From: Acidobacteriota bacterium
GTDB taxonomy: Bacteria > Acidobacteriota > Thermoanaerobaculia > Gp7-AA8
Reading direction: 5' to 3'
Length of the DNA stretch: 64,000 bases
NCBI GenBank assembly: GCA_019244185.1
Contig: JAFATB010000014.1
Location: 313,587 to 377,586, forward strand
Of the stretch, positions 1 to 64,000 are shown piece after piece; the stretch's first letter is position 1; every line of letters starts with the position of its first letter. The notes below the pieces were generated by a model. The model was not told the DNA's origin, ran no database searches, and saw only the letters and a program-made list of their open reading frames with translations. A program made the translations under genes and the position numbers.

Positions 1-915
1 CGAGCCGGAGAACTGGTTGAGCGCGTCCGGCACGTCGACCGGATTGATCGCGTCGAGCGTCGCCGGCGTCGTGCACGTGTCGACCGACGGCGGGCAGAAG
101 CCGCTCGTCGAGAAGTGCTTGGCCTGTCCGCTGCCGGGACGGCTCATGTAGAGCAGCTCGCCGTTGAAGGCGTTCGTGCCCGACTTCGTGACGATGTTCA
201 GTGCGGGGCCGGAGGTCCAGCCGTATTCGGCGGAGAACGCGTTCGAGAGGAGGGTCATCTCTTCGATCGCGCCGATCGGCACGGTGGCGATCATGGTCTG
301 CCGCCCCCACGCCTCGTCGTTGTTCGCGCCGTCGAGCGTGACCGTGGTCTGGCGGCGGCCGCCGGCGCCGGTGACGAAGTACGTCGCGTTGACGAAGAGA
401 TCGCCCGTGCCTTTGGCCTGGCGGAACGCGGCGTTGAGCAGCGGCAGCGTCGTGACTTTGCGGCCGAGGATCGGCGTCTCGTCGATGCGCGTGCTGTCGA
501 GGCGCATGCCGATCTGCGGATCGGCGCGCACGCCTTCCGCGGTGCCGTACACGGTGACTTCCGCGGTCTGCGAGCCGACCAGCAGCTTCACGCGCAGCGT
601 CGCGGTCTCGCCCGCGCGCAGCGTGATGTTGCCGCGCTCTTCGTTGCCGAAGCCTTCGTGCGAGACGGTGACTTTGTACGTGCCGGTGAGCGACAGCGCG
701 GGGAACGTCGCGCTGCCGTCGTTGTTCGCCGTGGCCTCGCGCGTGGCGCCGGTGGCAACGTTCACGAGCGAGACATGCGCTCCCTGCACCGGCGCGCCGG
801 CCTGGTCGGCGACGGCGACGACGAGCGTGGCGGTATTGGGAGACTGCGCCGCGAGCGGCAACGCCAGCGCGGCGAACAGCATCAGCAACAACAACACACG
901 ATGACGATGGAGCAT
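1..915 (-). CDS. TonB-dependent receptor, Oar-like, N-terminal part (runs off the window edge)
   Basis: The reverse strand reads open for 305 codons from ATG at 915 to the window edge. It starts with a signal peptide (MLHRHRVLLLLMLFAALALP, cleavage near LAAQ). Residues about 25-115 form a carboxypeptidase-regulatory-like beta domain (GAPVQGAHVSLVNVATGAT, then FPALSLTGTYKVTVSHEGF). A plug-domain-like stretch follows (TVTLDGANNDEAWGRQ, then EEMTLLSNAFSAEYGWTSG, NIVTKSGTN). This order is typical of the large outer-membrane TonB-dependent receptors that are abundant in Acidobacteriota; the barrel lies outside the window. The ATG shares one base with the stop of the anti-sigma gene (TGATG), so it is the third gene of a sigma / anti-sigma / receptor operon. 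Its substrate cannot be told from the sequence. Confidence 0.9.
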   Translation of the reverse strand, partial: MLHRHRVLLLLMLFAALALPLAAQSPNTATLVVAVADQAGAPVQGAHVSLVNVATGATREATANNDGSATFPALSLTGTYKVTVSHEGFGNEERGNITLRAGETATLRVKLLVGSQTAEVTVYGTAEGVRADPQIGMRLDSTRIDETPILGRKVTTLPLLNAAFRQAKGTGDLFVNATYFVTGAGGRRQTTVTLDGANNDEAWGRQTMIATVPIGAIEEMTLLSNAFSAEYGWTSGPALNIVTKSGTNAFNGELLYMSRPGSGQAKHFSTSGFCPPSVDTCTTPATLDAINPVDVPDALNQFSGS

Positions 916-1571
916 CACGGAAGAACCTCCACTCTCAGCACAGGATGGATTTCGAACCAGCGATGGTCCGGACTCGGGTCGTAGCGGCTGACGCCCCACA
1001 CGCGCACGCGCGAGCCCGGCTTCGGCGGCGTCATCGGATCGCCGTCGAGGATCTCGCACACGACGAACGCGTTCGGGTTGTGCGGATCGGTGAGGCGGAA
1101 GCGATGGCTGCCTTCGTCGGTGTCGCCGGACGTCTGCGAGACGACGCCCTGCACGATGACGTGCGGGTCGTCCGTCGCGGCGATCTGTCCGACGGCGAGC
1201 GCGCGGAACGACGAGAAGTCGAACTGGCGGTTCCGCGCCGACGCGGCGTGCGTGTAGAAGAGCGTGAAGATGGCGAAGAGCACCGTCGCGATGAGCGCGT
1301 CGGCGGCGAGGTGGCGCAGCACGCTCGGCACGGCGAACGAGAAGCGCCGCTCGCCGCGCGGCGCGCGCGCCATCACGCGCTCGAACGCCGGCGCCGCGAG
1401 CGGCGGCAGCTCGCCGAGCAGGCTCTTCGCGTCGCGCATGCGCACGAGGCGCGCGCGGCACGCGCTGCAGTCGAGCAGATGCCGCTCGATGCGCGCGGTG
1501 GTGCGCGACGGCGCGGCGCCGTCGAGATAGAGCGGGAAGAGGCGGTGCAGATCGAAGCGAAGACAGGGCAT
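915..1571 (-). CDS. Anti-sigma factor with zinc-finger-like N-terminus and one membrane segment
   Basis: A 218-residue protein. The N-terminus (MPCLRFDLHRLFPLYLDGAA) leads into an H-x3-C-x2-C motif (HLLDCSAC, residues about 46-53), the signature of zinc-binding anti-sigma domains. One hydrophobic segment follows at about 108-125 (ADALIATVLFAIFTLFYTHA). The last ~90 residues would be periplasmic and resemble an OB-fold-like domain (HVIVQGVVSQTSGDTDEG, VRVWGVSRYDP). Its ATG lies two bases after the sigma-factor stop and its stop overlaps the receptor start, so all three should be co-translated. By family it holds the sigma factor at the membrane; the inducing signal is unknown. The reading frame extends upstream, but that part is antiparallel noise over the sigma gene. 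Confidence 0.85.
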   Translation of the reverse strand: MPCLRFDLHRLFPLYLDGAAPSRTTARIERHLLDCSACRARLVRMRDAKSLLGELPPLAAPAFERVMARAPRGERRFSFAVPSVLRHLAADALIATVLFAIFTLFYTHAASARNRQFDFSSFRALAVGQIAATDDPHVIVQGVVSQTSGDTDEGSHRFRLTDPHNPNAFVVCEILDGDPMTPPKPGSRVRVWGVSRYDPSPDHRWFEIHPVLRVEVLP

Positions 1572-1573
1572 GA

Positions 1574-2086
1574 TCAACTCCTGAGGGGGCGGAGAATGCG
1601 TTCGAGACTGCTGAGCGCGCGGGCGAGGCGCGAGGAGACGGTGCCGATCGAACAGCCGAGGACCGCCGCGATCTCCTCGTACGGCATTTCCTCGACGTAG
1701 CGCAGCACCACGACGGTGCGGAGTTTCGGAGAGAGCTCGAGGAGCGCGCGCGCGACGATCTGGTCGATCTGTTTGACGGCGTGGCGCTGCTCGGGCGAGG
1801 CCGCGCCGTCCGCCCAGCCGAGGATCGCGTCGAGCGGCACCTCCTCGGTACGCGCGCGGCGGCGCAGCTCGTCGTTGCAATGATTCACGGCGATGCGCCA
1901 CAGCCACGTGCCCGCCGCGGCATCGCCGCGGAAGCGCGAGGCGTTCTGAAAGGCCTTGAGGAACACCGACTGCACCGCGTCTTCCGCCGCGGCGTGCGAG
2001 CCGAGCGCGTAGTACGCGAGCGTGTGGATCCGCCCCGCGAAACGGTCGTACAGCTCGCGGAGCTCGTCGGCGACGACGGTGGGCAT
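1574..2086 (-). CDS. RNA polymerase sigma factor, ECF subfamily
   Basis: A 170-residue sigma-70 family protein. Region 2 is visible in FAGRIHTLAYYALGSHAAAE and DAVQSVFLKAFQNASRFRG, followed by TWLWRIAVNHCNDELRRR. Region 4 holds the helix-turn-helix in LRTVVVLRYVEEMPYEEIAA and VLGCSIGTVSSRLARAL. The ATG at 2086 (MPTVVADELRELYD) is preferred over longer options because the protein then begins where the family does, and because a promoter-like -10 sits only seven bases upstream. No Shine-Dalgarno is visible. With the anti-sigma factor and TonB receptor it forms a regulatory operon that probably controls itself. Confidence 0.92.
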   Translation of the reverse strand: MPTVVADELRELYDRFAGRIHTLAYYALGSHAAAEDAVQSVFLKAFQNASRFRGDAAAGTWLWRIAVNHCNDELRRRARTEEVPLDAILGWADGAASPEQRHAVKQIDQIVARALLELSPKLRTVVVLRYVEEMPYEEIAAVLGCSIGTVSSRLARALSSLERILRPLRS

Positions 2087-2093
2087 CGTCGGT

Positions 2094-2122
2094 ATTAGAC
2101 GTTTTGCCGCCGATTCTCTTCC
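2094..2122 (-). promoter_or_regulatory. Candidate ECF-type promoter of the sigma operon
   Basis: On the minus strand GGAAGA (2117-2122) is followed, after 15 bases, by CGTCTAAT (2094-2101). This resembles the GGAA...CGTC pattern recognised by many ECF sigma factors. The -10 ends seven bases before the ATG at 2086, so the mRNA would start at or next to the start codon. The match is by eye; recognition by the sigma factor encoded just downstream is an inference. Confidence 0.45.
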
Positions 2123-2208
2123 CTGGCGCCGTATTCTTTGGGCATCCGCCGTCATGCAGCGTTCATGAAGGCGCTCCTACGATCGGCGGCCTCGAAAGGA
2201 GAAAGTTC

Positions 2209-2454
2209 ATGAATCGTCGTCGCATTCTCTCCGGACTCGTTCTCGCCCTGACGCTCACGACCGGCTTCATCGCCGGCCATGCCGCGGCCGATCAGCCGCG
2301 CATGCATGCCGCGCTCGAACACCTCCGCGCCGCCAAGACGGAGCTCGAGCGCGCGGACAACGACAAAGGCGGGCATCGCGCGCGTGCGCTCGAGCTCGTG
2401 AACGGCGCGATCGCGCAGGTCGAAGAAGGGATGAAGTTCGACCGCCGGCATTGA
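2209..2454 (+). CDS. Small secreted protein with a conserved GGHRARALELV motif
   Basis: An 81-residue protein with a signal peptide (LVLALTLTTGFIAGHAAA) and a mature part of about 50 residues, mostly helical and charged (MHAALEHLRAAKTELERA, then DKGGHRARALELVNGAIAQV, ending YDRRH-like in FDRRH). I recognise this C-terminal pattern from small uncharacterised periplasmic proteins of several phyla, but no function is known to me. The ATG at 2209 is set by a clear ribosome-binding site, AAAGGAGAAA (2195-2204). The gene is divergent from the sigma operon and shares its 120-base intergenic region. Confidence 0.85.
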   Translation: MNRRRILSGLVLALTLTTGFIAGHAAADQPRMHAALEHLRAAKTELERADNDKGGHRARALELVNGAIAQVEEGMKFDRRH

Positions 2455-2510
2455 TCGCCGCCCCGCGCATCCGCAACGCGGCGCGTGATCCGCTCACGCG
2501 CCGCAAACCT

Positions 2511-2561
2511 CCAGCGATCCGCGAAACCTAGCGATCCGCAAAAGCTAGCGATCCGCAAAAA
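2511..2561. repeat. 17-bp tandem repeat, three copies, at the 3' end of the serine hydrolase gene
   Basis: Three back-to-back 17-base units (2511-2527, 2528-2544, 2545-2561), consensus CTAGCGATCCGCAAAAG with a few changes in the first copy, then a partial fourth (CTAGCGG). The last full unit encodes the C-terminus VFADR plus the stop of the minus-strand hydrolase, so the downstream copies repeat that end without being translated. Confidence 0.8.
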
Positions 2562-3570
2562 CTAGCGGCTCGAGCCGTTCGGCCGCGACGCGGTTCCACC
2601 CTTGGTCGTGGAACTCGCCGCTGTTCGACGTGATGGCGAAGGTGACGTTCTCGCGCGTGAAGTGCAGCAGCAGGGCGTTGTGGCCGACGTCTTCCTGCCC
2701 GCGCGCGAACACGACCTCGCGCCCGAGCGCGGTCTTCGTCGTGAACCATCCCGAGGCGATGTTCGTCGACGAGTCCGGCCTTACGAGCTTCGGCGTCAGC
2801 ATCTCCGCGAGCGTCGACGGTTTCAGGACGCGTCCGTTCGCGAGCGCGAGCCACCAGCGCAGCAGATCGTGCGCGGTCGTCAGCGCACCCGAGGAACCGA
2901 GATCGCCCCAGTTGCGCTTGCGGCGATGCTCGGCCATCGGATGGCTGAATGCGGCGAGGCGCACCTCGTCCGCCGGCGTGGTCGAGCCCCAGAAGCGCAT
3001 CGTCACGCCGGCGGGCGTGAAGAGCTGCTGCCGGAGGTAGTCCTCGTAGCGCAGGCCGGACGCGATCTCCACGATCGCGCCGAGGAGCGCGTAGTTGTCG
3101 TTGCTGTAGTGAAAGTCCTTGCCGGTGGTGAGCTTCATCGGCCGCGAAAGCACCGACGCTACCGCGGCGTCGCGTTCGGCGAACCCGTCGGCGGCATAGT
3201 TGTCGGAGTAGCCGCTGGTGTGCGTCAGCAGCTCGGCGATGGTGATCGCGCGTCTGTCGGCGGGCACGTCGAGGAAGAACCGCGTGATCGGATCGTCGAG
3301 CGACAGCTTGCCCGCGTCGCGCAGCCTGAAGATCGCGGTTGCGGTGAAGCTCTTGGTGATCGACGCGACGTAGAAGAGCGACGACGGCGTGATGCCGGTG
3401 CCCGCGGCGCGCTCGTAGACGATGCGATCGCCGCGCGCGATGGCGATCTGTCCGCGGAAGCCGTCGCGCACGAGCTGGTCGACGGCGTCATCCAAAGCGG
3501 AGTGTTTCGGCGTCGCCGCGACGGCGAGCGCGAGACAGACGATGACGAGGAGAACGGCGCTTCGTTTCAT
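2545..3570 (-). CDS. Secreted serine hydrolase, beta-lactamase / class C-like family
   Basis: A 341-residue protein with a signal peptide (RSAVLLVIVCLALAVAA). It carries the motifs of the beta-lactamase / penicillin-binding-like serine hydrolases: S-x-x-K at about residues 70-73 (SITK), HTSGY near 117, Y-S-N at 155-157, and a C-terminal VGHNALLLHF in the place of the KTG-like box. By family it is a periplasmic esterase, peptidase or lactamase; the substrate is unknown, and calling it an antibiotic-resistance enzyme would go too far. Its ATG overlaps the stop of the upstream GntR gene (ATGA), so the two are translationally coupled. The C-terminus lies in a 17-bp tandem repeat. Confidence 0.9.
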   Translation of the reverse strand: MKRSAVLLVIVCLALAVAATPKHSALDDAVDQLVRDGFRGQIAIARGDRIVYERAAGTGITPSSLFYVASITKSFTATAIFRLRDAGKLSLDDPITRFFLDVPADRRAITIAELLTHTSGYSDNYAADGFAERDAAVASVLSRPMKLTTGKDFHYSNDNYALLGAIVEIASGLRYEDYLRQQLFTPAGVTMRFWGSTTPADEVRLAAFSHPMAEHRRKRNWGDLGSSGALTTAHDLLRWWLALANGRVLKPSTLAEMLTPKLVRPDSSTNIASGWFTTKTALGREVVFARGQEDVGHNALLLHFTRENVTFAITSNSGEFHDQGWNRVAAERLEPLVFADR

Positions 3571-4493
3571 GCAACCTCTCGTTCGATGCGCGACCAGCCG
3601 AGCGTCTGCGCGAGGCGGTCGAGATCCTCGCGAACGATGAGATACCGCAGCTGTCGCACGTCGCCGCGCGCGCGAACGGCGTCGGGCAGCGCGAACCAGA
3701 GCCGCGGCGCCACGAAGACGGGCGCGCCGTCGCGCGTGCGCGGAATCGCGTCCATCGCACGCACGATGCGGAAGACGACGTCGAAGCGCTCCGGCGGGAA
3801 CAGCTGCGGCAGATCCGCGGCGACGCTCGCGGCGCGCGAGCGGTCGGCTTCCGCGACGACGACCCGCCGCTTCCCGCGCCTGGGCGCCAGGTCGCGTGCG
3901 AGCCGCGGATCGGGCTGCACGGCGACGAAGTGCAAGCCGGCCACGCGATGCGGCCAGCGCTCGCGGACTTCGTTGTAGTGAAAGTACGTCGCCAGGATCG
4001 GCCCCGGCGGCGGCTCGCCCGGCGCATCCAGCGAGAACGGCCGCGCGTCGACGTTCCAGCGGCCGCGCAGTTGCTCCGCGTAGTCGGCCGCTTGTCCCGC
4101 GCTGCATTCGACGACGTGAATGATCGGGACGAGAGCGCGCGGCGAGCGCGGAGCGCCCCACGCGGCGATCCGCGCCGCGAGCACCTCTTGCGAGAGGCCG
4201 TACTTCGCCTTCGCGGTGGCGATCGTGCGGGCGATGAAGGGTTCGTCCGCGGCAACCGGCGCCGTGAGGACGCGCGCGCCGCTGCCGTGCCGCAGCTCGA
4301 TGAACTGCTGCCGCGCCAGCTCCTGATACGCGCGGCGGACGGTGTGGAGGTTCACGCGCCAGCTGGCCGCGGCCTCGCGCAGCGGCGGCAGCATCGCGCC
4401 TTCGCGCAACTGCCCCGTCGCGATCCGATACTTCACCGCCTCGGCGATCTGATGGTAAAGCGGGATCGGGTTGGCCGGATCCAGGTCATCCAT
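3567..4493 (-). CDS. GntR-family transcriptional regulator, YtrA-like DNA-binding domain
   Basis: A 308-residue protein. Residues 1-75 form a GntR winged helix (NPIPLYHQIAEAVKYRIATG, AMLPPLREAAASWRVNLHTV, RRAYQELARQQFIELRHGSG). The rest (about 80-308) does not look like the usual UTRA, FCD or aminotransferase effector domains; it has alternating alpha/beta segments (VPIIHVVECSAGQAADYAEQ) and may be a degenerate ligand-binding domain. The start at 4493 (MDDLDPANPIPLY) is chosen over a slightly longer frame because it fits the family and lies inside a perfect palindrome that is probably the operator. It is coupled to the serine hydrolase gene by a four-base overlap and is likely to repress both. 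Confidence 0.88.
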   Translation of the reverse strand: MDDLDPANPIPLYHQIAEAVKYRIATGQLREGAMLPPLREAAASWRVNLHTVRRAYQELARQQFIELRHGSGARVLTAPVAADEPFIARTIATAKAKYGLSQEVLAARIAAWGAPRSPRALVPIIHVVECSAGQAADYAEQLRGRWNVDARPFSLDAPGEPPPGPILATYFHYNEVRERWPHRVAGLHFVAVQPDPRLARDLAPRRGKRRVVVAEADRSRAASVAADLPQLFPPERFDVVFRIVRAMDAIPRTRDGAPVFVAPRLWFALPDAVRARGDVRQLRYLIVREDLDRLAQTLGWSRIEREVA

Positions 4494-4515
4494 TGTTCTA
4501 CAACAGTAGAACAAT
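4492..4515. promoter_or_regulatory. Perfect 10-bp inverted repeat, probable GntR operator
   Basis: ATTGTTCTAC (4492-4501), spacer of four bases, GTAGAACAAT (4506-4515). The arms match exactly and the left arm overlaps the GntR start codon. GTTCTAC/GTAGAAC palindromes are a known style of operator for YtrA-type GntR regulators, so autoregulation is the natural reading. The site would also cover the core promoter. Confidence 0.7.
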
Positions 4516-4568
4516 CGCACTCGCGCGGAAACCGCGTGGAGGAACGTTTCTGCGACAACCGCGCGCCG

Positions 4569-5090
4569 TTACTGCGGCTGCTGTTGCTGGACCGGGCGGT
4601 CGGGCGACGGCACGGGCGGGTTGCCGCGCACGACGGTGTCCTTCACCGAATAGCCGGCGCCCATCGAGCTCGGGATGCCGGTGGCGTCGTCGCCGCAGCT
4701 GAGCGCGATCTTGAGGACGTGGCGGGCGAAGGGCGACTGGCACTCCTCGGAGACATGCGCGCGGAAGATGCGCGGGCTGCGCGCGACCACGCGGCGGCCG
4801 TCGATGAGCACGACGAAGTACTCGATGTCGTCGCCGGTCTCGAACTTCGGCAGCACGATGCGGGAGAGCGGGCCTTCGTTCACGCCTTCGACCGAGCACC
4901 AGTCGGTCGTGTTGATGCGGCGGAAGTACGCGCGCAGCTCGCCCTTTTCAGCGACGCTCATCTGCAGCAGACCGAGCTCGCCCGCGCGAATGCACGTGGT
5001 GGGCGTGAAGTCGATGGGCGACTTCTTCTGCGCGCTCGCCGCGAACGCCGCGAGCAATCCGATGCCGATGTAGAGCAGCCGTGTCTTCAT
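4569..5090 (-). CDS. Secreted protein of unknown function
   Basis: A 173-residue protein starting at MKTRLLYIGIGLLAAFAASA (signal peptide). The mature part has four cysteines (CIRAGELGLLQ, DWCSVEGV, EECQSPFA, LSCGDDATG) that could pair, beta-rich stretches (DIEYFVVLIDGRRVVARSPR) and a low-complexity proline/glutamine tail (PPVPSPDRPVQQQQPQ). I do not recognise the family. It stands alone between the GntR unit and the exopolysaccharide operon on the same strand, with no clear ribosome-binding site. A longer frame to 5138 is possible, but it would place residues ahead of the signal peptide. Confidence 0.75.
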   Translation of the reverse strand: MKTRLLYIGIGLLAAFAASAQKKSPIDFTPTTCIRAGELGLLQMSVAEKGELRAYFRRINTTDWCSVEGVNEGPLSRIVLPKFETGDDIEYFVVLIDGRRVVARSPRIFRAHVSEECQSPFARHVLKIALSCGDDATGIPSSMGAGYSVKDTVVRGNPPVPSPDRPVQQQQPQ

Positions 5091-5130
5091 GTTTGCCTCG
5101 AGTAGTTTGCGTGATTGTAGCGCTTCGCCT

Positions 5131-5931
5131 TCATGCACGCGAGCCGAGTAACGCCCGCATCCGCTTCAAAAATCCGCCGTTCCGCTCCATCGACGGCTCC
5201 GGCTCCCACGCCAGCGGCCGGTTCTCGATGACCGCGCCCGGATTGCGCCGCGTCACCGCGTCCGCCACGTCGTCCCCCGCCACCGCTCGCACGACCTCCA
5301 GTGCCTCGCGCATCTTCGGCGGACGCTTGGTCGTGTTGTGGGCATCCGTTGCCACGATGTGCACGAGTCCGCGGCGCAGCCATTTCTCCGCGGCCACGCG
5401 CGCCTCGGGACCGAACGCGCCGGTGAAGCTGCCCGCGGTGATCTGCGTCTTCATGCCGAGGTCGATGAGAGACGCGAGGAGGTTCGACTTCGACTGGAAG
5501 ACGATGTTCCGCTCCGGATGCGCGAGGATCGGGATCCAGCCGTCGAGCTGCATGCGATACAGCGGCTGATCGAGCAGCGGCGGCACGCTGTTGGACGCGA
5601 GCTCGATGAGGATGTAGCGGCTGCCCGCCAGCGGAACGATCGCCGTGCCCTCGCGCAGAACTTCGGCCACGTCGTGGCCGAAGAAGTACTCGGAACCGAG
5701 GAGGAGGCGAGGGGAGGCGCCGACCTTCTCGCGCAGCGTGGCGATGCGCGCCTCGAGCTCGTCGCGCCGCGCGCTGCGCCAGCGTCCGCGCAAGACGTGC
5801 GGCGTGGCCACGATCGTGTCGATGCCCTCGTCCGCGGCCATGCGGCACATAGCCACCGCCTCGTCCCATTCGCGCGGCCCGTCGTCGACGTTGGGGAGGC
5901 AGTGATGATGGATGTCGATCATGCCCGGCAC
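5131..5931 (-). CDS. PHP-domain tyrosine-protein phosphatase, CpsB/YwqE type
   Basis: A 266-residue polymerase-and-histidinol-phosphatase fold enzyme. Metal-binding motifs are visible: D-I-H-H-H at the N-terminus (MIDIHHHCLPNVDDGPREW), GSEYFFGHD, LAHPERN, and the C-terminal VATDAHNT. Enzymes of this type remove phosphate from the tyrosine-rich tail of the bacterial tyrosine kinase that drives capsule or exopolysaccharide assembly, and that kinase is encoded six bases upstream. GTG at 5931 is taken as the start because GAGG lies nine bases before it; ATG at 5922 is the alternative. It is the last gene of the export operon. Confidence 0.9.
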   Translation of the reverse strand: MPGMIDIHHHCLPNVDDGPREWDEAVAMCRMAADEGIDTIVATPHVLRGRWRSARRDELEARIATLREKVGASPRLLLGSEYFFGHDVAEVLREGTAIVPLAGSRYILIELASNSVPPLLDQPLYRMQLDGWIPILAHPERNIVFQSKSNLLASLIDLGMKTQITAGSFTGAFGPEARVAAEKWLRRGLVHIVATDAHNTTKRPPKMREALEVVRAVAGDDVADAVTRRNPGAVIENRPLAWEPEPSMERNGGFLKRMRALLGSRA

Positions 5932-5937
5932 GCGCGA

Positions 5938-8151
5938 CTACCTCGCCTGCCGTTCGCGCGCGCCGCCGGTCTCTTCTTCCGAGTCGGCGTAATACGAGTA
6001 GTAGCTCTTGCGGTACGTGTAGCCGTACTGATGGAGATCGAGGTTGTTGAGCAGCGCGCCGAGCACGGGGATGTTCGACTGCCGCAGCCGCTCGGCGGAG
6101 CGCTGCACGAGCTCGCGCGGCGTCTGGCCGCCATGCACGGTGAGCACGACGCCGTCCGCGCTCGCGGCGAGCACGATCGCGTCGGTCACGGCGAGCACCG
6201 GCGGCGAGTCGAAGATCACGTACGCGAACTTGCTGCGCACGTCTTCGATGAGATGCTTCATGCGATCCGAGGCGAGGAGCTCGGAGGGATTCGGCGGAAT
6301 CGGCCCGGAGAGCACGATCGAGAGGTTCGGCACTTCCGTCGGCTGCACGATGTCCTCGAGCGGGATGCTCGCCGCGAGGTAGTTCACGAGACCGAGATTC
6401 AGCTTGCCGGGGAAGACTTTCTGCAGGCGCGGGCGGCGCAGGTCGGCGTCGACGAGCAGCACCGGCTTGCCCATCTGCGCGAGCACCGTGGCGAGGTTGA
6501 CCGAGGTCGTGGTCTTGCCTTCGCGCGCGAACGACGAGGTGATGACGATGACTTTCGGCGAGCTCGCCGACGCGAGCAGCAGCGACGTGCGGAACGCGCG
6601 ATAGGCCTCGGAGACGGGCGAGCGCGTGTCGGTGTGCGGAATGAGCTCGACGCCCGCGGTCGGCGGTTGATCCGCCGGCGTCTCGACCGGACGCAGCTTC
6701 GCGGGACCGCGGCCGTACGTGTAGCCGTAGCCGCGCTGGTTGTTGATCGTGCCCGCGGCCGGAATGACGCCCAGCGAGGCGAAGCGCGTCATACGCTCGA
6801 GCTCTTCCGGCGTCTTGATCGAACGGTCCATGTACTCGAGGAAGAAGATCGCGGCGAGGCCGAGGATCACGCCGAGCGGAAACGCGCTCTGCAGGTTCTT
6901 CTTCATCGAGAGGTTGAAGCGCGCGCCGGGGAGCTGCGCGTGATCGACCCAGCGGATGTTCGACGAGGTCGTGCCGTGGATGCGGGCGAGCACCTGCGTT
7001 TCGCTGAGCTGCTTCTCGAGCGCGCTGAGGAGCGCCTGCTTCGTCTCGACCTGCATGCGCAGATCGACCCAGTGCGCGGCGTCGACGTTCTGCTTTTCCG
7101 CTTCGTGCTGCTGCTCCGCGTACGCGTTGCGCACCGAGGCCTCGCGCGCCTGCGCGGCGGAGTAGACGGCGCGCGCGGACTCGACCGCCTTCTCGTACGC
7201 CTGACGGACCGCGGTCGCGCGCGCGGCGCGCGTCTTCTCGATCTGGTCGCGCAGCGCGACCATGATCGGGTGCGCCTCGAGGTACGAGGTGCGTTTCTCG
7301 CTGTACTCGCGCTCCTGGCGGGAGAGCTCGTCGGTGAGGCGGCTGACCAGCGGATCTCCGGTGGCCAGCGCTTCCGGCGCCGTGCGCGTCGTCGACTCGA
7401 GCGCGGCCTGCTTCTCGAAGCGGAGGTTCTGCGCGTCGATGACGTCGGCGTTGAGCTGCGTGAGCTTCTGCACCATGACGTTCGAGCCGTCGCTGCCGAC
7501 CGGCACGATGCCTTTGTTCTCGCCGTACGCCTGCAGTTCCTGCCGCTTGCGGTCGAGGTCCGTCTTCACGGTCGAGATCTGCCGCGTGAGGAACTCGCTG
7601 GCCTGCTGGACGCTCTCCAGTTTCTGCTCGACATTCAGCTGCTTGAACGACTCACCCCACCCTTCGGCGATCTTCTGCGCGAGGCGCGGCGAGGTGCCTA
7701 CGTACGAGATCTCGACGAGCGAGGTCGCGCGCACCGGATCGACGGAGATCCCGCCGAGCAGGCCGCCGGCCATGCTCTCGGTGATGCGGTGGATCTCGGC
7801 GGGCGTGCGGCCGGCGATGCCGGGCGGATAAAACTCCGGATCGCTCAGCAGGTTGTGATCGGCGATCACGCGCTCGGCGAGGCCGCGCGTGCGCAGCAGG
7901 ACGTACTGGGTCTGCAGGAACTCCTGATCCGACGACGGGATGCCGAACAGATCGTCGATGGTCATGCTCTGGTTCTCGCGCTCGATCTGCAGCTGGATCG
8001 TCGAGCGGTAGAGCGGCTGCGAGAAGTAGCTGGCCAGGAAGGTGCCGAGCATCACCACGACGAGGATCGCCGTCGCGACGCTCCAGCGCTTCCGGATGAT
8101 GTTCCAGTAATGGGAGAGGTGGACTTCCTGCGTGCTGGTGTTCAGGTCCAT
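5938..8151 (-). CDS. Polysaccharide co-polymerase / BY-kinase (Wzc type)
   Basis: A 737-residue inner-membrane protein. N-terminal Wzz domain with a membrane segment (SVATAILVVVMLGTFLASYF), a long coiled-coil periplasmic region (about 170-400), a second membrane segment (ALPLGVI-like FPLGVILGLAAIFFLEYMD), then a cytoplasmic kinase domain. The kinase shows Walker A (AREGKTTTSVNLA, about residue 545), Walker A' (LLVDADLRRPR) and Walker B (FAYVIFDSPPVLAVTDA). The C-terminus is tyrosine-rich (YGYTYRKSYYSYYADSE), the autophosphorylation cluster. It sets chain length and export of a surface polysaccharide together with the Wza-type exporter 18 bases upstream and the phosphatase downstream. Confidence 0.95.
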   Translation of the reverse strand: MDLNTSTQEVHLSHYWNIIRKRWSVATAILVVVMLGTFLASYFSQPLYRSTIQLQIERENQSMTIDDLFGIPSSDQEFLQTQYVLLRTRGLAERVIADHNLLSDPEFYPPGIAGRTPAEIHRITESMAGGLLGGISVDPVRATSLVEISYVGTSPRLAQKIAEGWGESFKQLNVEQKLESVQQASEFLTRQISTVKTDLDRKRQELQAYGENKGIVPVGSDGSNVMVQKLTQLNADVIDAQNLRFEKQAALESTTRTAPEALATGDPLVSRLTDELSRQEREYSEKRTSYLEAHPIMVALRDQIEKTRAARATAVRQAYEKAVESARAVYSAAQAREASVRNAYAEQQHEAEKQNVDAAHWVDLRMQVETKQALLSALEKQLSETQVLARIHGTTSSNIRWVDHAQLPGARFNLSMKKNLQSAFPLGVILGLAAIFFLEYMDRSIKTPEELERMTRFASLGVIPAAGTINNQRGYGYTYGRGPAKLRPVETPADQPPTAGVELIPHTDTRSPVSEAYRAFRTSLLLASASSPKVIVITSSFAREGKTTTSVNLATVLAQMGKPVLLVDADLRRPRLQKVFPGKLNLGLVNYLAASIPLEDIVQPTEVPNLSIVLSGPIPPNPSELLASDRMKHLIEDVRSKFAYVIFDSPPVLAVTDAIVLAASADGVVLTVHGGQTPRELVQRSAERLRQSNIPVLGALLNNLDLHQYGYTYRKSYYSYYADSEEETGGARERQAR

Positions 8152-8169
8152 GGTCGCCCCGTCGCTCTA

Positions 8170-9006
8170 TCAGAATAGAGCTTCGTCGACGACGACGGTA
8201 TCGTTATCGAGGAGAACGACGTCGCGCACCCGGCCGCGGACGATGTTCTTGTAGTCGGCGCGGAGGGTCGTTTCCTTCCCGTTCACCATGCGCTTGATGA
8301 TGATCTTGCGCGAGGCGCGGTCGGTGAGACCGCCGGCGTCGGCGATGGCCTGGAGGAGCGTCGGCGTCTGCGAGCGGCGGAACTGCGCCTTGCCCGGACG
8401 CATGACTTCGCCCGTGACGTAGACGGTGACCGGCGTGTCGAGCGGCACGTTCACGAGGTCATTGGGCGCGAGCGGGATGTTGAGGTCGGCGTTGCCGTTG
8501 ACCATCAGGTCTTCGATGTCGATCGCGACCTGCTCGCTGAGACCGTTGCGTCCCGTGCGCAGCACGTAGAGCTCGCGGCCGTAGCCGGGAGTGAGTCCGC
8601 CCGCCTGCGTGATGGCCTGGATGAGCGTGGTGTTGCCGGTGGCGCCGATGCGTCCCGGACGCACGACAGCGCCGACGACGGAAATCGGTTTGCTCGCGAA
8701 CTCGACGACCTGCACCGAGACGGTCGCCTTCGTGATGAAGCTCGTCTCGAGCAGCGTCTTGAGGCGCGCCTCGATCTGCGAGGCGGTGAGACCGGCGACC
8801 TGCACTTTGCCGACGACGTTGAGCGCGACCGAGCCGTCGTCGTTGATCACCGTGCGGCCGCTCATGGTCGGGTCTTCGAGCACCTTGATGTCGAGCGTAT
8901 CGCGCGGACCGACGGGGGAGTCGTTCGAAAGGATCGGGAGCTCCTGCGCCGACGCGAACGTCGCCAGGACCACGATCAGGCTGAGGAACCATCCACGAAG
9001 CTTCAT
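8170..9006 (-). CDS. Polysaccharide export protein, Wza/BexD type, with SLBB domains
   Basis: A 278-residue exported protein. Signal peptide (FLSLIVVLATFASAQ), then the poly-export domain (GPRDTLDIKVLEDPTMSG, DDGSVALNVVGKVQVAGLTA), followed by two SLBB domains (ISVVGAVVRPGRIGATGNTT; VYVTGEVMRPGKAQF). It should form or line the outer-membrane channel for the polysaccharide handled by the downstream BY-kinase. No lipobox cysteine is present, unlike E. coli Wza, so anchoring may differ. ATG at 9006 is chosen over TTG at 9021 because the signal peptide then begins properly. First gene of a wza-wzc-phosphatase operon. Confidence 0.93.
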   Translation of the reverse strand: MKLRGWFLSLIVVLATFASAQELPILSNDSPVGPRDTLDIKVLEDPTMSGRTVINDDGSVALNVVGKVQVAGLTASQIEARLKTLLETSFITKATVSVQVVEFASKPISVVGAVVRPGRIGATGNTTLIQAITQAGGLTPGYGRELYVLRTGRNGLSEQVAIDIEDLMVNGNADLNIPLAPNDLVNVPLDTPVTVYVTGEVMRPGKAQFRRSQTPTLLQAIADAGGLTDRASRKIIIKRMVNGKETTLRADYKNIVRGRVRDVVLLDNDTVVVDEALF

Positions 9007-9209
9007 CGGCGTCTCTCGCAAACTCGTCCGCTGACCGCCGCCGGGCGCATCCTGCGCGCCGGCAGCGGGAAGAACGGACTCACACTTCCCGACCAGGACC
9101 GATTTCAGTCCTGCACACGCTACCGTCCTCTTGTCACCGCCACGATGACAAAACCGTCAGTCGTGCGTGAAAACCACAGAGGGGCCTTTTTTATTTTGGA
9201 CCTTGGACC
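9007..9209. promoter_or_regulatory. Intergenic region upstream of the export operon, with a small inverted repeat
   Basis: About 200 bases separate the outer-membrane barrel gene from the Wza-type gene on the same strand. TTGTCA (9131-9136) and TGACAA (9146-9151) form a 6-bp inverted repeat with a nine-base spacer, a plausible regulator site. A T-rich run (CCTTTTTTATTTT, about 9185-9197) has no convincing stem next to it. The region is large enough for a separate promoter for the wza-wzc-phosphatase genes, but no clear -35/-10 pair was found. Confidence 0.3.
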
Positions 9210-10454
9210 TTACGGGGTAAACGACAAGTGCAGGACATAGCGTATTCCGGAGTCTTCGTCTCCGAACGCCGTGGTCGTGCGCTCGTAGTAGCCGACATCG
9301 ATGCCGGCGCGAATGCGACGCAGGGTGTAGAGGAAACCGACGCTGTTGAAGGTGACGGTGTCGCGGCGCAGGCGCCCGAGGACCGGCGTGTCGAACCGGT
9401 CGTGCTCGTAGGCGCTGTTGGCGCGCAGCGAGAGACGGCGCGAGGCGATGTAGTCCACGCCCACCTGCGCGGTGTCGGCGACGAAGTAGTTGTTGTCGAC
9501 GAAGATCGCGAAGCCGAGGTCGCGGTTGGCGTTGAGCGAGTACGTCCAGCGCCCGTTGCCGCGCGTCGCGGCGAACGCGCCCTGAATGCCCTGATAGTCG
9601 CGCTGCGTCGGATCGTCGAAGCGCAGCCGCGCCGGCCCCGCCTCGAGACGCATCGACGTGCGGCCGCGGTCGTAGAGCAGTCCGGCGCTGGTGTAGAGGC
9701 GCTGGCTGTTCTTGTACGTCGCGCGGCTGAAGTCGTACTCGCTCCCTTCCGCCGCGAGGAAGAACGACGTCAGCGGAAAGGTCTTGTGCACGAGCGAGAC
9801 GCGCGCGTTCTTCTCGGTCCGGTTGAGCAGCGAGACGTCGCGCGCGGGATCGGCCGGCTGCAGGCGGTTCGGCGGGTACTTGTCGTCGATGTAGCGCACC
9901 GTGAAGATGCCGCTCGTCCGGCTCGAGTACTTCGCCTCGCCCGACAGTCCGGTCTCGCGCGATTTCAGCGTCGCCAGCGTGTTGACGTCGGCCACGTGCG
10001 CGCGCAGCTGATCCGACTGCGCGGTGTACAGATCGAGATACAGATGGTTGAGCAAAAAGTGCGCGTCGCCGCGCGCCGCGTAGTTGAACTGCCCGCGTTT
10101 GTCGCCGCTCGAGAGGAAGCTGTATCCGGGGATCACCTCCGCGGAGAGGACGATCTTCCGCTGCGGGACGAAGTACAGCCGGTTCGGCGCCTCGACCGTG
10201 AGCGACACGCCGCCCGTGCTGTCGCTGGTCGGGACGTAGTAGTCCTCGCTGTATCCCGCGTCGCCGATGCGCAGGCGCGAGAAGAGGTAGAACGGACCGC
10301 TGTGAAAGTTCGCCTGCTGCAGATCGGAGGCGACTTTCTTCGCGCCCGCGAGATCGGGGTCGCGATCACGCATGCGTTGCGCGTCCTGTGCAAACGCAAG
10401 GATCGGTACTGCGATGATGATGAAGAAGGTTCGGACCAGATGGCGAAGGCTCAC
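9210..10454 (-). CDS. Outer-membrane beta-barrel protein linked to exopolysaccharide export
   Basis: About 414 residues: a signal peptide (VRTFFIIIAVPILAFAQ), then many alternating amphipathic strands ending in aromatic residues (RKIVLSAEVIPGYSFLSS, SRTSGIFTVRYIDDKYPP, RLSLRANSAYEHDRF) and a C-terminal strand ending VLHLSFTP. This is what a barrel of roughly 14-18 strands looks like; the exact family is not recognised. Next to wza/wzc it may be an exopolysaccharide secretion pore or accessory barrel. Two GTG starts are possible, at 10460 and 10454; AAGGAG (10465-10470) lies four and ten bases upstream respectively, and 10454 is preferred. Confidence 0.8.
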   Translation of the reverse strand: MSLRHLVRTFFIIIAVPILAFAQDAQRMRDRDPDLAGAKKVASDLQQANFHSGPFYLFSRLRIGDAGYSEDYYVPTSDSTGGVSLTVEAPNRLYFVPQRKIVLSAEVIPGYSFLSSGDKRGQFNYAARGDAHFLLNHLYLDLYTAQSDQLRAHVADVNTLATLKSRETGLSGEAKYSSRTSGIFTVRYIDDKYPPNRLQPADPARDVSLLNRTEKNARVSLVHKTFPLTSFFLAAEGSEYDFSRATYKNSQRLYTSAGLLYDRGRTSMRLEAGPARLRFDDPTQRDYQGIQGAFAATRGNGRWTYSLNANRDLGFAIFVDNNYFVADTAQVGVDYIASRRLSLRANSAYEHDRFDTPVLGRLRRDTVTFNSVGFLYTLRRIRAGIDVGYYERTTTAFGDEDSGIRYVLHLSFTP

Positions 10455-10523
10455 TCCCACACGGCTCCTTCCGCCTAAGCGCTGAATTCGCGCGAGTTTA
10501 GCACGGAGATCCGGTGCAGCCGC

Positions 10524-10529
10524 TACAAT
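10524..10529 (+). promoter_or_regulatory. Candidate -10 box for the ligase gene, nearly leaderless
   Basis: TACAAT ends ten bases before ATG 10540 and overlaps the earlier ATG at 10528. If used, transcription would begin about 10536, leaving only a few untranslated bases. No convincing -35 element was found. Confidence 0.4.
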
Positions 10530-10539
10530 GCGGCAACCG

Positions 10540-12006
10540 ATGCCAACGAGCGTGCGCTGGATTCCGATTGCGGAACGCGGGTGCCTCGTGGTGTTCTTCG
10601 CCTGGCTGGCGGCGCTGCCGCTGCCGTTCGGCTCCGTCGTCGAAGGCGCGCGCCTGCCGCTCATCGCCGTGCCGCTCGCGCTCTGCACGATCGCCGCGCT
10701 GCTCCGCTACTACGCGACGCGCGACCGCACGAACACCGCGCAGCCGACGCGCGCGTGGCTCATCTGGGCCCTCGGCGGATTTCTCTTCGTGCTCGTGGGC
10801 GCCGCGCAGCTCGTGCCGCTGCCGTCGTCCGTGCTGCGCATCGTCTCGCCGGAATCCGACGTGATCTGGGCGCGCGCTTCCGCCGTCGCCGCGCTGGCCG
10901 GCGTCCGCGGCGGCACCGCGCATCCCGTGACGATCGATCCCGCCGCGACGAAGCTCGAGGTGCTGCGCATGATGGCGCTCCTCGGGACGTTTCTCTTCTG
11001 CGCGCTGCAGATGCGCCATCACGTGCGGCGCATGCTGCTCGCCGCGGTGCTCTGCCTCGCCGCGCTGTTCGAGACGCTGTACGGCGTGCGCGAGGCGGTG
11101 ATGCAGCGCTACGCGATCTGGGGTTGGGTGAACCGGCTGATCTTCAACCGCGTCACCGGCACGTTCGTGAACCCGAACCACTTCGCCCACTACATCGCCA
11201 TCGTGCTGCCGATGGCGGTGTTCCTCATCGCGCTGGCGTGGCACGACGCGGGACCGCCGCGGGTGAAGGTCGTGCGTCGGCTCGCCGCGCTCGTCGAGCA
11301 CCAGCTGTTCTTCGTCGGCTTCGCGGTGCTCTCGATCATCGCCTGCCTTTCCGCGATGCTGCTCGCGTCCTCACGCGGCGCGCTGCTCGCGCTGGCCGCC
11401 GGCTTTCTCGGCTGCGGCGCGCTCCTGCCCGGACGCCGCGTGCTGCGCGTGACGCTCGCCGCCGCGGCAGGCGCCGTCGTGCTCACGGCGCTCATCTTTT
11501 TCCTCGGCATCGGACGGACGGTCGGACGCTTCACGCCGAGCGCGGGCGAGCGCGAGACGTTCGGGGGACGCCGCGTCGGCATCACCGCCGCCGCGCGCGT
11601 CTGGGAGCGTTTCTCCCTCCTCGGCAGCGGCCTCGGCACCTTCAGCCGCGTCGTGTCGATGGAACAGCGCGAAGACCTCGACCGCCTCTACAACCATGCG
11701 CACAACGACTACATGGAGTTCGCCGCCACGAGCGGCACGCTCGGCATCGTCATCGCTCTGGTCACGCTTCTCGGCGGCACCATCACGCTCGTGCGCATGA
11801 CGTTTGGCGCCGCGTCGAAGGAGCTCTCCTGGCGCCGGCGCGCGTATCAGGCCGCCGCGCTGACGAGCATCTTCATCGCCATGGTCCACGCCCTCGTCGA
11901 CTTCAACTTCTTCATCCCCGCGAACCCCGCGACGCTCGCCGCCATCGCCGGCGCGGCGGTGGCGACGGTCGATCACGATTTGCGCGCGCGTCGCGCGTCG
12001 GTGTGA
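10540..12006 (+). CDS. O-antigen ligase / polymerase family membrane protein
   Basis: About 488 residues with some 11-12 membrane segments. It has the two diagnostic loops of the Wzy_C/WaaL superfamily: TGTFVNPNHFAHYIAIVLPM (about residues 208-228) and the periplasmic HAHNDYMEFAATSGTLGIVI (about 386-405). By family it joins glycan chains to a lipid or protein acceptor, or polymerises repeat units. Start: ATG 10528 would lie upstream of the predicted transcript start if the TACAAT box at 10524-10529 is the -10, so the in-frame ATG at 10540 (MPTSVRWIPIAERG) is used; the difference is four residues. It is divergent from the barrel / export operon and probably acts on the same polymer. Confidence 0.87.
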   Translation: MPTSVRWIPIAERGCLVVFFAWLAALPLPFGSVVEGARLPLIAVPLALCTIAALLRYYATRDRTNTAQPTRAWLIWALGGFLFVLVGAAQLVPLPSSVLRIVSPESDVIWARASAVAALAGVRGGTAHPVTIDPAATKLEVLRMMALLGTFLFCALQMRHHVRRMLLAAVLCLAALFETLYGVREAVMQRYAIWGWVNRLIFNRVTGTFVNPNHFAHYIAIVLPMAVFLIALAWHDAGPPRVKVVRRLAALVEHQLFFVGFAVLSIIACLSAMLLASSRGALLALAAGFLGCGALLPGRRVLRVTLAAAAGAVVLTALIFFLGIGRTVGRFTPSAGERETFGGRRVGITAAARVWERFSLLGSGLGTFSRVVSMEQREDLDRLYNHAHNDYMEFAATSGTLGIVIALVTLLGGTITLVRMTFGAASKELSWRRRAYQAAALTSIFIAMVHALVDFNFFIPANPATLAAIAGAAVATVDHDLRARRASV

Positions 12007-12021
12007 GCGGTCGAAGGCGCG

Positions 12022-12615
12022 TCACTCCGCCGCGGGCTCGTTCTTCTTCCGCCCACGGAACTGCTGCGTCGCCTGATAGGCGCGTCGCATGCGCTCGTAG
12101 TACGGCCGCATGTAGGCGTCCTCGGGCCGGCTGCGTCTGAAATAGATGCCGAGGATCCGGTAAATCTGCAGGATGGCCGTACCGAGGCGGTGCTTCCGTT
12201 TCAGGTTCGCCGCCTCGATTCCGTCGAGGATGGCCCGTAGTTCGACGATCACTTCTTCCCACCGGCGGATCTCTTCCTGCTCCTGACGCAACTCCTCACC
12301 GCTCCGCTTCGCGATGAGCTGCGTGTCGCGCCAGACCTCCGCCGCGTGCAGCCCGCTTTCGATGAACTCCGCATCGAGGTTCGCCGCGCGTGCGCGCGAT
12401 CGCTTTTCCCGTACCGACAATTGCGTGAACCCCGGGATGCGCTGCTGCAGCTGCCGCAATCCCTCGACGAGCATCTCCGGCTCGGCCACCGCAGGCGGAG
12501 CCGCCTGCACCGGCGCCAGGAGCTCCGTCGCCACGGCAACGGGTGCCGGTGCCGTTTCGGCTGCTTCGACTGTGACCGCAGGAGGCGCGGAATCGTGCGG
12601 ATCATCGGCAGACAT
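12022..12615 (-). CDS. Hypothetical protein, helical, with Pro/Ala-rich N-terminus
   Basis: A 197-residue protein. Residues 1-65 are disordered and rich in Ala, Pro and Val. The remainder is strongly helical and charged: LRQLQQRIPGFTQLSVREKR, then FIESGLHAAEVWRDTQLIAK, a glutamate-rich coiled-coil-like stretch (SGEELRQEQEEIRRWEE), and YRILGIYFRRSRPEDAYMRP. There is no signal peptide or membrane segment, so it is probably cytoplasmic. I do not recognise the family. CATAAT lies exactly six bases before ATG 12615, which would make its mRNA leaderless; no ribosome-binding site is present. Its 5' side borders the 64-bp repeat array. Confidence 0.7.
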   Translation of the reverse strand: MSADDPHDSAPPAVTVEAAETAPAPVAVATELLAPVQAAPPAVAEPEMLVEGLRQLQQRIPGFTQLSVREKRSRARAANLDAEFIESGLHAAEVWRDTQLIAKRSGEELRQEQEEIRRWEEVIVELRAILDGIEAANLKRKHRLGTAILQIYRILGIYFRRSRPEDAYMRPYYERMRRAYQATQQFRGRKKNEPAAE

Positions 12616-12678
12616 GACTTGATTATGCAGAAACGAACGCGCCGCGCACGCGCGGATTCGTTGCCGCGATGCACGATC

Positions 12679-12911
12679 GATATCCAGCGATATCGACCAT
12701 CCCCTCCGCGATCGCATGAATCCGAGGCGACGACGCACGATGGATATGGCCCGACCTTAATCGCGCTCGCCGCGATCGCATGAATGCGTGCGTCGAACGC
12801 GCGAGGGATATGAGGTGATATCCGTCATGGCTTCTGTGATCGGGTGAACGTGTGCGGCGCACGCACGATTGATGTGGGGTGATATCGATCGCGGTCGCAG
12901 CGATCGCGCGC
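12679..12911. repeat. Imperfect 64-bp tandem repeat, about 3.7 units
   Basis: Units begin at 12679, 12743, 12807 and 12871, exactly 64 bases apart; the last is cut by the yaeQ stop codon. Each starts GATATCC/GATATGG/GATATGAGG/GATGTGG. A GATC or GCGATCGC core followed by G(C/G)(A/G)TGAA is present in the first three, and units end in a variant of CGCACGATG. Identity between units is moderate, so the array is old or under loose constraint. Traces of a further unit may precede 12679. It fills almost the whole gap between two minus-strand genes. No spacer structure as in CRISPR is present. Function unknown. Confidence 0.75.
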
Positions 12912-13457
12912 TCACGACGCCACCGCGTGCTGCTCGATGACTGTGGTCAGCGAATGGCCGTTGATGTCGAGATAGACGTGACGCTCGGTCACGGACAGCG
13001 ACAGCTTCACCCGCCGCTCGAATCGCTCCGCCACCTCTTTGATGAATCCGGCGCCGAACGTGTAGATCGCGATCTCCTCGGCGCGGTGGATGCGCTTGCC
13101 CTCCAGTTGCCCGAGGAGGATGCGGACGTCGCGGTGGCAATAGACGGCGACGTGTGGCGCGAGCTTGCTCGCGCGGTGCAGGCGCGAGGCGTCGGGTACG
13201 CCGACCTCGATCCACGCCGTGAGGCGGCCGGTGAGGTCGCGCGCCACGATGGCCGGTTCGTCGGTGTCGGACAGGCCGGCGGCGCTCATTTCGATGCCGT
13301 CCGTGTATTCGAGGCAGTAGGCGAGGAGGCGCGTGGCCATGTACTCCATCGCCTCGGATGGATGCAGCGCCAGGCGCAACTCGAATGACTCGTAGACGCC
13401 GCGGTCGACGTCGCTGAGCTCGACCGACGCGTTGTAGATCGTCGAAGTCAGCGCCAT
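12912..13457 (-). CDS. yaeQ: YaeQ family protein
   Basis: A 181-residue protein that matches YaeQ along its whole length: N-terminal MALTSTIYNASVELSDVDRG, LALHPSEAMEYMATRLLAYC, ARDLTGRLTAWIEVGVPDAS, and the C-terminal half with VSLSV-type strands (VKLSLSVTERHVYLDINGHS). YaeQ has a compact nuclease-like fold and was named as a suppressor acting on RfaH-dependent expression in E. coli; its true activity is not settled. ATG 13457 lies two bases after the stop of the DUF3037 gene and fits the family start better than GTG 13463. Third gene of a HipA-like kinase / DUF3037 / yaeQ run. Confidence 0.88.
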   Translation of the reverse strand: MALTSTIYNASVELSDVDRGVYESFELRLALHPSEAMEYMATRLLAYCLEYTDGIEMSAAGLSDTDEPAIVARDLTGRLTAWIEVGVPDASRLHRASKLAPHVAVYCHRDVRILLGQLEGKRIHRAEEIAIYTFGAGFIKEVAERFERRVKLSLSVTERHVYLDINGHSLTTVIEQHAVAS

Positions 13458-13459
13458 CG

Positions 13460-13855
13460 TCACTCCGGCCGCAGGCGCACGAGCTTCTCGAACAGATGGT
13501 CGAGCGCGGTTTGCGGCTCCTCGTGCACGCCCGAGTGAACGTCCGACGTCTGGATGATCGTGCTGCGCGGCGCGACGAGCCAGTGAAAACGTGCGCGCTG
13601 CGGCAATGCGCCGATCGAGCCCGCCTCGCCGCCGCCCGCGCAGATCTTCGGAATCGCGTCGAGGTAGCTCTCGACGAGCGGCAGGTCGGCCGACGGCGCG
13701 AGGGCGCGCAGCCGCTGCCGATCGAGCTCGATGCGGCAGTCGAGAAAGGCGCGCGTCGAGCAGAAGACGATCACGCCCGCGTTCACGAACTCGCCTCGCT
13801 CCACGCGCGGGACGACGCGGATCACCGCGTAGTCAAACGCGAAGCGTTCGCGCAC
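13460..13855 (-). CDS. DUF3037 family protein, partner of a HipA-like kinase
   Basis: A 131-residue protein (starting MRERFAFDYAVIRVVPRVER, with GEFVNAGVIVFC, LRALAPSADLPLVESYLDAI and TIIQTSDVHSGVHEEPQTAL). These features match the DUF3037 family as I know it. Genes of this family are commonly found beside HipA-like kinases, and here the frames overlap by 23 bases with the kinase upstream. That argues for a two-component functional unit, but the biochemical role is unknown. Start codon GTG at 13855. Confidence 0.78.
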   Translation of the reverse strand: MRERFAFDYAVIRVVPRVERGEFVNAGVIVFCSTRAFLDCRIELDRQRLRALAPSADLPLVESYLDAIPKICAGGGEAGSIGALPQRARFHWLVAPRSTIIQTSDVHSGVHEEPQTALDHLFEKLVRLRPE

Positions 13856-14600
13856 GCACGGCCTCCTCCACCCACTCGCGCGGCGTCTCGAGGCGCTGCA
13901 GCAGGTACTCGCGATAGACGTCGCGGCTCGGTCCCTCCTCCAGCCACGCGTCGGGAATCAGCGCCAGCACGCCGTCGATCGCCTCCGCGGTCAGCCGCGG
14001 CGCGAGCTGCGCATCGGCGGCGCGCAGGTCGTCGGCCCACGGCAGCAGGACGTGATCGCGGATCGCCGCGAACGGCGTGCGGCTGCGCTCGCGATAGCTC
14101 TCCCACTGGTGGTGAAAAATCAGCGTCGCGCCGTGATCGATCATCCAGACCTTGCGGTGCCAGACGAGGAGATTCGTGTTCTTCGCCGTCCGGTCGACGT
14201 TGGTCACCAGCGCGTCGAACCAGACGATGGCCGAGGCGAGCGCGCGCTGCGCGTCGATGGCCAGATCGACGATCGGGTCGAAGGTGATCGAGCCGGGGAG
14301 GTAGTCGAGCGCGAGATTGAGGCCGGCGCTCTTCTGCAGCAGCTCCTGGATCTCGGGATCGGGCTCGGTCTTGGCCATGCGCGGATCGAGCTCGGCGAAG
14401 ACGATCTCCGGCACGGGCAGGCCGAGGATGCGGGCCAGCTCGCCGGAGACCAGCTCGGCGATGAGCGCGCGGATGCCCTGGCCCGCGCCGCGGAACTTGA
14501 GCACGTACGTGCCGTCGTCGTCGCCGGCCACGATGGCCGGCAGCGAGCCGCCTTCGCGCAGCGGCATGACGTATTCCGTCGGGATGATGGTGCGCAGCAT
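13833..14600 (-). CDS. HipA-like kinase family protein
   Basis: A 255-residue protein, shorter than classical HipA (about 430). N-terminal nucleotide-binding part: VMPLREGGSLPAIVAGDDDG, TYVLKFRGAGQGIRALIAEL. Catalytic core: FDALVTNVDRTAKNTNLLVW carries D-R-T-x2-N-x-N, and WMIDHGATLIFHH carries a DHG in place of DFG, both as expected for HipA-type protein kinases. The C-terminal ~70 residues are helical. It belongs to the stand-alone HipA-like kinases that pair with DUF3037 proteins rather than to the HipBA toxin-antitoxin modules; no HipB-like antitoxin gene is present. Start ATG 14600; no clear ribosome-binding site. Confidence 0.83.
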   Translation of the reverse strand: MLRTIIPTEYVMPLREGGSLPAIVAGDDDGTYVLKFRGAGQGIRALIAELVSGELARILGLPVPEIVFAELDPRMAKTEPDPEIQELLQKSAGLNLALDYLPGSITFDPIVDLAIDAQRALASAIVWFDALVTNVDRTAKNTNLLVWHRKVWMIDHGATLIFHHQWESYRERSRTPFAAIRDHVLLPWADDLRAADAQLAPRLTAEAIDGVLALIPDAWLEEGPSRDVYREYLLQRLETPREWVEEAVRARTLRV

Positions 14601-14644
14601 GCGAGGGGAGATGATACGCGGCGCGTCGCGTCGTGCGCGCCGCG

Positions 14645-16030
14645 TCAATCGACGCGCACGCGCCGCTGCACGCCGTTGCGCGTGCGCTTGTTCACCTCGC
14701 GCACCTCGATGCGGTGGACGCCGGCGGGGAGGTCGAGGGTGAACGTGCGGGGCTCGCGGATCTCGCCTTCGGCGGTGAGCGCGTCGTCGGCGTAGACCTC
14801 GACGTACGGCGGGACTTCGTCGCTCTGCACGGTGTCGATGCGGATGGCGATCGGGGCTTCGTCGGCGTAGACGTCGGCGAAGGCGGAGTTGCAGACTTCG
14901 TTCGTGCCGCAGCCGCCGGTCCAGACGCGCGGTTGTGCGGCGAGCGCGACGAGCTGTTCGTGGACGCGTTTCGCCGCGTCGGTGTCCTCGCGGCGCACGG
15001 CGAGCTCCTCGGTCACGGCGAGCACGGGCAGCGTGACGGCGACCGCAGCGGCGCGTTCCAGCGCCGCGTTTGCGTCGGCCTCGTTGCCGTGTGCGGCCTG
15101 GTAGCGCGCGCGATCGAGCAGGTACGGCACCCATTCCGGCGCGCCGGCGACGCCCGCGGCGAGCTCGATGCGCGCGGCGGCGTCGGGCCGGCCGAGGGCG
15201 AGCGCGATGCGCGCGCGGAGCGGATCGTAGATGACGCGTTCGGCGTCGATGAGCGGCTCGAAGCCGGTGAGCGGCCCGAGGTGATGGCGCACCGCGTAGT
15301 CGGCCACTTCGCTCGCGCGCCCTTCGACGTGATTCGGCATGAACGGACGCCGCGCGACTTCCTCGATGATGCGGCGCACGAGCGGCTCGTCGCCCGCGTC
15401 GAGCGGCGGAAACACGAAGTCGACGAGATCGGGCGCGCTGAGGCCGGCCTGCGTCGCCTCGAAACGCTGCAGGCGTTCGCGGCGAATGTCCTCGCGCAGC
15501 TCGCGATAGTCGGCGAAGCGGCCGTTGACCACGGCGAGCTCGCGCAGGTTCACGAGCGCGGACGCGGTGTGCGGCGCGACGCGGCGCAGGTACGTGAGGT
15601 CGTGCGTCAGCTCCCAGAGCGGCCGGGCGAGCGAGTCGAAGATCTCCTGATCGTGCAGCAGCGGCGCGGCCTCGTCGAGCACGAGCTTCCGATCGGACGC
15701 GCCGAGCTCGTACCAGTGGAAGAGCCCCGCGCGCACGAACGACGCGGCGCTGTTCGGGCGGCGCGGCGCGAGGTACTTCGCCGCGTCGTGCGCCCAGTGC
15801 CAAAGCTCGATGCGGCGCGGCAGCGTGGTGTCGAGCGCGGCGTCGGAGATCTCTCCGGCGACGAGCCAGTCGGCCGGATGCGCGGCGAGCCATCGCGCCA
15901 TCGCCGTCACGTCGTCGTGCGGCGGAGGCGCATCGCGCAGTACGTCGCGATGCGTCAGCAGCAGCGCGAGCGTCACCGCCATCGTCGCCGCGGTGATCGC
16001 GAGAAACGCCTGCCGCCGCTCGCGCGTCAC
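14645..16030 (-). CDS. Membrane-anchored protein of unknown function, C-terminal carbohydrate-binding-like fold
   Basis: About 461 residues. One N-terminal membrane segment (FLAITAATMAVTLALLL), a long helical region with repeat-like helices (residues about 45-350, for example DAAARIELAAGVAGAPEWVP, TPR-like in spacing), one CGTNEVC cysteine pair near 385, and a beta-sandwich-like C-terminus (PPYVEVYADDALTAEGEI, TFTLDLPAGVHRIEVREV). Not a recognised family. GTG 16030 is the start: GGAGG lies seven bases upstream, and GTGA overlaps the stop of the glycosyltransferase before it. That coupling suggests it serves the same glycan pathway. Confidence 0.75.
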   Translation of the reverse strand: MTRERRQAFLAITAATMAVTLALLLTHRDVLRDAPPPHDDVTAMARWLAAHPADWLVAGEISDAALDTTLPRRIELWHWAHDAAKYLAPRRPNSAASFVRAGLFHWYELGASDRKLVLDEAAPLLHDQEIFDSLARPLWELTHDLTYLRRVAPHTASALVNLRELAVVNGRFADYRELREDIRRERLQRFEATQAGLSAPDLVDFVFPPLDAGDEPLVRRIIEEVARRPFMPNHVEGRASEVADYAVRHHLGPLTGFEPLIDAERVIYDPLRARIALALGRPDAAARIELAAGVAGAPEWVPYLLDRARYQAAHGNEADANAALERAAAVAVTLPVLAVTEELAVRREDTDAAKRVHEQLVALAAQPRVWTGGCGTNEVCNSAFADVYADEAPIAIRIDTVQSDEVPPYVEVYADDALTAEGEIREPRTFTLDLPAGVHRIEVREVNKRTRNGVQRRVRVD

Positions 16031-17130
16031 GCCACCGCCTCCAGCACGCGCTCCCACGCCGCGAACGCGTGCTCCGGCGCGAAGCGCGCGAGATAGAGCT
16101 CGCGTCCGCGCCGTCCCATCTCCGCCGCCGCCTCAGGATCGGCGGCGAGCGTGCGGATCGCGCGCGCGAGTCCTTCCGCATCACCCGGCGCGACGACGAA
16201 ACCGCAGCGATGCGCGTCGATGATCCGCGCCAGCTCGCCGTCGCGCGCGCCGATGAAGAGCACCGGCCGTGCGACCGCGAGAATGCCGTAGAACTTGCTC
16301 GGGACGATCAGCCCTTCGAGCGACGGCTGCAGCGAGACGAGGTGCGCGTCGACGGACGAGAGGCTCGCGCTGAGCTCTTCGCGCGGAGCGTAACCGCGGA
16401 ACGTGACATTCGCGCCCGCGGCGCGTTTCACCGCATCGAGCTGCGCGCCGCCGCCGGTGAAGACGAACTGCACGTCCGGCAGCATGCGCGCGGCGGCGAG
16501 CATCGTGTCGAACTCGTGCGCGCGCCCGAGGTTGCCGGAGTAGCCGACGGAGAAGCGCGCGTCGTCGTGTACGATCGGCGCGAGCGCGGCGTCGGCCCAG
16601 TTGTGAATCACGACCGCGTTCGGCACGCGCGCGGCCATGAGATCGCCGAGGACGACGTTCGTGCGCGCGCGGCGCAGCGACCAGTCGCGCAGCCGGCGCA
16701 ACACGCGCGGCGCGCGGATGCCGAGCGCTTCCGCGACTTCGGGGAAGAGATCCTGCACCCAGTTGACGACGCGGCGTCCGGCCAGTGCGGCCACGACGGA
16801 CAGCAGCGGCGGATCGGTCATGGCGATGATGATCGCATCCCGCGAGCGCAACATCGCAAAGAACGCGCTCGCGTAAAACGTCAGGTAATCGAGCGCGCGT
16901 CCCGCCAGCCCGCCGCGTCCGAAGCGCGTCGACCAGACGCGCACGATGCGCACGCCCTGCACGCTTTCCCGCGAGGCGAGCCCCGCGCGCGCGTCGTCGT
17001 AGCGCTGCCGGCTCGTGACGGCCGTGACCTCGTGTCCGCGCGCCGCGAGATGAAACGCGAGATCGGACGCGATCTGACTTGTTGCAGAATGGTCGGGATG
17101 GAAGTAGCGATTCACCAAGAGCACGCGCAC
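16027..17130 (-). CDS. Glycosyltransferase family 4 (GT-B fold), WbuB-like
   Basis: A 367-residue GT-B enzyme. The N-terminal MRVLLVNRYFHPDHSATSQI and GHEVTAVTSRQRYDD are typical of the WbuB-like branch. C-terminal donor domain: VGYSGNLGRAHEFDTMLAAA, FRGYAPREELSASLSSVDAH, and the E-x7-E-like PSLEGLIVPSKFYGILAVAR. It should transfer a sugar from a nucleotide donor to a lipid-linked intermediate on the cytoplasmic face. Start GTG 17130; the conserved first strand leaves little room for another. Only two bases separate it from the divergent carbamoyltransferase start, and its 3' end is coupled to the unknown membrane protein downstream. Confidence 0.9.
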   Translation of the reverse strand: MRVLLVNRYFHPDHSATSQIASDLAFHLAARGHEVTAVTSRQRYDDARAGLASRESVQGVRIVRVWSTRFGRGGLAGRALDYLTFYASAFFAMLRSRDAIIIAMTDPPLLSVVAALAGRRVVNWVQDLFPEVAEALGIRAPRVLRRLRDWSLRRARTNVVLGDLMAARVPNAVVIHNWADAALAPIVHDDARFSVGYSGNLGRAHEFDTMLAAARMLPDVQFVFTGGGAQLDAVKRAAGANVTFRGYAPREELSASLSSVDAHLVSLQPSLEGLIVPSKFYGILAVARPVLFIGARDGELARIIDAHRCGFVVAPGDAEGLARAIRTLAADPEAAAEMGRRGRELYLARFAPEHAFAAWERVLEAVA

Positions 17131-17132
17131 GC

Positions 17133-18875
17133 ATGATCATTTTAGGCATCAACGCCCACCACGCCGATGCCTCCGCCGCGATCGTCGTCGACGGCAAGCT
17201 CGTCGCCGCCGCCGAAGAGGAACGCTTCCGCCGCCTCAAACACTGGGCCGGCTTCCCGAGCGCCGCGATCGAATACTGCCTGGCCGAGGCCGGCGTGGGG
17301 ATCAACGACGTCGACCACATCGCCGTCAACCGCGACCCGAACGCGCGCCTCATCCAGCGCGCGAAGTTCCTCGTGAAGAACCGCCCGTCCCTCGGCGCGG
17401 TGAAGCGGCGGCTCGAGAACCGCGCGAAGATCCGCGATCTCAAAACGGAGCTCGTCGAAACGTTCCGGCTCGACTCCTTGAAGCCCGCCCTGCATCATGT
17501 CGAGCACCACCGCGCGCACCTCGCGTCGTCGTTCTTCGTCGCGCCGTTCGAGGAAGCGGCGGTGCTGTCGATCGACGGCTTCGGCGATTTCGTGAGCTCG
17601 ATGTGGGGCGTCGCGCGCGGCAATCACATCGAGGTCCTCGGCGAGATCGGCTTCCCGCACTCGCTCGGCATCTTCTACACAGCGATGACGCAGTACCTCG
17701 GCTTCCCGCACTACGGCGACGAGTACAAGGTCATGGGCCTCGCGCCGTACGGGCAGCCGTCGTTTCTGAAGGAGATGCGCGACATCGTGCACGTCGAGAA
17801 CGGCCGCTTCGCGCTGAACCTCGACTACTTCACGCATCACACCGCGGGCCTGGACATGACGTGGCAGGGCGGCTCGCCGACGATCGGCCCCGTGTTCTCG
17901 GAGAAGCTCGTCGAGCTGCTCGGCCCCGTGCGCGATCCGCGCGATCCGATGGAGCAGCGCCACAAGGATCTCGCCGCGTCGATGCAGGCGATGTTCGAGG
18001 AGGCGTACTTCGCGCTCGCGAATGCGCTGCACGCGAAAACAAAGCTCTCCGCGCTCTGCCTCGCCGGCGGCTGCGGCTACAACAGCGTCGCGAACGGGCT
18101 CGTGTTCGATCGCTCGCCGTATCGCGATCTCTACATCCAGGCGGCGGCGGGCGATGCGGGCGGCGCGATCGGCGCGGCGTACTGGGTCTGGAACGAGACG
18201 CTGCATCAGCCGCGCGGCTTCGTGATGGATCACGCGTACTGGGGTCCGCAATACGACGACGACGCGGTCGACCGCGCGGTCGCGGCGCGCAAGGCGGATC
18301 TCGACGAGGCGCACTGCACGATCGAGCGCGTGCACGACGAGCGCGCGCTCTGCGCGCGGACGGCGGCGCAAGTCGCCGAGGGGAACGTCGTGGGCTGGTT
18401 CCAGGGGCGGATGGAGTGGGGGCCGCGCGCGCTCGGCAACCGCTCGATCGTCTGCGATCCGCGCCGCGCGAACATGAAGGACATCCTCAACCAGAAGATC
18501 AAGCGGCGTGAGTCGTTCCGTCCGTTCGCGCCGTCGATCCTGCGCGACGCCGTGGGCGATTGGTTCGAGACCGACTACGACGTGCCGTTCATGCTGCAGG
18601 TCTACCAGATCCGCGAGGAAAAGCGCGCGCAGATTCCGGCAGTGACGCACGTGAACGGCTCGGGGCGGCTGCAGTCGGTGACGGAGGCGCAGAATCCGCG
18701 CTACTACCATCTCATCGAGGCGTTCCGCGACGCGACCGGGATTCCGATCGTGCTCAACACGTCGTTCAACGAGAACGAGCCGGTCGTGAACAATCCGGCC
18801 GAAGCGCTCGACTGTTTTCTGCGCACGAAAATGGATCTGCTCGTGATGGGCGATCTGATGATCCAGCGGGTCTGA
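17133..18875 (+). CDS. Carbamoyltransferase, NodU/CmcH family
   Basis: A 580-residue enzyme of full family length. N-terminal Kae1/YgjD-like domain: MIILGINAHHADASAAIVVD, LVAAAEEERFRRLKHWAGFP, histidine motif HHVEHHRAHLASS, AVLSIDGFGDF. C-terminal domain: GWFQGRMEWGPRALGNRSIV, DILNQKIKRRESFRPFAPSI, and IPIVLNTSFNENEPVVNNPA. It transfers carbamoyl from carbamoyl phosphate to a hydroxyl group. In this setting a carbamoylated sugar of the surface glycan is the likely product, as with NodU on Nod factors or O-antigen carbamoylation. The start is fixed by the conserved N-terminus. Confidence 0.95.
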   Translation: MIILGINAHHADASAAIVVDGKLVAAAEEERFRRLKHWAGFPSAAIEYCLAEAGVGINDVDHIAVNRDPNARLIQRAKFLVKNRPSLGAVKRRLENRAKIRDLKTELVETFRLDSLKPALHHVEHHRAHLASSFFVAPFEEAAVLSIDGFGDFVSSMWGVARGNHIEVLGEIGFPHSLGIFYTAMTQYLGFPHYGDEYKVMGLAPYGQPSFLKEMRDIVHVENGRFALNLDYFTHHTAGLDMTWQGGSPTIGPVFSEKLVELLGPVRDPRDPMEQRHKDLAASMQAMFEEAYFALANALHAKTKLSALCLAGGCGYNSVANGLVFDRSPYRDLYIQAAAGDAGGAIGAAYWVWNETLHQPRGFVMDHAYWGPQYDDDAVDRAVAARKADLDEAHCTIERVHDERALCARTAAQVAEGNVVGWFQGRMEWGPRALGNRSIVCDPRRANMKDILNQKIKRRESFRPFAPSILRDAVGDWFETDYDVPFMLQVYQIREEKRAQIPAVTHVNGSGRLQSVTEAQNPRYYHLIEAFRDATGIPIVLNTSFNENEPVVNNPAEALDCFLRTKMDLLVMGDLMIQRV

Positions 18876-18889
18876 TGAAGCGGCACTGA

Positions 18890-20053
18890 ATGAAGCGCGT
18901 CTGGATTGCGGCAGCCGCATACGCGGCGGTGCTTCTCGCACTGGGCGCTTTGCATTACTGGCGCGCGCCGCTCGGTTTCGACGAGGCGCATTTCTACGCG
19001 CCCGCGGTCGACTACTTCGCTGCGCGCCTTCCCCACGTGCCGCTCGACTATCCGATGCCGATGCCGCCCCTCGGATTGCTGATTCAGGGCTCGCTGGCGC
19101 GGCTCGGCGCGAGCGTGGCGATGCTGCGCGCGCTGACCACGCTCGCCGCGGTCGGCATCGTCTGCGTCACGGCGGCGCTGCTCGCGGAGCGCGACTCGTG
19201 GCGCGCGGCGCTGCTGGTGGTGATGAGCGGCTGCTATCCGCCGCTGCTGGCGAACGCGTTTTCACTGAAGCACCACGAGATCGCGATCGTGCTCATGGCC
19301 GTCGCATATCTCTGTGCGCAGCGCGGGCGGCGGTGGACGGCGGTGCTGATCCTCGCCGCCGCGGCGATCATTCATCAGGCCGCGGCGGCGATGGCGATCG
19401 CGCTGGCGCTGCGCGCGCTGCTGCGCCGCATGCCGCGCGAGATGGTGCTGTACGGACTGTCGCTCGTGCCGCTCGCCGCGCTCGTGCTGTACTGGCGCGG
19501 CGCGGTGCCGCCGGCGTTCACGGCCGCGGCGATCGGGCGTCCCGTGCAGGGATTGAATCCGCGCGCGCCCCTTGGCCTCCTGGTCATGGCCGGCGTCTGG
19601 ATCGTGCCGCTGCTGCGGGTCCCGTGGAAGCGCGCGCTGACGACGACGGCGATCGCGGTACCGTTCACCGCGGTCTGGACGTATGCGACGCGGCTCATGG
19701 ATCGCACGGCGACGATCAACGACTATCTGGCCGGTCCGGTCGCGACGCTCATCGCGGCGTCGCATTCGTATGCGTTTGCCATCGCGGCCGCCGCGCTCCT
19801 GGCCGCGTTTGGCGCGACGCTCTTCACGACGCCGCGCAACGACGAGATCGACGAGCTGCGCGTCTGGACGGTCGCCGCGGCCGGACCGGTCGTGGCGATG
19901 TCGGTGACCTACGAGCTCTACTTCGCGCCGTTCGTCACGATCGCGTGGCTCATCCTGCGCCGGAGCATCGTCGCGTCGCGTTCGCGGATGATGGTTGCGT
20001 ACGAGCTGCTCGTCATCGCCGCCGCGTTCGCGTTCCTCATCGCGAAGGCCTGA
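18890..20053 (+). CDS. GT-C-like integral membrane protein (glycosyltransferase 39/83 style)
   Basis: A 387-residue protein with about ten membrane segments. After the first segment comes the acidic loop FDEAHFYAPAVDYF, the usual position of the catalytic Asp/Glu of GT-C enzymes that use polyprenyl-phosphate sugars. Otherwise it is variable and hydrophobic (LLVVMSGCYPPLLANAF, LILAAAAIIHQAAAAMA). It is probably a periplasm-facing glycosyltransferase decorating the glycan. It starts 14 bases after the carbamoyltransferase stop, so the two likely share an mRNA. Its last 17 bases overlap the convergent glycosyltransferase at 20037. Confidence 0.72.
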   Translation: MKRVWIAAAAYAAVLLALGALHYWRAPLGFDEAHFYAPAVDYFAARLPHVPLDYPMPMPPLGLLIQGSLARLGASVAMLRALTTLAAVGIVCVTAALLAERDSWRAALLVVMSGCYPPLLANAFSLKHHEIAIVLMAVAYLCAQRGRRWTAVLILAAAAIIHQAAAAMAIALALRALLRRMPREMVLYGLSLVPLAALVLYWRGAVPPAFTAAAIGRPVQGLNPRAPLGLLVMAGVWIVPLLRVPWKRALTTTAIAVPFTAVWTYATRLMDRTATINDYLAGPVATLIAASHSYAFAIAAAALLAAFGATLFTTPRNDEIDELRVWTVAAAGPVVAMSVTYELYFAPFVTIAWLILRRSIVASRSRMMVAYELLVIAAAFAFLIAKA

Positions 20054-20789
20054 GCAGTTCCCACGACAGCATCAGCTCCGCGAGGAAGCGCTCGAGCGTG
20101 TAGCGCAGGCCGACCGCGCCGTCGCGGATCACGCCGCGCACGAAGAGCGTGTGCAGCACGACGGCGAAGGGCGCGACGACGATCAGCTTGCGCACGCGCG
20201 CAGCGGCGTTGAGCGTCTTCGGATCGGCGGTGCGCAACTTCTCCGCTTCCTGGCGCATGTAGCGACGCTGCCGTTGGAGGAAGCGGCGGAAGTCTTTGCG
20301 GTCGTCGTGAATGATGCGTCCGCGGAGATGGCCCGGTTCCGCGTCGGGCGTGAATCGCGGCGTGTGGCCATCCTGCCAGACGCGCACGTGGTCGCGGTGA
20401 AAGAGCACGATGCGCGGCGGATACAGCGACGCGCGCAGCGGCTTGCCGCCAATCGCGTACGTGAAGCCGATGATGTACGCGTCGCGGTCCGGCGCGAGCG
20501 CGCGCAGCTCGTCCACGAGCTCCGGCGTCACGAAGTAGTCGGCGTCGAGCAGCAGCATCCACGGCGTGCGCGCGGCGGCGATGCCGTGGTTCGACTGTCC
20601 GGCGATCGAGTCGATCGCGCGCGAGAGCACGCGGACGTTGGGAAAGCTGCGCGCGATCTCCACGGTGCGATCGGTGGAGAGGCTGTCGACGACGATCACC
20701 TCGGCCGCCCACGTCAGCTGGCCGAGCGTGCGGGCGATGTTCGCCTCCTCGTCGCGCGTCAGGACGACCGGTGTGATCTGATCGAGCAC
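20037..20789 (-). CDS. Glycosyltransferase family 2, WaaE/KdtX-like
   Basis: A 250-residue GT-A enzyme: ITPVVLTRDEEANIARTL, EVIVVDSLSTDRTVEIARSF, GQSNHGIAAARTPWMLLLDA with the DAD metal motif, then EPGHLRGRIIHDDRKDFRRF, as in the WaaE-like glucosyltransferases of LPS core. A C-terminal amphipathic or membrane-associated part (VVAPFAVVLHTLFVRGVI) follows. GTG 20789 is chosen because AAGAGG lies seven bases upstream; the start lies inside the preceding gene (31-base overlap). Second of two coupled genes on the minus strand. Confidence 0.88.
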   Translation of the reverse strand: MLDQITPVVLTRDEEANIARTLGQLTWAAEVIVVDSLSTDRTVEIARSFPNVRVLSRAIDSIAGQSNHGIAAARTPWMLLLDADYFVTPELVDELRALAPDRDAYIIGFTYAIGGKPLRASLYPPRIVLFHRDHVRVWQDGHTPRFTPDAEPGHLRGRIIHDDRKDFRRFLQRQRRYMRQEAEKLRTADPKTLNAAARVRKLIVVAPFAVVLHTLFVRGVIRDGAVGLRYTLERFLAELMLSWELLRPSR

Positions 20790-21865
20790 GAATACGCCTC
20801 TTCCATCTGCTGCGCCACGCGTTCCCACGTGAAGCGCGATTCCACGAGCGTGCGGCCGTTGCGTCCCATCTGCGCGCGACGCGCGCCGTCCGCGAGCAAC
20901 TCTCCGACGCGTTCCAGTCCGACGACGCCGGCATCCGCGCGCACGACGTCATCCGCGAGACCGACTTCGGACGAGAGCACGACCGGCGTCTCCATCGCCA
21001 GCGCTTCCAGCACCGCGTTGCCGAAATTCTCCGAGCGCGACGGCAGCACGAAGAGCGCCGCGCGCGCGAGCAGCTCGTCTTTCGCCGCGCCGTAGACCGC
21101 CCCCGGAAACGTCACGCGCGCGGCGACGCCGCGTTGCTGCGCGAGCGCCTGCAGCTTCGGCGTCAGCTGTTCCTCATCGTTGCCGGCGATGACGAGGTGC
21201 GCGTCCGGCGGCAGCGCCTCGATGGCGCGGTCGAGTCCTTTCTTCCAGTTGATGCGGCCGAGAAAGAGCAGCATGCGCTCGTCGCGCGCGACGTCGGGAC
21301 GCGGCGGGACGTCGACGCCGTTCGGCACCACGAAAGGCGACGGCAGCGGCACGCCGGTGCGTTTCGCGTCGTCCCATTCGAGCCGCGAGGTGAAGTGGAT
21401 CGCGGCGGCGCCGGCGAGGGCGCGGCGTTCGACGAGGCGCAGCCAGAGCGTTTTCGCGGCCCGGCTCTTCGCGCGGATCAGCTCCGGCACGAGCATGCCG
21501 CGCGGCGTGATGACGTACGGTACGCGATGCCGCCGCGCGCGCCGCGCCGCGGCGACGCCCGGCCAGAGATAGACGGCGTGGCTGTGCACGAGGTCGGCGT
21601 TCGGCACTTCCGTCTCGAGGGCGCGCCGCATCTCCGGAGACCAGTAGAGGCGGGGAAACGGCGAGGCGCAGTAGCGGACCTCGACGCCGTCCATCGTGAC
21701 GGAAGGCGGGACGTCCAGCGTGCCGTCGCCGTCGACGCTGGTGGTCAACACCTTGACTTCATGGCCGCGCGCCGCGAGGGCCTTGCAGAGTCCGTGGACG
21801 GCCACGATCGGGCCGCCGTAGCGGCGCGCCGGGAGATACGTCGGGACGACGTGGAGCAGCCTCAC
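20759..21865 (-). CDS. Glycosyltransferase family 4
   Basis: A 368-residue GT-B enzyme. Acceptor domain: MRLLHVVPTYLPARRYGGPI, GHEVKVLTTSVDGDG, LVHSHAVYLWPGVAAARRAR. Donor domain: LFLGRINWKKGLDRAIEALP, HLVIAGNDEEQLTPKLQALA, LPSRSENFGNAVLEALAMET with the E-x7-E motif. Cytoplasmic, using a nucleotide sugar. Start GTG 21865, followed upstream by the ligase gene with a 15-base gap. Confidence 0.92.
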   Translation of the reverse strand: MRLLHVVPTYLPARRYGGPIVAVHGLCKALAARGHEVKVLTTSVDGDGTLDVPPSVTMDGVEVRYCASPFPRLYWSPEMRRALETEVPNADLVHSHAVYLWPGVAAARRARRHRVPYVITPRGMLVPELIRAKSRAAKTLWLRLVERRALAGAAAIHFTSRLEWDDAKRTGVPLPSPFVVPNGVDVPPRPDVARDERMLLFLGRINWKKGLDRAIEALPPDAHLVIAGNDEEQLTPKLQALAQQRGVAARVTFPGAVYGAAKDELLARAALFVLPSRSENFGNAVLEALAMETPVVLSSEVGLADDVVRADAGVVGLERVGELLADGARRAQMGRNGRTLVESRFTWERVAQQMEEAYSCSIRSHRSS

Positions 21866-21880
21866 GCGGGCGCTACGGTG

Positions 21881-23278
21881 CTACGCGGTCGCCGGTGCCG
21901 TCAACTGCTGCGGCTGCGCGGCGTCGCTCTTCTCCGCCGCCGGCAGACGCTCGTCGAGCGCGGCGGTGGCGAAGAGACAGCCGATGAGGAACGCCGTGAA
22001 GAGCGACAGCACGGCGTCCGTGTACGCCTGCGCCGAGGCGGTGAAGGTGGCCGCGTTCGCGAGAAAGAGGCCGAACAGCGAGACGCGGCCGAGCTGCGAG
22101 GAGCCGGGGACGTCGGGGATCTTCGTCAGCCGCATCAGCATCGCCAGGAGCAGCCACGCGACGAACGCGATGGCGAGGAGACCGGGCAGGCCGACTTCGA
22201 TGGCCAGCTTGCCGAGGCCGCCTTCCTGCCAGCCGAGCTGCTCGGTGCTGCCCTTGAGCACGTGCTGCGCGCCCTGCGTCGCCGTGCCGAGTCCCGCGCC
22301 GAGGAAGCCGTATTGCTGGAACGTGGCCCACGCGCCGCCCTCGAGTCGATGCGTGATCTCGTCCTGCGACGCGGCGGCGGCGCGCGCGTACGCGCTCGAC
22401 TGCTGCCCCGCGGCGATGTGGTGCATGACCGTCCAGAGGATCAGCATCACGCCCGCGAGCGAGAACACCTGCGCGTTCTGCACGCGGCGGAAGTAGCGCC
22501 ACAGCACGACCGCGGCGTAGACGACGACGAAGTACGTCGCCTTGCGGCGGCCGGCGATGAGACAGGTGAGGAACGCCCACGCGGAGACGCTCATCCAGAT
22601 CAGCACCTGCTTGCGCACGCCGGAGCGCAGGGCCATGGTGATGGCGATGGCGGTCAGCGTGGCCGCGTGCCACCCCATGATGTCGGGGCTGCGGTAGAAG
22701 CCGGAGAGGAGGCGCACTTCCATGCCGCTGAAGTAGCGGATGTAGTCGACGCCCGGCTGCGCGACCAGTCCCAGCACCGGCGACCGCACGCGGAAGTACT
22801 CGAGGATCGTGCCGATGAGCGCGATGGACGTGATGGCCGCGTAGACGCGGTAGAGCTGGTAGAGCTGCTCCTCGCGCTGGAGCCACGTGTAGCCGAGGAT
22901 GATCGCGGGGAGCGGCGCGAGATAGGTGAAGAGGCCGAGCATCGGCACCTTCCAGTTGTCGACGCCGTACGTCACCAGGCCGTTCATCGCCGCGATGGCC
23001 AGCGTGAGAATGAGGATGAACGTCGCGGAGTAGAGGTTGGCGAAGCGCCGGCTGAAATCCGTCAGCGCCGCGGCCATCTCCTTGCGCGCGGTGAAGAGGA
23101 TCATCGCGTAGATGAGGATGATGCTGAACGAGATGGTGACCGGCGTGCCGGGCGTGAGCTTGCGCACCGGATCCTGCAGCACGCCGCAGGCGAGCAGCAG
23201 ATACCAGCCGCGGCGCCAGTCGAGGCTGGCGTACGCGGTGCAGCCCGCGAGGAGCATGAGGTAGGCGATCAGCGCCAT
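21881..23278 (-). CDS. O-antigen polymerase / ligase-like integral membrane protein
   Basis: About 465 residues with 11-12 membrane segments (LIAYLMLLAGCTAYASL, FILILTLAIAAMNGLV, GLLAIAFVAWLLLAMLM). A periplasmic loop holds GFYRSPDIMGWHAATLTAIA and a second one FQQYGFLGAGLGTATQGAQH with GGLGKLAIEVGLPGLL, the pattern of the Wzy_C/WaaL superfamily. It is a candidate for the polymerase of the repeat unit built by the flanking glycosyltransferases. ATG 23278 is the first normal start after the upstream gene ends at 23308; a TTG five codons earlier is possible. Confidence 0.82.
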   Translation of the reverse strand: MALIAYLMLLAGCTAYASLDWRRGWYLLLACGVLQDPVRKLTPGTPVTISFSIILIYAMILFTARKEMAAALTDFSRRFANLYSATFILILTLAIAAMNGLVTYGVDNWKVPMLGLFTYLAPLPAIILGYTWLQREEQLYQLYRVYAAITSIALIGTILEYFRVRSPVLGLVAQPGVDYIRYFSGMEVRLLSGFYRSPDIMGWHAATLTAIAITMALRSGVRKQVLIWMSVSAWAFLTCLIAGRRKATYFVVVYAAVVLWRYFRRVQNAQVFSLAGVMLILWTVMHHIAAGQQSSAYARAAAASQDEITHRLEGGAWATFQQYGFLGAGLGTATQGAQHVLKGSTEQLGWQEGGLGKLAIEVGLPGLLAIAFVAWLLLAMLMRLTKIPDVPGSSQLGRVSLFGLFLANAATFTASAQAYTDAVLSLFTAFLIGCLFATAALDERLPAAEKSDAAQPQQLTAPATA

Positions 23279-23307
23279 CGCAGCGTTGAGCAACCGGTGA
23301 CGGACAA

Positions 23308-24204
23308 CTATTCCCTTCGCCCCTGATGTTGCGCCTGACGCCGCGCACGTAAAGCCGCCGCGAGGCCGCGCAGTTCGCCGACGAGCTTCGGCGCGATCGC
23401 CCACGGATGCCTGAGGTGATAGCCGGTGGCGACGTTCTGCCGCAGGCGGCGCAGCGCGTAGCGCCAGAAAGCCGGCACGTGTCTACGAGCGAAATAGTAG
23501 TCGCCCATCGAATGGGCGGGGGAGGCGCTGGTGCGGTGGTCTCCGTACGCGCGCACGCCGCCGGTGGGGATCTTGAGATGCCGGATCGACGCGCGCGGCT
23601 CGTAGCGGATGCGGCCGCCCGCCTCGACGAGACGCAGCGCGAAGTCGGTCTCGAAGCGATACGCGGCGGCGATGAAGCGCTCGTCGAAGCCGCCGATCGA
23701 CAGCGCCCGCGCGCGGTCGACGGAGAGATTGCCGGCCATGACGTTCTCGACGTCGCACGCTTCGTCGTGATGGAAGCGGAACTCGAGGTCGCGGATCGCG
23801 CCGCGGTGCAGCGTCGCGTCGTCGTAATGCCGCGGCGTCTCGCCCGGCTGCAGCACCTGTCCCACCACCGCCCACACGCCCGGCGTCTGCAGTGCCCGCG
23901 CGTGCGCGGCCACGAGGTCGGGCGCCGGCGCGATGTCGTCGTCGAGGAAGAGCACGTACGGGTTGCGCGCTTCCGCGAGCGCGACGTTCATCGCGTGCGG
24001 GATCGACGGCGCGTCGAGTCGGATGACGCGGATCGCGCCCTCGGCTTCCCACGCGCGGAGCCGCGCGTCGATCTCCGGCGGATGCGCGCGGGTCTGGTCG
24101 ACGAGCACGATCTCGTCCGCGCGCGGCGCCAGCGCGAGCAGCAGCGGGATCGTCTCGACCAGCACCGCGCCGCGGTTGTACGTCGGGATGGCGATGGTCA
24201 ACAT
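23308..24204 (-). CDS. Glycosyltransferase family 2
   Basis: A 298-residue GT-A enzyme: MLTIAIPTYNRGAVLVETIP, ADEIVLVDQTRAHPP, NPYVLFLDDDIAPAPDLVAA with the DDD metal site, then VMAGNLSVDRARALSIGGFD ending in ERF and a C-terminal basic tail (LRARRQAQHQGRRE). The ATG at 24204 lies inside the last codons of the preceding gene (seven-base overlap). By context it adds one sugar of the surface glycan. Confidence 0.9.
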   Translation of the reverse strand: MLTIAIPTYNRGAVLVETIPLLLALAPRADEIVLVDQTRAHPPEIDARLRAWEAEGAIRVIRLDAPSIPHAMNVALAEARNPYVLFLDDDIAPAPDLVAAHARALQTPGVWAVVGQVLQPGETPRHYDDATLHRGAIRDLEFRFHHDEACDVENVMAGNLSVDRARALSIGGFDERFIAAAYRFETDFALRLVEAGGRIRYEPRASIRHLKIPTGGVRAYGDHRTSASPAHSMGDYYFARRHVPAFWRYALRRLRQNVATGYHLRHPWAIAPKLVGELRGLAAALRARRQAQHQGRRE

Positions 24205-25367
24205 GTGGACCTCAGCGCCTCCAGCACGCCGCGGACGCCGGCGGCATAGTCCCACGCGGCGATGATCTCGCGCGAGCGCTCGCCCATGCGCGCGCGCAAC
24301 GCGCGGTCCTCCGCGAGCGCATCGAGCTGCCGCGCGAGCGTCGCCGCATCGCCCGCCTCGAAGACGAAGCCGTTGTCGCCGTCGCGCACGATGTCGCCCG
24401 CCGAGCCGGAGGCGCTCGTGGCGATGACCGGGAGGCCGCAGGCCATGGCTTCGTTCACGACGGCGCCGCGCGGCTCGTACGTCGACGGCAGCACGAAGAC
24501 GTCGCCCATCGCGTAATGCCGCGGCAGGTCGCGCTGGTTGATGAAGCCGGGGAAGCGCGCATCGAGCCCGCGCGCGCGGGCGAACGCCTCGAGCTCGTCG
24601 CGCAACGCGCCGTGGCCGAGGAAGACGACGGTGGTGCGGGCGCGGTGGCGCATCGCGTCGACCGCGCGGAGGAGCGTCATCGGATCTTTGCGCGGCAGCA
24701 GCTTCGCGGAGTAGATGACGACGAAGCGGTCGTCGTCCGCGCCGAAGCGCGCGCGCAGCGCCGCCCGCTCGCCCGGCGCGAAGCGGCTCTCGTTCGCGAA
24801 ACGGTCGTTGTCGATCGCCCACGGCACGGAGAAGAAGCGCCGCCGGTCCGCGCCGAAATGCGCGTAGTAATCGGCGTTCGTGTTGCCGGAGACGAGGAAG
24901 CCGTCGACGAGCGCGAAGAGCGCGCGCCGCAGTCCGTGCGCGAGACTGCCGCCGCGCGGAATCTCGTTGCTGTCGCCGTAGACGAACACCGGCAACCCCC
25001 GCATGCGGCACGCGGCGAGCGCGAGGAGCGACGTGATCGTGCCCCAGCCGAGGAAGAGAATCGCGGCGTCGTAGCGGCCGAAGAGAAGCTGCGGGACGAT
25101 GCCGGGATTGACGAGCCGCGCCCACCCTTCGCCGCGCCCGAAGTTGCGGAGAAACACGTGGCGATAGCCGGCCAGGAGATCGACGTCCCACTGCAGCGTC
25201 GTCTGCATCTCCGCGTCGTGATACGTCTCCGCGCCGGCGCGCGAGCCGTAGAACACAGTCAGGTCGAGCTCCGGATGCGCGGCGAGGAGCCGGTAGAACG
25301 GCGCCTGGTACTGGATGACGTGCGAGGCGAGAAGCGCGACGCGATACACGCGCGGCCATGATCGCAT
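24198..25367 (-). CDS. Glycosyltransferase family 4
   Basis: About 389 residues, GT-B fold. N-terminus VYRVALLASHVIQYQAPFYR, RYDAAILFLGWGTITSLLAL. Donor domain: VIYSAKLLPRKDPMTLLRAV, VVFLGHGALRDELEAFARAR, LPSTYEPRGAVVNEAMACGL (E-x7-E), GLPVIATSASGSAGDIV. Two starts compete: ATG 25367, close to the conserved first strand, and ATG 25403, which overlaps the upstream stop as ATGA but would add a 12-residue Ala/Thr-rich leader. The shorter is given here. Confidence 0.88.
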   Translation of the reverse strand: MRSWPRVYRVALLASHVIQYQAPFYRLLAAHPELDLTVFYGSRAGAETYHDAEMQTTLQWDVDLLAGYRHVFLRNFGRGEGWARLVNPGIVPQLLFGRYDAAILFLGWGTITSLLALAACRMRGLPVFVYGDSNEIPRGGSLAHGLRRALFALVDGFLVSGNTNADYYAHFGADRRRFFSVPWAIDNDRFANESRFAPGERAALRARFGADDDRFVVIYSAKLLPRKDPMTLLRAVDAMRHRARTTVVFLGHGALRDELEAFARARGLDARFPGFINQRDLPRHYAMGDVFVLPSTYEPRGAVVNEAMACGLPVIATSASGSAGDIVRDGDNGFVFEAGDAATLARQLDALAEDRALRARMGERSREIIAAWDYAAGVRGVLEALRSTC

Positions 25368-25399
25368 CGTTGCCGTCGCCGCGGTGTTCTTCGCCGCAT

Positions 25400-26305
25400 T
25401 CATCGCTGCAGCAGCGACAGCCACGCTCTCACATGCAGCGGGTTCTTCGCCAGCGCGCGGCGCAGGTACGCGCGCCACCTCGGATTGCGCCGGCGGCGCA
25501 GGACCTTGGCGATGAAGTAGAGTCCCGCGGCCTCGCCCTTCGGCGTGACGCGCGGCCGGTGGATCCGATCGGCTTCCGCGAGCAATGCCGCGTCATCGGC
25601 GCCGTCGTTCGCACGATCGCGAAGGGCGACCGCGATGGCCGCGAGCCGCGCCTGCGGCCGATGGCCGATGCCGCTGATGCCGCGCGGGTCGAGCGTGGCC
25701 TCGTACAGCACCTCGCGCGCGATGCCGATCGTGCCGCGCGCGGCGAGGCGGATCCAGAGGTCGAGGTCCTGCGCGACGTGGAACTGCGGGCGGTAGCCGC
25801 CCGCGGCGAAGTAGTCGTCGCGGCGGAACAGCGCGGAGCCGTGCGACGGAATGCCGTGCACGCGCTTCCGTGGATCGCGCAGCAGGCTGTCGCGCACGGC
25901 CGTGCCGTCGGCGTGCGTGTCGTACAGCAGCTCGCCGTCCGGCGTCACGAAGCGCGTCGCGCACGAGACGAGGACGTGTCCTTCGCCGATGAGCGCGAGC
26001 TGTTTCGCGAAGCGCTCCGGCAGCGAACGGTCGCCGCAGTCCTGACGCGCGAGCAGCGCGCCGCGCGCCTCACGGCACGCGCGCACGAGCGCGAGCGTGA
26101 GGCCGGTGTTCGCCTGTGGCAGCACGCGGATGCGCGGGTCCCGGGCGGCGTAGCCGGCGAGGATCACGTCCGTCGTGTCGCTCGAGCCGTCGTCGACGAC
26201 CACGACCTCGAAGTCGCGGAACGTCTGCGCGAGCAGGCTGTCGAGCGTCGCCGCCAGCGTCGCCGCGCCGTTGTAGACCGACATCACGACCGAGAGCGTC
26301 ACCAT
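25400..26305 (-). CDS. Glycosyltransferase family 2
   Basis: A 301-residue GT-A enzyme: MVTLSVVMSVYNGAATLAAT, FEVVVVDDGSSDTTDVILAG, TGLTLALVRACREARGALLA, then GSALFRRDDYFAAGGYRPQF and VAQDLDLWIRLAARGTIGIA with the catalytic-base EDLDL-like QDLDLW. It resembles its upstream neighbour (26299-27258) in the first 100 residues, so the pair may stem from an old duplication. The ATG at 26305 overlaps the neighbour's stop by seven bases. Confidence 0.9.
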   Translation of the reverse strand: MVTLSVVMSVYNGAATLAATLDSLLAQTFRDFEVVVVDDGSSDTTDVILAGYAARDPRIRVLPQANTGLTLALVRACREARGALLARQDCGDRSLPERFAKQLALIGEGHVLVSCATRFVTPDGELLYDTHADGTAVRDSLLRDPRKRVHGIPSHGSALFRRDDYFAAGGYRPQFHVAQDLDLWIRLAARGTIGIAREVLYEATLDPRGISGIGHRPQARLAAIAVALRDRANDGADDAALLAEADRIHRPRVTPKGEAAGLYFIAKVLRRRRNPRWRAYLRRALAKNPLHVRAWLSLLQR

Positions 26306-27258
26306 CGCAGCCGATCCGAGAGGATGGACAGGCGCCCTGCGCCGGTCCAGCCGATGAGTTGCGCGACACGCGCGTAGACGCGGTACTGCAGGCGGTCGCG
26401 CCCGTCGCCCGCGGCCTCGCGCGAGAGCTCGAAGAGCGTGCGCGACTCGTCCGCCAATCCCGCCGCGCCGCATTGCCGTGCCAGCAAAAAGAGCTCCCGG
26501 GAGAAGTGCTGCATCTCCGGCACCTCGGGGCTAATGCCCGCGCGCTGCGCGTGGCGGAGGATGAGCGTGTGCGCGCGCGTGCGGTCGCGCAGCACGTCGG
26601 GACGAAGCCCGTTCGCCGACAGCTGCCCCAGGCCGTGCAGGCGGTAATGGCAGATCCATTCGGGCACGTAGTGCAGGCGCACGCCGAGGGCCGCGACGCG
26701 CGCGTCGTACTCCCAGTCTTCCTCGTTGCGCATGTTCAGCCACGGGCCGGCCTCGTCGAGGAGCGACGCGCGATAGAGACCGGTGAGCGTGTGCCACCAG
26801 CGCGAGGCGAGCATCGACGGGAACATCGTCTCGATGCGCTCGCCGGTGCGTTTCGTCGGCGCCGGCTCGTAGCTGCCGTCGGGATTCTGCGCGCGCGTCC
26901 AGCCGTACGAGACGCCGCATTCGGGATGCGCGCGCAGTCCCGCGACCTGCAGCGCGAACTTGTTCGGGTAGAGCAGGTCGTCGCTGTCGAGGTGCTGGAT
27001 GAACTCCCCGCGCGCGGCGCGGCGGCCCGCCTCGCGCGCGAGACCGACGCCGGTGTTGGCCTGATGAACGACGCGGATTTCCGGATGCGTGGCGGCGAGC
27101 GCGTCGGCGGCGGCGGGCGTGTCGTCGGTCGAGCCGTCGTCGACGATCACGATCTCGATCGGCCGGTACGTCTGCGCGAGCACGCTCTCCACGGCCTCGC
27201 GCAGCATGGCCACGCGGTTGTAGACCGGGATGATCGTCGTGACGAGAGCCGGCTGCAT
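26299..27258 (-). CDS. Glycosyltransferase family 2
   Basis: A 319-residue GT-A enzyme: LVTTIIPVYNRVAMLREAVE, IEIVIVDDGSTDDTPAAADA, ARGEFIQHLDSDDLLYPNKF (D-x-D metal site), GPWLNMRNEEDWEYDARVAA and a C-terminal helical part. First gene of a minus-strand run of glycosyltransferases reaching to 20037. The ATG at 27258 is 28 bases from the divergent GTG at 27287, so its promoter must be very short or lie in the neighbouring gene. Confidence 0.9.
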   Translation of the reverse strand: MQPALVTTIIPVYNRVAMLREAVESVLAQTYRPIEIVIVDDGSTDDTPAAADALAATHPEIRVVHQANTGVGLAREAGRRAARGEFIQHLDSDDLLYPNKFALQVAGLRAHPECGVSYGWTRAQNPDGSYEPAPTKRTGERIETMFPSMLASRWWHTLTGLYRASLLDEAGPWLNMRNEEDWEYDARVAALGVRLHYVPEWICHYRLHGLGQLSANGLRPDVLRDRTRAHTLILRHAQRAGISPEVPEMQHFSRELFLLARQCGAAGLADESRTLFELSREAAGDGRDRLQYRVYARVAQLIGWTGAGRLSILSDRLRW

Positions 27259-27286
27259 CGGCGCAAGGATACTTACAATGCGTGCC
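27259..27286. promoter_or_regulatory. 28-bp divergent gap between two glycosyltransferase genes
   Basis: The two start codons (minus ATG 27258, plus GTG 27287) are separated by 28 bases. On the plus strand TACAAT (27274-27279) ends seven bases before the GTG, which fits a leaderless transcript. On the minus strand a weaker AAGTAT-like box ends ten bases before the ATG. The two core promoters would overlap. Confidence 0.4.
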
Positions 27287-28567
27287 GTGCCGCGCCTCTT
27301 CATCTGCACGCCGTCGTACTACCTGCAGGGCGGCGTCGAACGGATCCTCGAGTCGCTGGCGCGCGGACTGCCCTCGCGCGGCTTCGAGGTGGTGTTCGGC
27401 CTCGCGAAAGGGGCGCGCTTCCACGATCCGGCGCGGTTCCGCGCGGCCTTTCCCGATGTGCGAGGCGTTGACGTCGACGGCACGAGCGGCACGGTCTACG
27501 GCCGCCGTAGCGCGCTGCGCCGCGCGATCGAGGCCGTCGATCCCGACGTCGTGCTCATCGCGCGGATGTTCGACGCGTATCCGGTCTGCAGCGAGCTGAA
27601 GTTGCGCGGACATCGCCTGCGTCTCGCGGTGACGGTGCAGGCATACGAGGCGGAGTACTTTGTCGATCTCGCGCGGTATCAGGACTTCGTCGACCTGTGC
27701 GTGACGAGCGGCGAGCGAATCGCGGCGACCGTTCGCGCGTTGACGACGTTGACGAATGTCGTGAGCATTCCCGGCGGCGTCGCGCCGCCGCATCGCGTAC
27801 GCGTCCCGCACGACGGGCCGCTGCGCATCGGCTACGTCGGACGCATCGAGCAGGTGCAGAAGCGGCTGCGCGATTTGCCGCTCCTGCGCGACGAGCTCAC
27901 GCGCCGCGGCGTGCCGTTCACGCTCGACGTCGCCGGCGACGGCACGCTTGCGGACGAGCTGCGCGCGCAGCTGCCGGAGGCGCGGTTTCACGGCTGGCTG
28001 TCGGCGCGCGAGCTGTACGAGCGCGTCTATCCCGAGCTCGACGTCGTCGTGCATTTCGCGGAGTGGGAAGGGATGACCATCGCTCCGCGCGAGGCCATGG
28101 CGCACGGCGTGGTGCCGGTGGTCTCGCGCTTCACCGGAGCCGAGGATTTCATCGACGGCGTGAACGCGCTGACGTTCGACGTCGGCGACATCCGCGCCGC
28201 CGCCGATGCCCTCGAGTCGCTGCATCGCGACCGCGCGCGACTCGAAACGCTCTCACGCGCCGCGCGCGACTCGCAGCAAGGCATCCGTTCCGAGGAGGGC
28301 GCAATCGACGCGTGGGCCGCGGCGTTCCGCGACGCGCTCGCGCGACCGCCGCGGATCGGCACGACGTTTCCCGATGCGCCGCGCGACGCGGGACTGCTCA
28401 CGCGCCTCCACCTCCCGCCCACCCTCGCCGAGCTCGTGCGCCGCGTGCGGCGTCGTGCGCACGCGGCGCCGGGAGACGAGTGGCCGCATTGGTCGGGGAT
28501 GCCGGACGCGGCGATCGTGCGCGCGGTCGCAGAAGGGGCGGCACCTTCGGGGCAATCGTCCGTTTGA
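27287..28567 (+). CDS. Glycosyltransferase family 4
   Basis: A 426-residue GT-B enzyme: MPRLFICTPSYYLQGGVERI, LRLAVTVQAYEAEYFVDLAR, LRIGYVGRIEQVQKRLRDLP, FTLDVAGDGTLADELRAQLP, HFAEWEGMTIAPREAMAHGV (E-x7-E), then a C-terminal helical tail of about 80 residues. ATG 27278 is a second possible start; GTG 27287 is preferred because TACAAT (27274-27279) would start transcription near 27286. It converges with the broken phospholipase-like gene, with only 15 bases between the stops. Confidence 0.88.
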   Translation: MPRLFICTPSYYLQGGVERILESLARGLPSRGFEVVFGLAKGARFHDPARFRAAFPDVRGVDVDGTSGTVYGRRSALRRAIEAVDPDVVLIARMFDAYPVCSELKLRGHRLRLAVTVQAYEAEYFVDLARYQDFVDLCVTSGERIAATVRALTTLTNVVSIPGGVAPPHRVRVPHDGPLRIGYVGRIEQVQKRLRDLPLLRDELTRRGVPFTLDVAGDGTLADELRAQLPEARFHGWLSARELYERVYPELDVVVHFAEWEGMTIAPREAMAHGVVPVVSRFTGAEDFIDGVNALTFDVGDIRAAADALESLHRDRARLETLSRAARDSQQGIRSEEGAIDAWAAAFRDALARPPRIGTTFPDAPRDAGLLTRLHLPPTLAELVRRVRRRAHAAPGDEWPHWSGMPDAAIVRAVAEGAAPSGQSSV

Positions 28568-28582
28568 CTGGCCGTTTCTCCT

Positions 28583-29721
28583 TCACCTCACCAGCCCATT
28601 CCGCACCAGCGCCACGTCGGCCGCGCGCGTCTGCTGGGAAATGTCGGTGTAGAGAAGATTGATGATTTTTCCGTGGCCGTTTTCGTTCGAACGAAGCTGC
28701 GCGCGGAGGTCCGCCAGCGAGTCGACGAGGCGTTTGGTGGTCTCCTTGTTGTAGTTCACCGGCGGGCTGCCGCCGACGGTGATCGTCCACGACAGCAAAA
28801 ACAGGTCGCACGGCACGTTCTCGCTGGCTGCATTCTGGAAGCGGCAGACGCCGTCGAAGAGGCGGTACTTCGGGAACTGCCCCTGGGGAAGACGGCTGCC
28901 GTCGCGCGCGACCGCATGCGTTCGATCGGCATCGTCGTCCGTCCCACGAACCATGGTCTCGAAGGTCGACGTGTTGCTGTAGATGTCGAAGACGGTGAGG
29001 TCGCCGTTCTGCGGATCGGCGCATACCAGTCGCGGTATCTGCGGAGGACTTTGTAGGTCCGCAGCGTCGGATCGAAGTCGAACTCCGCTTTGGTCGCGTC
29101 CGAGTCGTCGTTGTTGTCCACGAAGACCAGTACGGCCCCTGCGTTCCGGCCGATGAAGCGACTGATCGGTGTCGCCGCGACGCGGTTGTCGAGAGCGCCG
29201 GTGACGAGGTACGGGCCCAGCCTGTTGACGATCAGCAGGAGCGCGGAGCGGAAGCGCTCGGCATTGAAGTCGCGGAAGTGCGAGATCTTCAGAAGCACCA
29301 GTTCGTGATGGCTGGCCATGAAATTGCCGACATCGTCCAGCACGGTCGCGAAGTCGACGCCGTAGAAACGCTCGTGATGGATCTTGAGCTTGCCGTCGGC
29401 GTAACCGACGCGGAGATCGAACCAGCGGATGCCGGCGGCGAGTTGCTGGCCGATCGTCAGGGTCTGGGCCTGCAGGGCGACGCCTGAGTCGTACTGCGCC
29501 GAATCGTGGGACGCGGCGAGGACGAGCTCGCGCAGCTTCTTGTCGCCCAACTGCTGGCGATGATCGCCCATCCAGTTGGCGCGATCGAACACGACGGAGG
29601 CGTTTCCGAAGAGCGTCGATGCGCTCTCCGACTGATGGACCTGCACAGCATACGAGCCGTTCGTCGCGACACTCGCCCGCTGGCCGTCGTCGAGCTCGTA
29701 AGAGAACGTGCCTTTCTTGAT
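28583..29721 (-). pseudogene. PI-PLC-like phosphodiesterase, start codon lost and frameshifted
   Basis: Two frames together encode a phosphatidylinositol-specific phospholipase C-like TIM barrel. The first holds ELVLAASHDSAQYDSG (first catalytic His), AGIRWFDLRVGYADGKLKIH with HHERFYG (second catalytic His) and HELVLLKISHF. The second holds ADPQNGDLTVFDIYSNTSTF and CDLFLLSWTITVGGSP. The frame changes near 29057, where one C seems lost from a CCC run; adding one base gives exactly 380 codons from 29721 to the stop. At 29719-29721 the start position reads ATC, preceded by GAAAGGAC, the same spacing as the GGAGGACTTC before the ATG of the upstream gene. The next possible start is GTG 29646. No signal peptide is seen. 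Base usage is more relaxed and less GC-rich than its neighbours. Confidence 0.8.
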
Positions 29722-29730
29722 GAAGTCCTT

Positions 29731-30516
29731 TCAGTCGATCGATGCTCCGTCGGCGGAGATGGTGCCGACGCGCTCGTAGAGCGTCCTGGAGAGCGCGGCA
29801 GTGTGCATCTCGAATACCGCGCCGTCATCGGTGAGCGCGACGGAGGGATTGTCGCCGTCGTCGTACGACTGCTCCGCATGGAACGTGATCGAGGCGGATG
29901 TCTGGCCGCGCGGAGCCACGTACTGGCCGACGCGGTAACGGAGAGAATCTCCCTCTTCGAAGACCACCACCACCCGCCCGCCGGCATTGATCGCCACGGA
30001 CGGATTGGTGCGGTTCGTCACGAGCGTCGCACCCGCGGACCAGGTCAGCGCCCGGCCGTTGAGCTGCCCGACGTGCCAGACCAGATCCGAATTCTTTGCG
30101 TACACCACCACCGCGACGCCGTGCGTATTCACCGCGATCGCGGGAGTGGAGCGGGTGGCGCCGGAAGCGCCGGGATCGTTCGGAAACTCGACCACGCTGC
30201 CTGCCGACACGGAGTCCGTCTGCAGCGCGCCGACGGAGTAGAACACCTTCCCGTTGCCGTCGTCGTGCGCTTCGATGACCGTATCGCGCACGACCGCGAC
30301 CGACGGATTCCCGCCCGTCGCGAACGACGCCGGCGCTTCCTCGAACTTCAGCGAGAGATTCTTCAACTCCGCCACCCGGAAATGCAGCCCGTTGTCGTCG
30401 GCCCGGTGAATGGCTACCACCTGGTCATCCCTGTTGATGGCGACCGCGGGGTCGTTGCCATCGCGCTCATACGGGCCGGGGGTGAGTCCGAAATAGACGC
30501 TCTGGATTGCAGGCAT
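29731..30516 (-). CDS. Five-repeat beta-propeller-like protein, unknown function
   Basis: A 261-residue protein made of about five repeats of 45-55 residues, each opening with a variant of NPSVAI (NDPAVAINRDD, NPSVAVVRDT, TPAIAVNTHG, NPSVAINAGG, NPSVALTDDG) and followed by two or three strands. This spacing suggests a small beta-propeller, possibly a carbohydrate-binding one, but no family is recognised. There is no signal peptide. ATG 30516 has a strong ribosome-binding site (GAGGAGGA four bases upstream). The downstream phospholipase-like frame continues in the same phase directly after its TGA, so the two form a unit. Lower GC than its neighbours and insertion inside a glycosyltransferase cluster suggest transfer. 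Confidence 0.75.
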   Translation of the reverse strand: MPAIQSVYFGLTPGPYERDGNDPAVAINRDDQVVAIHRADDNGLHFRVAELKNLSLKFEEAPASFATGGNPSVAVVRDTVIEAHDDGNGKVFYSVGALQTDSVSAGSVVEFPNDPGASGATRSTPAIAVNTHGVAVVVYAKNSDLVWHVGQLNGRALTWSAGATLVTNRTNPSVAINAGGRVVVVFEEGDSLRYRVGQYVAPRGQTSASITFHAEQSYDDGDNPSVALTDDGAVFEMHTAALSRTLYERVGTISADGASID

Positions 30517-30671
30517 GAAGTCCTCCTCGGCACGCAGGGTAATCGTGGTCTCTGCCGAATTCCGCCCCTATTGATACGTATCGACGATTTTCATGCGGAT
30601 ATGTTCGGCATGAGGGCCGTACCGGATCGCGTCGAGCAGCCGTCGAACGGGCCCGCTAGAATCTGCGCCGC
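30517..30671. promoter_or_regulatory. Divergent intergenic region with a GATACGTATC palindrome and a TAGAAT box
   Basis: Between the propeller gene (minus) and a glycosyltransferase (plus). GATACGTATC (30573-30582) is a perfect 10-bp palindrome in a locally AT-rich stretch and may be an operator or part of the minus promoter. TAGAAT (30657-30662) ends nine bases before the plus-strand ATG at 30672, a candidate -10 for a nearly leaderless mRNA. No convincing -35 was found for either. Confidence 0.35.
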
Positions 30672-31670
30672 ATGTCCCTCCGCCAGCGCGCCGGCGCGCT
30701 CGTTTACGACTGGCCGAATTTTCTGCGGCACATCGGCGGCGACTGGACGCGCATTCGCAATCGCGACGAGCGCATCGTCTCGGATGGGCGCGGCGTGCGG
30801 TGCGAGTGGGCGTTCACGTCGAACCTGCATCTGCCGGCGGTGTATCCGTCCGCCGGGCATTGGCTGATGCGGCGCGCGTTGGCGCAGTGGCCGATCGCGA
30901 TGCGGGAGACGCCGGCGGCGCTGTCGGCGACGCCGGAGGTCACGTTTCTCATCGGGCATCGCGGCGTGGAGCGGCTGCCGAATCTCCTGGCGACGCTGCG
31001 CAGCATTGCGGGGCAGGAAGGCGTCGGGATCGAGTGCATCGTCATCGAGCAGTCGGCGCGGCGCGAGATCGAGCGCGAGCTGCCGTCGTGGGTGCGCTAT
31101 CTCCACACGCCCGTCGCGGCGGACTTCGACTATTGCCGCGCGGCGACGTTCAACGACGGGCTGCAGCTCGCGCGCGGCTCGGTGCTCGTACTGCACGACA
31201 ACGACATGCTGCTGCCGTCAAAGTACGCATTCGAGCTCGCGGCGCGCGCGCGCGACGGCGCGCACTTCATCGATCTCAAGCGCTTCATCTTCTATCTCGA
31301 GGAAGCGGAGACGCGACGGATCTTCGACGGCGGCGCGTTGCGCACGGACGTCGACTCCTCGGTCGTGCAGAACCTGCGCGGCGGCTCGGTGGCGGCGACG
31401 ACGGCGGCGTATCGCGCCATCGGCGGCTTCGACGAGGAGTTCGTCGGCTGGGGCGGCGAGGACAACGAGTTCTGGGAGCGCGCCGAGGAGCATGGCGGCG
31501 TCTACGCGTTCGGCTATCTGCCGATCGTCCATCTGTGGCACCGGCCGCAGAAGGGGAAAGAAACGCGCGACGCGCCGGCGCAGCGCCGCTACTACGAAAT
31601 CCGTTCGATCCCGCCGGCGGAGCGGATCACGCGGCTCACGCGCTCGGCGAAGTTCTCGAACGAAAAGTAG
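30672..31670 (+). CDS. Glycosyltransferase family 2 with galactosyltransferase-type C-terminal motif
   Basis: A 332-residue protein. Residues 1-95 form an extra N-terminal region (YDWPNFLRHIGGDWTRIRNR) not seen in simple GT2 enzymes. The catalytic part follows: VTFLIGHRGVERLPNLLATL, GSVLVLHDNDMLLPSKYAFE with the DND metal site, and IGGFDEEFVGWGGEDNEFWE, the Glyco_transf_7C pattern. ATG 30672 is nine bases after a TAGAAT box. Its last 79 bases overlap the end of the convergent GT4 gene. Confidence 0.87.
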   Translation: MSLRQRAGALVYDWPNFLRHIGGDWTRIRNRDERIVSDGRGVRCEWAFTSNLHLPAVYPSAGHWLMRRALAQWPIAMRETPAALSATPEVTFLIGHRGVERLPNLLATLRSIAGQEGVGIECIVIEQSARREIERELPSWVRYLHTPVAADFDYCRAATFNDGLQLARGSVLVLHDNDMLLPSKYAFELAARARDGAHFIDLKRFIFYLEEAETRRIFDGGALRTDVDSSVVQNLRGGSVAATTAAYRAIGGFDEEFVGWGGEDNEFWERAEEHGGVYAFGYLPIVHLWHRPQKGKETRDAPAQRRYYEIRSIPPAERITRLTRSAKFSNEK

Positions 31671-32650
31671 TCGAGCCCTTCCGGGATCTGCTTGCCGCGC
31701 GCGAGCGACTCGACGATCGCGTCGCGCAGCTCGCCGGGATCATCGGGATCGACGAGCATCCCGAGCTGGCCGTCGCGTAACGCTTCGCGTCCGCCATCGA
31801 TCCTGCTGCCGATGACCGGCACGCCCGACGCCAGCGCCTCCAGGAAGACGAAGCCGAAGCCTTCGCCGCGGCTCGGCATCGCGTAGACGTCCGCGAGCGC
31901 GTAGAGATCCGGCTTCTCGCGATCGTCGAAGAGCCCCGTGAAGCGCACGCGATCGCCGGCGCCCGCGTCCATCGCCAGCCGCTGCAAGCGCGGCGCGTCG
32001 TCGCCGCCGCCGGCGATGAGATACACGACGTCGTCCGGCAGCGACGGCAGCATGCGGATGATCTCGTCGAAGCCTTTCATCCGCTCGCGCGCGTCGAGCC
32101 TTCCCACCGTCAGGATCACGCGCTTTCCGGCGAGCCCGTATTTCGCGACGAGCTCCGGGCGTTTCGCGCGCATGCCGTATTCGTCGGCGTGAATCGAGTT
32201 CGGCACGATGAAGGTCGGGCCGCGATAGCCGGACCACGCCAGCATGCGGTCGCGCGTGATGGCGCTGATGGAAACGACCGCGCGCGTGCGATGCAGCAGC
32301 GGACGCGAGAGCTTCCGCGCCGGCGGCTGCCACACTTCGATGCCGTACACGACCAGCAGCGGCCGCCGCGCGAGCATGCACGCGAACGGCAGCAGATTCA
32401 CGTGTCCGCAGATCACGAGGTCCGCGCCGCGCGCGCGTCGCAGCGCATTCAGATACGCAACCGGTCCGCGCGCGGCGTCGGCGACGAACGTCACGCTCGG
32501 CGGCACGTCGTGGATCTCCGTCTGCATCACGCGCGGGATGACCGTCACGTGCTCCGCGACGCGCGTCAGCGCCAGCGTGAGCTCGCGGAGATAGAGCGCG
32601 ATGCCGCCGTGGCCGCCGTACGCATCCGGCGCGAGCAGCAGAATGTTCAC
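31592..32650 (-). CDS. Glycosyltransferase family 4
   Basis: A 352-residue GT-B enzyme: VNILLLAPDAYGGHGGIALY, LVICGHVNLLPFACMLARRP, VILTVGRLDARERMKGFDEI, YLIAGGGDDAPRLQRLAMDA, MPSRGEGFGFVFLEALASGV (E-x7-E), DPDDPGELRDAIVESLARGK. Start GTG 32650, overlapping the stop of the WecA-like gene (GTGA). The C-terminal 26 codons run antisense to the end of the convergent GT2 gene, an unusually long overlap between two catalytic proteins. Confidence 0.92.
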   Translation of the reverse strand: MNILLLAPDAYGGHGGIALYLRELTLALTRVAEHVTVIPRVMQTEIHDVPPSVTFVADAARGPVAYLNALRRARGADLVICGHVNLLPFACMLARRPLLVVYGIEVWQPPARKLSRPLLHRTRAVVSISAITRDRMLAWSGYRGPTFIVPNSIHADEYGMRAKRPELVAKYGLAGKRVILTVGRLDARERMKGFDEIIRMLPSLPDDVVYLIAGGGDDAPRLQRLAMDAGAGDRVRFTGLFDDREKPDLYALADVYAMPSRGEGFGFVFLEALASGVPVIGSRIDGGREALRDGQLGMLVDPDDPGELRDAIVESLARGKQIPEGLDYFSFENFAERVSRVIRSAGGIERIS

Positions 32651-33717
32651 GAAATCCGCCGGCGCGGCAGATAGCGCAGGAAGAGCAGCACGAGCAGCGC
32701 GAGCGCGCCGGAGCCATAGCCGACCCACTTCGTTTCGCCGACGACGGTCAGCACCGCCGACGCCGCGAAGAGCACGGTGATCAGCCAGATCGCGAAGATC
32801 GCTTTGCCGTCGCTGCCGTAGCGCTCGACGAGGATGTGGTGGATGTGCCGGCGATCCGCGGTGAAGACGCGGCTGAGGCGCGTGCCGAGCGTCGCCTTTC
32901 CGGTGAAGCGCTGCTGCATCACGATGAGCGTGTCGATCACCGGCAGCGCGAGCGCGAGGATCGGCCCGCCGATGATGAGCGCGGTGGGCGACTTGCTCGG
33001 ACGCGCGATCGAACCGGCGGCGAGCAGCAGGCCGATGAAGAGGCTTCCCGTGTCGCCCATGAAGATCTTCGCCGGCGGGCGGTTCCACGGATAGAAGCCG
33101 AGCAGCGCGCCGCTCAAGGCGATCATCACCACGAGCGAGAACGCGTCGTGGCGCAGCACGGCGATGATGCAGAAGGCGATGGCGATGGTGATCGACACGA
33201 CCGTCGCCAGCGAGTCCATGCCGTCGATGAAGTTCATCGCGTTCATCACGCCGACGACCCAGAACATCGACAGCAGCGCGCCGAGAAGTCCCAGATGGAT
33301 GACCGCGCCGGCGACGGAGACGAACTCGAACTGGAAGCCGAAGGAGACGAGGATCAGCGCGGCGAGGAACTGCACGGCGAACTTCTTCTGCGCGTTCGTG
33401 CCGATGAGATCGTCGTACACGCCGAGGCCGACGATGAGCGAGCCGCCGGCGAGGACGGCAAACAGATACGTCAGATTCTTGGAGACGAGATCGGCGGCGC
33501 GCGGGTTCGCGGCGAGGAGCAGGAGCGGAAAGCCGAAGCCGAAAATGATGGCGATGCCGCCGAGGCGCGGCGTCGCGATCGGGTGGATCTTGCGGTCGCC
33601 GGGGACGTCGACCAGTCCGATGTGCTGCGCGGCCTGACGGACGATGGCGGTAGCCACGTACGAAGTCAGCGCGCTGCAGAGGAAGAGGAGGACGAGCGGC
33701 GCGTAATACTCGGTCAT
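32647..33717 (-). CDS. Undecaprenyl-phosphate sugar-1-phosphate transferase, WecA/TagO/MraY family
   Basis: A 356-residue protein with about 11 membrane segments. The hallmark motifs are present: DVPGDRKIHPIATPRLGGIA, VGLGVYDDLIGTNAQKKFAV with the double Asp, VGVMNAMNFIDGMDSLATVV, PAKIFMGDTGSLFIGLLLAA, and TADRRHIHHILVERYGSDGK, the HIHH box typical of WecA/TagO rather than MraY. It should start lipid-linked glycan synthesis by moving a (probably GlcNAc) phosphosugar onto undecaprenyl phosphate. It is the only initiating enzyme in the window and heads a minus-strand pair with a glycosyltransferase. Confidence 0.93.
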   Translation of the reverse strand: MTEYYAPLVLLFLCSALTSYVATAIVRQAAQHIGLVDVPGDRKIHPIATPRLGGIAIIFGFGFPLLLLAANPRAADLVSKNLTYLFAVLAGGSLIVGLGVYDDLIGTNAQKKFAVQFLAALILVSFGFQFEFVSVAGAVIHLGLLGALLSMFWVVGVMNAMNFIDGMDSLATVVSITIAIAFCIIAVLRHDAFSLVVMIALSGALLGFYPWNRPPAKIFMGDTGSLFIGLLLAAGSIARPSKSPTALIIGGPILALALPVIDTLIVMQQRFTGKATLGTRLSRVFTADRRHIHHILVERYGSDGKAIFAIWLITVLFAASAVLTVVGETKWVGYGSGALALLVLLFLRYLPRRRIS

Positions 33718-33803
33718 CGCGCGGGGGAAGGATAGCAGAGGCTCGGAGCGCGTGGCCTCGTCATAGAATGCCCGCGACTTACGCGCACGAGGAGCTGATC
33801 CGC

Positions 33804-35507
33804 ATGGCCGAACTTCCGGGTATCGAACGCGAGACTCTCGACGTCGACGTGGTGATCGTCGGCGCCGGGCCGGCCGGTCTCGCGGCCGCTTACAAACTCG
33901 CCGAGCTGGTTCGCGCGCACAACGAGAGCGATGCGGAGAAGAAGCTCGAAGGGCTTTCCATCGCCATCCTCGAGAAGGGCAAGGAGATCGGCGCGCACGG
34001 GCTCTCCGGCGCGGTCATGGATCCGCGCGGCATCGCCGAGCTGATGCCGGACTGGCTCGAGCGCGGATGTCCCGTCGAGTCGCCGGTGAAGTCGGACGCG
34101 TTCTGGTATCTCCTCGAGAAGTCGAAGATCGTCGCGCCGGTCATGCCGCCGCCGCTGCAGAACCACGGCAACTACGTCGTCTCGTTGGGCGAGCTCTGTC
34201 GCTGGCTGGGACCGATCGTCGGCGACATGGGCGTCGATCTCTTCCCCGAGTTCGCCGCGACGCGCGTGCTCGTCGAGAACGGCCGCGTCGTCGGCGTGCG
34301 CACGGGAGACAAGGGCATCGACAAGAACGGACAGCCGAAGCCCAACTTCGAGCCGGGCGTCGACATCCGCGCGAAGCTGACCATCCTCGCCGAAGGTCCG
34401 CGCGGCACGCTCGCCAAGCAGCTCGCGGGACTCTTCCATCTCTATGAAGGCAAGAACCCGCAGGTGTACTCGGTCGGCGTGAAGGAGCTCTGGCAACTGC
34501 CGGACGATCGCTATCCCGCGGGTAGCGTCATTCACACGCTCGGCCATCCGCTCGACATGGACACGTTCGGCGGCGCCTTCATCTACGGGATGAAAGACCG
34601 CATCGTCGACATCGGACTCGTCGTCGGTCTCGATTACAAGAACCCGACGCTCGATCCGCACAACGAGCTGCAGCGCCTCAAGCTGCATCCATCGGTGCGC
34701 GCGATCCTCGAGGGCGGCAAGCTCATCGCCGCGGGCGCGAAGGCGATTCCGGAAGGCGGCTACTACTCGATGCCGCGCCTCTACGGCGACGGCTTCATGA
34801 TCCTCGGCGACTCCGGCGGCTTCCTCAACGGCGCGCGCCTCAAAGGGATTCACCTCGCGTTCAAGTCGGGCATCCTCGCGGCCGAAGCGGCGTTCCACGC
34901 GCTCCTCGGCGACGACTACTCCGCGAACCAGCTGCAGGAATACGAGACGCTCTTCGAGGCGTCGTGGGCGAAGGAAGAGCTGTGGAAGCAGCGCAACTTC
35001 CATCAGGCGTTCGACAGCGGCCAGCTCGCCGGCATGATCAACGCGGGCCTCGGCATGGTGACGGGCGGACGCGGCTTCGGCGTCGCGAACCGCCTCGAAG
35101 GCCACGCGGGACACGAGCGGATGGTGCGCATCAAACGCTACTTCGGCGCGGACGATCCGCATCCGCCGGCGAAAGTGAAGTACGACGGCCAGTACACGTT
35201 CGACAAGGTGACGAACGTCTACAACGGCGGCGTGATCCACGAGGAGAATCAGCCGGCGCATCTGCTGATCCTCGACACCGAGGTGTGCATCACGCGCTGC
35301 ACGGAAGAGTATGGAAATCCGTGCTTTCACTTCTGTCCCGCGAGCGTCTACGAGCCGAAACCGACGGCGGACGGGCGCGGCAAGGTGCCGTTCCTCAACT
35401 TCACGAACTGCTTTCACTGCAAGACCTGCGACATCATGGATCCGTATCAGGTGATCACCTGGGTGCCGCCGGAGGGCGGCGGCGGGCCGGATTACAAGAA
35501 GCTCTGA
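33804..35507 (+). CDS. Electron transfer flavoprotein:quinone oxidoreductase (ETF-QO)
   Basis: A 567-residue protein of full family length. FAD-binding GAGPAG at about residues 20-25, the long FAD domain with LEKGKEIGAHGLSGAVMDPR, quinone-binding region around GLVVGLDYKNPTLDPHNELQ and EGGYYSMPRLYGDGFMILGD, and a C-terminal 4Fe-4S ferredoxin-like domain (CITRCTEEYGNPCFHFCP, NCFHCKTCDIMDPYQ). It passes electrons from ETF, fed by acyl-CoA dehydrogenases, to the quinone pool at the inner membrane. ATG 33804 is chosen because GAGGAG lies nine bases upstream and the protein then begins like the family. A TAGAAT box (about 33763-33768) gives a leader of some 30 bases. No etfAB genes are nearby. Confidence 0.95.
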   Translation: MAELPGIERETLDVDVVIVGAGPAGLAAAYKLAELVRAHNESDAEKKLEGLSIAILEKGKEIGAHGLSGAVMDPRGIAELMPDWLERGCPVESPVKSDAFWYLLEKSKIVAPVMPPPLQNHGNYVVSLGELCRWLGPIVGDMGVDLFPEFAATRVLVENGRVVGVRTGDKGIDKNGQPKPNFEPGVDIRAKLTILAEGPRGTLAKQLAGLFHLYEGKNPQVYSVGVKELWQLPDDRYPAGSVIHTLGHPLDMDTFGGAFIYGMKDRIVDIGLVVGLDYKNPTLDPHNELQRLKLHPSVRAILEGGKLIAAGAKAIPEGGYYSMPRLYGDGFMILGDSGGFLNGARLKGIHLAFKSGILAAEAAFHALLGDDYSANQLQEYETLFEASWAKEELWKQRNFHQAFDSGQLAGMINAGLGMVTGGRGFGVANRLEGHAGHERMVRIKRYFGADDPHPPAKVKYDGQYTFDKVTNVYNGGVIHEENQPAHLLILDTEVCITRCTEEYGNPCFHFCPASVYEPKPTADGRGKVPFLNFTNCFHCKTCDIMDPYQVITWVPPEGGGGPDYKKL

Positions 35508-35526
35508 GCCCGACGCCGCGCGATTG

Positions 35527-37875
35527 ATGCGCAACGTCATCCGCTACGCGATCGCGGTCGTGACGACGGCCGCGGCCATCGCGCTCACGCACGGTCTGGC
35601 GGCGTTCCTCGCGCCGATGCGGCTCTTCTTCCTGTGGGCGGCGGTGCTGACCACCGCGGTTGTGGCGGGCACCGGACCGGCGATCGTGTCGATCGTGATC
35701 TGCTGCTTCGCGGCGGCGTTCCTGATCCTGCCGCCGCTCGGCTCGTTCGCGGTGCACAGCATGCTCGACGCGGTGCGGCTCGCGCTCTTCGCCTCGTTCG
35801 CGACCGGCATCAGCATCGCCGTCGGCGCGCGCCGACGCGCGGAACAGCGCGCGGCGGCGGCGAACGAACGGCTCGCGCGGAGCGAGCTGCGCTACCGCAC
35901 GCTCGTCGAGTCGGCGCCGTCCGCGCAGGCGCTGTGGCGCGCGACGTCGGACGGCCGCATCGAATGGTCCGACGAATGGGGCGCGATCATCGGGCAGACG
36001 CGCGAGGAGTTCGAGGCCGGCGGCCGCGCGCGCGTCCTGCATCCGGACGACTCCGCGCGCACGATCGCGCTGTGGCGCGCGGCGCGCGACACCCGCACCG
36101 CCTACGAGGACGAGATCCGCGTGCGCGTGGCGAACGGCCGCTATCGCTGGTTCACCATCAAAGCGGTGCCGGTGTTCGACGGCGCCGCTCTGCGCGAATG
36201 GATCGGCGTCACCGCCGACATCCACGAGCGCAAGCAGCACGAGGAGCACGCGGCGTTCATCAATCGCGCGACGGAGGTGCTGTCGGCGTCGCTCGATTAC
36301 GAAGAGACGCTGCGCAGTTTCGCGCGGCTGTGCGTGCCCGCCCTCGGCGACTGGTGCGCGATCGACATCGTGCGCGACGCCGGACCGTACCAGCGCCTCG
36401 TCGTCGAGCACACCGATCCCGCGCGCGTCGAGCTCGCGTTCGAGCTGGACCGCCGTTTCCGTCCCGCGCCTCAGGTCGACCCGGTGACGCGCGCGCTCGC
36501 GAGCGGCAGGACGCAGTTCCTCGAGACGATCACGGATGCCGATCTCACTTCCATCGCGCGCGACGCCGAGCATCTCGCGCTCGCGCGCGGACTCGGGCTG
36601 CGCTCGTCGATCATCGCGCCGATGATCGCGCGCGGGCGCACGTTCGGCGCGCTCGTGCTCGTCACGGGCGAGTCGGAGCGGCATTACGGTGAAGACGATG
36701 TGGCGTTCGTCGAAGACCTCGCGCGGCGCGCGGCGATGGCGCTCGACAACGCGCGCCTGTACGAGGCAGCCGAGGCGGGGAGCCGCGCGAAGGACGAATT
36801 CCTGGCGACCCTCTCGCACGAGCTGCGCACCCCGCTCACCGCGATCGCGGGCTGGGCGCACATGCTCCACCTCGGCCTCGCCGACGAGCAGTCGACGCGC
36901 ACCGGCATCGAGACGATCCTGCGCAGCGCGCGGCAGCAGGGAGAGCTCATCGACGATCTGCTCGATCTCGCGCGCGTGGCGTCCGGCACGCTGCACCTGC
37001 AGTTCGCGCCCGCGGACCTGCGCTCGATCGCGGGCGAAGTCGTCACGGCCGTGCGTCCGACTGCCGAGGCGAAGTCGCTCGCGCTGGCGTTCGACGCGGA
37101 CGCGCCGGCGGTGCTCGTGCGCGGCGACGAGCGGCGCCTGCGCCAGATCGTCTGGAACCTCGTGTCGAATGCGGTGAAGTTCACGAAGAGCGGCGGCAGC
37201 GTGCGCGTGACGCTGACGACGCGCGACGGCCATGCGCGCGTCGACGTGACCGACAGCGGCCGCGGCGTCGATCCGGCGTTCCTGCCGTATGTCTGGGATC
37301 GTTTCCGGCAAGCCGACAGCAGCACGTCGCGCGAGTTCGGCGGCCTCGGGCTCGGCCTGTCCGTGGTGCGCCATCTCGTCGAGCTGCACGGCGGCACGGT
37401 GCACGCTTCGAGTCCCGGCATCGGAGGCGGCGCGACGTTCGGCTTCGAGGTGCCGCTGCTGCGCGACGGCGAAGAAGAGGCGAGCGCGCCGCGTGCGAAG
37501 GCGTTCGGCGAGCTGCTGCGCGGGCGTCGCGTGCTGGTCGTCGACGATGATGACGACGCGCGGGTCGTCATCGCGAAGATGCTCGAACAGGCCGGCGCGG
37601 CGACGACGCCGGCGAGCTCCGCCGCGGCGGCGATGGAGGCGGTGCGTCGCGAGCGCTTCGACGTGATCGTCAGCGACATCGCCATGCCGGGCGAAGACGG
37701 GTACGCGTTCGTGCGGCGCGTCGGAACGGTGGCGCGCGTGCCGGTGATCGCGGTGTCGGCCATCGCGACCGGCGACGACGACCGCCGCCGCGCGCTCGAC
37801 GCCGGCTTCGCCGAGTTCCTCCGCAAGCCGGTCGATCCGCAGCAGCTCGCCGCCGCGGTGGCGCGCTGTCTTTGA
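35527..37875 (+). CDS. Hybrid sensor histidine kinase (DUF4118-like, PAS, GAF, HK, receiver)
   Basis: About 782 residues. Three or four N-terminal membrane segments resemble the KdpD/DUF4118 region (RLFFLWAAVLTTAVVAGTGP). Then a PAS domain (YRTLVESAPSAQALWRATSD to GVTADIHERK), a GAF domain (about 245-405), a HisKA/HATPase core with phosphorylation site LSHELRTPL (His near 432), N-box WNLVSNAVKFTKSGG, G-boxes DSGRGVDP and GLGLGLSVV, and a receiver domain (VLVVDDDDDARV, Asp in VSDIAMPGEDG near 716, K in RKPVD). No DNA-binding output is attached, so a separate response regulator is expected elsewhere. It starts 19 bases after the ETF-QO stop; ATG 35527 is used, not the TTG before it. Confidence 0.93.
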   Translation: MRNVIRYAIAVVTTAAAIALTHGLAAFLAPMRLFFLWAAVLTTAVVAGTGPAIVSIVICCFAAAFLILPPLGSFAVHSMLDAVRLALFASFATGISIAVGARRRAEQRAAAANERLARSELRYRTLVESAPSAQALWRATSDGRIEWSDEWGAIIGQTREEFEAGGRARVLHPDDSARTIALWRAARDTRTAYEDEIRVRVANGRYRWFTIKAVPVFDGAALREWIGVTADIHERKQHEEHAAFINRATEVLSASLDYEETLRSFARLCVPALGDWCAIDIVRDAGPYQRLVVEHTDPARVELAFELDRRFRPAPQVDPVTRALASGRTQFLETITDADLTSIARDAEHLALARGLGLRSSIIAPMIARGRTFGALVLVTGESERHYGEDDVAFVEDLARRAAMALDNARLYEAAEAGSRAKDEFLATLSHELRTPLTAIAGWAHMLHLGLADEQSTRTGIETILRSARQQGELIDDLLDLARVASGTLHLQFAPADLRSIAGEVVTAVRPTAEAKSLALAFDADAPAVLVRGDERRLRQIVWNLVSNAVKFTKSGGSVRVTLTTRDGHARVDVTDSGRGVDPAFLPYVWDRFRQADSSTSREFGGLGLGLSVVRHLVELHGGTVHASSPGIGGGATFGFEVPLLRDGEEEASAPRAKAFGELLRGRRVLVVDDDDDARVVIAKMLEQAGAATTPASSAAAAMEAVRRERFDVIVSDIAMPGEDGYAFVRRVGTVARVPVIAVSAIATGDDDRRRALDAGFAEFLRKPVDPQQLAAAVARCL

Positions 37876-38034
37876 GGAACCTCTGCACGAGTCGGAGCCG
37901 TGCCGTTGCGGCGGCGCTGCGCCGTCTGCCGCGCCGTCGCTCCTCAGCGATATCCCGCATCGCCTCGTCGCGACGACTCGCATCCGTCACAGCGGCGCCC
38001 GCAACGGCATGGCTCCGACTCGTGCAGAAGTTCC
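37876..38034. repeat. 159-bp element with about 45-bp terminal inverted repeats
   Basis: The left arm (37876-37919) and right arm (37990-38034) are near-perfect reverse complements: GGAACCTCTGCACGAGTCGG against GGAACTTCTGCACGAGTCGG on the other strand, continuing through GAGCC(G/A)TGCCGTTGCGG with two substitutions and one small indel near the inner end. The homology extends outward as TTTGAGGAAC / TTTTAGGAAC. The inner 70 bases are GC-rich and not obviously coding. It begins right after the kinase stop codon and ends about 60 bases before moxR. It may be a MITE-like insertion, a giant hairpin terminator, or a structured RNA. Confidence 0.8.
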
Positions 38035-38093
38035 TAAAATAAGCCGGGCACGGAATTCGTTACCTCGTCGACCTGCGCGACGTAAACATCACG

Positions 38094-39052
<959 letters not shown>

Positions 39053-39056
<4 letters not shown>

Positions 39057-40108
39057 ACCGCGCGCTCGCGGCCGCCGTCGTGCTGCTCGCGGCGCTGCCG
39101 CTGCACGCGCACGATGACGACGCGCCGCGCGCGGATCCGAAGATCGTTGCGTACGCGCTGAGCTCACCCGAGCGCGCGTGGAACTTCATCACGGCGCCGG
39201 AGTCGGCATACGCGGAGCGGCTCGCGGTCGCGCGCGAGGCGGCGACGAAGTTTCCTCTGGCGGCGTTAGTGCCGCGTTACTTCGAAACCAGCGGCGTGAC
39301 GGCGGAGCGGTATCCGGAAGAGCGGCCGAATGGCGTGCACAGCTACGAGGTCCGCGCGGACGTCACTCCGGTGATCGACCTCGCTCCGCATGTGGTGTCT
39401 TCGCGGTCGACCGGTCGTCCGCTGACGTTCGCCGAACGCGCGCGCCAGCCGTGGCAGCAACAGGTCTCCGACGCCGCAGCCGCGTACTGGCAGACGCTGC
39501 AGCGCACGCGGACGGCGGACGACTGGTACGCGTACGCGCGCACGCTGCCGTGCCGCTCGCGCGTGGACGTGGCCCGTTTCCGCCAAGTCGTGCGAGCCGG
39601 GGCCATCCATGCGGACGTTCCTCCCGACGACATCGCCGGCGCGTGGCGCAATCTCATCCGCCGCTCCGGCGCCGAGGTGGAGTGGTCGGCCGATGACGTC
39701 TTCCGCAATCCGCGCGGTCGCGAAGCGATGGCGGCGCTGCTGCTGCTCGAGCTGGTGAAACGCGATCACGTCTACGAGGCCGCGTTCTACACCGGCTACA
39801 TGACCGGCATCCCCGCCGCGGAGCCGCTGCGCGATGCGGTCGCGTACGAGGCCGGCCGGCGCATTCTCGCGAACAGCGAGATCCGTTCGTACGAGCGCGC
39901 CACGGGCGGCTTTCTGCTCGCGAAGATGTACGGCGACATGCTCGCGCCGTACGACGACACGCTGTTCGAAGCGAAGCACGCAGCGCTGATCGCCGCTTTC
40001 ACGCGTTGGTTCGCCGCGCACGAGGAGACGCTCGCCGCACGCGCGCGCCTTGCAGCGCCGGCTATCGCCGCCGCGGAGGCGCGCTACACCTCGGAGCTCT
40101 GCAAATGA
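39053..40108 (+). CDS. Secreted protein of unknown function, first of two tandem paralogues
   Basis: A 351-residue protein with a signal peptide (ALAAAVVLLAALPLHAHD). The mature part is mostly helical: ADPKIVAYALSSPERAWNFI, YAYARTLPCRSRVDVARFRQ with one cysteine, PPDDIAGAWRNLIRRSGAEV, and a C-terminal helix-rich block ending ARYTSELCK. No known domain is recognised. Start GTG 39053 overlaps the moxR stop (GTGA). Position between moxR and DUF58 suggests a role in the MoxR-assisted envelope complex. It is about 1,050 bases long, the period of the duplication that made its neighbour. Confidence 0.82.
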
Positions 40109-41163
40109 GACGCGCGCTCGCGGCCGTCTTCGTGATCCTCGCGGCGCTGCCGCTGCACGCGCAGGATGACGATGCGTCGCGCGCGGATCCGAAGATCGTC
40201 GCGTACGCGCTGAGCTCCACGGAGCGGGCGTGGAACTTCATCACGGCGCCGGAGTCCGGCTACGCGGAACGGCTCGCCGTCGCGCGCAAGGCCGCGCTCG
40301 CGCTGCCGCTGTCGTACCTTCCGCGATACTTCGCGGCGCGCGACGCGACCAACGGCCGCTGGTACGTGCAGATGCCGCCGGAAAGCGCCTTTGCCACGGT
40401 CTACATTCCTCAGCCGCACGGCACGATCGAGGTCCTCGGACATCTGTTCCAGGTGCCGGAGAAGCTGATTCCGTTTCCGAGGACATTCGAAGAGCGCGCG
40501 CGTACGCCGTGGCCGTGGCAGGTCTCCCGCGCGCTGGCGGAGTACTGGCAGGAGCTCGTCCGCCATCGGCCCGCGGACGAACTGTTCGCGTACGCGCGCA
40601 CGATGCCGTGTCGGTCGGACGAGGAGCAGCGGCGGTTCCTCGACATCACGTATCTCTCGCTCGTTTTTCCGGCGGTCGCGCCGGACGACATCGAAGGTGC
40701 GTGGCGCAACATCGTGCGCCGTCAGGAGGGCGGTGCCGCGATCCTCGTCAACGGCGCGATTCCGGCACAGGGACGGGAGATGCTCGTCGCGCTCGTTGCG
40801 CTGGAGCTCGCGCGGCAGGACAAGGTCAGCACCGCCGCGTTCCATCTGAAAACGCTCGTTTCGGATGTGGATGATGCGGACGTACGCGACTTTCTCGCCT
40901 ACGAGATCGGCCGCCGCATCGTTGCCAATCGCGCCATCTCTCTCGACGAGAGAGCCGACGCCGGCTTCATGGTCGCTTGGACGTACGACGACAAGCTCAT
41001 TCCGCTCGAGAAGCGCTACAGCAAAGAACTGTACCCGGCGCTGATCGCCGCGTTCACGCAATGGTTCGCCGCGCACGAGGAGACGCTCGCCGCACGTGCG
41101 CGACTCGCGGCGCCGGCCATCGCCGCCGCGGAGGCGCGCTACACGTCGGAGCTCTGCAAGTGA
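40105..41163 (+). CDS. Secreted protein of unknown function, second of two tandem paralogues
   Basis: A 352-residue paralogue of the preceding gene. Signal peptide (ALAAVFVILAALPLHAQD). The first ~45 mature residues (RADPKIVAYALSSTERAWNF) and the last 33 (from WFAAHEETLAARARLAAPAI to SELCK) are almost or fully identical to the first copy, while the middle 200 have drifted strongly, keeping anchors such as YARTMPCRS and PDDIEGAWRNIVRR. The shared single cysteine in PCRS and the C-terminal cysteine may pair. ATG 40105 overlaps the previous stop (ATGA). Function unknown. Confidence 0.82.
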   Translation: MRRALAAVFVILAALPLHAQDDDASRADPKIVAYALSSTERAWNFITAPESGYAERLAVARKAALALPLSYLPRYFAARDATNGRWYVQMPPESAFATVYIPQPHGTIEVLGHLFQVPEKLIPFPRTFEERARTPWPWQVSRALAEYWQELVRHRPADELFAYARTMPCRSDEEQRRFLDITYLSLVFPAVAPDDIEGAWRNIVRRQEGGAAILVNGAIPAQGREMLVALVALELARQDKVSTAAFHLKTLVSDVDDADVRDFLAYEIGRRIVANRAISLDERADAGFMVAWTYDDKLIPLEKRYSKELYPALIAAFTQWFAAHEETLAARARLAAPAIAAAEARYTSELCK

Positions 41164-42149
41164 GCTTCGAGTTCAACGGCGTCGTGCGCCTCACGCGCAT
41201 CGGCACGACCTACATCCTCTCCACGATCGTCCTCGCCGTGGCCGCGCTGAACACGGGCAACAACGCGCTCTACATCGCCGTGTCGTTCATGCTCGGCTGC
41301 CTGCTGCTCTCCGGCATGGCCTCGCGCGGCGGACTGAAAAGCATCACCGTCGAAGTCGGCGGCATCGGCGAGGCGTGGGCGGAACATCCCGCCGACGGCA
41401 CGCTGCGCGTCCGCAACCGCTCGCGCATCTGGAACGTGCGCGACGTCGTGCTCGTCTCCGACAGCCTCGCCGCGCCGGTGCTGATCCCGCTCCTGCCGCG
41501 CCGCGCCGAACGGCTCGTGCCCGCGTCGTTCCTCTTCCATCGCCGCGGCCTCGCGCGCGTCACCGCCGTCGACTCGTACACGCGCTATCCGTTCGGCTTC
41601 TTTCTCAAGAAGCGCCGCCTGCGCGTCGCCAGCGAAGTGGTCGTCTTTCCGAAGATCCTCGCGAACGCGGCACTCGAAGAACGCTACCGCGCCGTCGCGG
41701 GCGAGGACGCGGGCTCGCAGCGTCCCGGCGCCGGCTCGGAGATCCACGCGTTCCGCGAGTACACGCGCGGCGACTCGCTGCGTCACGTGCACTGGAAAAA
41801 GTCCGCGAGCCTCGGCCGCTGGATCATGAAGCAGACCGAGCTCGAGTCCGCGCGCTCGGTGCACGTGGTCGTCGATCCGTACAAGCCGCGCGAGGTCAGC
41901 GACGCGGCGTTCGAGGAGATGATCAGCGCCGCGGCGACATTCCTCCTCGATGCCTCGCGCCGCGGCGCCGACGTCACGCTCTCGCTGCCGCGCGTCGACC
42001 TCCGCGCGCGCTCCGGCGAGTCCGCCGCGCCGCTCTTCCGCGCGCTCGCGCTCCTCGAGCCGCGCTTCGAGCCGCTGCACGCGACCATCGATCGCGACAC
42101 CGTCTTCTTCTCGGCCGCCGGAGGGACTCGTGTCCAGCAAAGCGCGTGA
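41160..42149 (+). CDS. DUF58 domain membrane protein
   Basis: A 329-residue protein. Two short N-terminal membrane segments (YILSTIVLAVAALN, ALYIAVSFMLGCLLLSGMA), a beta-rich middle (RVRNRSRIWNVRDVVLV), and the DUF58 signature EIHAFREYTRGDSLRHVHWK followed by KSASLGRWIMKQTELE. DUF58 proteins accompany MoxR ATPases and are thought to carry a VWA-like fold. Start GTG 41160 overlaps the stop before it; its own stop lies 20 bases inside the next gene. Confidence 0.92.
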   Translation: MSFEFNGVVRLTRIGTTYILSTIVLAVAALNTGNNALYIAVSFMLGCLLLSGMASRGGLKSITVEVGGIGEAWAEHPADGTLRVRNRSRIWNVRDVVLVSDSLAAPVLIPLLPRRAERLVPASFLFHRRGLARVTAVDSYTRYPFGFFLKKRRLRVASEVVVFPKILANAALEERYRAVAGEDAGSQRPGAGSEIHAFREYTRGDSLRHVHWKKSASLGRWIMKQTELESARSVHVVVDPYKPREVSDAAFEEMISAAATFLLDASRRGADVTLSLPRVDLRARSGESAAPLFRALALLEPRFEPLHATIDRDTVFFSAAGGTRVQQSA

Positions 42150-44106
42150 GCTCGAGGCGCTGGCGCTGCCGACGTTCGCCGCGGTGCCGCTGTATCTCAC
42201 GGCCGCGATCGGCGTGCTGCCGCTGATTTTCTTCCACGTGGTGATGCTCGGCATCGCCGTGCGCGTCGCCTCCGGACGCGGACCCGATCTCTTCCCCGCG
42301 CGCCTCATGCGCTGGATCGCCGTCGCCTACGTGCCGTTCTACGTCGTCGACGCGGCCGTGCTCTCGCGCAGCGCGATCGCGGCGTCGACGCACCTCGTGC
42401 TCTTCATCGCCGCGTATCAGCCGAGCGAGTCGGTGCTCCGCCAGAACCACGCGCAGCGGATGCTCACCGCCGCGCTCATCGCCGTGGCAAGCCTCGCGAC
42501 GTCGACGCACATCACGGTGGTGCTGTTCGTGATCGGCTTCGCGTTCCTGATGTTCCGCCAGCTCGTCTTCGCGAGCCACGCGGAAACGATGCGCTCCCTC
42601 GGCCGCACCTACGAGGACGCGCCGTCCGGCCGCGCGGCGCTCTTCTATCTCACCGGCGCGACGCTCATCGGCGCACTGCTCTTTCCGCTCCTGCCGCGCG
42701 TGCGCAATCCGTTCATGCAAGGCATCACCGGCTCGCTGCCCGGCGCGACGACCGCGCTCAGCGAGACGATCGATTTCCGCGAGCCGCGCGTGACGCCGGG
42801 CGATGCCACCGTCGTCGCGCGCATCTGGATGAACGAGCGCACCGCCGCGCTGTTCACGCCCGTGCGCCTGCGCGGGACGCTGTACGACCACTGGGACGGC
42901 GGCGAATGGATCCAGTCGTTCCGCGGCCTGCGCGAGGTCGTGCCGCACGGCGGCGTCTATCAGGTCGAGAAACCCGGCGGCGAAGTCCGCGACGCGGTGA
43001 TCCAGCTGCGCCCGCAGCAGGGCCGCCTTTATCTCCCGTCCGGCACGTTTGCGATGACGGGCATCAACAGCCTCTACGAAGGTCCCACGCGCGGCGCGTA
43101 CTACACGTACCAGAACGGCACGCTGAATTTCGATCTGCGCCTCGCCACGGAAACCGCGCCGCTGCGCCCGCAACGCATCCGCCCCACCGGTTATCCCATT
43201 CGCCCGGAGATCGCCGCGCTCGCTCACGGGATCATTGGCAACGAGCAGCGCCCCGAACGCCGCGCGCGCCTCATCGAGCAGTGGATGCTCCGCAACTTCC
43301 GCTACGTGCCGAACCCCGCGACGCCCGACCACCCGATGACGGTCGACGATTTTCTGCTGCACGTCCGCGCCGGCCACTGCGAGTACTTCGCCGCGGGTAT
43401 GGTCGTGCTGCTGACCGCCGTCGACGTGCCCGCGCGCATCGCCGGCGGTTTCTACGGCGGCCGCTACAACCCGCTCGCGCGCTACTACACGCTGCGCCGC
43501 GAGGACGCGCACGCATGGACGGAAGTGTGGGACGGCGCGCGCTGGCAGACGTTCGACTCGACCCCGCCCTCCCTCCGCCCCGGCAGCGACGCGCCGTCCG
43601 CTCTCCGCGCGTATTTCGCCGCGCTCGCCGATTCGGTCACCTACGTCTGGGACCGCTACGTCCTCACCTTCGGTCTCTCGGATCAGATCGCACTCTTCTC
43701 CGACCTCTTCACGTGGATCCGCGACGCCGCCGCGGTCGTCCGCCTGCACGCGATGACGGCGACCGAATCGGCCTCGTCTCTCGCCTTACCTCTCACCGCA
43801 CTCGCATTGCTCGCTCTCGCAACGACGCTCCTGCTCCGCCGCCGGCGCGGCGTCTTCGATCTCCTTGCCCGCGCCCTCGCCGAACGCGGCGTCGCCATCA
43901 CGCCGTCGATGACGGTCGAAGACGCACTGCGCGAACTGCGCACCCGCGACAAAGCATCCGCCGACGCGCTTACTCCGCTCGCCGCCCTCTACGAACAAGC
44001 CAAGTTCTCGCGCGATCCTGCGCGCGTACGCCGCCGCGACTTCCGACGGAGGCTGGAAGCCGACGAGGAGCGCCTCCGGCGGGCCGGCGCGGCCGGCAGC
44101 GCTTAG
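42130..44106 (+). CDS. Transglutaminase-like membrane protein, TgpA type
   Basis: A 658-residue protein: six or so N-terminal membrane segments (DUF3488-like), a periplasmic transglutaminase domain and a last membrane segment (LPLTALALLALATTLLL) followed by a cytoplasmic tail (DUF4129-like). The catalytic triad is readable as Cys in RAGHCEYFAAGMVVL (about 416), His in EDAHAWTEVW (about 460) and Asp in TFDSTPP (about 476). TgpA-type proteins work with MoxR and DUF58 proteins at the envelope. GTG 42130 is chosen for the GGAGG five bases before it. The last 13 codons are supplied by a long inverted-repeat element. Confidence 0.93.
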   Translation: MSSKARELEALALPTFAAVPLYLTAAIGVLPLIFFHVVMLGIAVRVASGRGPDLFPARLMRWIAVAYVPFYVVDAAVLSRSAIAASTHLVLFIAAYQPSESVLRQNHAQRMLTAALIAVASLATSTHITVVLFVIGFAFLMFRQLVFASHAETMRSLGRTYEDAPSGRAALFYLTGATLIGALLFPLLPRVRNPFMQGITGSLPGATTALSETIDFREPRVTPGDATVVARIWMNERTAALFTPVRLRGTLYDHWDGGEWIQSFRGLREVVPHGGVYQVEKPGGEVRDAVIQLRPQQGRLYLPSGTFAMTGINSLYEGPTRGAYYTYQNGTLNFDLRLATETAPLRPQRIRPTGYPIRPEIAALAHGIIGNEQRPERRARLIEQWMLRNFRYVPNPATPDHPMTVDDFLLHVRAGHCEYFAAGMVVLLTAVDVPARIAGGFYGGRYNPLARYYTLRREDAHAWTEVWDGARWQTFDSTPPSLRPGSDAPSALRAYFAALADSVTYVWDRYVLTFGLSDQIALFSDLFTWIRDAAAVVRLHAMTATESASSLALPLTALALLALATTLLLRRRRGVFDLLARALAERGVAITPSMTVEDALRELRTRDKASADALTPLAALYEQAKFSRDPARVRRRDFRRRLEADEERLRRAGAAGSA

Positions 44107-44219
44107 GGCTTAGCCAGTACTCACGTGCGGCTGCGATCAACGTCGTTCACGGCAGCCGCACGTGCGGATCGGCTAAGCCCTAAGCGCTGCCGGCCGCGCC
44201 GGCCCGCCGGAGGCGCTCC
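44067..44219. repeat. Long palindromic element, copy A (49-bp perfect inverted repeat)
   Basis: Arms 44067-44115 and 44171-44219 are exact reverse complements over 49 bases. Inside, after a 6x6 mismatch (AGTACT / CGGATC), a second perfect 13-bp stem holds CACGTGCGGCTGC (44122-44134 / 44152-44164) around a 17-base loop. The whole forms a hairpin of about 62 paired bases. The left arm covers the last 13 codons and the TAG stop of the transglutaminase gene; the right arm ends 12 bases from the end of pdxJ, which converges on it. Copy B lies at about 47289-47439. It could act as a terminator for both strands. Confidence 0.9.
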
Positions 44220-44231
44220 CGGTCGGTCTCC

Positions 44232-44969
44232 CTACGTCCCGCGTGGCAGTCGGCGCGGGTTGCGCATCAACGTGGCCATTTCGCGGACGGCGGCTTCGAG
44301 GCCGACGAGGGACGCGCGGGCGATGATCGAGTGGCCGATGTTCAGCTCCTCGATCTCGGCGATTGTGGCGATGCCGTCGATGTTGCGGTAGTTCAGGCCG
44401 TGGCCCGCGTAGACGGTGAGGCCGAGTTTTTTGGCGGCGCGCGCGGCGGTCGCGATTTTCTCGAGCTCGGGCGCCCACGCGCCGCTTTTCCACGCGTCCG
44501 CGTACTTGCCGGTATTGATCTCGATTTTAGGAGCGCGGAGCTTGTGGCAGTGGCGGATCTGGTCGATCGACGGATCGACGAAGACGGAGACATCGATGCG
44601 CGCGTCGAGCAGCTGGTTGATCGCCTTCTCGATGTTGCCGGAGTGCAGCATCACATCGAGCCCGCCCTCGGTCGTGATCTCGTCCTTGCGTTCGGGGACG
44701 AGGGTCACCTGATGCGGTTTGATCGTTTGGGCGATGCGCATCATCTCCGTGGTCGCGGCCATCTCGACGTTGAGGTGCGTCGCGACCGTCTTGCGCAGCA
44801 GTTCCACGTCGCGGTCCTGGATGTGGCGGCGGTCGCCGCGCAGATGGACCGTGATGCCTTGTGCCCCGGCGAGCTCGCAGAGGACGGCGGCGGCGACGGG
44901 ATCGGGCTCGTCGGTCTTGCGGGCTTCGCGGATCGTGGCGATGTGATCGATATTGACGGCCAGGCGCAT
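44232..44969 (-). CDS. pdxJ: Pyridoxine 5'-phosphate synthase
   Basis: A 245-residue TIM-barrel enzyme, full family length: MRLAVNIDHIATIREARKTD, HLRGDRRHIQDRDVELLRKT, VEMAATTEMMRIAQTIKPHQ, TLVPERKDEITTEGGLDVML, IEINTGKYADAW, VYAGHGLNYRNIDGIATIAE and IGHSIIARASLVGLEAAVRE. It joins 1-deoxyxylulose 5-phosphate and 3-hydroxy-1-aminoacetone phosphate to form the B6 ring. It stands alone, ending against palindromic element A. It draws on the same deoxyxylulose phosphate that dxr (53842-55005) uses. Confidence 0.97.
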   Translation of the reverse strand: MRLAVNIDHIATIREARKTDEPDPVAAAVLCELAGAQGITVHLRGDRRHIQDRDVELLRKTVATHLNVEMAATTEMMRIAQTIKPHQVTLVPERKDEITTEGGLDVMLHSGNIEKAINQLLDARIDVSVFVDPSIDQIRHCHKLRAPKIEINTGKYADAWKSGAWAPELEKIATAARAAKKLGLTVYAGHGLNYRNIDGIATIAEIEELNIGHSIIARASLVGLEAAVREMATLMRNPRRLPRGT

Positions 44970-45011
44970 GACGGCAGGGTAGCGCGTGCTGCATGCGTCA
45001 TAGACGCGCTG

Positions 45012-46499
45012 TCATAGTGGCGGCGCGGGCGGTTGCACGTCGAGATCGGCGCGCGTGAAGCCGAGGGAATCGCCGGCTTGGAGGATCACCTTGCAGACGT
45101 ACTTGCCGGGTGGGAGCGTCAGCGGCTCCTCGACCACCACGTTCGCGCGCGCGGCGGAGGTGACGTGCAGGCGTTTCGCGTCGTAGCGCACGGCGGCGCC
45201 GTGCTCGTCGAAGATGTACAGCATCAGCGTTGCGTCGACCTCACGCGTGCCGAACTGCGCGACGAGATCCAGCACGGGGACTTCGACGCGGAGCCGGCCC
45301 GCGGACGACGATAGGGTCGCGGCGAGACCGGTCTGCGGAATGTCGTTCTGCAGAATGTCGGCGATGCGGAGCGCGTCGTTGCCGGAGGACGCGTTGATGT
45401 GCGTCGAGAAGCCGCGGCGGAAGGAGACGTTCGCGCCGCGCGGCAGATTGCGGATGCGCACCTCGATCGTGTTGTCGCCCTTCTTCGCGTTGGCCGGAAC
45501 GGTGAAGCCGAGGCGATAGCCGGCGGCGGAAGAAGTCACGACGCGGTTGAGGGCGGTCTTGAAATTGTTCTCGTGCTGGACGAAGAGACCGCCGGTCTGT
45601 TGCGCGTAATAGGCGAGGCCCTCGTTCGCGCCGAGCATACGGTCGCCGCCGACGTCGATCGTATCGATCACCGCGCCCGCGGCGTGGAACGCCTTCACCA
45701 TCTTCTGCAGCGATTCCACGAGGCGCGCGTCGGGCGTGTACGCGTTCGAGTAAACGAGATCCGTATTGAAGCCGGTCGAGAAGACGAGGACGTGTTTGTA
45801 GCCTTCGAGCGCGCCGAGGCGTGAGGCGATGGCGCCGAAGCTGTCGAGCTGATTCTCGATGAGGCGCTTCTCCGGCATGCTCGCGTTGGTCACGCCGATG
45901 CTGAGCGCCTCCTGCGTGAGGACCATCGGCTGGTCGATGAACTCGTCGTCGTCAGGGCGCGTGTCGACGGTCACGACCGGCGCGACGAGCGCCGCGCGTT
46001 CCGACGGCGACACCGCCAGCGACAGCGGATCGTGCGCCTCCGATGCGCTGAGCGTGAGCGCCGCGTGCGTCGCGACGGCGTGGTCGTTCGTGAACGGCAC
46101 GATGAACTGCGCGCCGCGCTGCGGCGTGAACGTCGCGACGGCGAAGTAGTCGCTCGGCGGCGCGTGCTCGATCATCGCCATGGCGGCGCGTCGCGCGCGG
46201 TCGAGCGCGAGCGGCTTCGTGAACGCGAGATCGAACATGAGCAGGAACAGGCGCCGCTCGCGGCGGTCCGCCGACGGCGCGCCCGCGTCCGCGAAGTCGA
46301 TCGTGTCGAAGTAATCGATCGGCTGCTTCCTGCCGTTGACCAGGAGCGTGAAGTCCTCGCGCGTGAGATTGCGCACGGGCTGATTGTTCAGCGTGACGTA
46401 GACCGGCACGTCGACGACGTTCACCGTGACGCTCTCGCGCGTCTGCGCGGCCGCGACGCCGGCCCAGGCGGCGAGGAACAGCAGCATGCGGAAGTTCAT
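45012..46499 (-). CDS. Secreted VWFA-related acidobacterial domain protein
   Basis: A 495-residue protein with a signal peptide (RMLLFLAAWAGVAAAQ), then VTVNVVDVPVYVTLNNQPVR, NLTREDFTLLVNGRKQPIDY, and a VWA-like domain (RLFLLMFDLAFTKPLALDRA, GYKHVLVFSTGFNTDLVYSN, GGLFVQHENNFKTALNRVV, YRLGFTVPANAKKGDNTIEV). The canonical metal-ion site D-x-S-x-S is replaced by DLAFT, which is common in this group. A C-terminal beta-rich half follows. The family is a marker of Acidobacteriota; its function is unknown but extracytoplasmic. The ATG at 46499 is 36 bases from the divergent L,D-transpeptidase start. Confidence 0.92.
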   Translation of the reverse strand: MNFRMLLFLAAWAGVAAAQTRESVTVNVVDVPVYVTLNNQPVRNLTREDFTLLVNGRKQPIDYFDTIDFADAGAPSADRRERRLFLLMFDLAFTKPLALDRARRAAMAMIEHAPPSDYFAVATFTPQRGAQFIVPFTNDHAVATHAALTLSASEAHDPLSLAVSPSERAALVAPVVTVDTRPDDDEFIDQPMVLTQEALSIGVTNASMPEKRLIENQLDSFGAIASRLGALEGYKHVLVFSTGFNTDLVYSNAYTPDARLVESLQKMVKAFHAAGAVIDTIDVGGDRMLGANEGLAYYAQQTGGLFVQHENNFKTALNRVVTSSAAGYRLGFTVPANAKKGDNTIEVRIRNLPRGANVSFRRGFSTHINASSGNDALRIADILQNDIPQTGLAATLSSSAGRLRVEVPVLDLVAQFGTREVDATLMLYIFDEHGAAVRYDAKRLHVTSAARANVVVEEPLTLPPGKYVCKVILQAGDSLGFTRADLDVQPPAPPL

Positions 46500-46535
46500 C
46501 GCCGCAGAATAACGGCCGGTCCACTGGTTTGGCGA

Positions 46536-47348
46536 ATGCGCATGCGACAGCGGATCGCTCTCGTCCTCGCGCTGCTCTTCCTCGTGGCGGGCGGCGCGCT
46601 GTTCGTGTTCGGCCGCGGCCTGTGGCTGCCGCTGCTCATGCGCATCACCGGCGAGCGCACGGTCGCCGACGTGCTGGCGAAGATCGGGCCGGCGGCGCGC
46701 GCGCAGCTGCGGCCGTCATTCGCGCACGCGGGCGTCGCGTATCCGCCGCGCGAGCTCGCGCTGCTCGTCTTCAAGCGCGAGCGCCGCGTCGCCGTATGGG
46801 CACGCGATGCCGGTGCGTGGCGTTTCATCCGCGCGTATCCCGTCTTCGCCGCCAGCGGACATGCGGGCCCGAAGCTGCGCGAAGGGGACTACCAGGTGCC
46901 CGAAGGGCTGTACCGCTTCGCGTGGCTCAATCCGAACAGCAGCTAGCACCTCTCGATGAAGGTGAGCTACCCGAACGCCTTCGATCTGGCGATGGCCAAA
47001 CGCGACGGCCGCACGCGCCTCGGCGGCGACATCTTCATGCACGGCAATGCGCTGTCGATCGGCTGCATCGCGGTGGGGGACGCCGCGATCGAACAGCTCT
47101 TCACGCTGGTGGCGGATACCGGTCTCGCGCGGACGCGCCTCGTGATCGCGCCGAACGATCTCCGCGTGGGCGGTGCGATCATCGACGACGGCGCGCCGCC
47201 GTGGGTGGGGCAGCTGTATCGCACCATCGCCGCCGCCCTCGCGGAGTTCCCCGTCGCGCTGGAATCGAACAGCGCCGTGCGCGTCGACGGGTCGGCCCGG
47301 CCGACAAACGCTAAAGACCTAGTCCTTTCCCACGTGCGGCTGCCTTGA
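46536..47348 (+). pseudogene. L,D-transpeptidase (YkuD/YafK-like) interrupted by an in-frame TAG
   Basis: The frame runs from ATG 46536 through a membrane anchor (IALVLALLFLVAGGALFVFG) and the N-terminal YkuD part (ELALLVFKRERRVAVWARDA, EGDYQVPEGLYRFAWLNPNS) to TAG at 46944-46946. It then continues in the same phase with HLSMKVSYPNAFD, GGDIFMHGNALSIGCIAVGD, the catalytic HGNALSIGCIA-type box (His, Ser-x-Gly-Cys). In relatives the interrupted spot reads S-Y-H-L-S, so TAC (Tyr) to TAG is the simplest change. The catalytic half lies after the stop. Without readthrough only an inactive 136-residue fragment would be made. The end (after GSARP) is encoded by palindromic element B. Confidence 0.85.
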
Positions 47349-47439
47349 ATGTCATTGAGGGCCAACCGCACGTGCGGATAGGCTGTGCCCTTAGCGCAGC
47401 CGGCCGTGCCGGCCCGGCAGGAATGGCTGGAGGCGCTCC
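47289..47439. repeat. Long palindromic element, copy B
   Basis: Related to the element at 44067-44219. The right half (CCGCACGTGCGGATAGGCTG, CCCTTAGCGCAGCCGGCCGT, GCCGGCCCG) is about 90 per cent identical to the right half of copy A; the left half is degenerate but still pairs (47331-47344 with 47361-47374, then looser pairing outward). Before the outer GGAGGCGCTCC (47429-47439) it has an extra piece of about a dozen bases. It covers the last codons and the TGA of the broken L,D-transpeptidase gene and ends 19 bases before the ABC-F start. Confidence 0.82.
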
Positions 47440-47458
47440 TCCACTTCTAGGCTCCGGC

Positions 47459-49438
47459 ATGCTCTATCGCTTCGACAACGTCGAGAAAAGTTACGGGCCG
47501 CACGACGTCCTCAAAGGCGTCACGTGGCAGCACAACCCGGGGCAGCACGTCGGCCTCGTCGGCCGCAACGGCGCGGGGAAGACCACGCTCTTCCGCCTGC
47601 TGCTCAAGCAGGAAGAACCCGATCGCGGGCAGATCCTCCGCTCGTCGGGACTGACGGTCGGCCACGTCGGCCAGCACCTCGACGCCGAGCCGGGCCTGTC
47701 GCTCTTCGACTTCGTCGAGACGGCGTTCGCGGAGGTGCAGCGCATCGAGCGGAAGATGCGCGCGATCGAGCACGACCTCGCCGACACCACGCGCGCGGAT
47801 CACGAGCGGCTGCTCGAAAAGTACGCGGAGCTGCAGCACGACTACGAGCATGCAGACGGCTACACGCTGCACGCGGAGGTCGAGCGCGTGCTGACCGGCG
47901 TCGGGTTTTCGGACAAGTCGGAGTGGGAGCGCCCGATTCACGAGTTCAGCGGCGGCCAGCAGAACCGGGCCATGCTCGCGCGCGTGCTGCTGACGCGCGT
48001 CGATTTGCTGCTCCTCGACGAGCCGACGAACCACCTCGACCTGAAGGGCATCGAGTTCCTCGAAGAGTTCCTGCAGGACTTCAAGGGCAGCTACCTGCTC
48101 ATCTCGCACGACCGCACGTTTCTCAATCGGACCGTGTCGACGATCGTCGAGCTCGCGCACGGAAAGCTCGTCGAGTACCACGGCAACTACGAGCGCTTCC
48201 TCCAGCTCCGCGCCGAGCGGATGGAGAAGATGGCGAAGGACTACGAGCGGCAGCAGGAGTACATCGCCGAGACGCAGGAGTTCATCCGCCGCAACCTCGC
48301 CGGCCAGAAGACCAAGCAGGCGAAGTCGCGGCGCAAGATGCTCGACAAGCTCGACGAGTTCGAGCGTCCCGAGACCGACGAGACGCTGGCGAAGTTCACG
48401 CTCGACGGCGGCGCGCGTTCCGGCGCGGTGGCGCTGACGATCGATCGCATCTCGGCGGGCTACGGCGCGAAGCGCGTCGTGACCGACTTCTCGTGGCAGA
48501 TCCGCCGCGGCGAACGCTACGCGATCATGGGGCCGAACGGCTCCGGCAAGTCGACGTTGCTCAAGACGCTCGCGTCGCGCATCGCGCCGCTGTCCGGCAC
48601 GGTCGCGTACGGCCAGAACGTGCAAATCGGCTACTACGACCAGACCCTCGGCGATCTCAAGCCCAACGGCATCGTCATCGACGAGGTGTGGGACCTCGAC
48701 CATACGCAAACCGAGGAGGAAGTGCGGTCGTATCTGGCGCGCTTCTCGTTTTTCGGCGAAGACGTGTTCAAGAAAACGCGCGATCTCTCCGGCGGCGAGA
48801 AGGGCCGGCTCGCGCTCGCGAAGATCATGTATGCCGGCGGCAACGTCATGCTCCTCGACGAGCCGACCAACCACCTCGACGTCTACACGCGCGAGGCGCT
48901 CGAAGAGGCACTGGAGAACTTCACCGGCGCGCTGATCGTCGTCTCGCACGACCGCTACTTCGTCGACCGCGTCGCCGAGAACATCATCGTCGTCGAAGAA
49001 GGACTGGCCGAGGTTTACAGCGGTAACTACAGCGAGCTCGTGGCGCGGACGAAGGAAGGGACGGCGAAGCCGCTGACCGCGCCGGTGATCATGACCATCG
49101 CTGCGCCGGTGGCGCCGCCGCCGAAACGCGAGGAACCGGCGAAGCGCGACGAAGCGCCGAAGGTCATTCCCGATCGCACCGAGCAGCGCAAGCGCGACAA
49201 GCGCATCAAGAAGATCGACGAGGAAGTCGCGCAGCTCGAGACGCGCATCGCCGCGGCGGAAGCGGAGCGCGAGCGCAACGATCTGCTGCTCTGTTCGCAG
49301 GAAGTCTTCCGCGACGGAGAGCGCGTGAAGAAGATCCAGCAGCAGAATCACGATCTGAAGGCGATGATCGACCTGCTGTACGGCAAGTGGGAATCGCTCG
49401 CCAAAGAAAAAGAAGAGCTGGAAGGCGCGGTCGCATGA
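47459..49438 (+). CDS. ABC-F family ATPase
   Basis: A 659-residue soluble protein with two ATP-binding cassettes and no membrane segments. First cassette: GRNGAGKTT, signature FSGGQQNRAMLARVL, Walker B LLLLDEPTNHLDLK. A charged linker follows (RMEKMAKDYERQQEYIAETQ). Second cassette: GPNGSGKST, LSGGEKGRLALAKI, MLLDEPTNHLDVYT. The C-terminal extension (about 540-659) is a coiled coil of the kind that binds nucleic acid in Uup-like members. ABC-F proteins act on ribosomes, or on DNA in the Uup branch. ATG 47459 starts the conserved first strand; there is no good ribosome-binding site. Coupled to cinA by ATGA. Confidence 0.95.
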   Translation: MLYRFDNVEKSYGPHDVLKGVTWQHNPGQHVGLVGRNGAGKTTLFRLLLKQEEPDRGQILRSSGLTVGHVGQHLDAEPGLSLFDFVETAFAEVQRIERKMRAIEHDLADTTRADHERLLEKYAELQHDYEHADGYTLHAEVERVLTGVGFSDKSEWERPIHEFSGGQQNRAMLARVLLTRVDLLLLDEPTNHLDLKGIEFLEEFLQDFKGSYLLISHDRTFLNRTVSTIVELAHGKLVEYHGNYERFLQLRAERMEKMAKDYERQQEYIAETQEFIRRNLAGQKTKQAKSRRKMLDKLDEFERPETDETLAKFTLDGGARSGAVALTIDRISAGYGAKRVVTDFSWQIRRGERYAIMGPNGSGKSTLLKTLASRIAPLSGTVAYGQNVQIGYYDQTLGDLKPNGIVIDEVWDLDHTQTEEEVRSYLARFSFFGEDVFKKTRDLSGGEKGRLALAKIMYAGGNVMLLDEPTNHLDVYTREALEEALENFTGALIVVSHDRYFVDRVAENIIVVEEGLAEVYSGNYSELVARTKEGTAKPLTAPVIMTIAAPVAPPPKREEPAKRDEAPKVIPDRTEQRKRDKRIKKIDEEVAQLETRIAAAEAERERNDLLLCSQEVFRDGERVKKIQQQNHDLKAMIDLLYGKWESLAKEKEELEGAVA

Positions 49439-50676
49439 ATGCAGCCATTCTCGCCATCGGTTCCGAGATGCTCGGACCGACGCGCGTCGACACGAACTCG
49501 CTGAAGATCACGACCGCGCTCGAACGCTACGGCATCGCGCTCGCGCGCAAGTCCGTCGTCGGCGATCTCCTCGGCGATCTCGTCGACGAGATCCGCTACG
49601 CCATCGCGCGCGTCGACTTCCTGATCATCACGGGCGGCCTCGGCCCCACCGAAGACGATCTCACGCGCGAGGCCCTCGCCGCGGCGTTCGGTCTCACGCT
49701 GCGCGTCGAGCAGTCGATCATCGACAAGATCGAGGCGCGCTTCGCCGCGCGCGGCTGGAAGATGCCGGACGTCAACAAACGGCAGGCGAACGTCTTCGTC
49801 GATCAGCAATGGCTGCCGAACGAACGCGGCACCGCGCCGGGCTTTCACCTGCAGGTCGACGGCGGCAAGCACGTGTGGGTCTTTCCCGGCGTGCCGCACG
49901 AGCTCGAGTGGATGCTCGCGACGTACTTCGTGCCGTGGCTCGAGGAGCTGAGCGGCGGACGCTCGCGTTACCGCCGCATCCTCAAGATCGCGGGACTCAC
50001 CGAGTCGGGCGTCGAGGAGAAGCTGAAGCCGTACTACGAGCATCATCCCGGCGAGCTCGTGACGATCCTCGCCACGAGCGCCGCGATCGAAGTGCATCTC
50101 ATCGGCGAAGGCGACGAAGCCGCCGCGAAGGCGCAGCTCGCGACGCGCGAGCGCGAGCTCCTCGACATCTTCGGCCAGCGGGTCTTCGGCTACGACGACG
50201 ACACGATCGAGAGCGTGCTCGGCGCGCTGCTCGCCTCGCGCAACGAAACGCTCGCCACCGCGGAGTCGTGCACCGGCGGTCTCCTCGGCTCGCGTATCAC
50301 CGATATCTCAGGCAGCTCCCGCTACTACCTCGGCGGCGCCGTCTGCTACACCGCCGCCGCGAAGAGCGCGCTCGCGAACGTCGACGCGGCGCTCATCCGC
50401 GAGCACGGCGAAGTTTCGGAAGAGGTTGCGGTGGCGCTCGCGCAGGGCATCCGCGCGCGCTTCGGCGCCACGTACGGCGTCGGCATCACCGGCATCGCCG
50501 GCCCCACCGGCGGCACGCCCGAGAAGCCGGTCGGCACCGTGCACATCGCCGTCGCGACCGCCGACGCCCACCACCACCGCAAGCTCTTCTCGCAAGGCCC
50601 GCGCACGATCGTGAAGTGGTATTCGACGCAACAGGCGCTCGACCTGCTGCGCCGCGTGATCCTCGGCGCGATCTGA
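49435..50676 (+). CDS. cinA: CinA-like protein (competence/damage-inducible family; PncC-type C-terminus)
   Basis: A 413-residue two-domain protein. The N-terminal MoCF-biosynthesis-like domain (MNAAILAIGSEMLGPTRVDT, LIITGGLGPTEDDLTREALA) is linked through VWVFPGVPHELEWMLATYF to the C-terminal domain (TLATAESCTGGLLGSRITDI, YGVGITGIAGPTGGTPEKPV). The latter matches NMN amidohydrolases (PncC), which recycle nicotinamide mononucleotide; the former is ADP-ribose pyrophosphatase-like in studied members. Its ATG overlaps the ABC-F stop (ATGA). Confidence 0.95.
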   Translation: MNAAILAIGSEMLGPTRVDTNSLKITTALERYGIALARKSVVGDLLGDLVDEIRYAIARVDFLIITGGLGPTEDDLTREALAAAFGLTLRVEQSIIDKIEARFAARGWKMPDVNKRQANVFVDQQWLPNERGTAPGFHLQVDGGKHVWVFPGVPHELEWMLATYFVPWLEELSGGRSRYRRILKIAGLTESGVEEKLKPYYEHHPGELVTILATSAAIEVHLIGEGDEAAAKAQLATRERELLDIFGQRVFGYDDDTIESVLGALLASRNETLATAESCTGGLLGSRITDISGSSRYYLGGAVCYTAAAKSALANVDAALIREHGEVSEEVAVALAQGIRARFGATYGVGITGIAGPTGGTPEKPVGTVHIAVATADAHHHRKLFSQGPRTIVKWYSTQQALDLLRRVILGAI

Positions 50677-50707
50677 CGATCATTGCGGACATCCGGAACG
50701 ATGGCTA

Positions 50708-50911
50708 TCATGCCGCGGCTCCCGGTCCGTTGCGCCAGCGATCGATCTCGTCGTCCACGTCGCGTGCGAGCTCGTCGATCGTCCGGCGAAGCCAGGCCGA
50801 GATGCGCAGGGCGAAGCGGATGATCGTCTCGATTCCGTGTACCACGAGCACGACGGCGATGAAGCCGCCGATCACGACATCGAACACGTCTTTGGTCCCG
50901 TTGAGCGTCAT
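50708..50911 (-). CDS. Small membrane protein, 67 residues
   Basis: A short gene with an excellent ribosome-binding site: AGGAGA eight bases before ATG 50911. The protein has one membrane helix (VFDVVIGGFIAVVLVVHGIE) followed by a charged amphipathic stretch (RISAWLRRTIDELARDVDDE) and a short C-terminus. No family is recognised. It is divergent from the unknown gene at 51090 and shares its upstream region; the two may belong together. Confidence 0.72.
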   Translation of the reverse strand: MTLNGTKDVFDVVIGGFIAVVLVVHGIETIIRFALRISAWLRRTIDELARDVDDEIDRWRNGPGAAA

Positions 50912-51089
50912 GATTCAGGTCTCCTGGAAGCGAGCTCTCAGCGCAACCGGGAGGCCAGCCGTAAATCGCGATTTGCCAAGACTTACGGAGCGTTACGTAA
51001 GGATCGGTAAAGGTTGTCAACGTTTAGCCGCCGCATAGTCGTTCGGCGCAATTTGTCGGTCGGAGTGCCGCAGGTTGGCAGGAGGATGA
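50912..51089. promoter_or_regulatory. Divergent intergenic region with palindromes AAATCGCGATTT and CTTACG..CGTAAG
   Basis: This 178-base region serves both the small membrane protein and the unknown gene at 51090. AAATCGCGATTT (50963-50974) is a perfect 12-bp palindrome. CTTACG (50982-50987) and CGTAAG (50996-51001) form an inverted repeat with an eight-base spacer. TTGTCA at 51014-51019 may be a -35 box, though its -10 is unclear. Both palindromes are plausible regulator sites in a locally AT-richer stretch. Confidence 0.35.
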
Positions 51090-52532
51090 ATGCCGCTTTT
51101 CGCGGTGAAGGCTGAAGAGATCGCGCTCATCGACGCGCTGCCGGTGCCGGAGCATCCGTCGACGACGTTCGACGATGAACGTTACCGCGCGCTGATCGCG
51201 CGATCCTTCTCCATTACTGCCGACGAGAAGCGGAGCATCCTCGAAAGCACCCCGAAATTCACGCAACATCAGGTTGACGAGCTGTTTCGCATTCTGGAGG
51301 AAGAGCGGCAGAAGTTTTCGGAGCTGAATGCACGGCACGAAGCGCGGATGGTGAGAATTGCCGAGGAGCGGGGGCAGGTCGTGATGACCTCCGTGGCGCG
51401 TTCTCAGACGACACAACTCACGAATCAAGAGAAGGCTGCGCTGGTGCGCGAATCCATTCCGGATCTCGTGGCGCCGCTCGGTGGAAAGGCGCTCAGTTGC
51501 ATGCGCGCATTTTTGGCGCGTTTCGCGGACCGCATCGAACAGACCGGGGAGACTTCGATCGAGGGGACCCTCGATGACCTCTTCTCTGACGAACTGCGGA
51601 ACGCTGACCTCAACGCGCAGCACGCGGACTGCAAGGCCGATCCCACCTTCATCAAGAACACCATTCATCCCATGCTCTCGAACCTTCGTCCGCGGACGGA
51701 GAGCGCGCGCTATGCAGGCGGGAGTCGTCACATCATCAGTCTGGTGCTCGACGAGGCGAAGGCGCCGCGCGGCCGCGTCAAGGCGCAGCATCGCTTCTCG
51801 ATCCTGATCCGTCCGGACATGCCTCCGGCACTGGCAGCGGAGAACCTGCGCACGCAGATCCTGCGGGCCGCGATCGAAGGCGTGTATGCAGTGGGTGTCG
51901 AACAGTGTCTCGACCGCGACGTGCTACGGCATTTCGGCACGATCGCGCGGCGGATCGCGGAAGACGAAAAGCCTTCGACCAACACGCAACGTGTTTACCT
52001 CCAAATCACCGGATTACTGGCGACGACGGAGAGCATCGTGCGGTTGCTGCCGGGCGATCGCATTCCTTTTCTCACGGCTCTGTTCCGCTTCGAGCTTCGC
52101 AGTCGTCACGACCCGACGCGAGCCGCGGAGTACTTCGACGCCTGGTTCATCGATGCCGCGAAGGAGATCGGTATCGAAGCCGAAGCGGACGGCGAGCGCG
52201 CGTTCAAAGATCAGCTGACCGCGTACGGACAGTTCTCGTTTCCCGAGAAGCTGCTGGTGCTGAAGGCGTGGCTCGTGGGAGACGAGAAACGGCGCGAAGA
52301 ACTCTCTCAGCTGATGGCCCGAACGTCGCTGCCGTCGCCACCGAAGCAGGAGCCGTACGTCATTCGTCCCGGGGTGTTCGACGTCGAGAGCGCGGTCGCG
52401 GCGTGTCTTGGGAGTGCCGCCGACGGCTTCGACCTCATCGTCGACCTCAAGACGCGCGAGGCGGTCGAATCGCTGCAGGTGCGCGGCGAGCTCGCCCGCC
52501 TCCTCACGCCGTCGGCGGTCACCCGTTCCTGA
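51090..52532 (+). CDS. Hypothetical protein, 480 residues, no recognised domain
   Basis: ATG 51090 has a strong ribosome-binding site (AGGAGG, four bases upstream). The protein has no signal peptide or membrane segment. Residues 55-100 are a likely coiled coil (QVDELFRILEEERQKFSELN). The middle has helical blocks (SIEGTLDDLFSDELRNADLN) and strands (SRHIISLVLDEAKAPRGRVK, FSILIRPDMPPALAAENLRT). The C-terminal part includes AEYFDAWFIDAAKEIGIEAE. Codon choice is more relaxed and less GC-rich than in flanking genes, which hints at transfer. The last 14 bases overlap the convergent rseP. I cannot assign a function. Confidence 0.8.
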   Translation: MPLFAVKAEEIALIDALPVPEHPSTTFDDERYRALIARSFSITADEKRSILESTPKFTQHQVDELFRILEEERQKFSELNARHEARMVRIAEERGQVVMTSVARSQTTQLTNQEKAALVRESIPDLVAPLGGKALSCMRAFLARFADRIEQTGETSIEGTLDDLFSDELRNADLNAQHADCKADPTFIKNTIHPMLSNLRPRTESARYAGGSRHIISLVLDEAKAPRGRVKAQHRFSILIRPDMPPALAAENLRTQILRAAIEGVYAVGVEQCLDRDVLRHFGTIARRIAEDEKPSTNTQRVYLQITGLLATTESIVRLLPGDRIPFLTALFRFELRSRHDPTRAAEYFDAWFIDAAKEIGIEAEADGERAFKDQLTAYGQFSFPEKLLVLKAWLVGDEKRREELSQLMARTSLPSPPKQEPYVIRPGVFDVESAVAACLGSAADGFDLIVDLKTREAVESLQVRGELARLLTPSAVTRS

Positions 52533-53835
52533 ACCGCAGCACGTTCGAGATCACGTCGTTGTAGAGGACGACGATCATGAGCGTGGCGAGGACGGCGAAG
52601 CCGAGTTGCTGGATGCGTTCTTTGACGCGGAGCGAGAGCTCGCGGCGGGCGATGCCTTCGATGACCAGGATCATGAGGTGGCCGCCGTCGAGGACGGGGA
52701 TCGGCAGCAGGTTCATGAAGCCGAGTTGCAGGGAGATCGTGGCCATGAGGCCGATGACGTTCATCCAGCCGTGGCGGAGCGCTTCGCCGGAGATGCGGGC
52801 GATGTTGATCGGGCCGCTGAGCTCCTTGACGCTGCCTTCGGCGCGGAAGAGGCGGCCGAGGGCGGAGACGGTGAGCTTGAGCATCTCCCAGTTGTCGTTG
52901 ACGCTGTAGCGCAGCGCGGCGATGAGCGGGAGCTTGAGGAACTTGGACGGCGAATAGATGCCGCGGCCGATGTCTTCGTTCGGCGCGAAGGCGAGCGTGG
53001 TGGTGATTGCGCGTCCGGCGCGGTCGACGGTGAGCGGGAGCGGCTTGCCGTCGAACGGCGTGACGGCTTTGACGAACTCGGAGAGCGTGCGGATCGGCTT
53101 GCCGGCGACGGCGGTGATGCGGTCGCCGGACTGCAGTCCCGCCTTCGCGGCGGGGGAGCCGGGCTTCACGCCGCCGACGAGCGCCTCGCCGCCGTAGGTG
53201 ATGTTCGCGCGGCCGATCTGGCCGAAGTCTCCGGCCTCGCGGTCGGGCGTGAGGGTGGTCTCGTGGCGGACGCCGTTGCGCAGGTAGACGACGTGCAGCG
53301 GCGTGCCGGCGTTCATCGAGACGAGCATGCGGACGTCCTCGAAATCCTCGATCGGCTCGCCTTTGATGCTGACGATGCGGTCGCCGGTCTGCAGGCCGGC
53401 GCGGGCGCCCGCCTTGCCGGGCGTGACGTCGCCGACGATCGGCGTCGACACGGGCCGGTCGAAGCCGACCATGACCAGCGCGGCGACGAAGGCGACGGCG
53501 ATGACGAGGTTCATCAGCGGTCCGGCGACCAGGATCAGGAACCGCTGCCATTTCGGTTTGGAGAGAAATTCATCCGGATTGCCGGAGACGTTTTCTTCCG
53601 GAGAATCGCCGGCCATGCGCACGTAGCCGCCGAGGGGGATGAGGGAGACGCGGTAGTCGGTCGAGCCGCGGCGGAAACCGAAGAGGCGTTTGCCGAAGCC
53701 GAAGGAGAAGACCAGCACGCGCACGCGGAACAGCTTCGCGAAGAAGAAGTGTCCCGACTCGTGGGCGAAGATCAGGAATCCGAGGACGATGACGAACGCG
53801 AACGCGTTCGTGACGAGGTCTTGCGCGTGAGCCAT
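52519..53835 (-). CDS. rseP: Site-2 zinc metalloprotease RseP
   Basis: A 438-residue intramembrane protease. HESGH zinc motif in the first membrane segment (residues 25-29), two PDZ domains (VGDVTPGKAGARAGLQTGDR; VGGVKPGSPAAKAGLQSGDR), and the second motif in MNLLPIPVLDGGHLMILVIE with the metal-binding Asp. It cleaves membrane-bound anti-sigma factors after a first periplasmic cut, and so could act on the anti-sigma factor at 915-1571, though that link is only an inference. Last gene of the truA-uppS-cdsA-dxr-rseP operon, six bases after dxr. Confidence 0.96.
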   Translation of the reverse strand: MAHAQDLVTNAFAFVIVLGFLIFAHESGHFFFAKLFRVRVLVFSFGFGKRLFGFRRGSTDYRVSLIPLGGYVRMAGDSPEENVSGNPDEFLSKPKWQRFLILVAGPLMNLVIAVAFVAALVMVGFDRPVSTPIVGDVTPGKAGARAGLQTGDRIVSIKGEPIEDFEDVRMLVSMNAGTPLHVVYLRNGVRHETTLTPDREAGDFGQIGRANITYGGEALVGGVKPGSPAAKAGLQSGDRITAVAGKPIRTLSEFVKAVTPFDGKPLPLTVDRAGRAITTTLAFAPNEDIGRGIYSPSKFLKLPLIAALRYSVNDNWEMLKLTVSALGRLFRAEGSVKELSGPINIARISGEALRHGWMNVIGLMATISLQLGFMNLLPIPVLDGGHLMILVIEGIARRELSLRVKERIQQLGFAVLATLMIVVLYNDVISNVLRFRNG

Positions 53836-53841
53836 AAGGTT

Positions 53842-55005
53842 TTACCGTCGGACTGCAACATCGATTCCGCGGGCTTCGTTCCGCGCCCAGCGGTCCCACG
53901 CCAGCGCGTCGTCGACGGACGCGATCGGGTGGACGTCGCCGGCGTGGCGGTCGAGCACGCGCTTCACGATGTCTACGATTGACGTGAAGGGAAGTTCTCC
54001 GGCGAGGAAACGCTCGACCGCGATCTCGTTCGCGGCGTTGAGCACCGCGGGCATCGAGCCGCCGGCGCGGCAGGCGGCGTACGCGAGCTCCACGGCGGGG
54101 AAGCGGCGCGGGTCGACGGGCAGGAACTCGAGCGTGCGGATCTTCGCGAAGTCGAGCCGCGCGAACGGCGCGGCGACGCGCTCGGGGTAGAGCAGCGCGT
54201 ACTGGATCGGGAACTTCATGTCGGTCGTCGACAGCTGCGCGATGATCGAGCCGTCGACGTACTCGACCATCGAATGCACGATCGACTGCGGGTGGATGAC
54301 GATGTCGATGCGGTCCGCGGGCTGGTCGAAGAGATGATGCGCCTCGATGACCTCGAGGCCTTTGTTCATCATCGTGGCCGAGTCGATGGAGATCTTGTTG
54401 CCCATCCGCCAGGTCGGATGCGCGAGCGCGGCGTCGATGGTGATGGCGTCGAACGTCGCCAGGTCGCGATGGAGGAACGGGCCGCCGGACGCGGTGAGAA
54501 TGATGCGCTGCAGTTCGGGATGCGTCCCGCAGCGGATGGCCTGGTGCACGGCGTTGTGCTCGGAGTCGACCGGGAGGATCTCGCCGCCGCATTCGCGCGC
54601 GGTGCGGGTCATGACGTCGCCGGCCGCGACGAGCACTTCCTTGTTCGCGATGCCGACGCGCTTGCCCTTGCGCAGCGCGGCGTAGACGGGCGGGATGCCG
54701 GCGGCGCCGACGATCGCGGCGATGACCGCATCGGCCGAGGCCATCGATGCGACCGCGCACGCGCCCTCGATGCCGGGGACGATCTCCGGTGCGTCGGAGA
54801 GGAGCGCGCGCAGTTTGTGCGCGTCGTCTTCGCCGCGGACGGAGACGAGCTCGGGGCGGTACTTCGCGATCTGTTCGGCGAGCAGCTCGACGTTCGCGCC
54901 GGCGGCGAGACCGACCACGCGCAGCTCGTCGGGAAAGGCATCGACGACGCCGAGGGTGCTGCGGCCGATGGAACCGGTGGATCCGAGGATGGAGATCGCG
55001 CGCAC
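53842..55005 (-). CDS. dxr: 1-deoxy-D-xylulose 5-phosphate reductoisomerase
   Basis: A 387-residue enzyme: NADPH site ISILGSTGSIGRSTLGVVDA, GIANKEVLVAAGDVMTRTAR, catalytic-loop LPVDSEHNAVHQAIRCG, LTASGGPFLHRDL, HPTWRMGNKISIDSATMMNK, IVIHPQSIVHSMVEYVDGSI. It makes 2-C-methyl-D-erythritol 4-phosphate in the MEP isoprenoid pathway, which ends in the precursors used by UppS two genes upstream. It lies three bases after cdsA. Confidence 0.97.
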   Translation of the reverse strand: MRAISILGSTGSIGRSTLGVVDAFPDELRVVGLAAGANVELLAEQIAKYRPELVSVRGEDDAHKLRALLSDAPEIVPGIEGACAVASMASADAVIAAIVGAAGIPPVYAALRKGKRVGIANKEVLVAAGDVMTRTARECGGEILPVDSEHNAVHQAIRCGTHPELQRIILTASGGPFLHRDLATFDAITIDAALAHPTWRMGNKISIDSATMMNKGLEVIEAHHLFDQPADRIDIVIHPQSIVHSMVEYVDGSIIAQLSTTDMKFPIQYALLYPERVAAPFARLDFAKIRTLEFLPVDPRRFPAVELAYAACRAGGSMPAVLNAANEIAVERFLAGELPFTSIVDIVKRVLDRHAGDVHPIASVDDALAWDRWARNEARGIDVAVRR

Positions 55006-55008
55006 GGG

Positions 55009-55839
55009 TCAGCCCTGCATGATGTTCAGCGTGCGGAAGCCGTGCACGATGAGCGTCCAGTAGCAATAGAGAATCGGAGTGGTGAAGAAGATCGAGTCGA
55101 AGCGGTCGAGCATGCCGCCGTGTCCCGGGAGCAGCGTCCCGGAGTCTTTCACGTCGGCCGAGCGCTTCCACATCGACTCGGTGAGGTCGCCGATCATGCC
55201 GGCGATCGAGAGGATCACGCCGGCGATGATCGCGTGCAGCAGCGGGAACGCGGGGAAGAACGTGAAGTGGATGATGACCGCGGCGACGACGGAGGTGAAG
55301 ACGCCGCCGATGCCGCCTTCGATGGTCTTCTTCGGGCTGATGCGCGGCGACATCTTGTGGCGGCCGAACGCGCGGCCGAAGTAGTAGGCGCCGGTGTCGC
55401 CCATCCAGACGACGAGGAGCAGGAAGAAGACGAGCTTCGCGCCGTCGGGGAAGTCGTTGCGCAGGCGGATGAGCGAGCCGCCGAGCATGCCGACGTAGGT
55501 CGTGGCGAGCACGGAGACGGCGCTCGACGGCAGCGAGTCATCGAGCGGACGCGCGCCGAGGACGTACCACGCGGGGATCACGAGCAGCGCGACGAAGACT
55601 CCGAGTTCGACGGAGAGCTGGGGGAGGATGAACGCCGTCATGAGGATGAGCGTGACGACGACGCAGAGCGGGATCGGGATGTCGTAGCCTTTGCGGCGGC
55701 CGAGGGTGAGGAACTCGATCATGGCCAGGATGCCGATCGCGGCGACGGCGACGTCGAAGACGTAGGCGTGGCTCCAGCCGACGATCCAGACCGCGACCGG
55801 CGCGGCGATGAGGGCGGTGATTTCGCGGGCGAAGCGCAT
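55009..55839 (-). CDS. cdsA: Phosphatidate cytidylyltransferase
   Basis: A 276-residue protein with about eight membrane segments (AYVFDVAVAAIGILAMIEFL). The C-terminal family signature is complete: SMWKRSADVKDSGTLLPGHG followed by GMLDRFDSIFFTTP. It makes CDP-diacylglycerol for phospholipid synthesis at the inner membrane. It lies between uppS and dxr in the standard order of this operon. Confidence 0.96.
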   Translation of the reverse strand: MRFAREITALIAAPVAVWIVGWSHAYVFDVAVAAIGILAMIEFLTLGRRKGYDIPIPLCVVVTLILMTAFILPQLSVELGVFVALLVIPAWYVLGARPLDDSLPSSAVSVLATTYVGMLGGSLIRLRNDFPDGAKLVFFLLLVVWMGDTGAYYFGRAFGRHKMSPRISPKKTIEGGIGGVFTSVVAAVIIHFTFFPAFPLLHAIIAGVILSIAGMIGDLTESMWKRSADVKDSGTLLPGHGGMLDRFDSIFFTTPILYCYWTLIVHGFRTLNIMQG

Positions 55840-55853
55840 TCGTCAGGATGGCG

Positions 55854-56672
55854 TCACGACGAGGCGGCGTCGTCCGCCTCGATGAACATCTCCGCTTCCG
55901 CGCCTTCGACGCCGCCGTAGCGGCGCTCGCGCGACTGGAAGTCGATGATGGCCTCGAAGAGGTTGCGGCGGCGGAAGTCGGGCCAGAGCACTTTCGTGAC
56001 GTGGATCTCGGCGTACGCGATCTGCCAGAGCAGGAAGTTCGAGACGCGCAGCTCGCCGCTCGTGCGGATGAGGAGATCGGGATCGTCGACGTTCGCGGTG
56101 TAGAGGTGGCCGGCGAAGAAGTCCTCGTCGATGACCGCGTCGCTCATCTCCTTCTCGCGGAGGATGCTCATGATGCGGTTGCAGGTGTCGACGATCTCGG
56201 CGCGCCCGCCGTAGTTGAGCGCGATCTGAAAGAGGAGGCCGCTGTTCTCCGCGGTCTTCTCTTCCGCATAGCGAAGCTCGCGCTGCACGCTCGGATCGAG
56301 TCCGTCGACGCGGCCGATCGGCGTGAAGCGGATGTTGTTCTCCATCAGCGTCTGCAGCTCTTTGCGGAGGTACTCCTTGAGCAGCATCATGAGCGTGGCC
56401 ACTTCGTAGCGCGGGCGCTTCCAGTTTTCGACGGAGAATGCGTAGAGCGTGATGACGCCGAGCTCGAGGCGCGCGGCGGTCTCGACGATCTCGCGTACGG
56501 AGGCGATGCCGGAGCGGTGGCCTTCGACGCGCGGCAGGTTGCGCGCGCGTGCCCAGCGGCCGTTGCCGTCCATGATCACGGCGACGTGGCGCGGCAGGCG
56601 TTTGAGGTCGATCCGTTCGAGGAGCGTCTCCTCGATCGAGCCCGGCTCGGCCAGCTTGCGCACGTCGATCAC
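55854..56672 (-). CDS. uppS: Isoprenyl transferase (undecaprenyl diphosphate synthase)
   Basis: A 272-residue cis-prenyltransferase: HVAVIMDGNGRWARARNLPR (catalytic Asp and P-loop-like part), GHRSGIASVREIVETAARLE, ITLYAFSVENWKRPRYEVAT, IALNYGGRAEIVDTCNRI, DPDLLIRTSGELRVSNFLLW. It builds the lipid carrier used by the WecA-like enzyme and by peptidoglycan synthesis. GTG 56672 gives an 18-residue leader that is normal for the family. It follows truA by 17 bases. Confidence 0.96.
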   Translation of the reverse strand: MIDVRKLAEPGSIEETLLERIDLKRLPRHVAVIMDGNGRWARARNLPRVEGHRSGIASVREIVETAARLELGVITLYAFSVENWKRPRYEVATLMMLLKEYLRKELQTLMENNIRFTPIGRVDGLDPSVQRELRYAEEKTAENSGLLFQIALNYGGRAEIVDTCNRIMSILREKEMSDAVIDEDFFAGHLYTANVDDPDLLIRTSGELRVSNFLLWQIAYAEIHVTKVLWPDFRRRNLFEAIIDFQSRERRYGGVEGAEAEMFIEADDAASS

Positions 56673-56689
56673 AGGTGCGGGATGTTATC

Positions 56690-57397
56690 TCAATACCGCA
56701 CGTCGATGAGCACCAACCCCCGCGCCGGCGCGGTCCAGCGCGCGTCGTCGAAGAGCGCTGCCGCGTCGAGGCGTCCACGCCCCACTTCGATGAGCGAGCC
56801 GGCGATGCGGCGCACCATGTAGCGGAGGAAGCCGTCGGCGGTGACGGTGATGCGGATGCGCTGCGCGTCGCGCACGACCTGCAATGATTCGATCGTTCGC
56901 GTCGTCGATGCGACCTCGGGATCGGCGACCGTGAACGGCGCGAAGTCGTGCGTGCCGACGAGCGCCCGCGCGGCGGCGTCCATCGCGTTCGCGTCGAGGT
57001 AGCGCGTGACGTGCGCGTGCGTTTCGGCGGCGAAGACGTCGGCGACCTCGTCGTTCCAGATGCGGTACTCGTACGTCTTGGCTTTCGCGGAGAAGCGCGC
57101 GTGGAAGTCGTCCGCGACCGGCTCGGCGCGCGTCACGCGGACGTCGGGCGGCAGCAGTTGATTGAGGCCGAGGACGAGGCCGCGCGGCGGGATCTCGAAG
57201 GGGACGTCGGCGTGCGCGCGCTGCGCCGCGGCGTGGACGCCGGCGTCGGTGCGGCCGGCGCCGTGGAGGCGGACCGGCGTGTCGAAGAGCTGCGCGAGCG
57301 CTTCCTCGACGACCTGCTGGATGCCGAGCGCGTTGGTCTGCGCCTGCCAGCCGCCGTAGCGGGTGCCGAGGTATTGGAGGGTGAAGAGGAGGCGCAG
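56690..57397 (-). CDS. truA: tRNA pseudouridine synthase A, probable CTG start
   Basis: A 235-residue protein: LLFTLQYLGTRYGGWQAQTN, the catalytic Asp in LHGAGRTDAGVHAAAQ, LGLNQLLPPDVRVTRAEPVA, TYEYRIWNDEVADVF, GTHDFAPFTVAD and FLRYMVRRIAGSLIEVGRGR. It converts U38-U40 of tRNA anticodon stems to pseudouridine. Between the last in-frame stop upstream and the first conserved residues there is no ATG, GTG or TTG. CTG at 57397 lies five bases after GAGGAGG (57403-57409) and gives the expected N-terminus (MRLLFTLQYLGT). A start at GTG 57136 would remove the catalytic Asp. The ribosome-binding site overlaps the stop codon of the preceding gene. Confidence 0.9.
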   Translation of the reverse strand: MRLLFTLQYLGTRYGGWQAQTNALGIQQVVEEALAQLFDTPVRLHGAGRTDAGVHAAAQRAHADVPFEIPPRGLVLGLNQLLPPDVRVTRAEPVADDFHARFSAKAKTYEYRIWNDEVADVFAAETHAHVTRYLDANAMDAAARALVGTHDFAPFTVADPEVASTTRTIESLQVVRDAQRIRITVTADGFLRYMVRRIAGSLIEVGRGRLDAAALFDDARWTAPARGLVLIDVRY

Positions 57398-57407
57398 GCG
57401 CGCCTCC

Positions 57408-59075
57408 TCAATCTTGAGCGATGATCTGTTCGCGCCGGAAGCCGGTCGTGTTCGACACCGAGTCGATGACGCCGATGGAGATCTTGTTGAGGCCCTTCTC
57501 CATCAGCAGCTCGAGGCTGTACGTGTAGTACTTGCCCGAGGTCGACTTCATGTCCGCGGCGGGCACGTGGATCTGGTGCGTCTTGCGCGCGACGTCGGAC
57601 ATGTCGTTGTTCTTGTTGGCGACGGCGACGTAGAGGTCGAAGCCGCCGGCGAACTCGGTGGTGCCCTGCGGCACGAACGTGAGCGAGTCCATCGGGATCT
57701 GCACGTCGACCGGCACTTTGTAGAGGCCGTCGTCGGTGGGGCGCGGGCGGCCGACGCGGGCGAGCAGTTTGAGGTCGTTGTCCTTGGTCGAGTAGAGGAG
57801 GTTCGCGATGACGCGGTCGCTCATCTCGGCGAAGACGGACTTCTCGACGAACGTCTGGCGGTTGCGGACGGTGTAGTCCTTGTGGTTCTTGACGCGCACG
57901 CGGAGGTAGCGCTGGCGGTCGACGCGCTCGGTGCCGGCGCGGTAGCCGAGCGAGTAGTAGGACTCGAGGTCGCGCTGGATGCGCTGGAAGGCCGCGGCGA
58001 AGTTGTTCGTCTGCACGGAGGCCTCGCCGCCGGTCATCTCCGCCATCAGCTGCATCGACTCGGTGGTGTTCTGCATCGCCGCCGAAGTGACGGCGTACGA
58101 GATCGGCTGCTGGCGCTCGGCGGACATGTCGTTCGAGCCGATGAGGCCGCCCGCGTGGATCGTGTAGAGGGTGATGTTGTTCGCGTTCGCGGTGCGCCCG
58201 ACCGACTGCACGAGCGTGGTGTCGTCGAAGGTCATGCCCTCGAGCAGCGTGCCGCCGTTGTTCCAGCCTTTGTCCTTGGCCACTTCCTCGATGAAGTAGT
58301 ACGCCTCGCGGCCGGGCTGCATCGGGAAGCCTTCGCTGGTGAGCACGAGGACCTTCTTGCCCTCGATGCCCGCGAGCGTCGACATGAGCGCGTTGAGCGA
58401 GGCCACGCTGGTGCGGAGGTCGTGCTCGACCGACTGCGCGTACGTGCGCGCCTGCGCCGAGGCCTCGTCGTAGCTCTGCGCGTCGCGGATGCGGTCCTGC
58501 GTGGTCTGCCATTCGCTCTTGGCGGCGACGCCGAGGCCGGACTCGGTGCGGAGCGAGTCGAGCATGGAGATGATGGCGTTCTTGTCGCGCGTGAACGGCA
58601 CGCGCACTTTCATGCTGCGGTTGTAGGTGGCGATCATGGCCTCGTCGCCGGGGCGCATGGCGTCGTTGACGAACTTCTTCATCTGCTCGAAGACGCGGTT
58701 GCGGTTGAACGGCGCGAGCGAGAGGTTGTCGACGTAGAAGACGATGCGGCGCTTGAGGCTCTCGGGGATCTCCTGCTTCGCGCCGGGTGCGAGCTCGGGC
58801 GCGGGCGTCTCGCCGACGACGTTCTTCGGCGTGCCGCCTTCGACCTCGTAGAAGTTCGAGATCGTCTTCGGCACGTTGTTCTCGAGGAGCTCGAAGTCGT
58901 CCTGCGTGAGGCCGCGGACCGGATTGCCTTTGCGGTCGGTGACGACGACGTCGACGTTGATGACGCGCACGTCGATGTTCTCGACGAGGCGCGGCGGCTC
59001 GGGATCGACCTGTTTCTGCGCGTAGACGGCGCCGCTGGACGCGAGCGCGAGGATCAGGGCCAGGATGCGTTTCAA
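57408..59075 (-). CDS. Secreted VWFA-related acidobacterial domain protein
   Basis: A 555-residue protein with a signal peptide (RILALILALASSGAVYAQ). Beginning of the domain: ENIDVRVINVDVVVTDRKGN, VRGLTQDDFELLENNVPKTI. VWA part: RRIVFYVDNLSLAPFNRNRV, MRPGDEAMIATYNRSMKVRV, GIEGKKVLVLTSEGFPMQPG. Later: YYSLGYRAGTERVDRQRYLR and a C-terminal beta-rich half. The start is TTG at 59075, with GGAGG seven bases upstream; no ATG or GTG begins near the signal peptide. It precedes truA by ten bases, so an exported protein of unknown role leads the isoprenoid/envelope operon. Confidence 0.92.
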   Translation of the reverse strand: MKRILALILALASSGAVYAQKQVDPEPPRLVENIDVRVINVDVVVTDRKGNPVRGLTQDDFELLENNVPKTISNFYEVEGGTPKNVVGETPAPELAPGAKQEIPESLKRRIVFYVDNLSLAPFNRNRVFEQMKKFVNDAMRPGDEAMIATYNRSMKVRVPFTRDKNAIISMLDSLRTESGLGVAAKSEWQTTQDRIRDAQSYDEASAQARTYAQSVEHDLRTSVASLNALMSTLAGIEGKKVLVLTSEGFPMQPGREAYYFIEEVAKDKGWNNGGTLLEGMTFDDTTLVQSVGRTANANNITLYTIHAGGLIGSNDMSAERQQPISYAVTSAAMQNTTESMQLMAEMTGGEASVQTNNFAAAFQRIQRDLESYYSLGYRAGTERVDRQRYLRVRVKNHKDYTVRNRQTFVEKSVFAEMSDRVIANLLYSTKDNDLKLLARVGRPRPTDDGLYKVPVDVQIPMDSLTFVPQGTTEFAGGFDLYVAVANKNNDMSDVARKTHQIHVPAADMKSTSGKYYTYSLELLMEKGLNKISIGVIDSVSNTTGFRREQIIAQD

Positions 59076-59216
59076 GGTGGTGCCTCCGGGACGTTCGACG
59101 ATTGCGGTCCGCCGCACGTTCCGCGCGAGGTGGCGCGCGTCATGCGAAAATACAGGACCGCCGGAAGGAAACCGGTGCGCCCGCGCAAAACTTCCGGTGT
59201 CGAAGAGGCCGCACAA

Positions 59217-60110
59217 GTGCAACCGTCCAAACAAGATGCGCTCGGATTCGCCAAGATGGCCGGAGGCGGCAACGACTTCGTGGTGGTCGACAACCGCGCC
59301 GCGAAGATCGCCGACGCGGGCGAGCTGACCCGCCGCATCGCCACGCGCGCCCTCTCGGTCGGCGCCGACGGCCTCATTCTCGTCGAGAGCTCCGCGCGCG
59401 CGACGTTCCGCATGCGCTACTACAACTCCGACGGCGGCCTGGCCGCGTTCTGCGCGAACGGCACCCGCTGCGCCGCGCGCTTCGCGTTCCTCAACGTCAT
59501 CGCCGGACGGAAGATGACCATCGAGACCGACGCGGGCATCGTCGGCGCGGAGATCGGCGACGGCGGCGCGGTCACGCTCTCGCTGCCGGCGCCGTACGAG
59601 TTCCGCCCGCGGCGTCCGCTCGCGGTCGGCGCGACGACGGTGCACGGCAGCTCGATCCTGGTCGGCGTGCCGCATTACGTCGCGTTCCTGAACGGCGAGC
59701 TCTGGCCGCACGACATCGTGCCGATCGGACGCGCGCTGCGCACGCATCGCGACCTTGCGCCCGACGGCGCGAACGTGAACTTCGTCAGCATCCGCGACCG
59801 GCACTCGATCGACGTGCGCACGTACGAGCGCGGCGTGGAAGGGGAGACGCTGTCCTGCGGCTCCGGCGTCGTGGCCTCGGCCGTCGTCAGCGCGCTCTTC
59901 GGACGCGTCGAGGCGCCGGTGTCGGTGCGCACGCGCAGCGGCATCGTGCTGGAGGTGTCGTTCCGCATCGACGGCGGGCATGCCGAGGACGTGCGGCTGA
60001 AGGGTGACGCCCGGCTCATCTATCGCGCTACCATCACGCCCGAGACTCTCGAAGGGTTCGATCCCGAGTTCGTCCGCGATCCCGCCGCGAGAGTCACGGT
60101 CTCTTCGTGA
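59217..60110 (+). CDS. dapF: Diaminopimelate epimerase
   Basis: About 297 residues: FAKMAGGGNDFVVVDNRAAK, the first catalytic Cys in YYNSDGGLAAFCANGTRCAA, VNFVSIRDRHSIDVRTYERG, GVEGETLSCGSGVVASAVVS with the second catalytic Cys. It interconverts LL- and meso-diaminopimelate for lysine and peptidoglycan. The usual CGNG reads CANG here, a small departure next to the catalytic Cys. GTG 59217 is preferred (GAAGAGG eight bases upstream, family-like length); ATG 59142 would add 25 basic, unconserved residues. It is divergent from the VWFA gene and coupled to the membrane protein after it (GTGA). Confidence 0.92.
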   Translation: MQPSKQDALGFAKMAGGGNDFVVVDNRAAKIADAGELTRRIATRALSVGADGLILVESSARATFRMRYYNSDGGLAAFCANGTRCAARFAFLNVIAGRKMTIETDAGIVGAEIGDGGAVTLSLPAPYEFRPRRPLAVGATTVHGSSILVGVPHYVAFLNGELWPHDIVPIGRALRTHRDLAPDGANVNFVSIRDRHSIDVRTYERGVEGETLSCGSGVVASAVVSALFGRVEAPVSVRTRSGIVLEVSFRIDGGHAEDVRLKGDARLIYRATITPETLEGFDPEFVRDPAARVTVSS

Positions 60111-61156
60111 AGGAAGACTCGCTCTCGCCCGCCGGCTGGATCGCCGCGGCCGCGCTCTCGGCCTGGGCTTGTCATCTCGCCGTTCGCTTCACGACGCCGA
60201 TCGACTCGGCGTTGCCGTTCGTGGCCGTGCTGGTGACGCTCCTCGCGTGGGTTGCGGATCCCGCGTTGATGCTGGCGACGCCGCTGCTGATCGCGGCGGA
60301 GCTCGCGCTGCCGGACGAGGGCGTGCGGCTGCTCGCAGTCGGTGCGATCGTGGCGGTGGCGTTCGCGTGCGCGGTCGTGCGCTCGCCGTTGCGCGCGGAT
60401 GTGCTGGCGGTGATCGCGCTGCTGTTGCTGCGCTGGATTCCGCGGCCCGCGCAGATCGGACGCGAGCTCGCGTTGCTCGTGCTGGCGCTGGTCATCGTGT
60501 ACGTCCTCGGCCGCACGCCATTCGCGATGGCGGTGGGCGTGGCGGCGGCGTTCTTCACGCCCGCGTTTCCGCTGCGGACGCTCGCGCTGCCGCTGGCGGT
60601 GCTCGTCGTGGCGATGGCGGCGCGCGTGTTCGGGATGCCGGAACTGCGGCTGACGATCCCGTCGTTTGCAGCGGTGGCCTTCGCGCTGACGTTCTTCGCG
60701 TGGAGCGGACTCGTCGCGCGCGCGTTGCCGTACTTTTTGCGGCCGCCGTCGCGCGAGCCGGTGCGATTCATCGTCAATCGCGCGCTGGCCGCGAATCAGG
60801 CGCTGCAGCTCGCGGTGCCGGACGGCGCTCGCGCGCTCGTGCTCTCCGGCGCCAACGTGCCGCACTTCCGCCGCGGCGCGGTCGTCGGGCACATCGATCC
60901 GGGACACCTCACCGTGCGCATCGGTGACGTCGCCGATTGGGGCTACCTCCGCCGTGAGACGTACTACGCCTCGCACAATCCGCTGCCGCGCGATGCGGCG
61001 GGAAAACTCCGCGGCTACGGCTACGACGCGTGGCTCGACGGTGCCGGCCGCGTCGCGCTGCCGCGCGGCGCGCCCGTGGTGACCGTGACCGCCGACGCGT
61101 CGCTGCCGGCCGGCGCGTCGCTGCAAGTCGAAGGATTCGAGCTCGCGCCGCGATGA
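60107..61156 (+). CDS. Integral membrane protein with C-terminal soluble domain, unknown function
   Basis: A 349-residue protein with about eight membrane segments in the first 215 residues (LLIAAELALPDEGVRLLAVG, ELALLVLALVIVYVLGRTPF) and a C-terminal extracytoplasmic beta-rich domain of some 130 residues (LSGANVPHFRRGAVVGHIDP, SHNPLPRDAAGKLRGYGYDA, VVTVTADASLPAGASLQVEG). Such an arrangement suits a glycan-related membrane protein, but no family is recognised. GTG 60107 overlaps the dapF stop, and its own stop overlaps the next start. Confidence 0.78.
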   Translation: MKEDSLSPAGWIAAAALSAWACHLAVRFTTPIDSALPFVAVLVTLLAWVADPALMLATPLLIAAELALPDEGVRLLAVGAIVAVAFACAVVRSPLRADVLAVIALLLLRWIPRPAQIGRELALLVLALVIVYVLGRTPFAMAVGVAAAFFTPAFPLRTLALPLAVLVVAMAARVFGMPELRLTIPSFAAVAFALTFFAWSGLVARALPYFLRPPSREPVRFIVNRALAANQALQLAVPDGARALVLSGANVPHFRRGAVVGHIDPGHLTVRIGDVADWGYLRRETYYASHNPLPRDAAGKLRGYGYDAWLDGAGRVALPRGAPVVTVTADASLPAGASLQVEGFELAPR

Positions 61157-63027
61157 GTTTCTTCGTCGTCGCCGCCGCGCTGCTCGTCCTCCCGCTCGTC
61201 GCTCTGCGCGGCCGGACGCTCGTGCGCTGCTACGTCGCGATCGGCGGTCTCTGGCTCTTCGCCGCACTGCTGCATCTCCGCATCCCCGACTTCGATCCCT
61301 ACCTCGGCAACGTCAGCGTCGCCGTGCTCACGTTCGCGGTCTTCGCGCTGTTCCTCGCGCGCGGCGAACACGTGCGCTGGTCGGCGAATCGCGCCGCGGC
61401 GATCGCCGCGATCGTCTATGCCTGCACGATCCCGGCGATGCTGCGCACGCCGATCGATGGCGACGAGCCGTTCTATCTGCTCGTTACGGAGTCGCTCGCG
61501 CACGACGGCGATCTCGATCTCGCGAATCAGTACCGCACGCTCGCGACCTCGCAGACCGGGCGCCGCGATCTCGCGCCGCAGCCGGGCGATCCGCGCGGCC
61601 CGCACGGCGAGCAATACTCGCGGCAGGAGCCGTTTCTCTCGCTGCTGCTGCTGCCCGGCTACGCACTGGCGGGGCTCTACGGCGCGCTCGCGACGATCGC
61701 GCTGTTCGGCGTGCTCCTCGTGCGCTCGACGATCCGCTGGATGGAAGACGAAGGCGTGCCCGACGACGCCGCGCGGGCGGTGTTTCCGCTCTTCGCGTTC
61801 GCGCCGCCGGTGCTCTTCTACGCGACGCGCATCTGGCCGGAAGTGCCCGCGGCGTTCTTCTTCGTCGAGGCGATGCGCGGCGTGCGCAATCAACGCCTGA
61901 AGCGCTGGCTGCCGTCGCTCTTCGGCCTGGTGATGCTGAAGCTCCGCTTCGTGCTCGTGGCCATCGGCGTCGTCGCGACCACGCTGCGGCGCACGCGCGC
62001 GCGACTTCTCGCGCTCGGCATCGTGGTGATCCCGCTCGTCGTGATGTGGCTGATCAGCGGCCGCGCGACGAACGTCCACGCGTGGAGCGAGATCCTGCCG
62101 ACGACGCCGATGAAGTACGTGGTCGGCCTCGCGGGGCTGCTCGCGGACGGCATGAGCGGGATCGCGTTCCAGGCGCCGTTCTATCTTTTCGGACTCTTCG
62201 CGCTGACGCGCTGGCGCCACACGCCGCGCGGCTTTCGCCTCGGCATCCTCGCCAGCCTCCTCTACATCCTCTATCTATTGCCGCGTCCCGAATGGTTCGG
62301 CGGCTGGGCGCCGCCGCTGCGCTACGTCGTCTTCGTGATGCCGGTCCTCGCGCTCGGCATCGCGTCGCAGTGGGAGCGGCTCTCGCGCGGCGCGCTCGCC
62401 GTCGTCGCGCTCTGGACGGTCGCGCTGGCGATCCACGGCCTCGCGTATCCGTGGCGGCTCTTCCACATCGCGAACGGCGAGAACGCGCTCGGCGAGTGGC
62501 TGTCGTCGCTCGCGCGCGCCGACGTCTCGCGCATGTTCCCGAGCTTCATCCGCATGAACCATGCGGCGTGGCTCGGCGCGGGCGCCGTCGTGCTGCTCGC
62601 GTTCGCGCTGCGCCGCACGCGCAACGATCTCGCCGTGCCGCTCTTCGCGCTCGCGCTCGCGGCGGGCTTCGCGTACGCGCAGCAGCCGGGGCCGCGCGTC
62701 GAGTTCGAGGACATCCATGTCGAACATCACGGCGGCACGCTGTACCCCGAGCTCTACGCCGTCATGCGCGTCACGTATCGCGGCGGCTGGACGCTGAACG
62801 CCGGCGACTCGCTGACGTTCCTCGCGCGCGGCGGGCCGTCGACGCTGCACTACATCACCGGCCCCGGCGCGACCATCGAGCTTGCCGGCCGGGCGTATCA
62901 CCTCCCGCCGGCTCCCGCGTACACGACGGCGCGCGTCGTGATCCCGCGCGCGGGCCGCGTCACGCTGCGCTGTCTCGACGGCGCGGTGAATCTGGACAGA
63001 ATGGACCATGACGACGACAGACGTTGA
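61153..63027 (+). CDS. GT-C-like membrane glycosyltransferase
   Basis: A 624-residue protein with 11-13 membrane segments. After the early segments the loop TPIDGDEPFYLLVTESLAHD carries the D-E pair of GT39/PMT-like enzymes, followed by a large loop (GRRDLAPQPGDPRGPHGEQY) and the multi-pass core (PLFAFAPPVLFYATRIWPEV). The C-terminal 100 residues form a beta-rich extracytoplasmic domain (VRVEFEDIHVEHH-like RVEFEDIHVEHHGGTLYPEL). It probably transfers a sugar from a polyprenyl-phosphate donor on the periplasmic side. Its ATG overlaps the previous stop (ATGA). Confidence 0.82.
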   Translation: MSFFVVAAALLVLPLVALRGRTLVRCYVAIGGLWLFAALLHLRIPDFDPYLGNVSVAVLTFAVFALFLARGEHVRWSANRAAAIAAIVYACTIPAMLRTPIDGDEPFYLLVTESLAHDGDLDLANQYRTLATSQTGRRDLAPQPGDPRGPHGEQYSRQEPFLSLLLLPGYALAGLYGALATIALFGVLLVRSTIRWMEDEGVPDDAARAVFPLFAFAPPVLFYATRIWPEVPAAFFFVEAMRGVRNQRLKRWLPSLFGLVMLKLRFVLVAIGVVATTLRRTRARLLALGIVVIPLVVMWLISGRATNVHAWSEILPTTPMKYVVGLAGLLADGMSGIAFQAPFYLFGLFALTRWRHTPRGFRLGILASLLYILYLLPRPEWFGGWAPPLRYVVFVMPVLALGIASQWERLSRGALAVVALWTVALAIHGLAYPWRLFHIANGENALGEWLSSLARADVSRMFPSFIRMNHAAWLGAGAVVLLAFALRRTRNDLAVPLFALALAAGFAYAQQPGPRVEFEDIHVEHHGGTLYPELYAVMRVTYRGGWTLNAGDSLTFLARGGPSTLHYITGPGATIELAGRAYHLPPAPAYTTARVVIPRAGRVTLRCLDGAVNLDRMDHDDDRR

Positions 63028-63805
63028 TGTCATCGTTCTCGACCTCGACGGCGGCGCGATGCTGCGCGACTGCTTGGGCTCGATCCACGCGCAGAGCGTG
63101 CCGCCGCGGCGCATCGTCGTCTTCGACAACGGGTCGCGCGTGCCGGTCGAAGTCCCCGGCGCGGTCATCCTGCGCAGCGACACCAACCTCGGCTTCGCGC
63201 GCGGCGTGAACGAGGCGTTCGCGCGCACGTCCGCGCCGTACGTCGCGCTGATCAACAACGACGTGGTGCTCGATCGCGACTGGCTCGCGACCGTGCGCGA
63301 CGCGCTCGATCGCGACGAACGCCTCGCCGCCGTGCAGACGCTCATCCGCCGCCCGGACGGTCTCCTCGACGGCGCGGGCATCGACATCAGCGACGGCACC
63401 TATCGTCAGATCGGTCACGCGCAGCCGGTCGGCGCGCCGCTCGCGGTGCCGTGGGGCGTCTCCGCCACCGCCACGCTCTACCGCCGCGCCGCCCTCGGCG
63501 CGCGCGTGTTCGACGAGCGTTTCTTCGCGTACTACGAAGACGTCGAGCTCTGCGCGCGTCTGCGCCGCGACGGTTGGCGCCTCGCGGTGCTGCCGTTCGT
63601 CGAGGCGACGCATCGCGGCTCCGCGACCGGCGCAAAGCTCGGCGCGCGCGCGCTGCGCCTCCGCACGCGCAACCGCTACTTCGTCGCGCGCCTGCACCGC
63701 GGCGTCGGACGCATCCGCGCGCTGCTGTGGGAAGATGCGCGGCTCGCGCTGCGCGGCCGTACCTCGCCGCGCGGCGTCGTCGAAGGCCTATGGTCCAGGT
63801 TGTAG
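63008..63805 (+). CDS. Glycosyltransferase family 2
   Basis: A 265-residue GT-A enzyme of the rhamnosyltransferase-like type: DVIVLDLDGGAMLRDCLGSI, RIVVFDNGSRVPVEVPGAVI, NLGFARGVNEAFARTSAPYV with NNDVVLD, WGVSATATLYRRAALGARVF, DERFFAYYEDVELCARLRRD (catalytic base) and a basic C-terminus. The start lies 20 bases inside the preceding gene, and its stop lies inside the next one, so the run is a tight operon. Confidence 0.92.
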   Translation: MTTTDVDVIVLDLDGGAMLRDCLGSIHAQSVPPRRIVVFDNGSRVPVEVPGAVILRSDTNLGFARGVNEAFARTSAPYVALINNDVVLDRDWLATVRDALDRDERLAAVQTLIRRPDGLLDGAGIDISDGTYRQIGHAQPVGAPLAVPWGVSATATLYRRAALGARVFDERFFAYYEDVELCARLRRDGWRLAVLPFVEATHRGSATGAKLGARALRLRTRNRYFVARLHRGVGRIRALLWEDARLALRGRTSPRGVVEGLWSRL

Positions 63806-64000
63806 TTCACACTCCCGACGTCGTCGGCGCGCGCATGGCCGGTCCGGGCATCCGCGCGTGGCATCTCTCGCGCGAGCTCGCGAAGCATTTCCCGACGACG
63901 CTCATCGCGCGGCGCGAAGGCGACGGGCACGCCGCCATCGTCGAACACGGCAGCGACGCCGCGCGGCGTGCGTTGCGTGACGCGGACGTCCTCATCGGCC
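63790..64000 (+). CDS. Glycosyltransferase (GT-B type), N-terminal fragment at the window edge
   Basis: Seventy codons from ATG 63790 to the edge: MVQVVVHTPDVVGARMAGPG, IRAWHLSRELAKHFPTTLIA, then RREGDGHAAIV and DADVLIG. The MAGPGIRAWHL motif is typical of a branch of GT4-like glycosyltransferases. It overlaps the end of the GT2 gene by 16 bases. The rest lies outside the window. Confidence 0.8.
   Translation, partial: MVQVVVHTPDVVGARMAGPGIRAWHLSRELAKHFPTTLIARREGDGHAAIVEHGSDAARRALRDADVLIG

Follow-up and report, generated by a model that had tools for sequence, protein, structure and literature searches.

In the window, by which we mean the whole analysed stretch of 64,000 nucleotides, a histidine kinase gene (35524-37875) and a MoxR-type gene (38094-39056) are separated by a 159-bp inverted-repeat element at 37876-38034. 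The inverted repeat announced in the preliminary description is real: the arms (37871-37911 and 37999-38039, 41 nt each) are 93% complementary, the borders read TTTGAGGAAC and GTTCCTAAAA as given there, and the first arm base at 37876 abuts the TGA stop codon of the kinase gene (37873-37875, forward strand), which agrees with the start at the kinase stop stated earlier. The 24-base arm end occurred twice in the window, once per strand, with 0 occurrences expected. Within the arms lie 18-bp terminal inverted repeats, GGAACCTCTGCACGAGTC at 37876-37893 on the forward strand and its counterpart at 38017-38034, which reads GGAACTTCTGCACGAGTC on the minus strand and was delimited by arm pairing and the arm-end occurrences. 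The leader of the MoxR-type gene (38037-38093, forward strand) follows as the right-hand neighbour and is similar in relatives from about this point.

Folding of the 172-nt strand gave −113.5 kcal/mol against a shuffle mean of −64.9 (z = −11.7), and no shuffle was as good. The minus strand, which carries G.A internal loops near the tip of the hairpin and is referred to as the G.A strand, was more stable than its complement both with RNA parameters (−127.2 versus −110.8 kcal/mol) and, in the same direction, with DNA parameters (−71.6 versus −67.7 kcal/mol). Short antisense reading frames overlap the element and showed no coding support in the codon score. The element is thus short and non-coding and bounded by terminal inverted repeats, the form of a MITE. 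Its independence in sequence from the A and B elements, also proposed earlier, is borne out by a covariance model of the hairpin, which matched this one place only in the window. Two further repeat features were seen nearby: tandemly duplicated genes with a spacing of about 1.05 kb at 39054-41183, and a second family of long palindromes at 44055-44231 and 47309-47416, with about 40 copies in the same genome. The former of these two palindromes has 88-nt arms separated by 1 nt and takes in the final ~50 bases of the preceding gene together with its stop codon.

A single copy with no relatives would, according to the preliminary description, have spoken against a mobile element. The genome-wide search gave a different picture. 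The genome of origin (5.3 Mb, 26 contigs) holds four full copies at unrelated sites, namely the window copy and relatives at C15:22667-22830 (84%), C26:213254-213419 (81%) and C11:23258-23419 (70%), and in addition a mini-hairpin at C26:374873 that consists of the ends only. Several dispersed copies per genome, here four full and one ends-only, are what is expected of a MITE. At C7:320939 the same core was found with wholly different arms.

A candidate source of the mobility was found in the same family. The 18-bp ends GGAACCTCTGCACRAGTC, which comprise the left repeat given above, have their match in genome G014, next to a fragment of an IS5-family transposase: there the end GGAACCTCTGCACAAGTCGA, preceded by CTAG, adjoins a fragment with DUF772 and DDE_Tnp_1 domains. 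NCBIfam assigns this fragment to the IS5 family (NF033581, 258 bits versus a cut-off of 140). A single end of this insertion sequence is preserved; the fragment continues in frame into a Y1_Tnp-like (IS200/RAYT-like) domain (locus L077, 1-1541) and the other end is lost. In the genome of origin there was no match to the G014 transposase, and the end sequence, searched with up to 3 mismatches, always lay in a short element of this kind and never beside a transposase. Distant IS5 relatives on plasmids have the same end type behind CTAA or similar tetramers, and MITEPsy1 of Pseudomonas syringae, thought to derive from the IS5 family, has 18-nt ends and the target CTAG or YTAA (PMC3189936), so that the ends belong to a known kind. 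GGAACC-type (IS5-type) ends were also seen around other interiors, or around none, in G004, G017 and a contig of Gemmatimonadota (L076, L078, L080, L082). The earlier suggestion of a MITE with its transposase elsewhere is supported by the dispersed copies, the shared IS5-type ends and the matching transposase in G014, with none found in the genome of origin. We regard the identity of the element as a MITE, and its mobility, as well supported.

The insertion sites agree with such ends. Relatives are placed on CTAG/YTAR targets, frequently exactly on the stop codon of a gene; most of the TGGCCTGT elements are flanked by CTAG on both sides, as is the GGAACC-ended element of locus L079 in G004 (CTAG/CTAG). 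In the genome of origin, flanks are imperfect (TTGA/TAAA, CTAA/CTGA and CTAA/TAAC), the first pair being that of the window copy, which shows no clean duplication; given these imperfect repeats, the copies are probably old. Of the 37 elements whose ends are defined, 17 carry a neighbouring gene's stop codon at one edge or at both, and in most of these the register is exact. At one site in G014, several element-free relatives have CTA or CTAG in the same place as the terminus of the corresponding gene, which by eye encodes a nucleoside diphosphate kinase; read on the opposite strand, these letters are a TAG stop. Insertion on a TAG stop, followed by its restoration through target duplication, explains the stop-codon pattern without special targeting. 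In genome G002 (L263), a gene end whose G014 relative bears an element shows the apparent end of a different, CTAG-flanked element. CTAG itself is rare, with 7 occurrences in the window against 65.5 expected; three of the seven stand in a row at 2528, 2545 and 2562, 17 bases apart.

Relatives of the locus inform on the history of the window copy. Similarity to the MoxR leader begins at 38037 in G017, at 38040 in G014 and at 38044 in G013, and further in from the edge of the element in other relatives of the family. In G017, G013, G001 and G014 (the last judged by eye) no such element lies upstream of the MoxR-type gene, and the stretch before that gene holds the end of an ETF-QO-type gene. The kinase gene of the window sits between the ETF-QO-type gene and the MoxR-type gene, which in G017, G013 and G001 follow each other directly. 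Possibly this lineage acquired both the kinase gene and the hairpin. In the joined-flank search, matches crossed the junction by at most about 10 bases, giving near-empty sites only, and no clean empty site was found in relatives for the window copy; the best near-empty site was that of the C26 copy, where G017 reads GGCATTC-TAAC.

These observations bear on the possibility that the hairpin does not move and acts in cis at this place, as a structured RNA or a terminator for the kinase operon or the MoxR operon. The position between both genes and the strong fold would suit such a role, as would the preference of related elements for the 3' ends of genes, with convergent neighbours at 18 elements and divergent ones at 5 (22 are co-oriented; all orientations are those of gene calls made by a simple codon score). 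The copies, however, stand beside unrelated genes, share their terminal repeats with an IS5 element and in relatives have CTAG repeats, and the element is missing before the MoxR-type gene in the four relatives named above. A U-run was not seen. Searches of Rfam 15 at the gathering score, which covered the window and 12 loci that carry relatives, returned no family, and a lax E-value added sub-threshold models only, nearly all of them miRNA precursors. Among the co-oriented cases, a hand count found the G.A strand 12 times with and 10 times against the direction of the genes, and this lack of bias speaks against a read-through RNA that would need one strand. We consider a fixed regulatory RNA of either operon very improbable.

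The roughly 70 bases between the arms had been described as GC-rich, apparently non-coding DNA; they are not featureless and contain the portion of the element that is conserved most widely. The interior is a module of about 100 nt (37906-38004, minus strand) in which two G.A internal loops follow each other in tandem close to the tip. Tip and loops together read AGGCGATGCGGGATATCGCTGAGGAGCG at 37938-37965 on the same strand and were recognized by their recurrence in other genomes, where the tip AGGCGATGCGGGAYATCGCTGAGGAGCG is found under different arms. As a loose pattern search for the core was too noisy, a covariance model was used instead. The first model was built from 12 inner hairpins and gives the window copy 99.9 bits, the window copy being itself one of the 12; a second model was used for the phylum search, and the E-values of the models are rough. 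The first model recovered the module from 11 of the 18 family genomes (72 matches in G004, 26 in G014, 19 in G012) and, at the level of the class, from 53 of 148 genomes, or 36 of 70 genera; in the phylum, the second model recovered it from 77 of 396 genomes, or 45 of 210 genera. In the class and phylum searches, the counts per genome are capped by the number of candidates scored. A weaker match of 42 bits lies at L203 948-1068 (G000:C16); the hairpin around it is 121 bp long and shows no recognised transposon ends, and one similar to it occurs in G010 (L200). Viral contigs had no match to the core 25-mer; the exact arm 16-mer had three matches there, none within a hairpin element. A literature search, thin on subscription papers, found no description of the hairpin cassette.

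At least eight different MITE ends enclose the module. Within the family, unlike ends around it include GGAACCTCTGCAC, TGGCCTGTAT, AGTGCCCC, TGCTCTGTCC, AGAGGCTGTGAAAAAATCC and TGTAGTGTTTCATTAATCC, and elsewhere in the phylum others occur, for example AGGAGCCTGTCCGAGAATAG, CTAGCAGCCCGTGGTGC and AGGGTCTGTGAGGAAATAAT; some of these ends may be related to one another. The window copy has a single module. Many relatives have two, head to head and joined by a CCnnnGG mini-hairpin, an arrangement that recalls REPINs; on this reading, a Y1 (RAYT) transposase would mobilise the paired inverted hairpins in the form of single-stranded DNA and the MITE ends would be incidental. The Y1_Tnp-like reading frame next to the IS5 fragment of G014 fits this idea, and REPs and REPINs resemble the present elements in being imperfect hairpins, often in inverted pairs and mostly intergenic. 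REPs, however, measure 20-40 bp and have an unpaired GTAG or CGTC tag (PMC3733652), whereas the present module is larger, at about 100 nt, shows no such tag (CGTC was seen by eye inside the tip stem only) and stands within DDE-type ends whose flanks carry CTAG target repeats. Movement of this kind is thus highly unlikely.

The fold of the module was examined in alignments. The 12 inner hairpins, aligned with MAFFT, gave a consensus of 28 pairs, 14 of which were compensated. In 55 distinct sequences, 92.4% of the cells paired, compared to 68.0% in shuffled and 24-52% in slid alignments; double-change cells numbered 304 versus 97 in shuffles, double changes affected 26 of the 28 pairs and the covariation score was 0.562 versus 0.173. 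A second set, 41 additional sequences drawn for the most part from different families and classes within the phylum, behaved in the same way, with 95.2% paired, double changes in 24 of 28 pairs and a covariation score of 0.590 versus 0.153. Both alignments were fitted to the structure and these figures lean high. Two internal loops adjoin the tip stem; in one, GA faces GA, in the other, GCA faces GA, and a single base pair lies between them. The G and A columns of these tip-proximal loops were 81-100% conserved in both sequence sets, while the intervening pair was C-G in 38, G-C in 6 and unpaired in 11 sequences of the first set and C-G in 26, G-C in 14 and A-U in 1 of the second. In the C11 copy and in a relative from G004, three GA/GA loops in succession can be read. 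Internal loops farther from the tip were less conserved (0.41-0.95), and the mean over all internal loops (0.70) was no higher than that of the helices (0.72), so that the claim of selection rests on the tip-proximal loops.

An ordinary IS5-derived MITE with a functionless interior could in principle give this picture, if the apparent covariation came from self-correction of the palindrome by template switching and the core were shared by descent and exchange among MITE families. Long palindromes do self-correct and can in this way keep their own arms alike. The ends, dispersed copies and target repeats are all ordinary, and neither the absence of strand bias relative to genes nor the average conservation of all loops asks for more. 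Self-correction should, however, erase mismatches, and yet across the phylum the letters of the tip-side G.A loops show 81-100% conservation, even as the pair enclosed by the two loops switches from C-G to G-C; moreover, the module outlasts the ends, with one fold under many end types. Conserved mismatches within covarying helices are not the expected outcome of self-correction, and from the sequences we therefore infer, as a strong inference, selection on the folded single strand. A functionless interior appears rather unlikely to us. The preliminary description had offered a large structured RNA as the alternative to a MITE; the choice between the two does not hold, since the evidence points to both together, a MITE with a covarying fold found across the phylum.

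We accordingly favour, with a probability of roughly 0.7, a MITE that is mobilised in trans and whose cassette is selected as a folded single strand, either RNA or single-stranded DNA. Given the IS5-family ends and their CTAG/YTAR target, an IS5 transposase, now absent from this genome, would move the element in trans and place it on tetramers of the CTAG/YTAR type, which are rare and some of which are stop codons. The cassette would be kept because one strand works in folded form. The fold might help the element to amplify, or it might make insertions behind stop codons harmless by 3'-end protection or termination. More tentatively, and with rather less confidence than an even chance would warrant, the cassette could represent a phylum-wide class of structured nucleic acid, whose G.A strand would be recognised in folded form by a factor of the host or the element and which would be captured under whichever transposon ends are active, outlasting them. 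The usual description of a bacterial MITE is that of transposon ends around a dispensable filler. In the present case this picture is reversed: the conserved part is the interior, one covarying hairpin under many ends throughout the phylum. If the fold is functional, it would constitute a mobile class of structured nucleic acid that is missing from Rfam, and the selection of a MITE for its interior would become testable. Placement on stop codons, finally, gives a simple account of how insertions are tolerated in compact genomes, CTAG being rare and the stop being restored by the duplication.

Among known systems, integron attC sites keep hairpin features while their arm sequence varies, and they are read as a folded single strand. 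The present module is similar in its kept hairpin features and varying arm sequence and differs in that no attC-type ends were seen by eye. With the IS5 family, in particular ISPa41-like elements, the 159-bp element shares the end type and a YTAR-like target; unlike these, it has no transposase, and its own genome shows none with these ends. End type and target are also common to MITEPsy1, an IS5-related MITE of 100 nt that probably derives from ISPsy2 (PMC3189936); no report of a conserved folded interior common to MITEs of other ends, as present here, was seen there. Correia/NEMIS, ERIC and RUP elements (PMC2229807) are mobile repeats of a similarly small size, about 100-200 bp, that also have terminal repeats; their transcripts form stem-loops. 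They are tabulated there, however, as single families per host group, whereas here one covarying module occurs under many different ends across a whole phylum.
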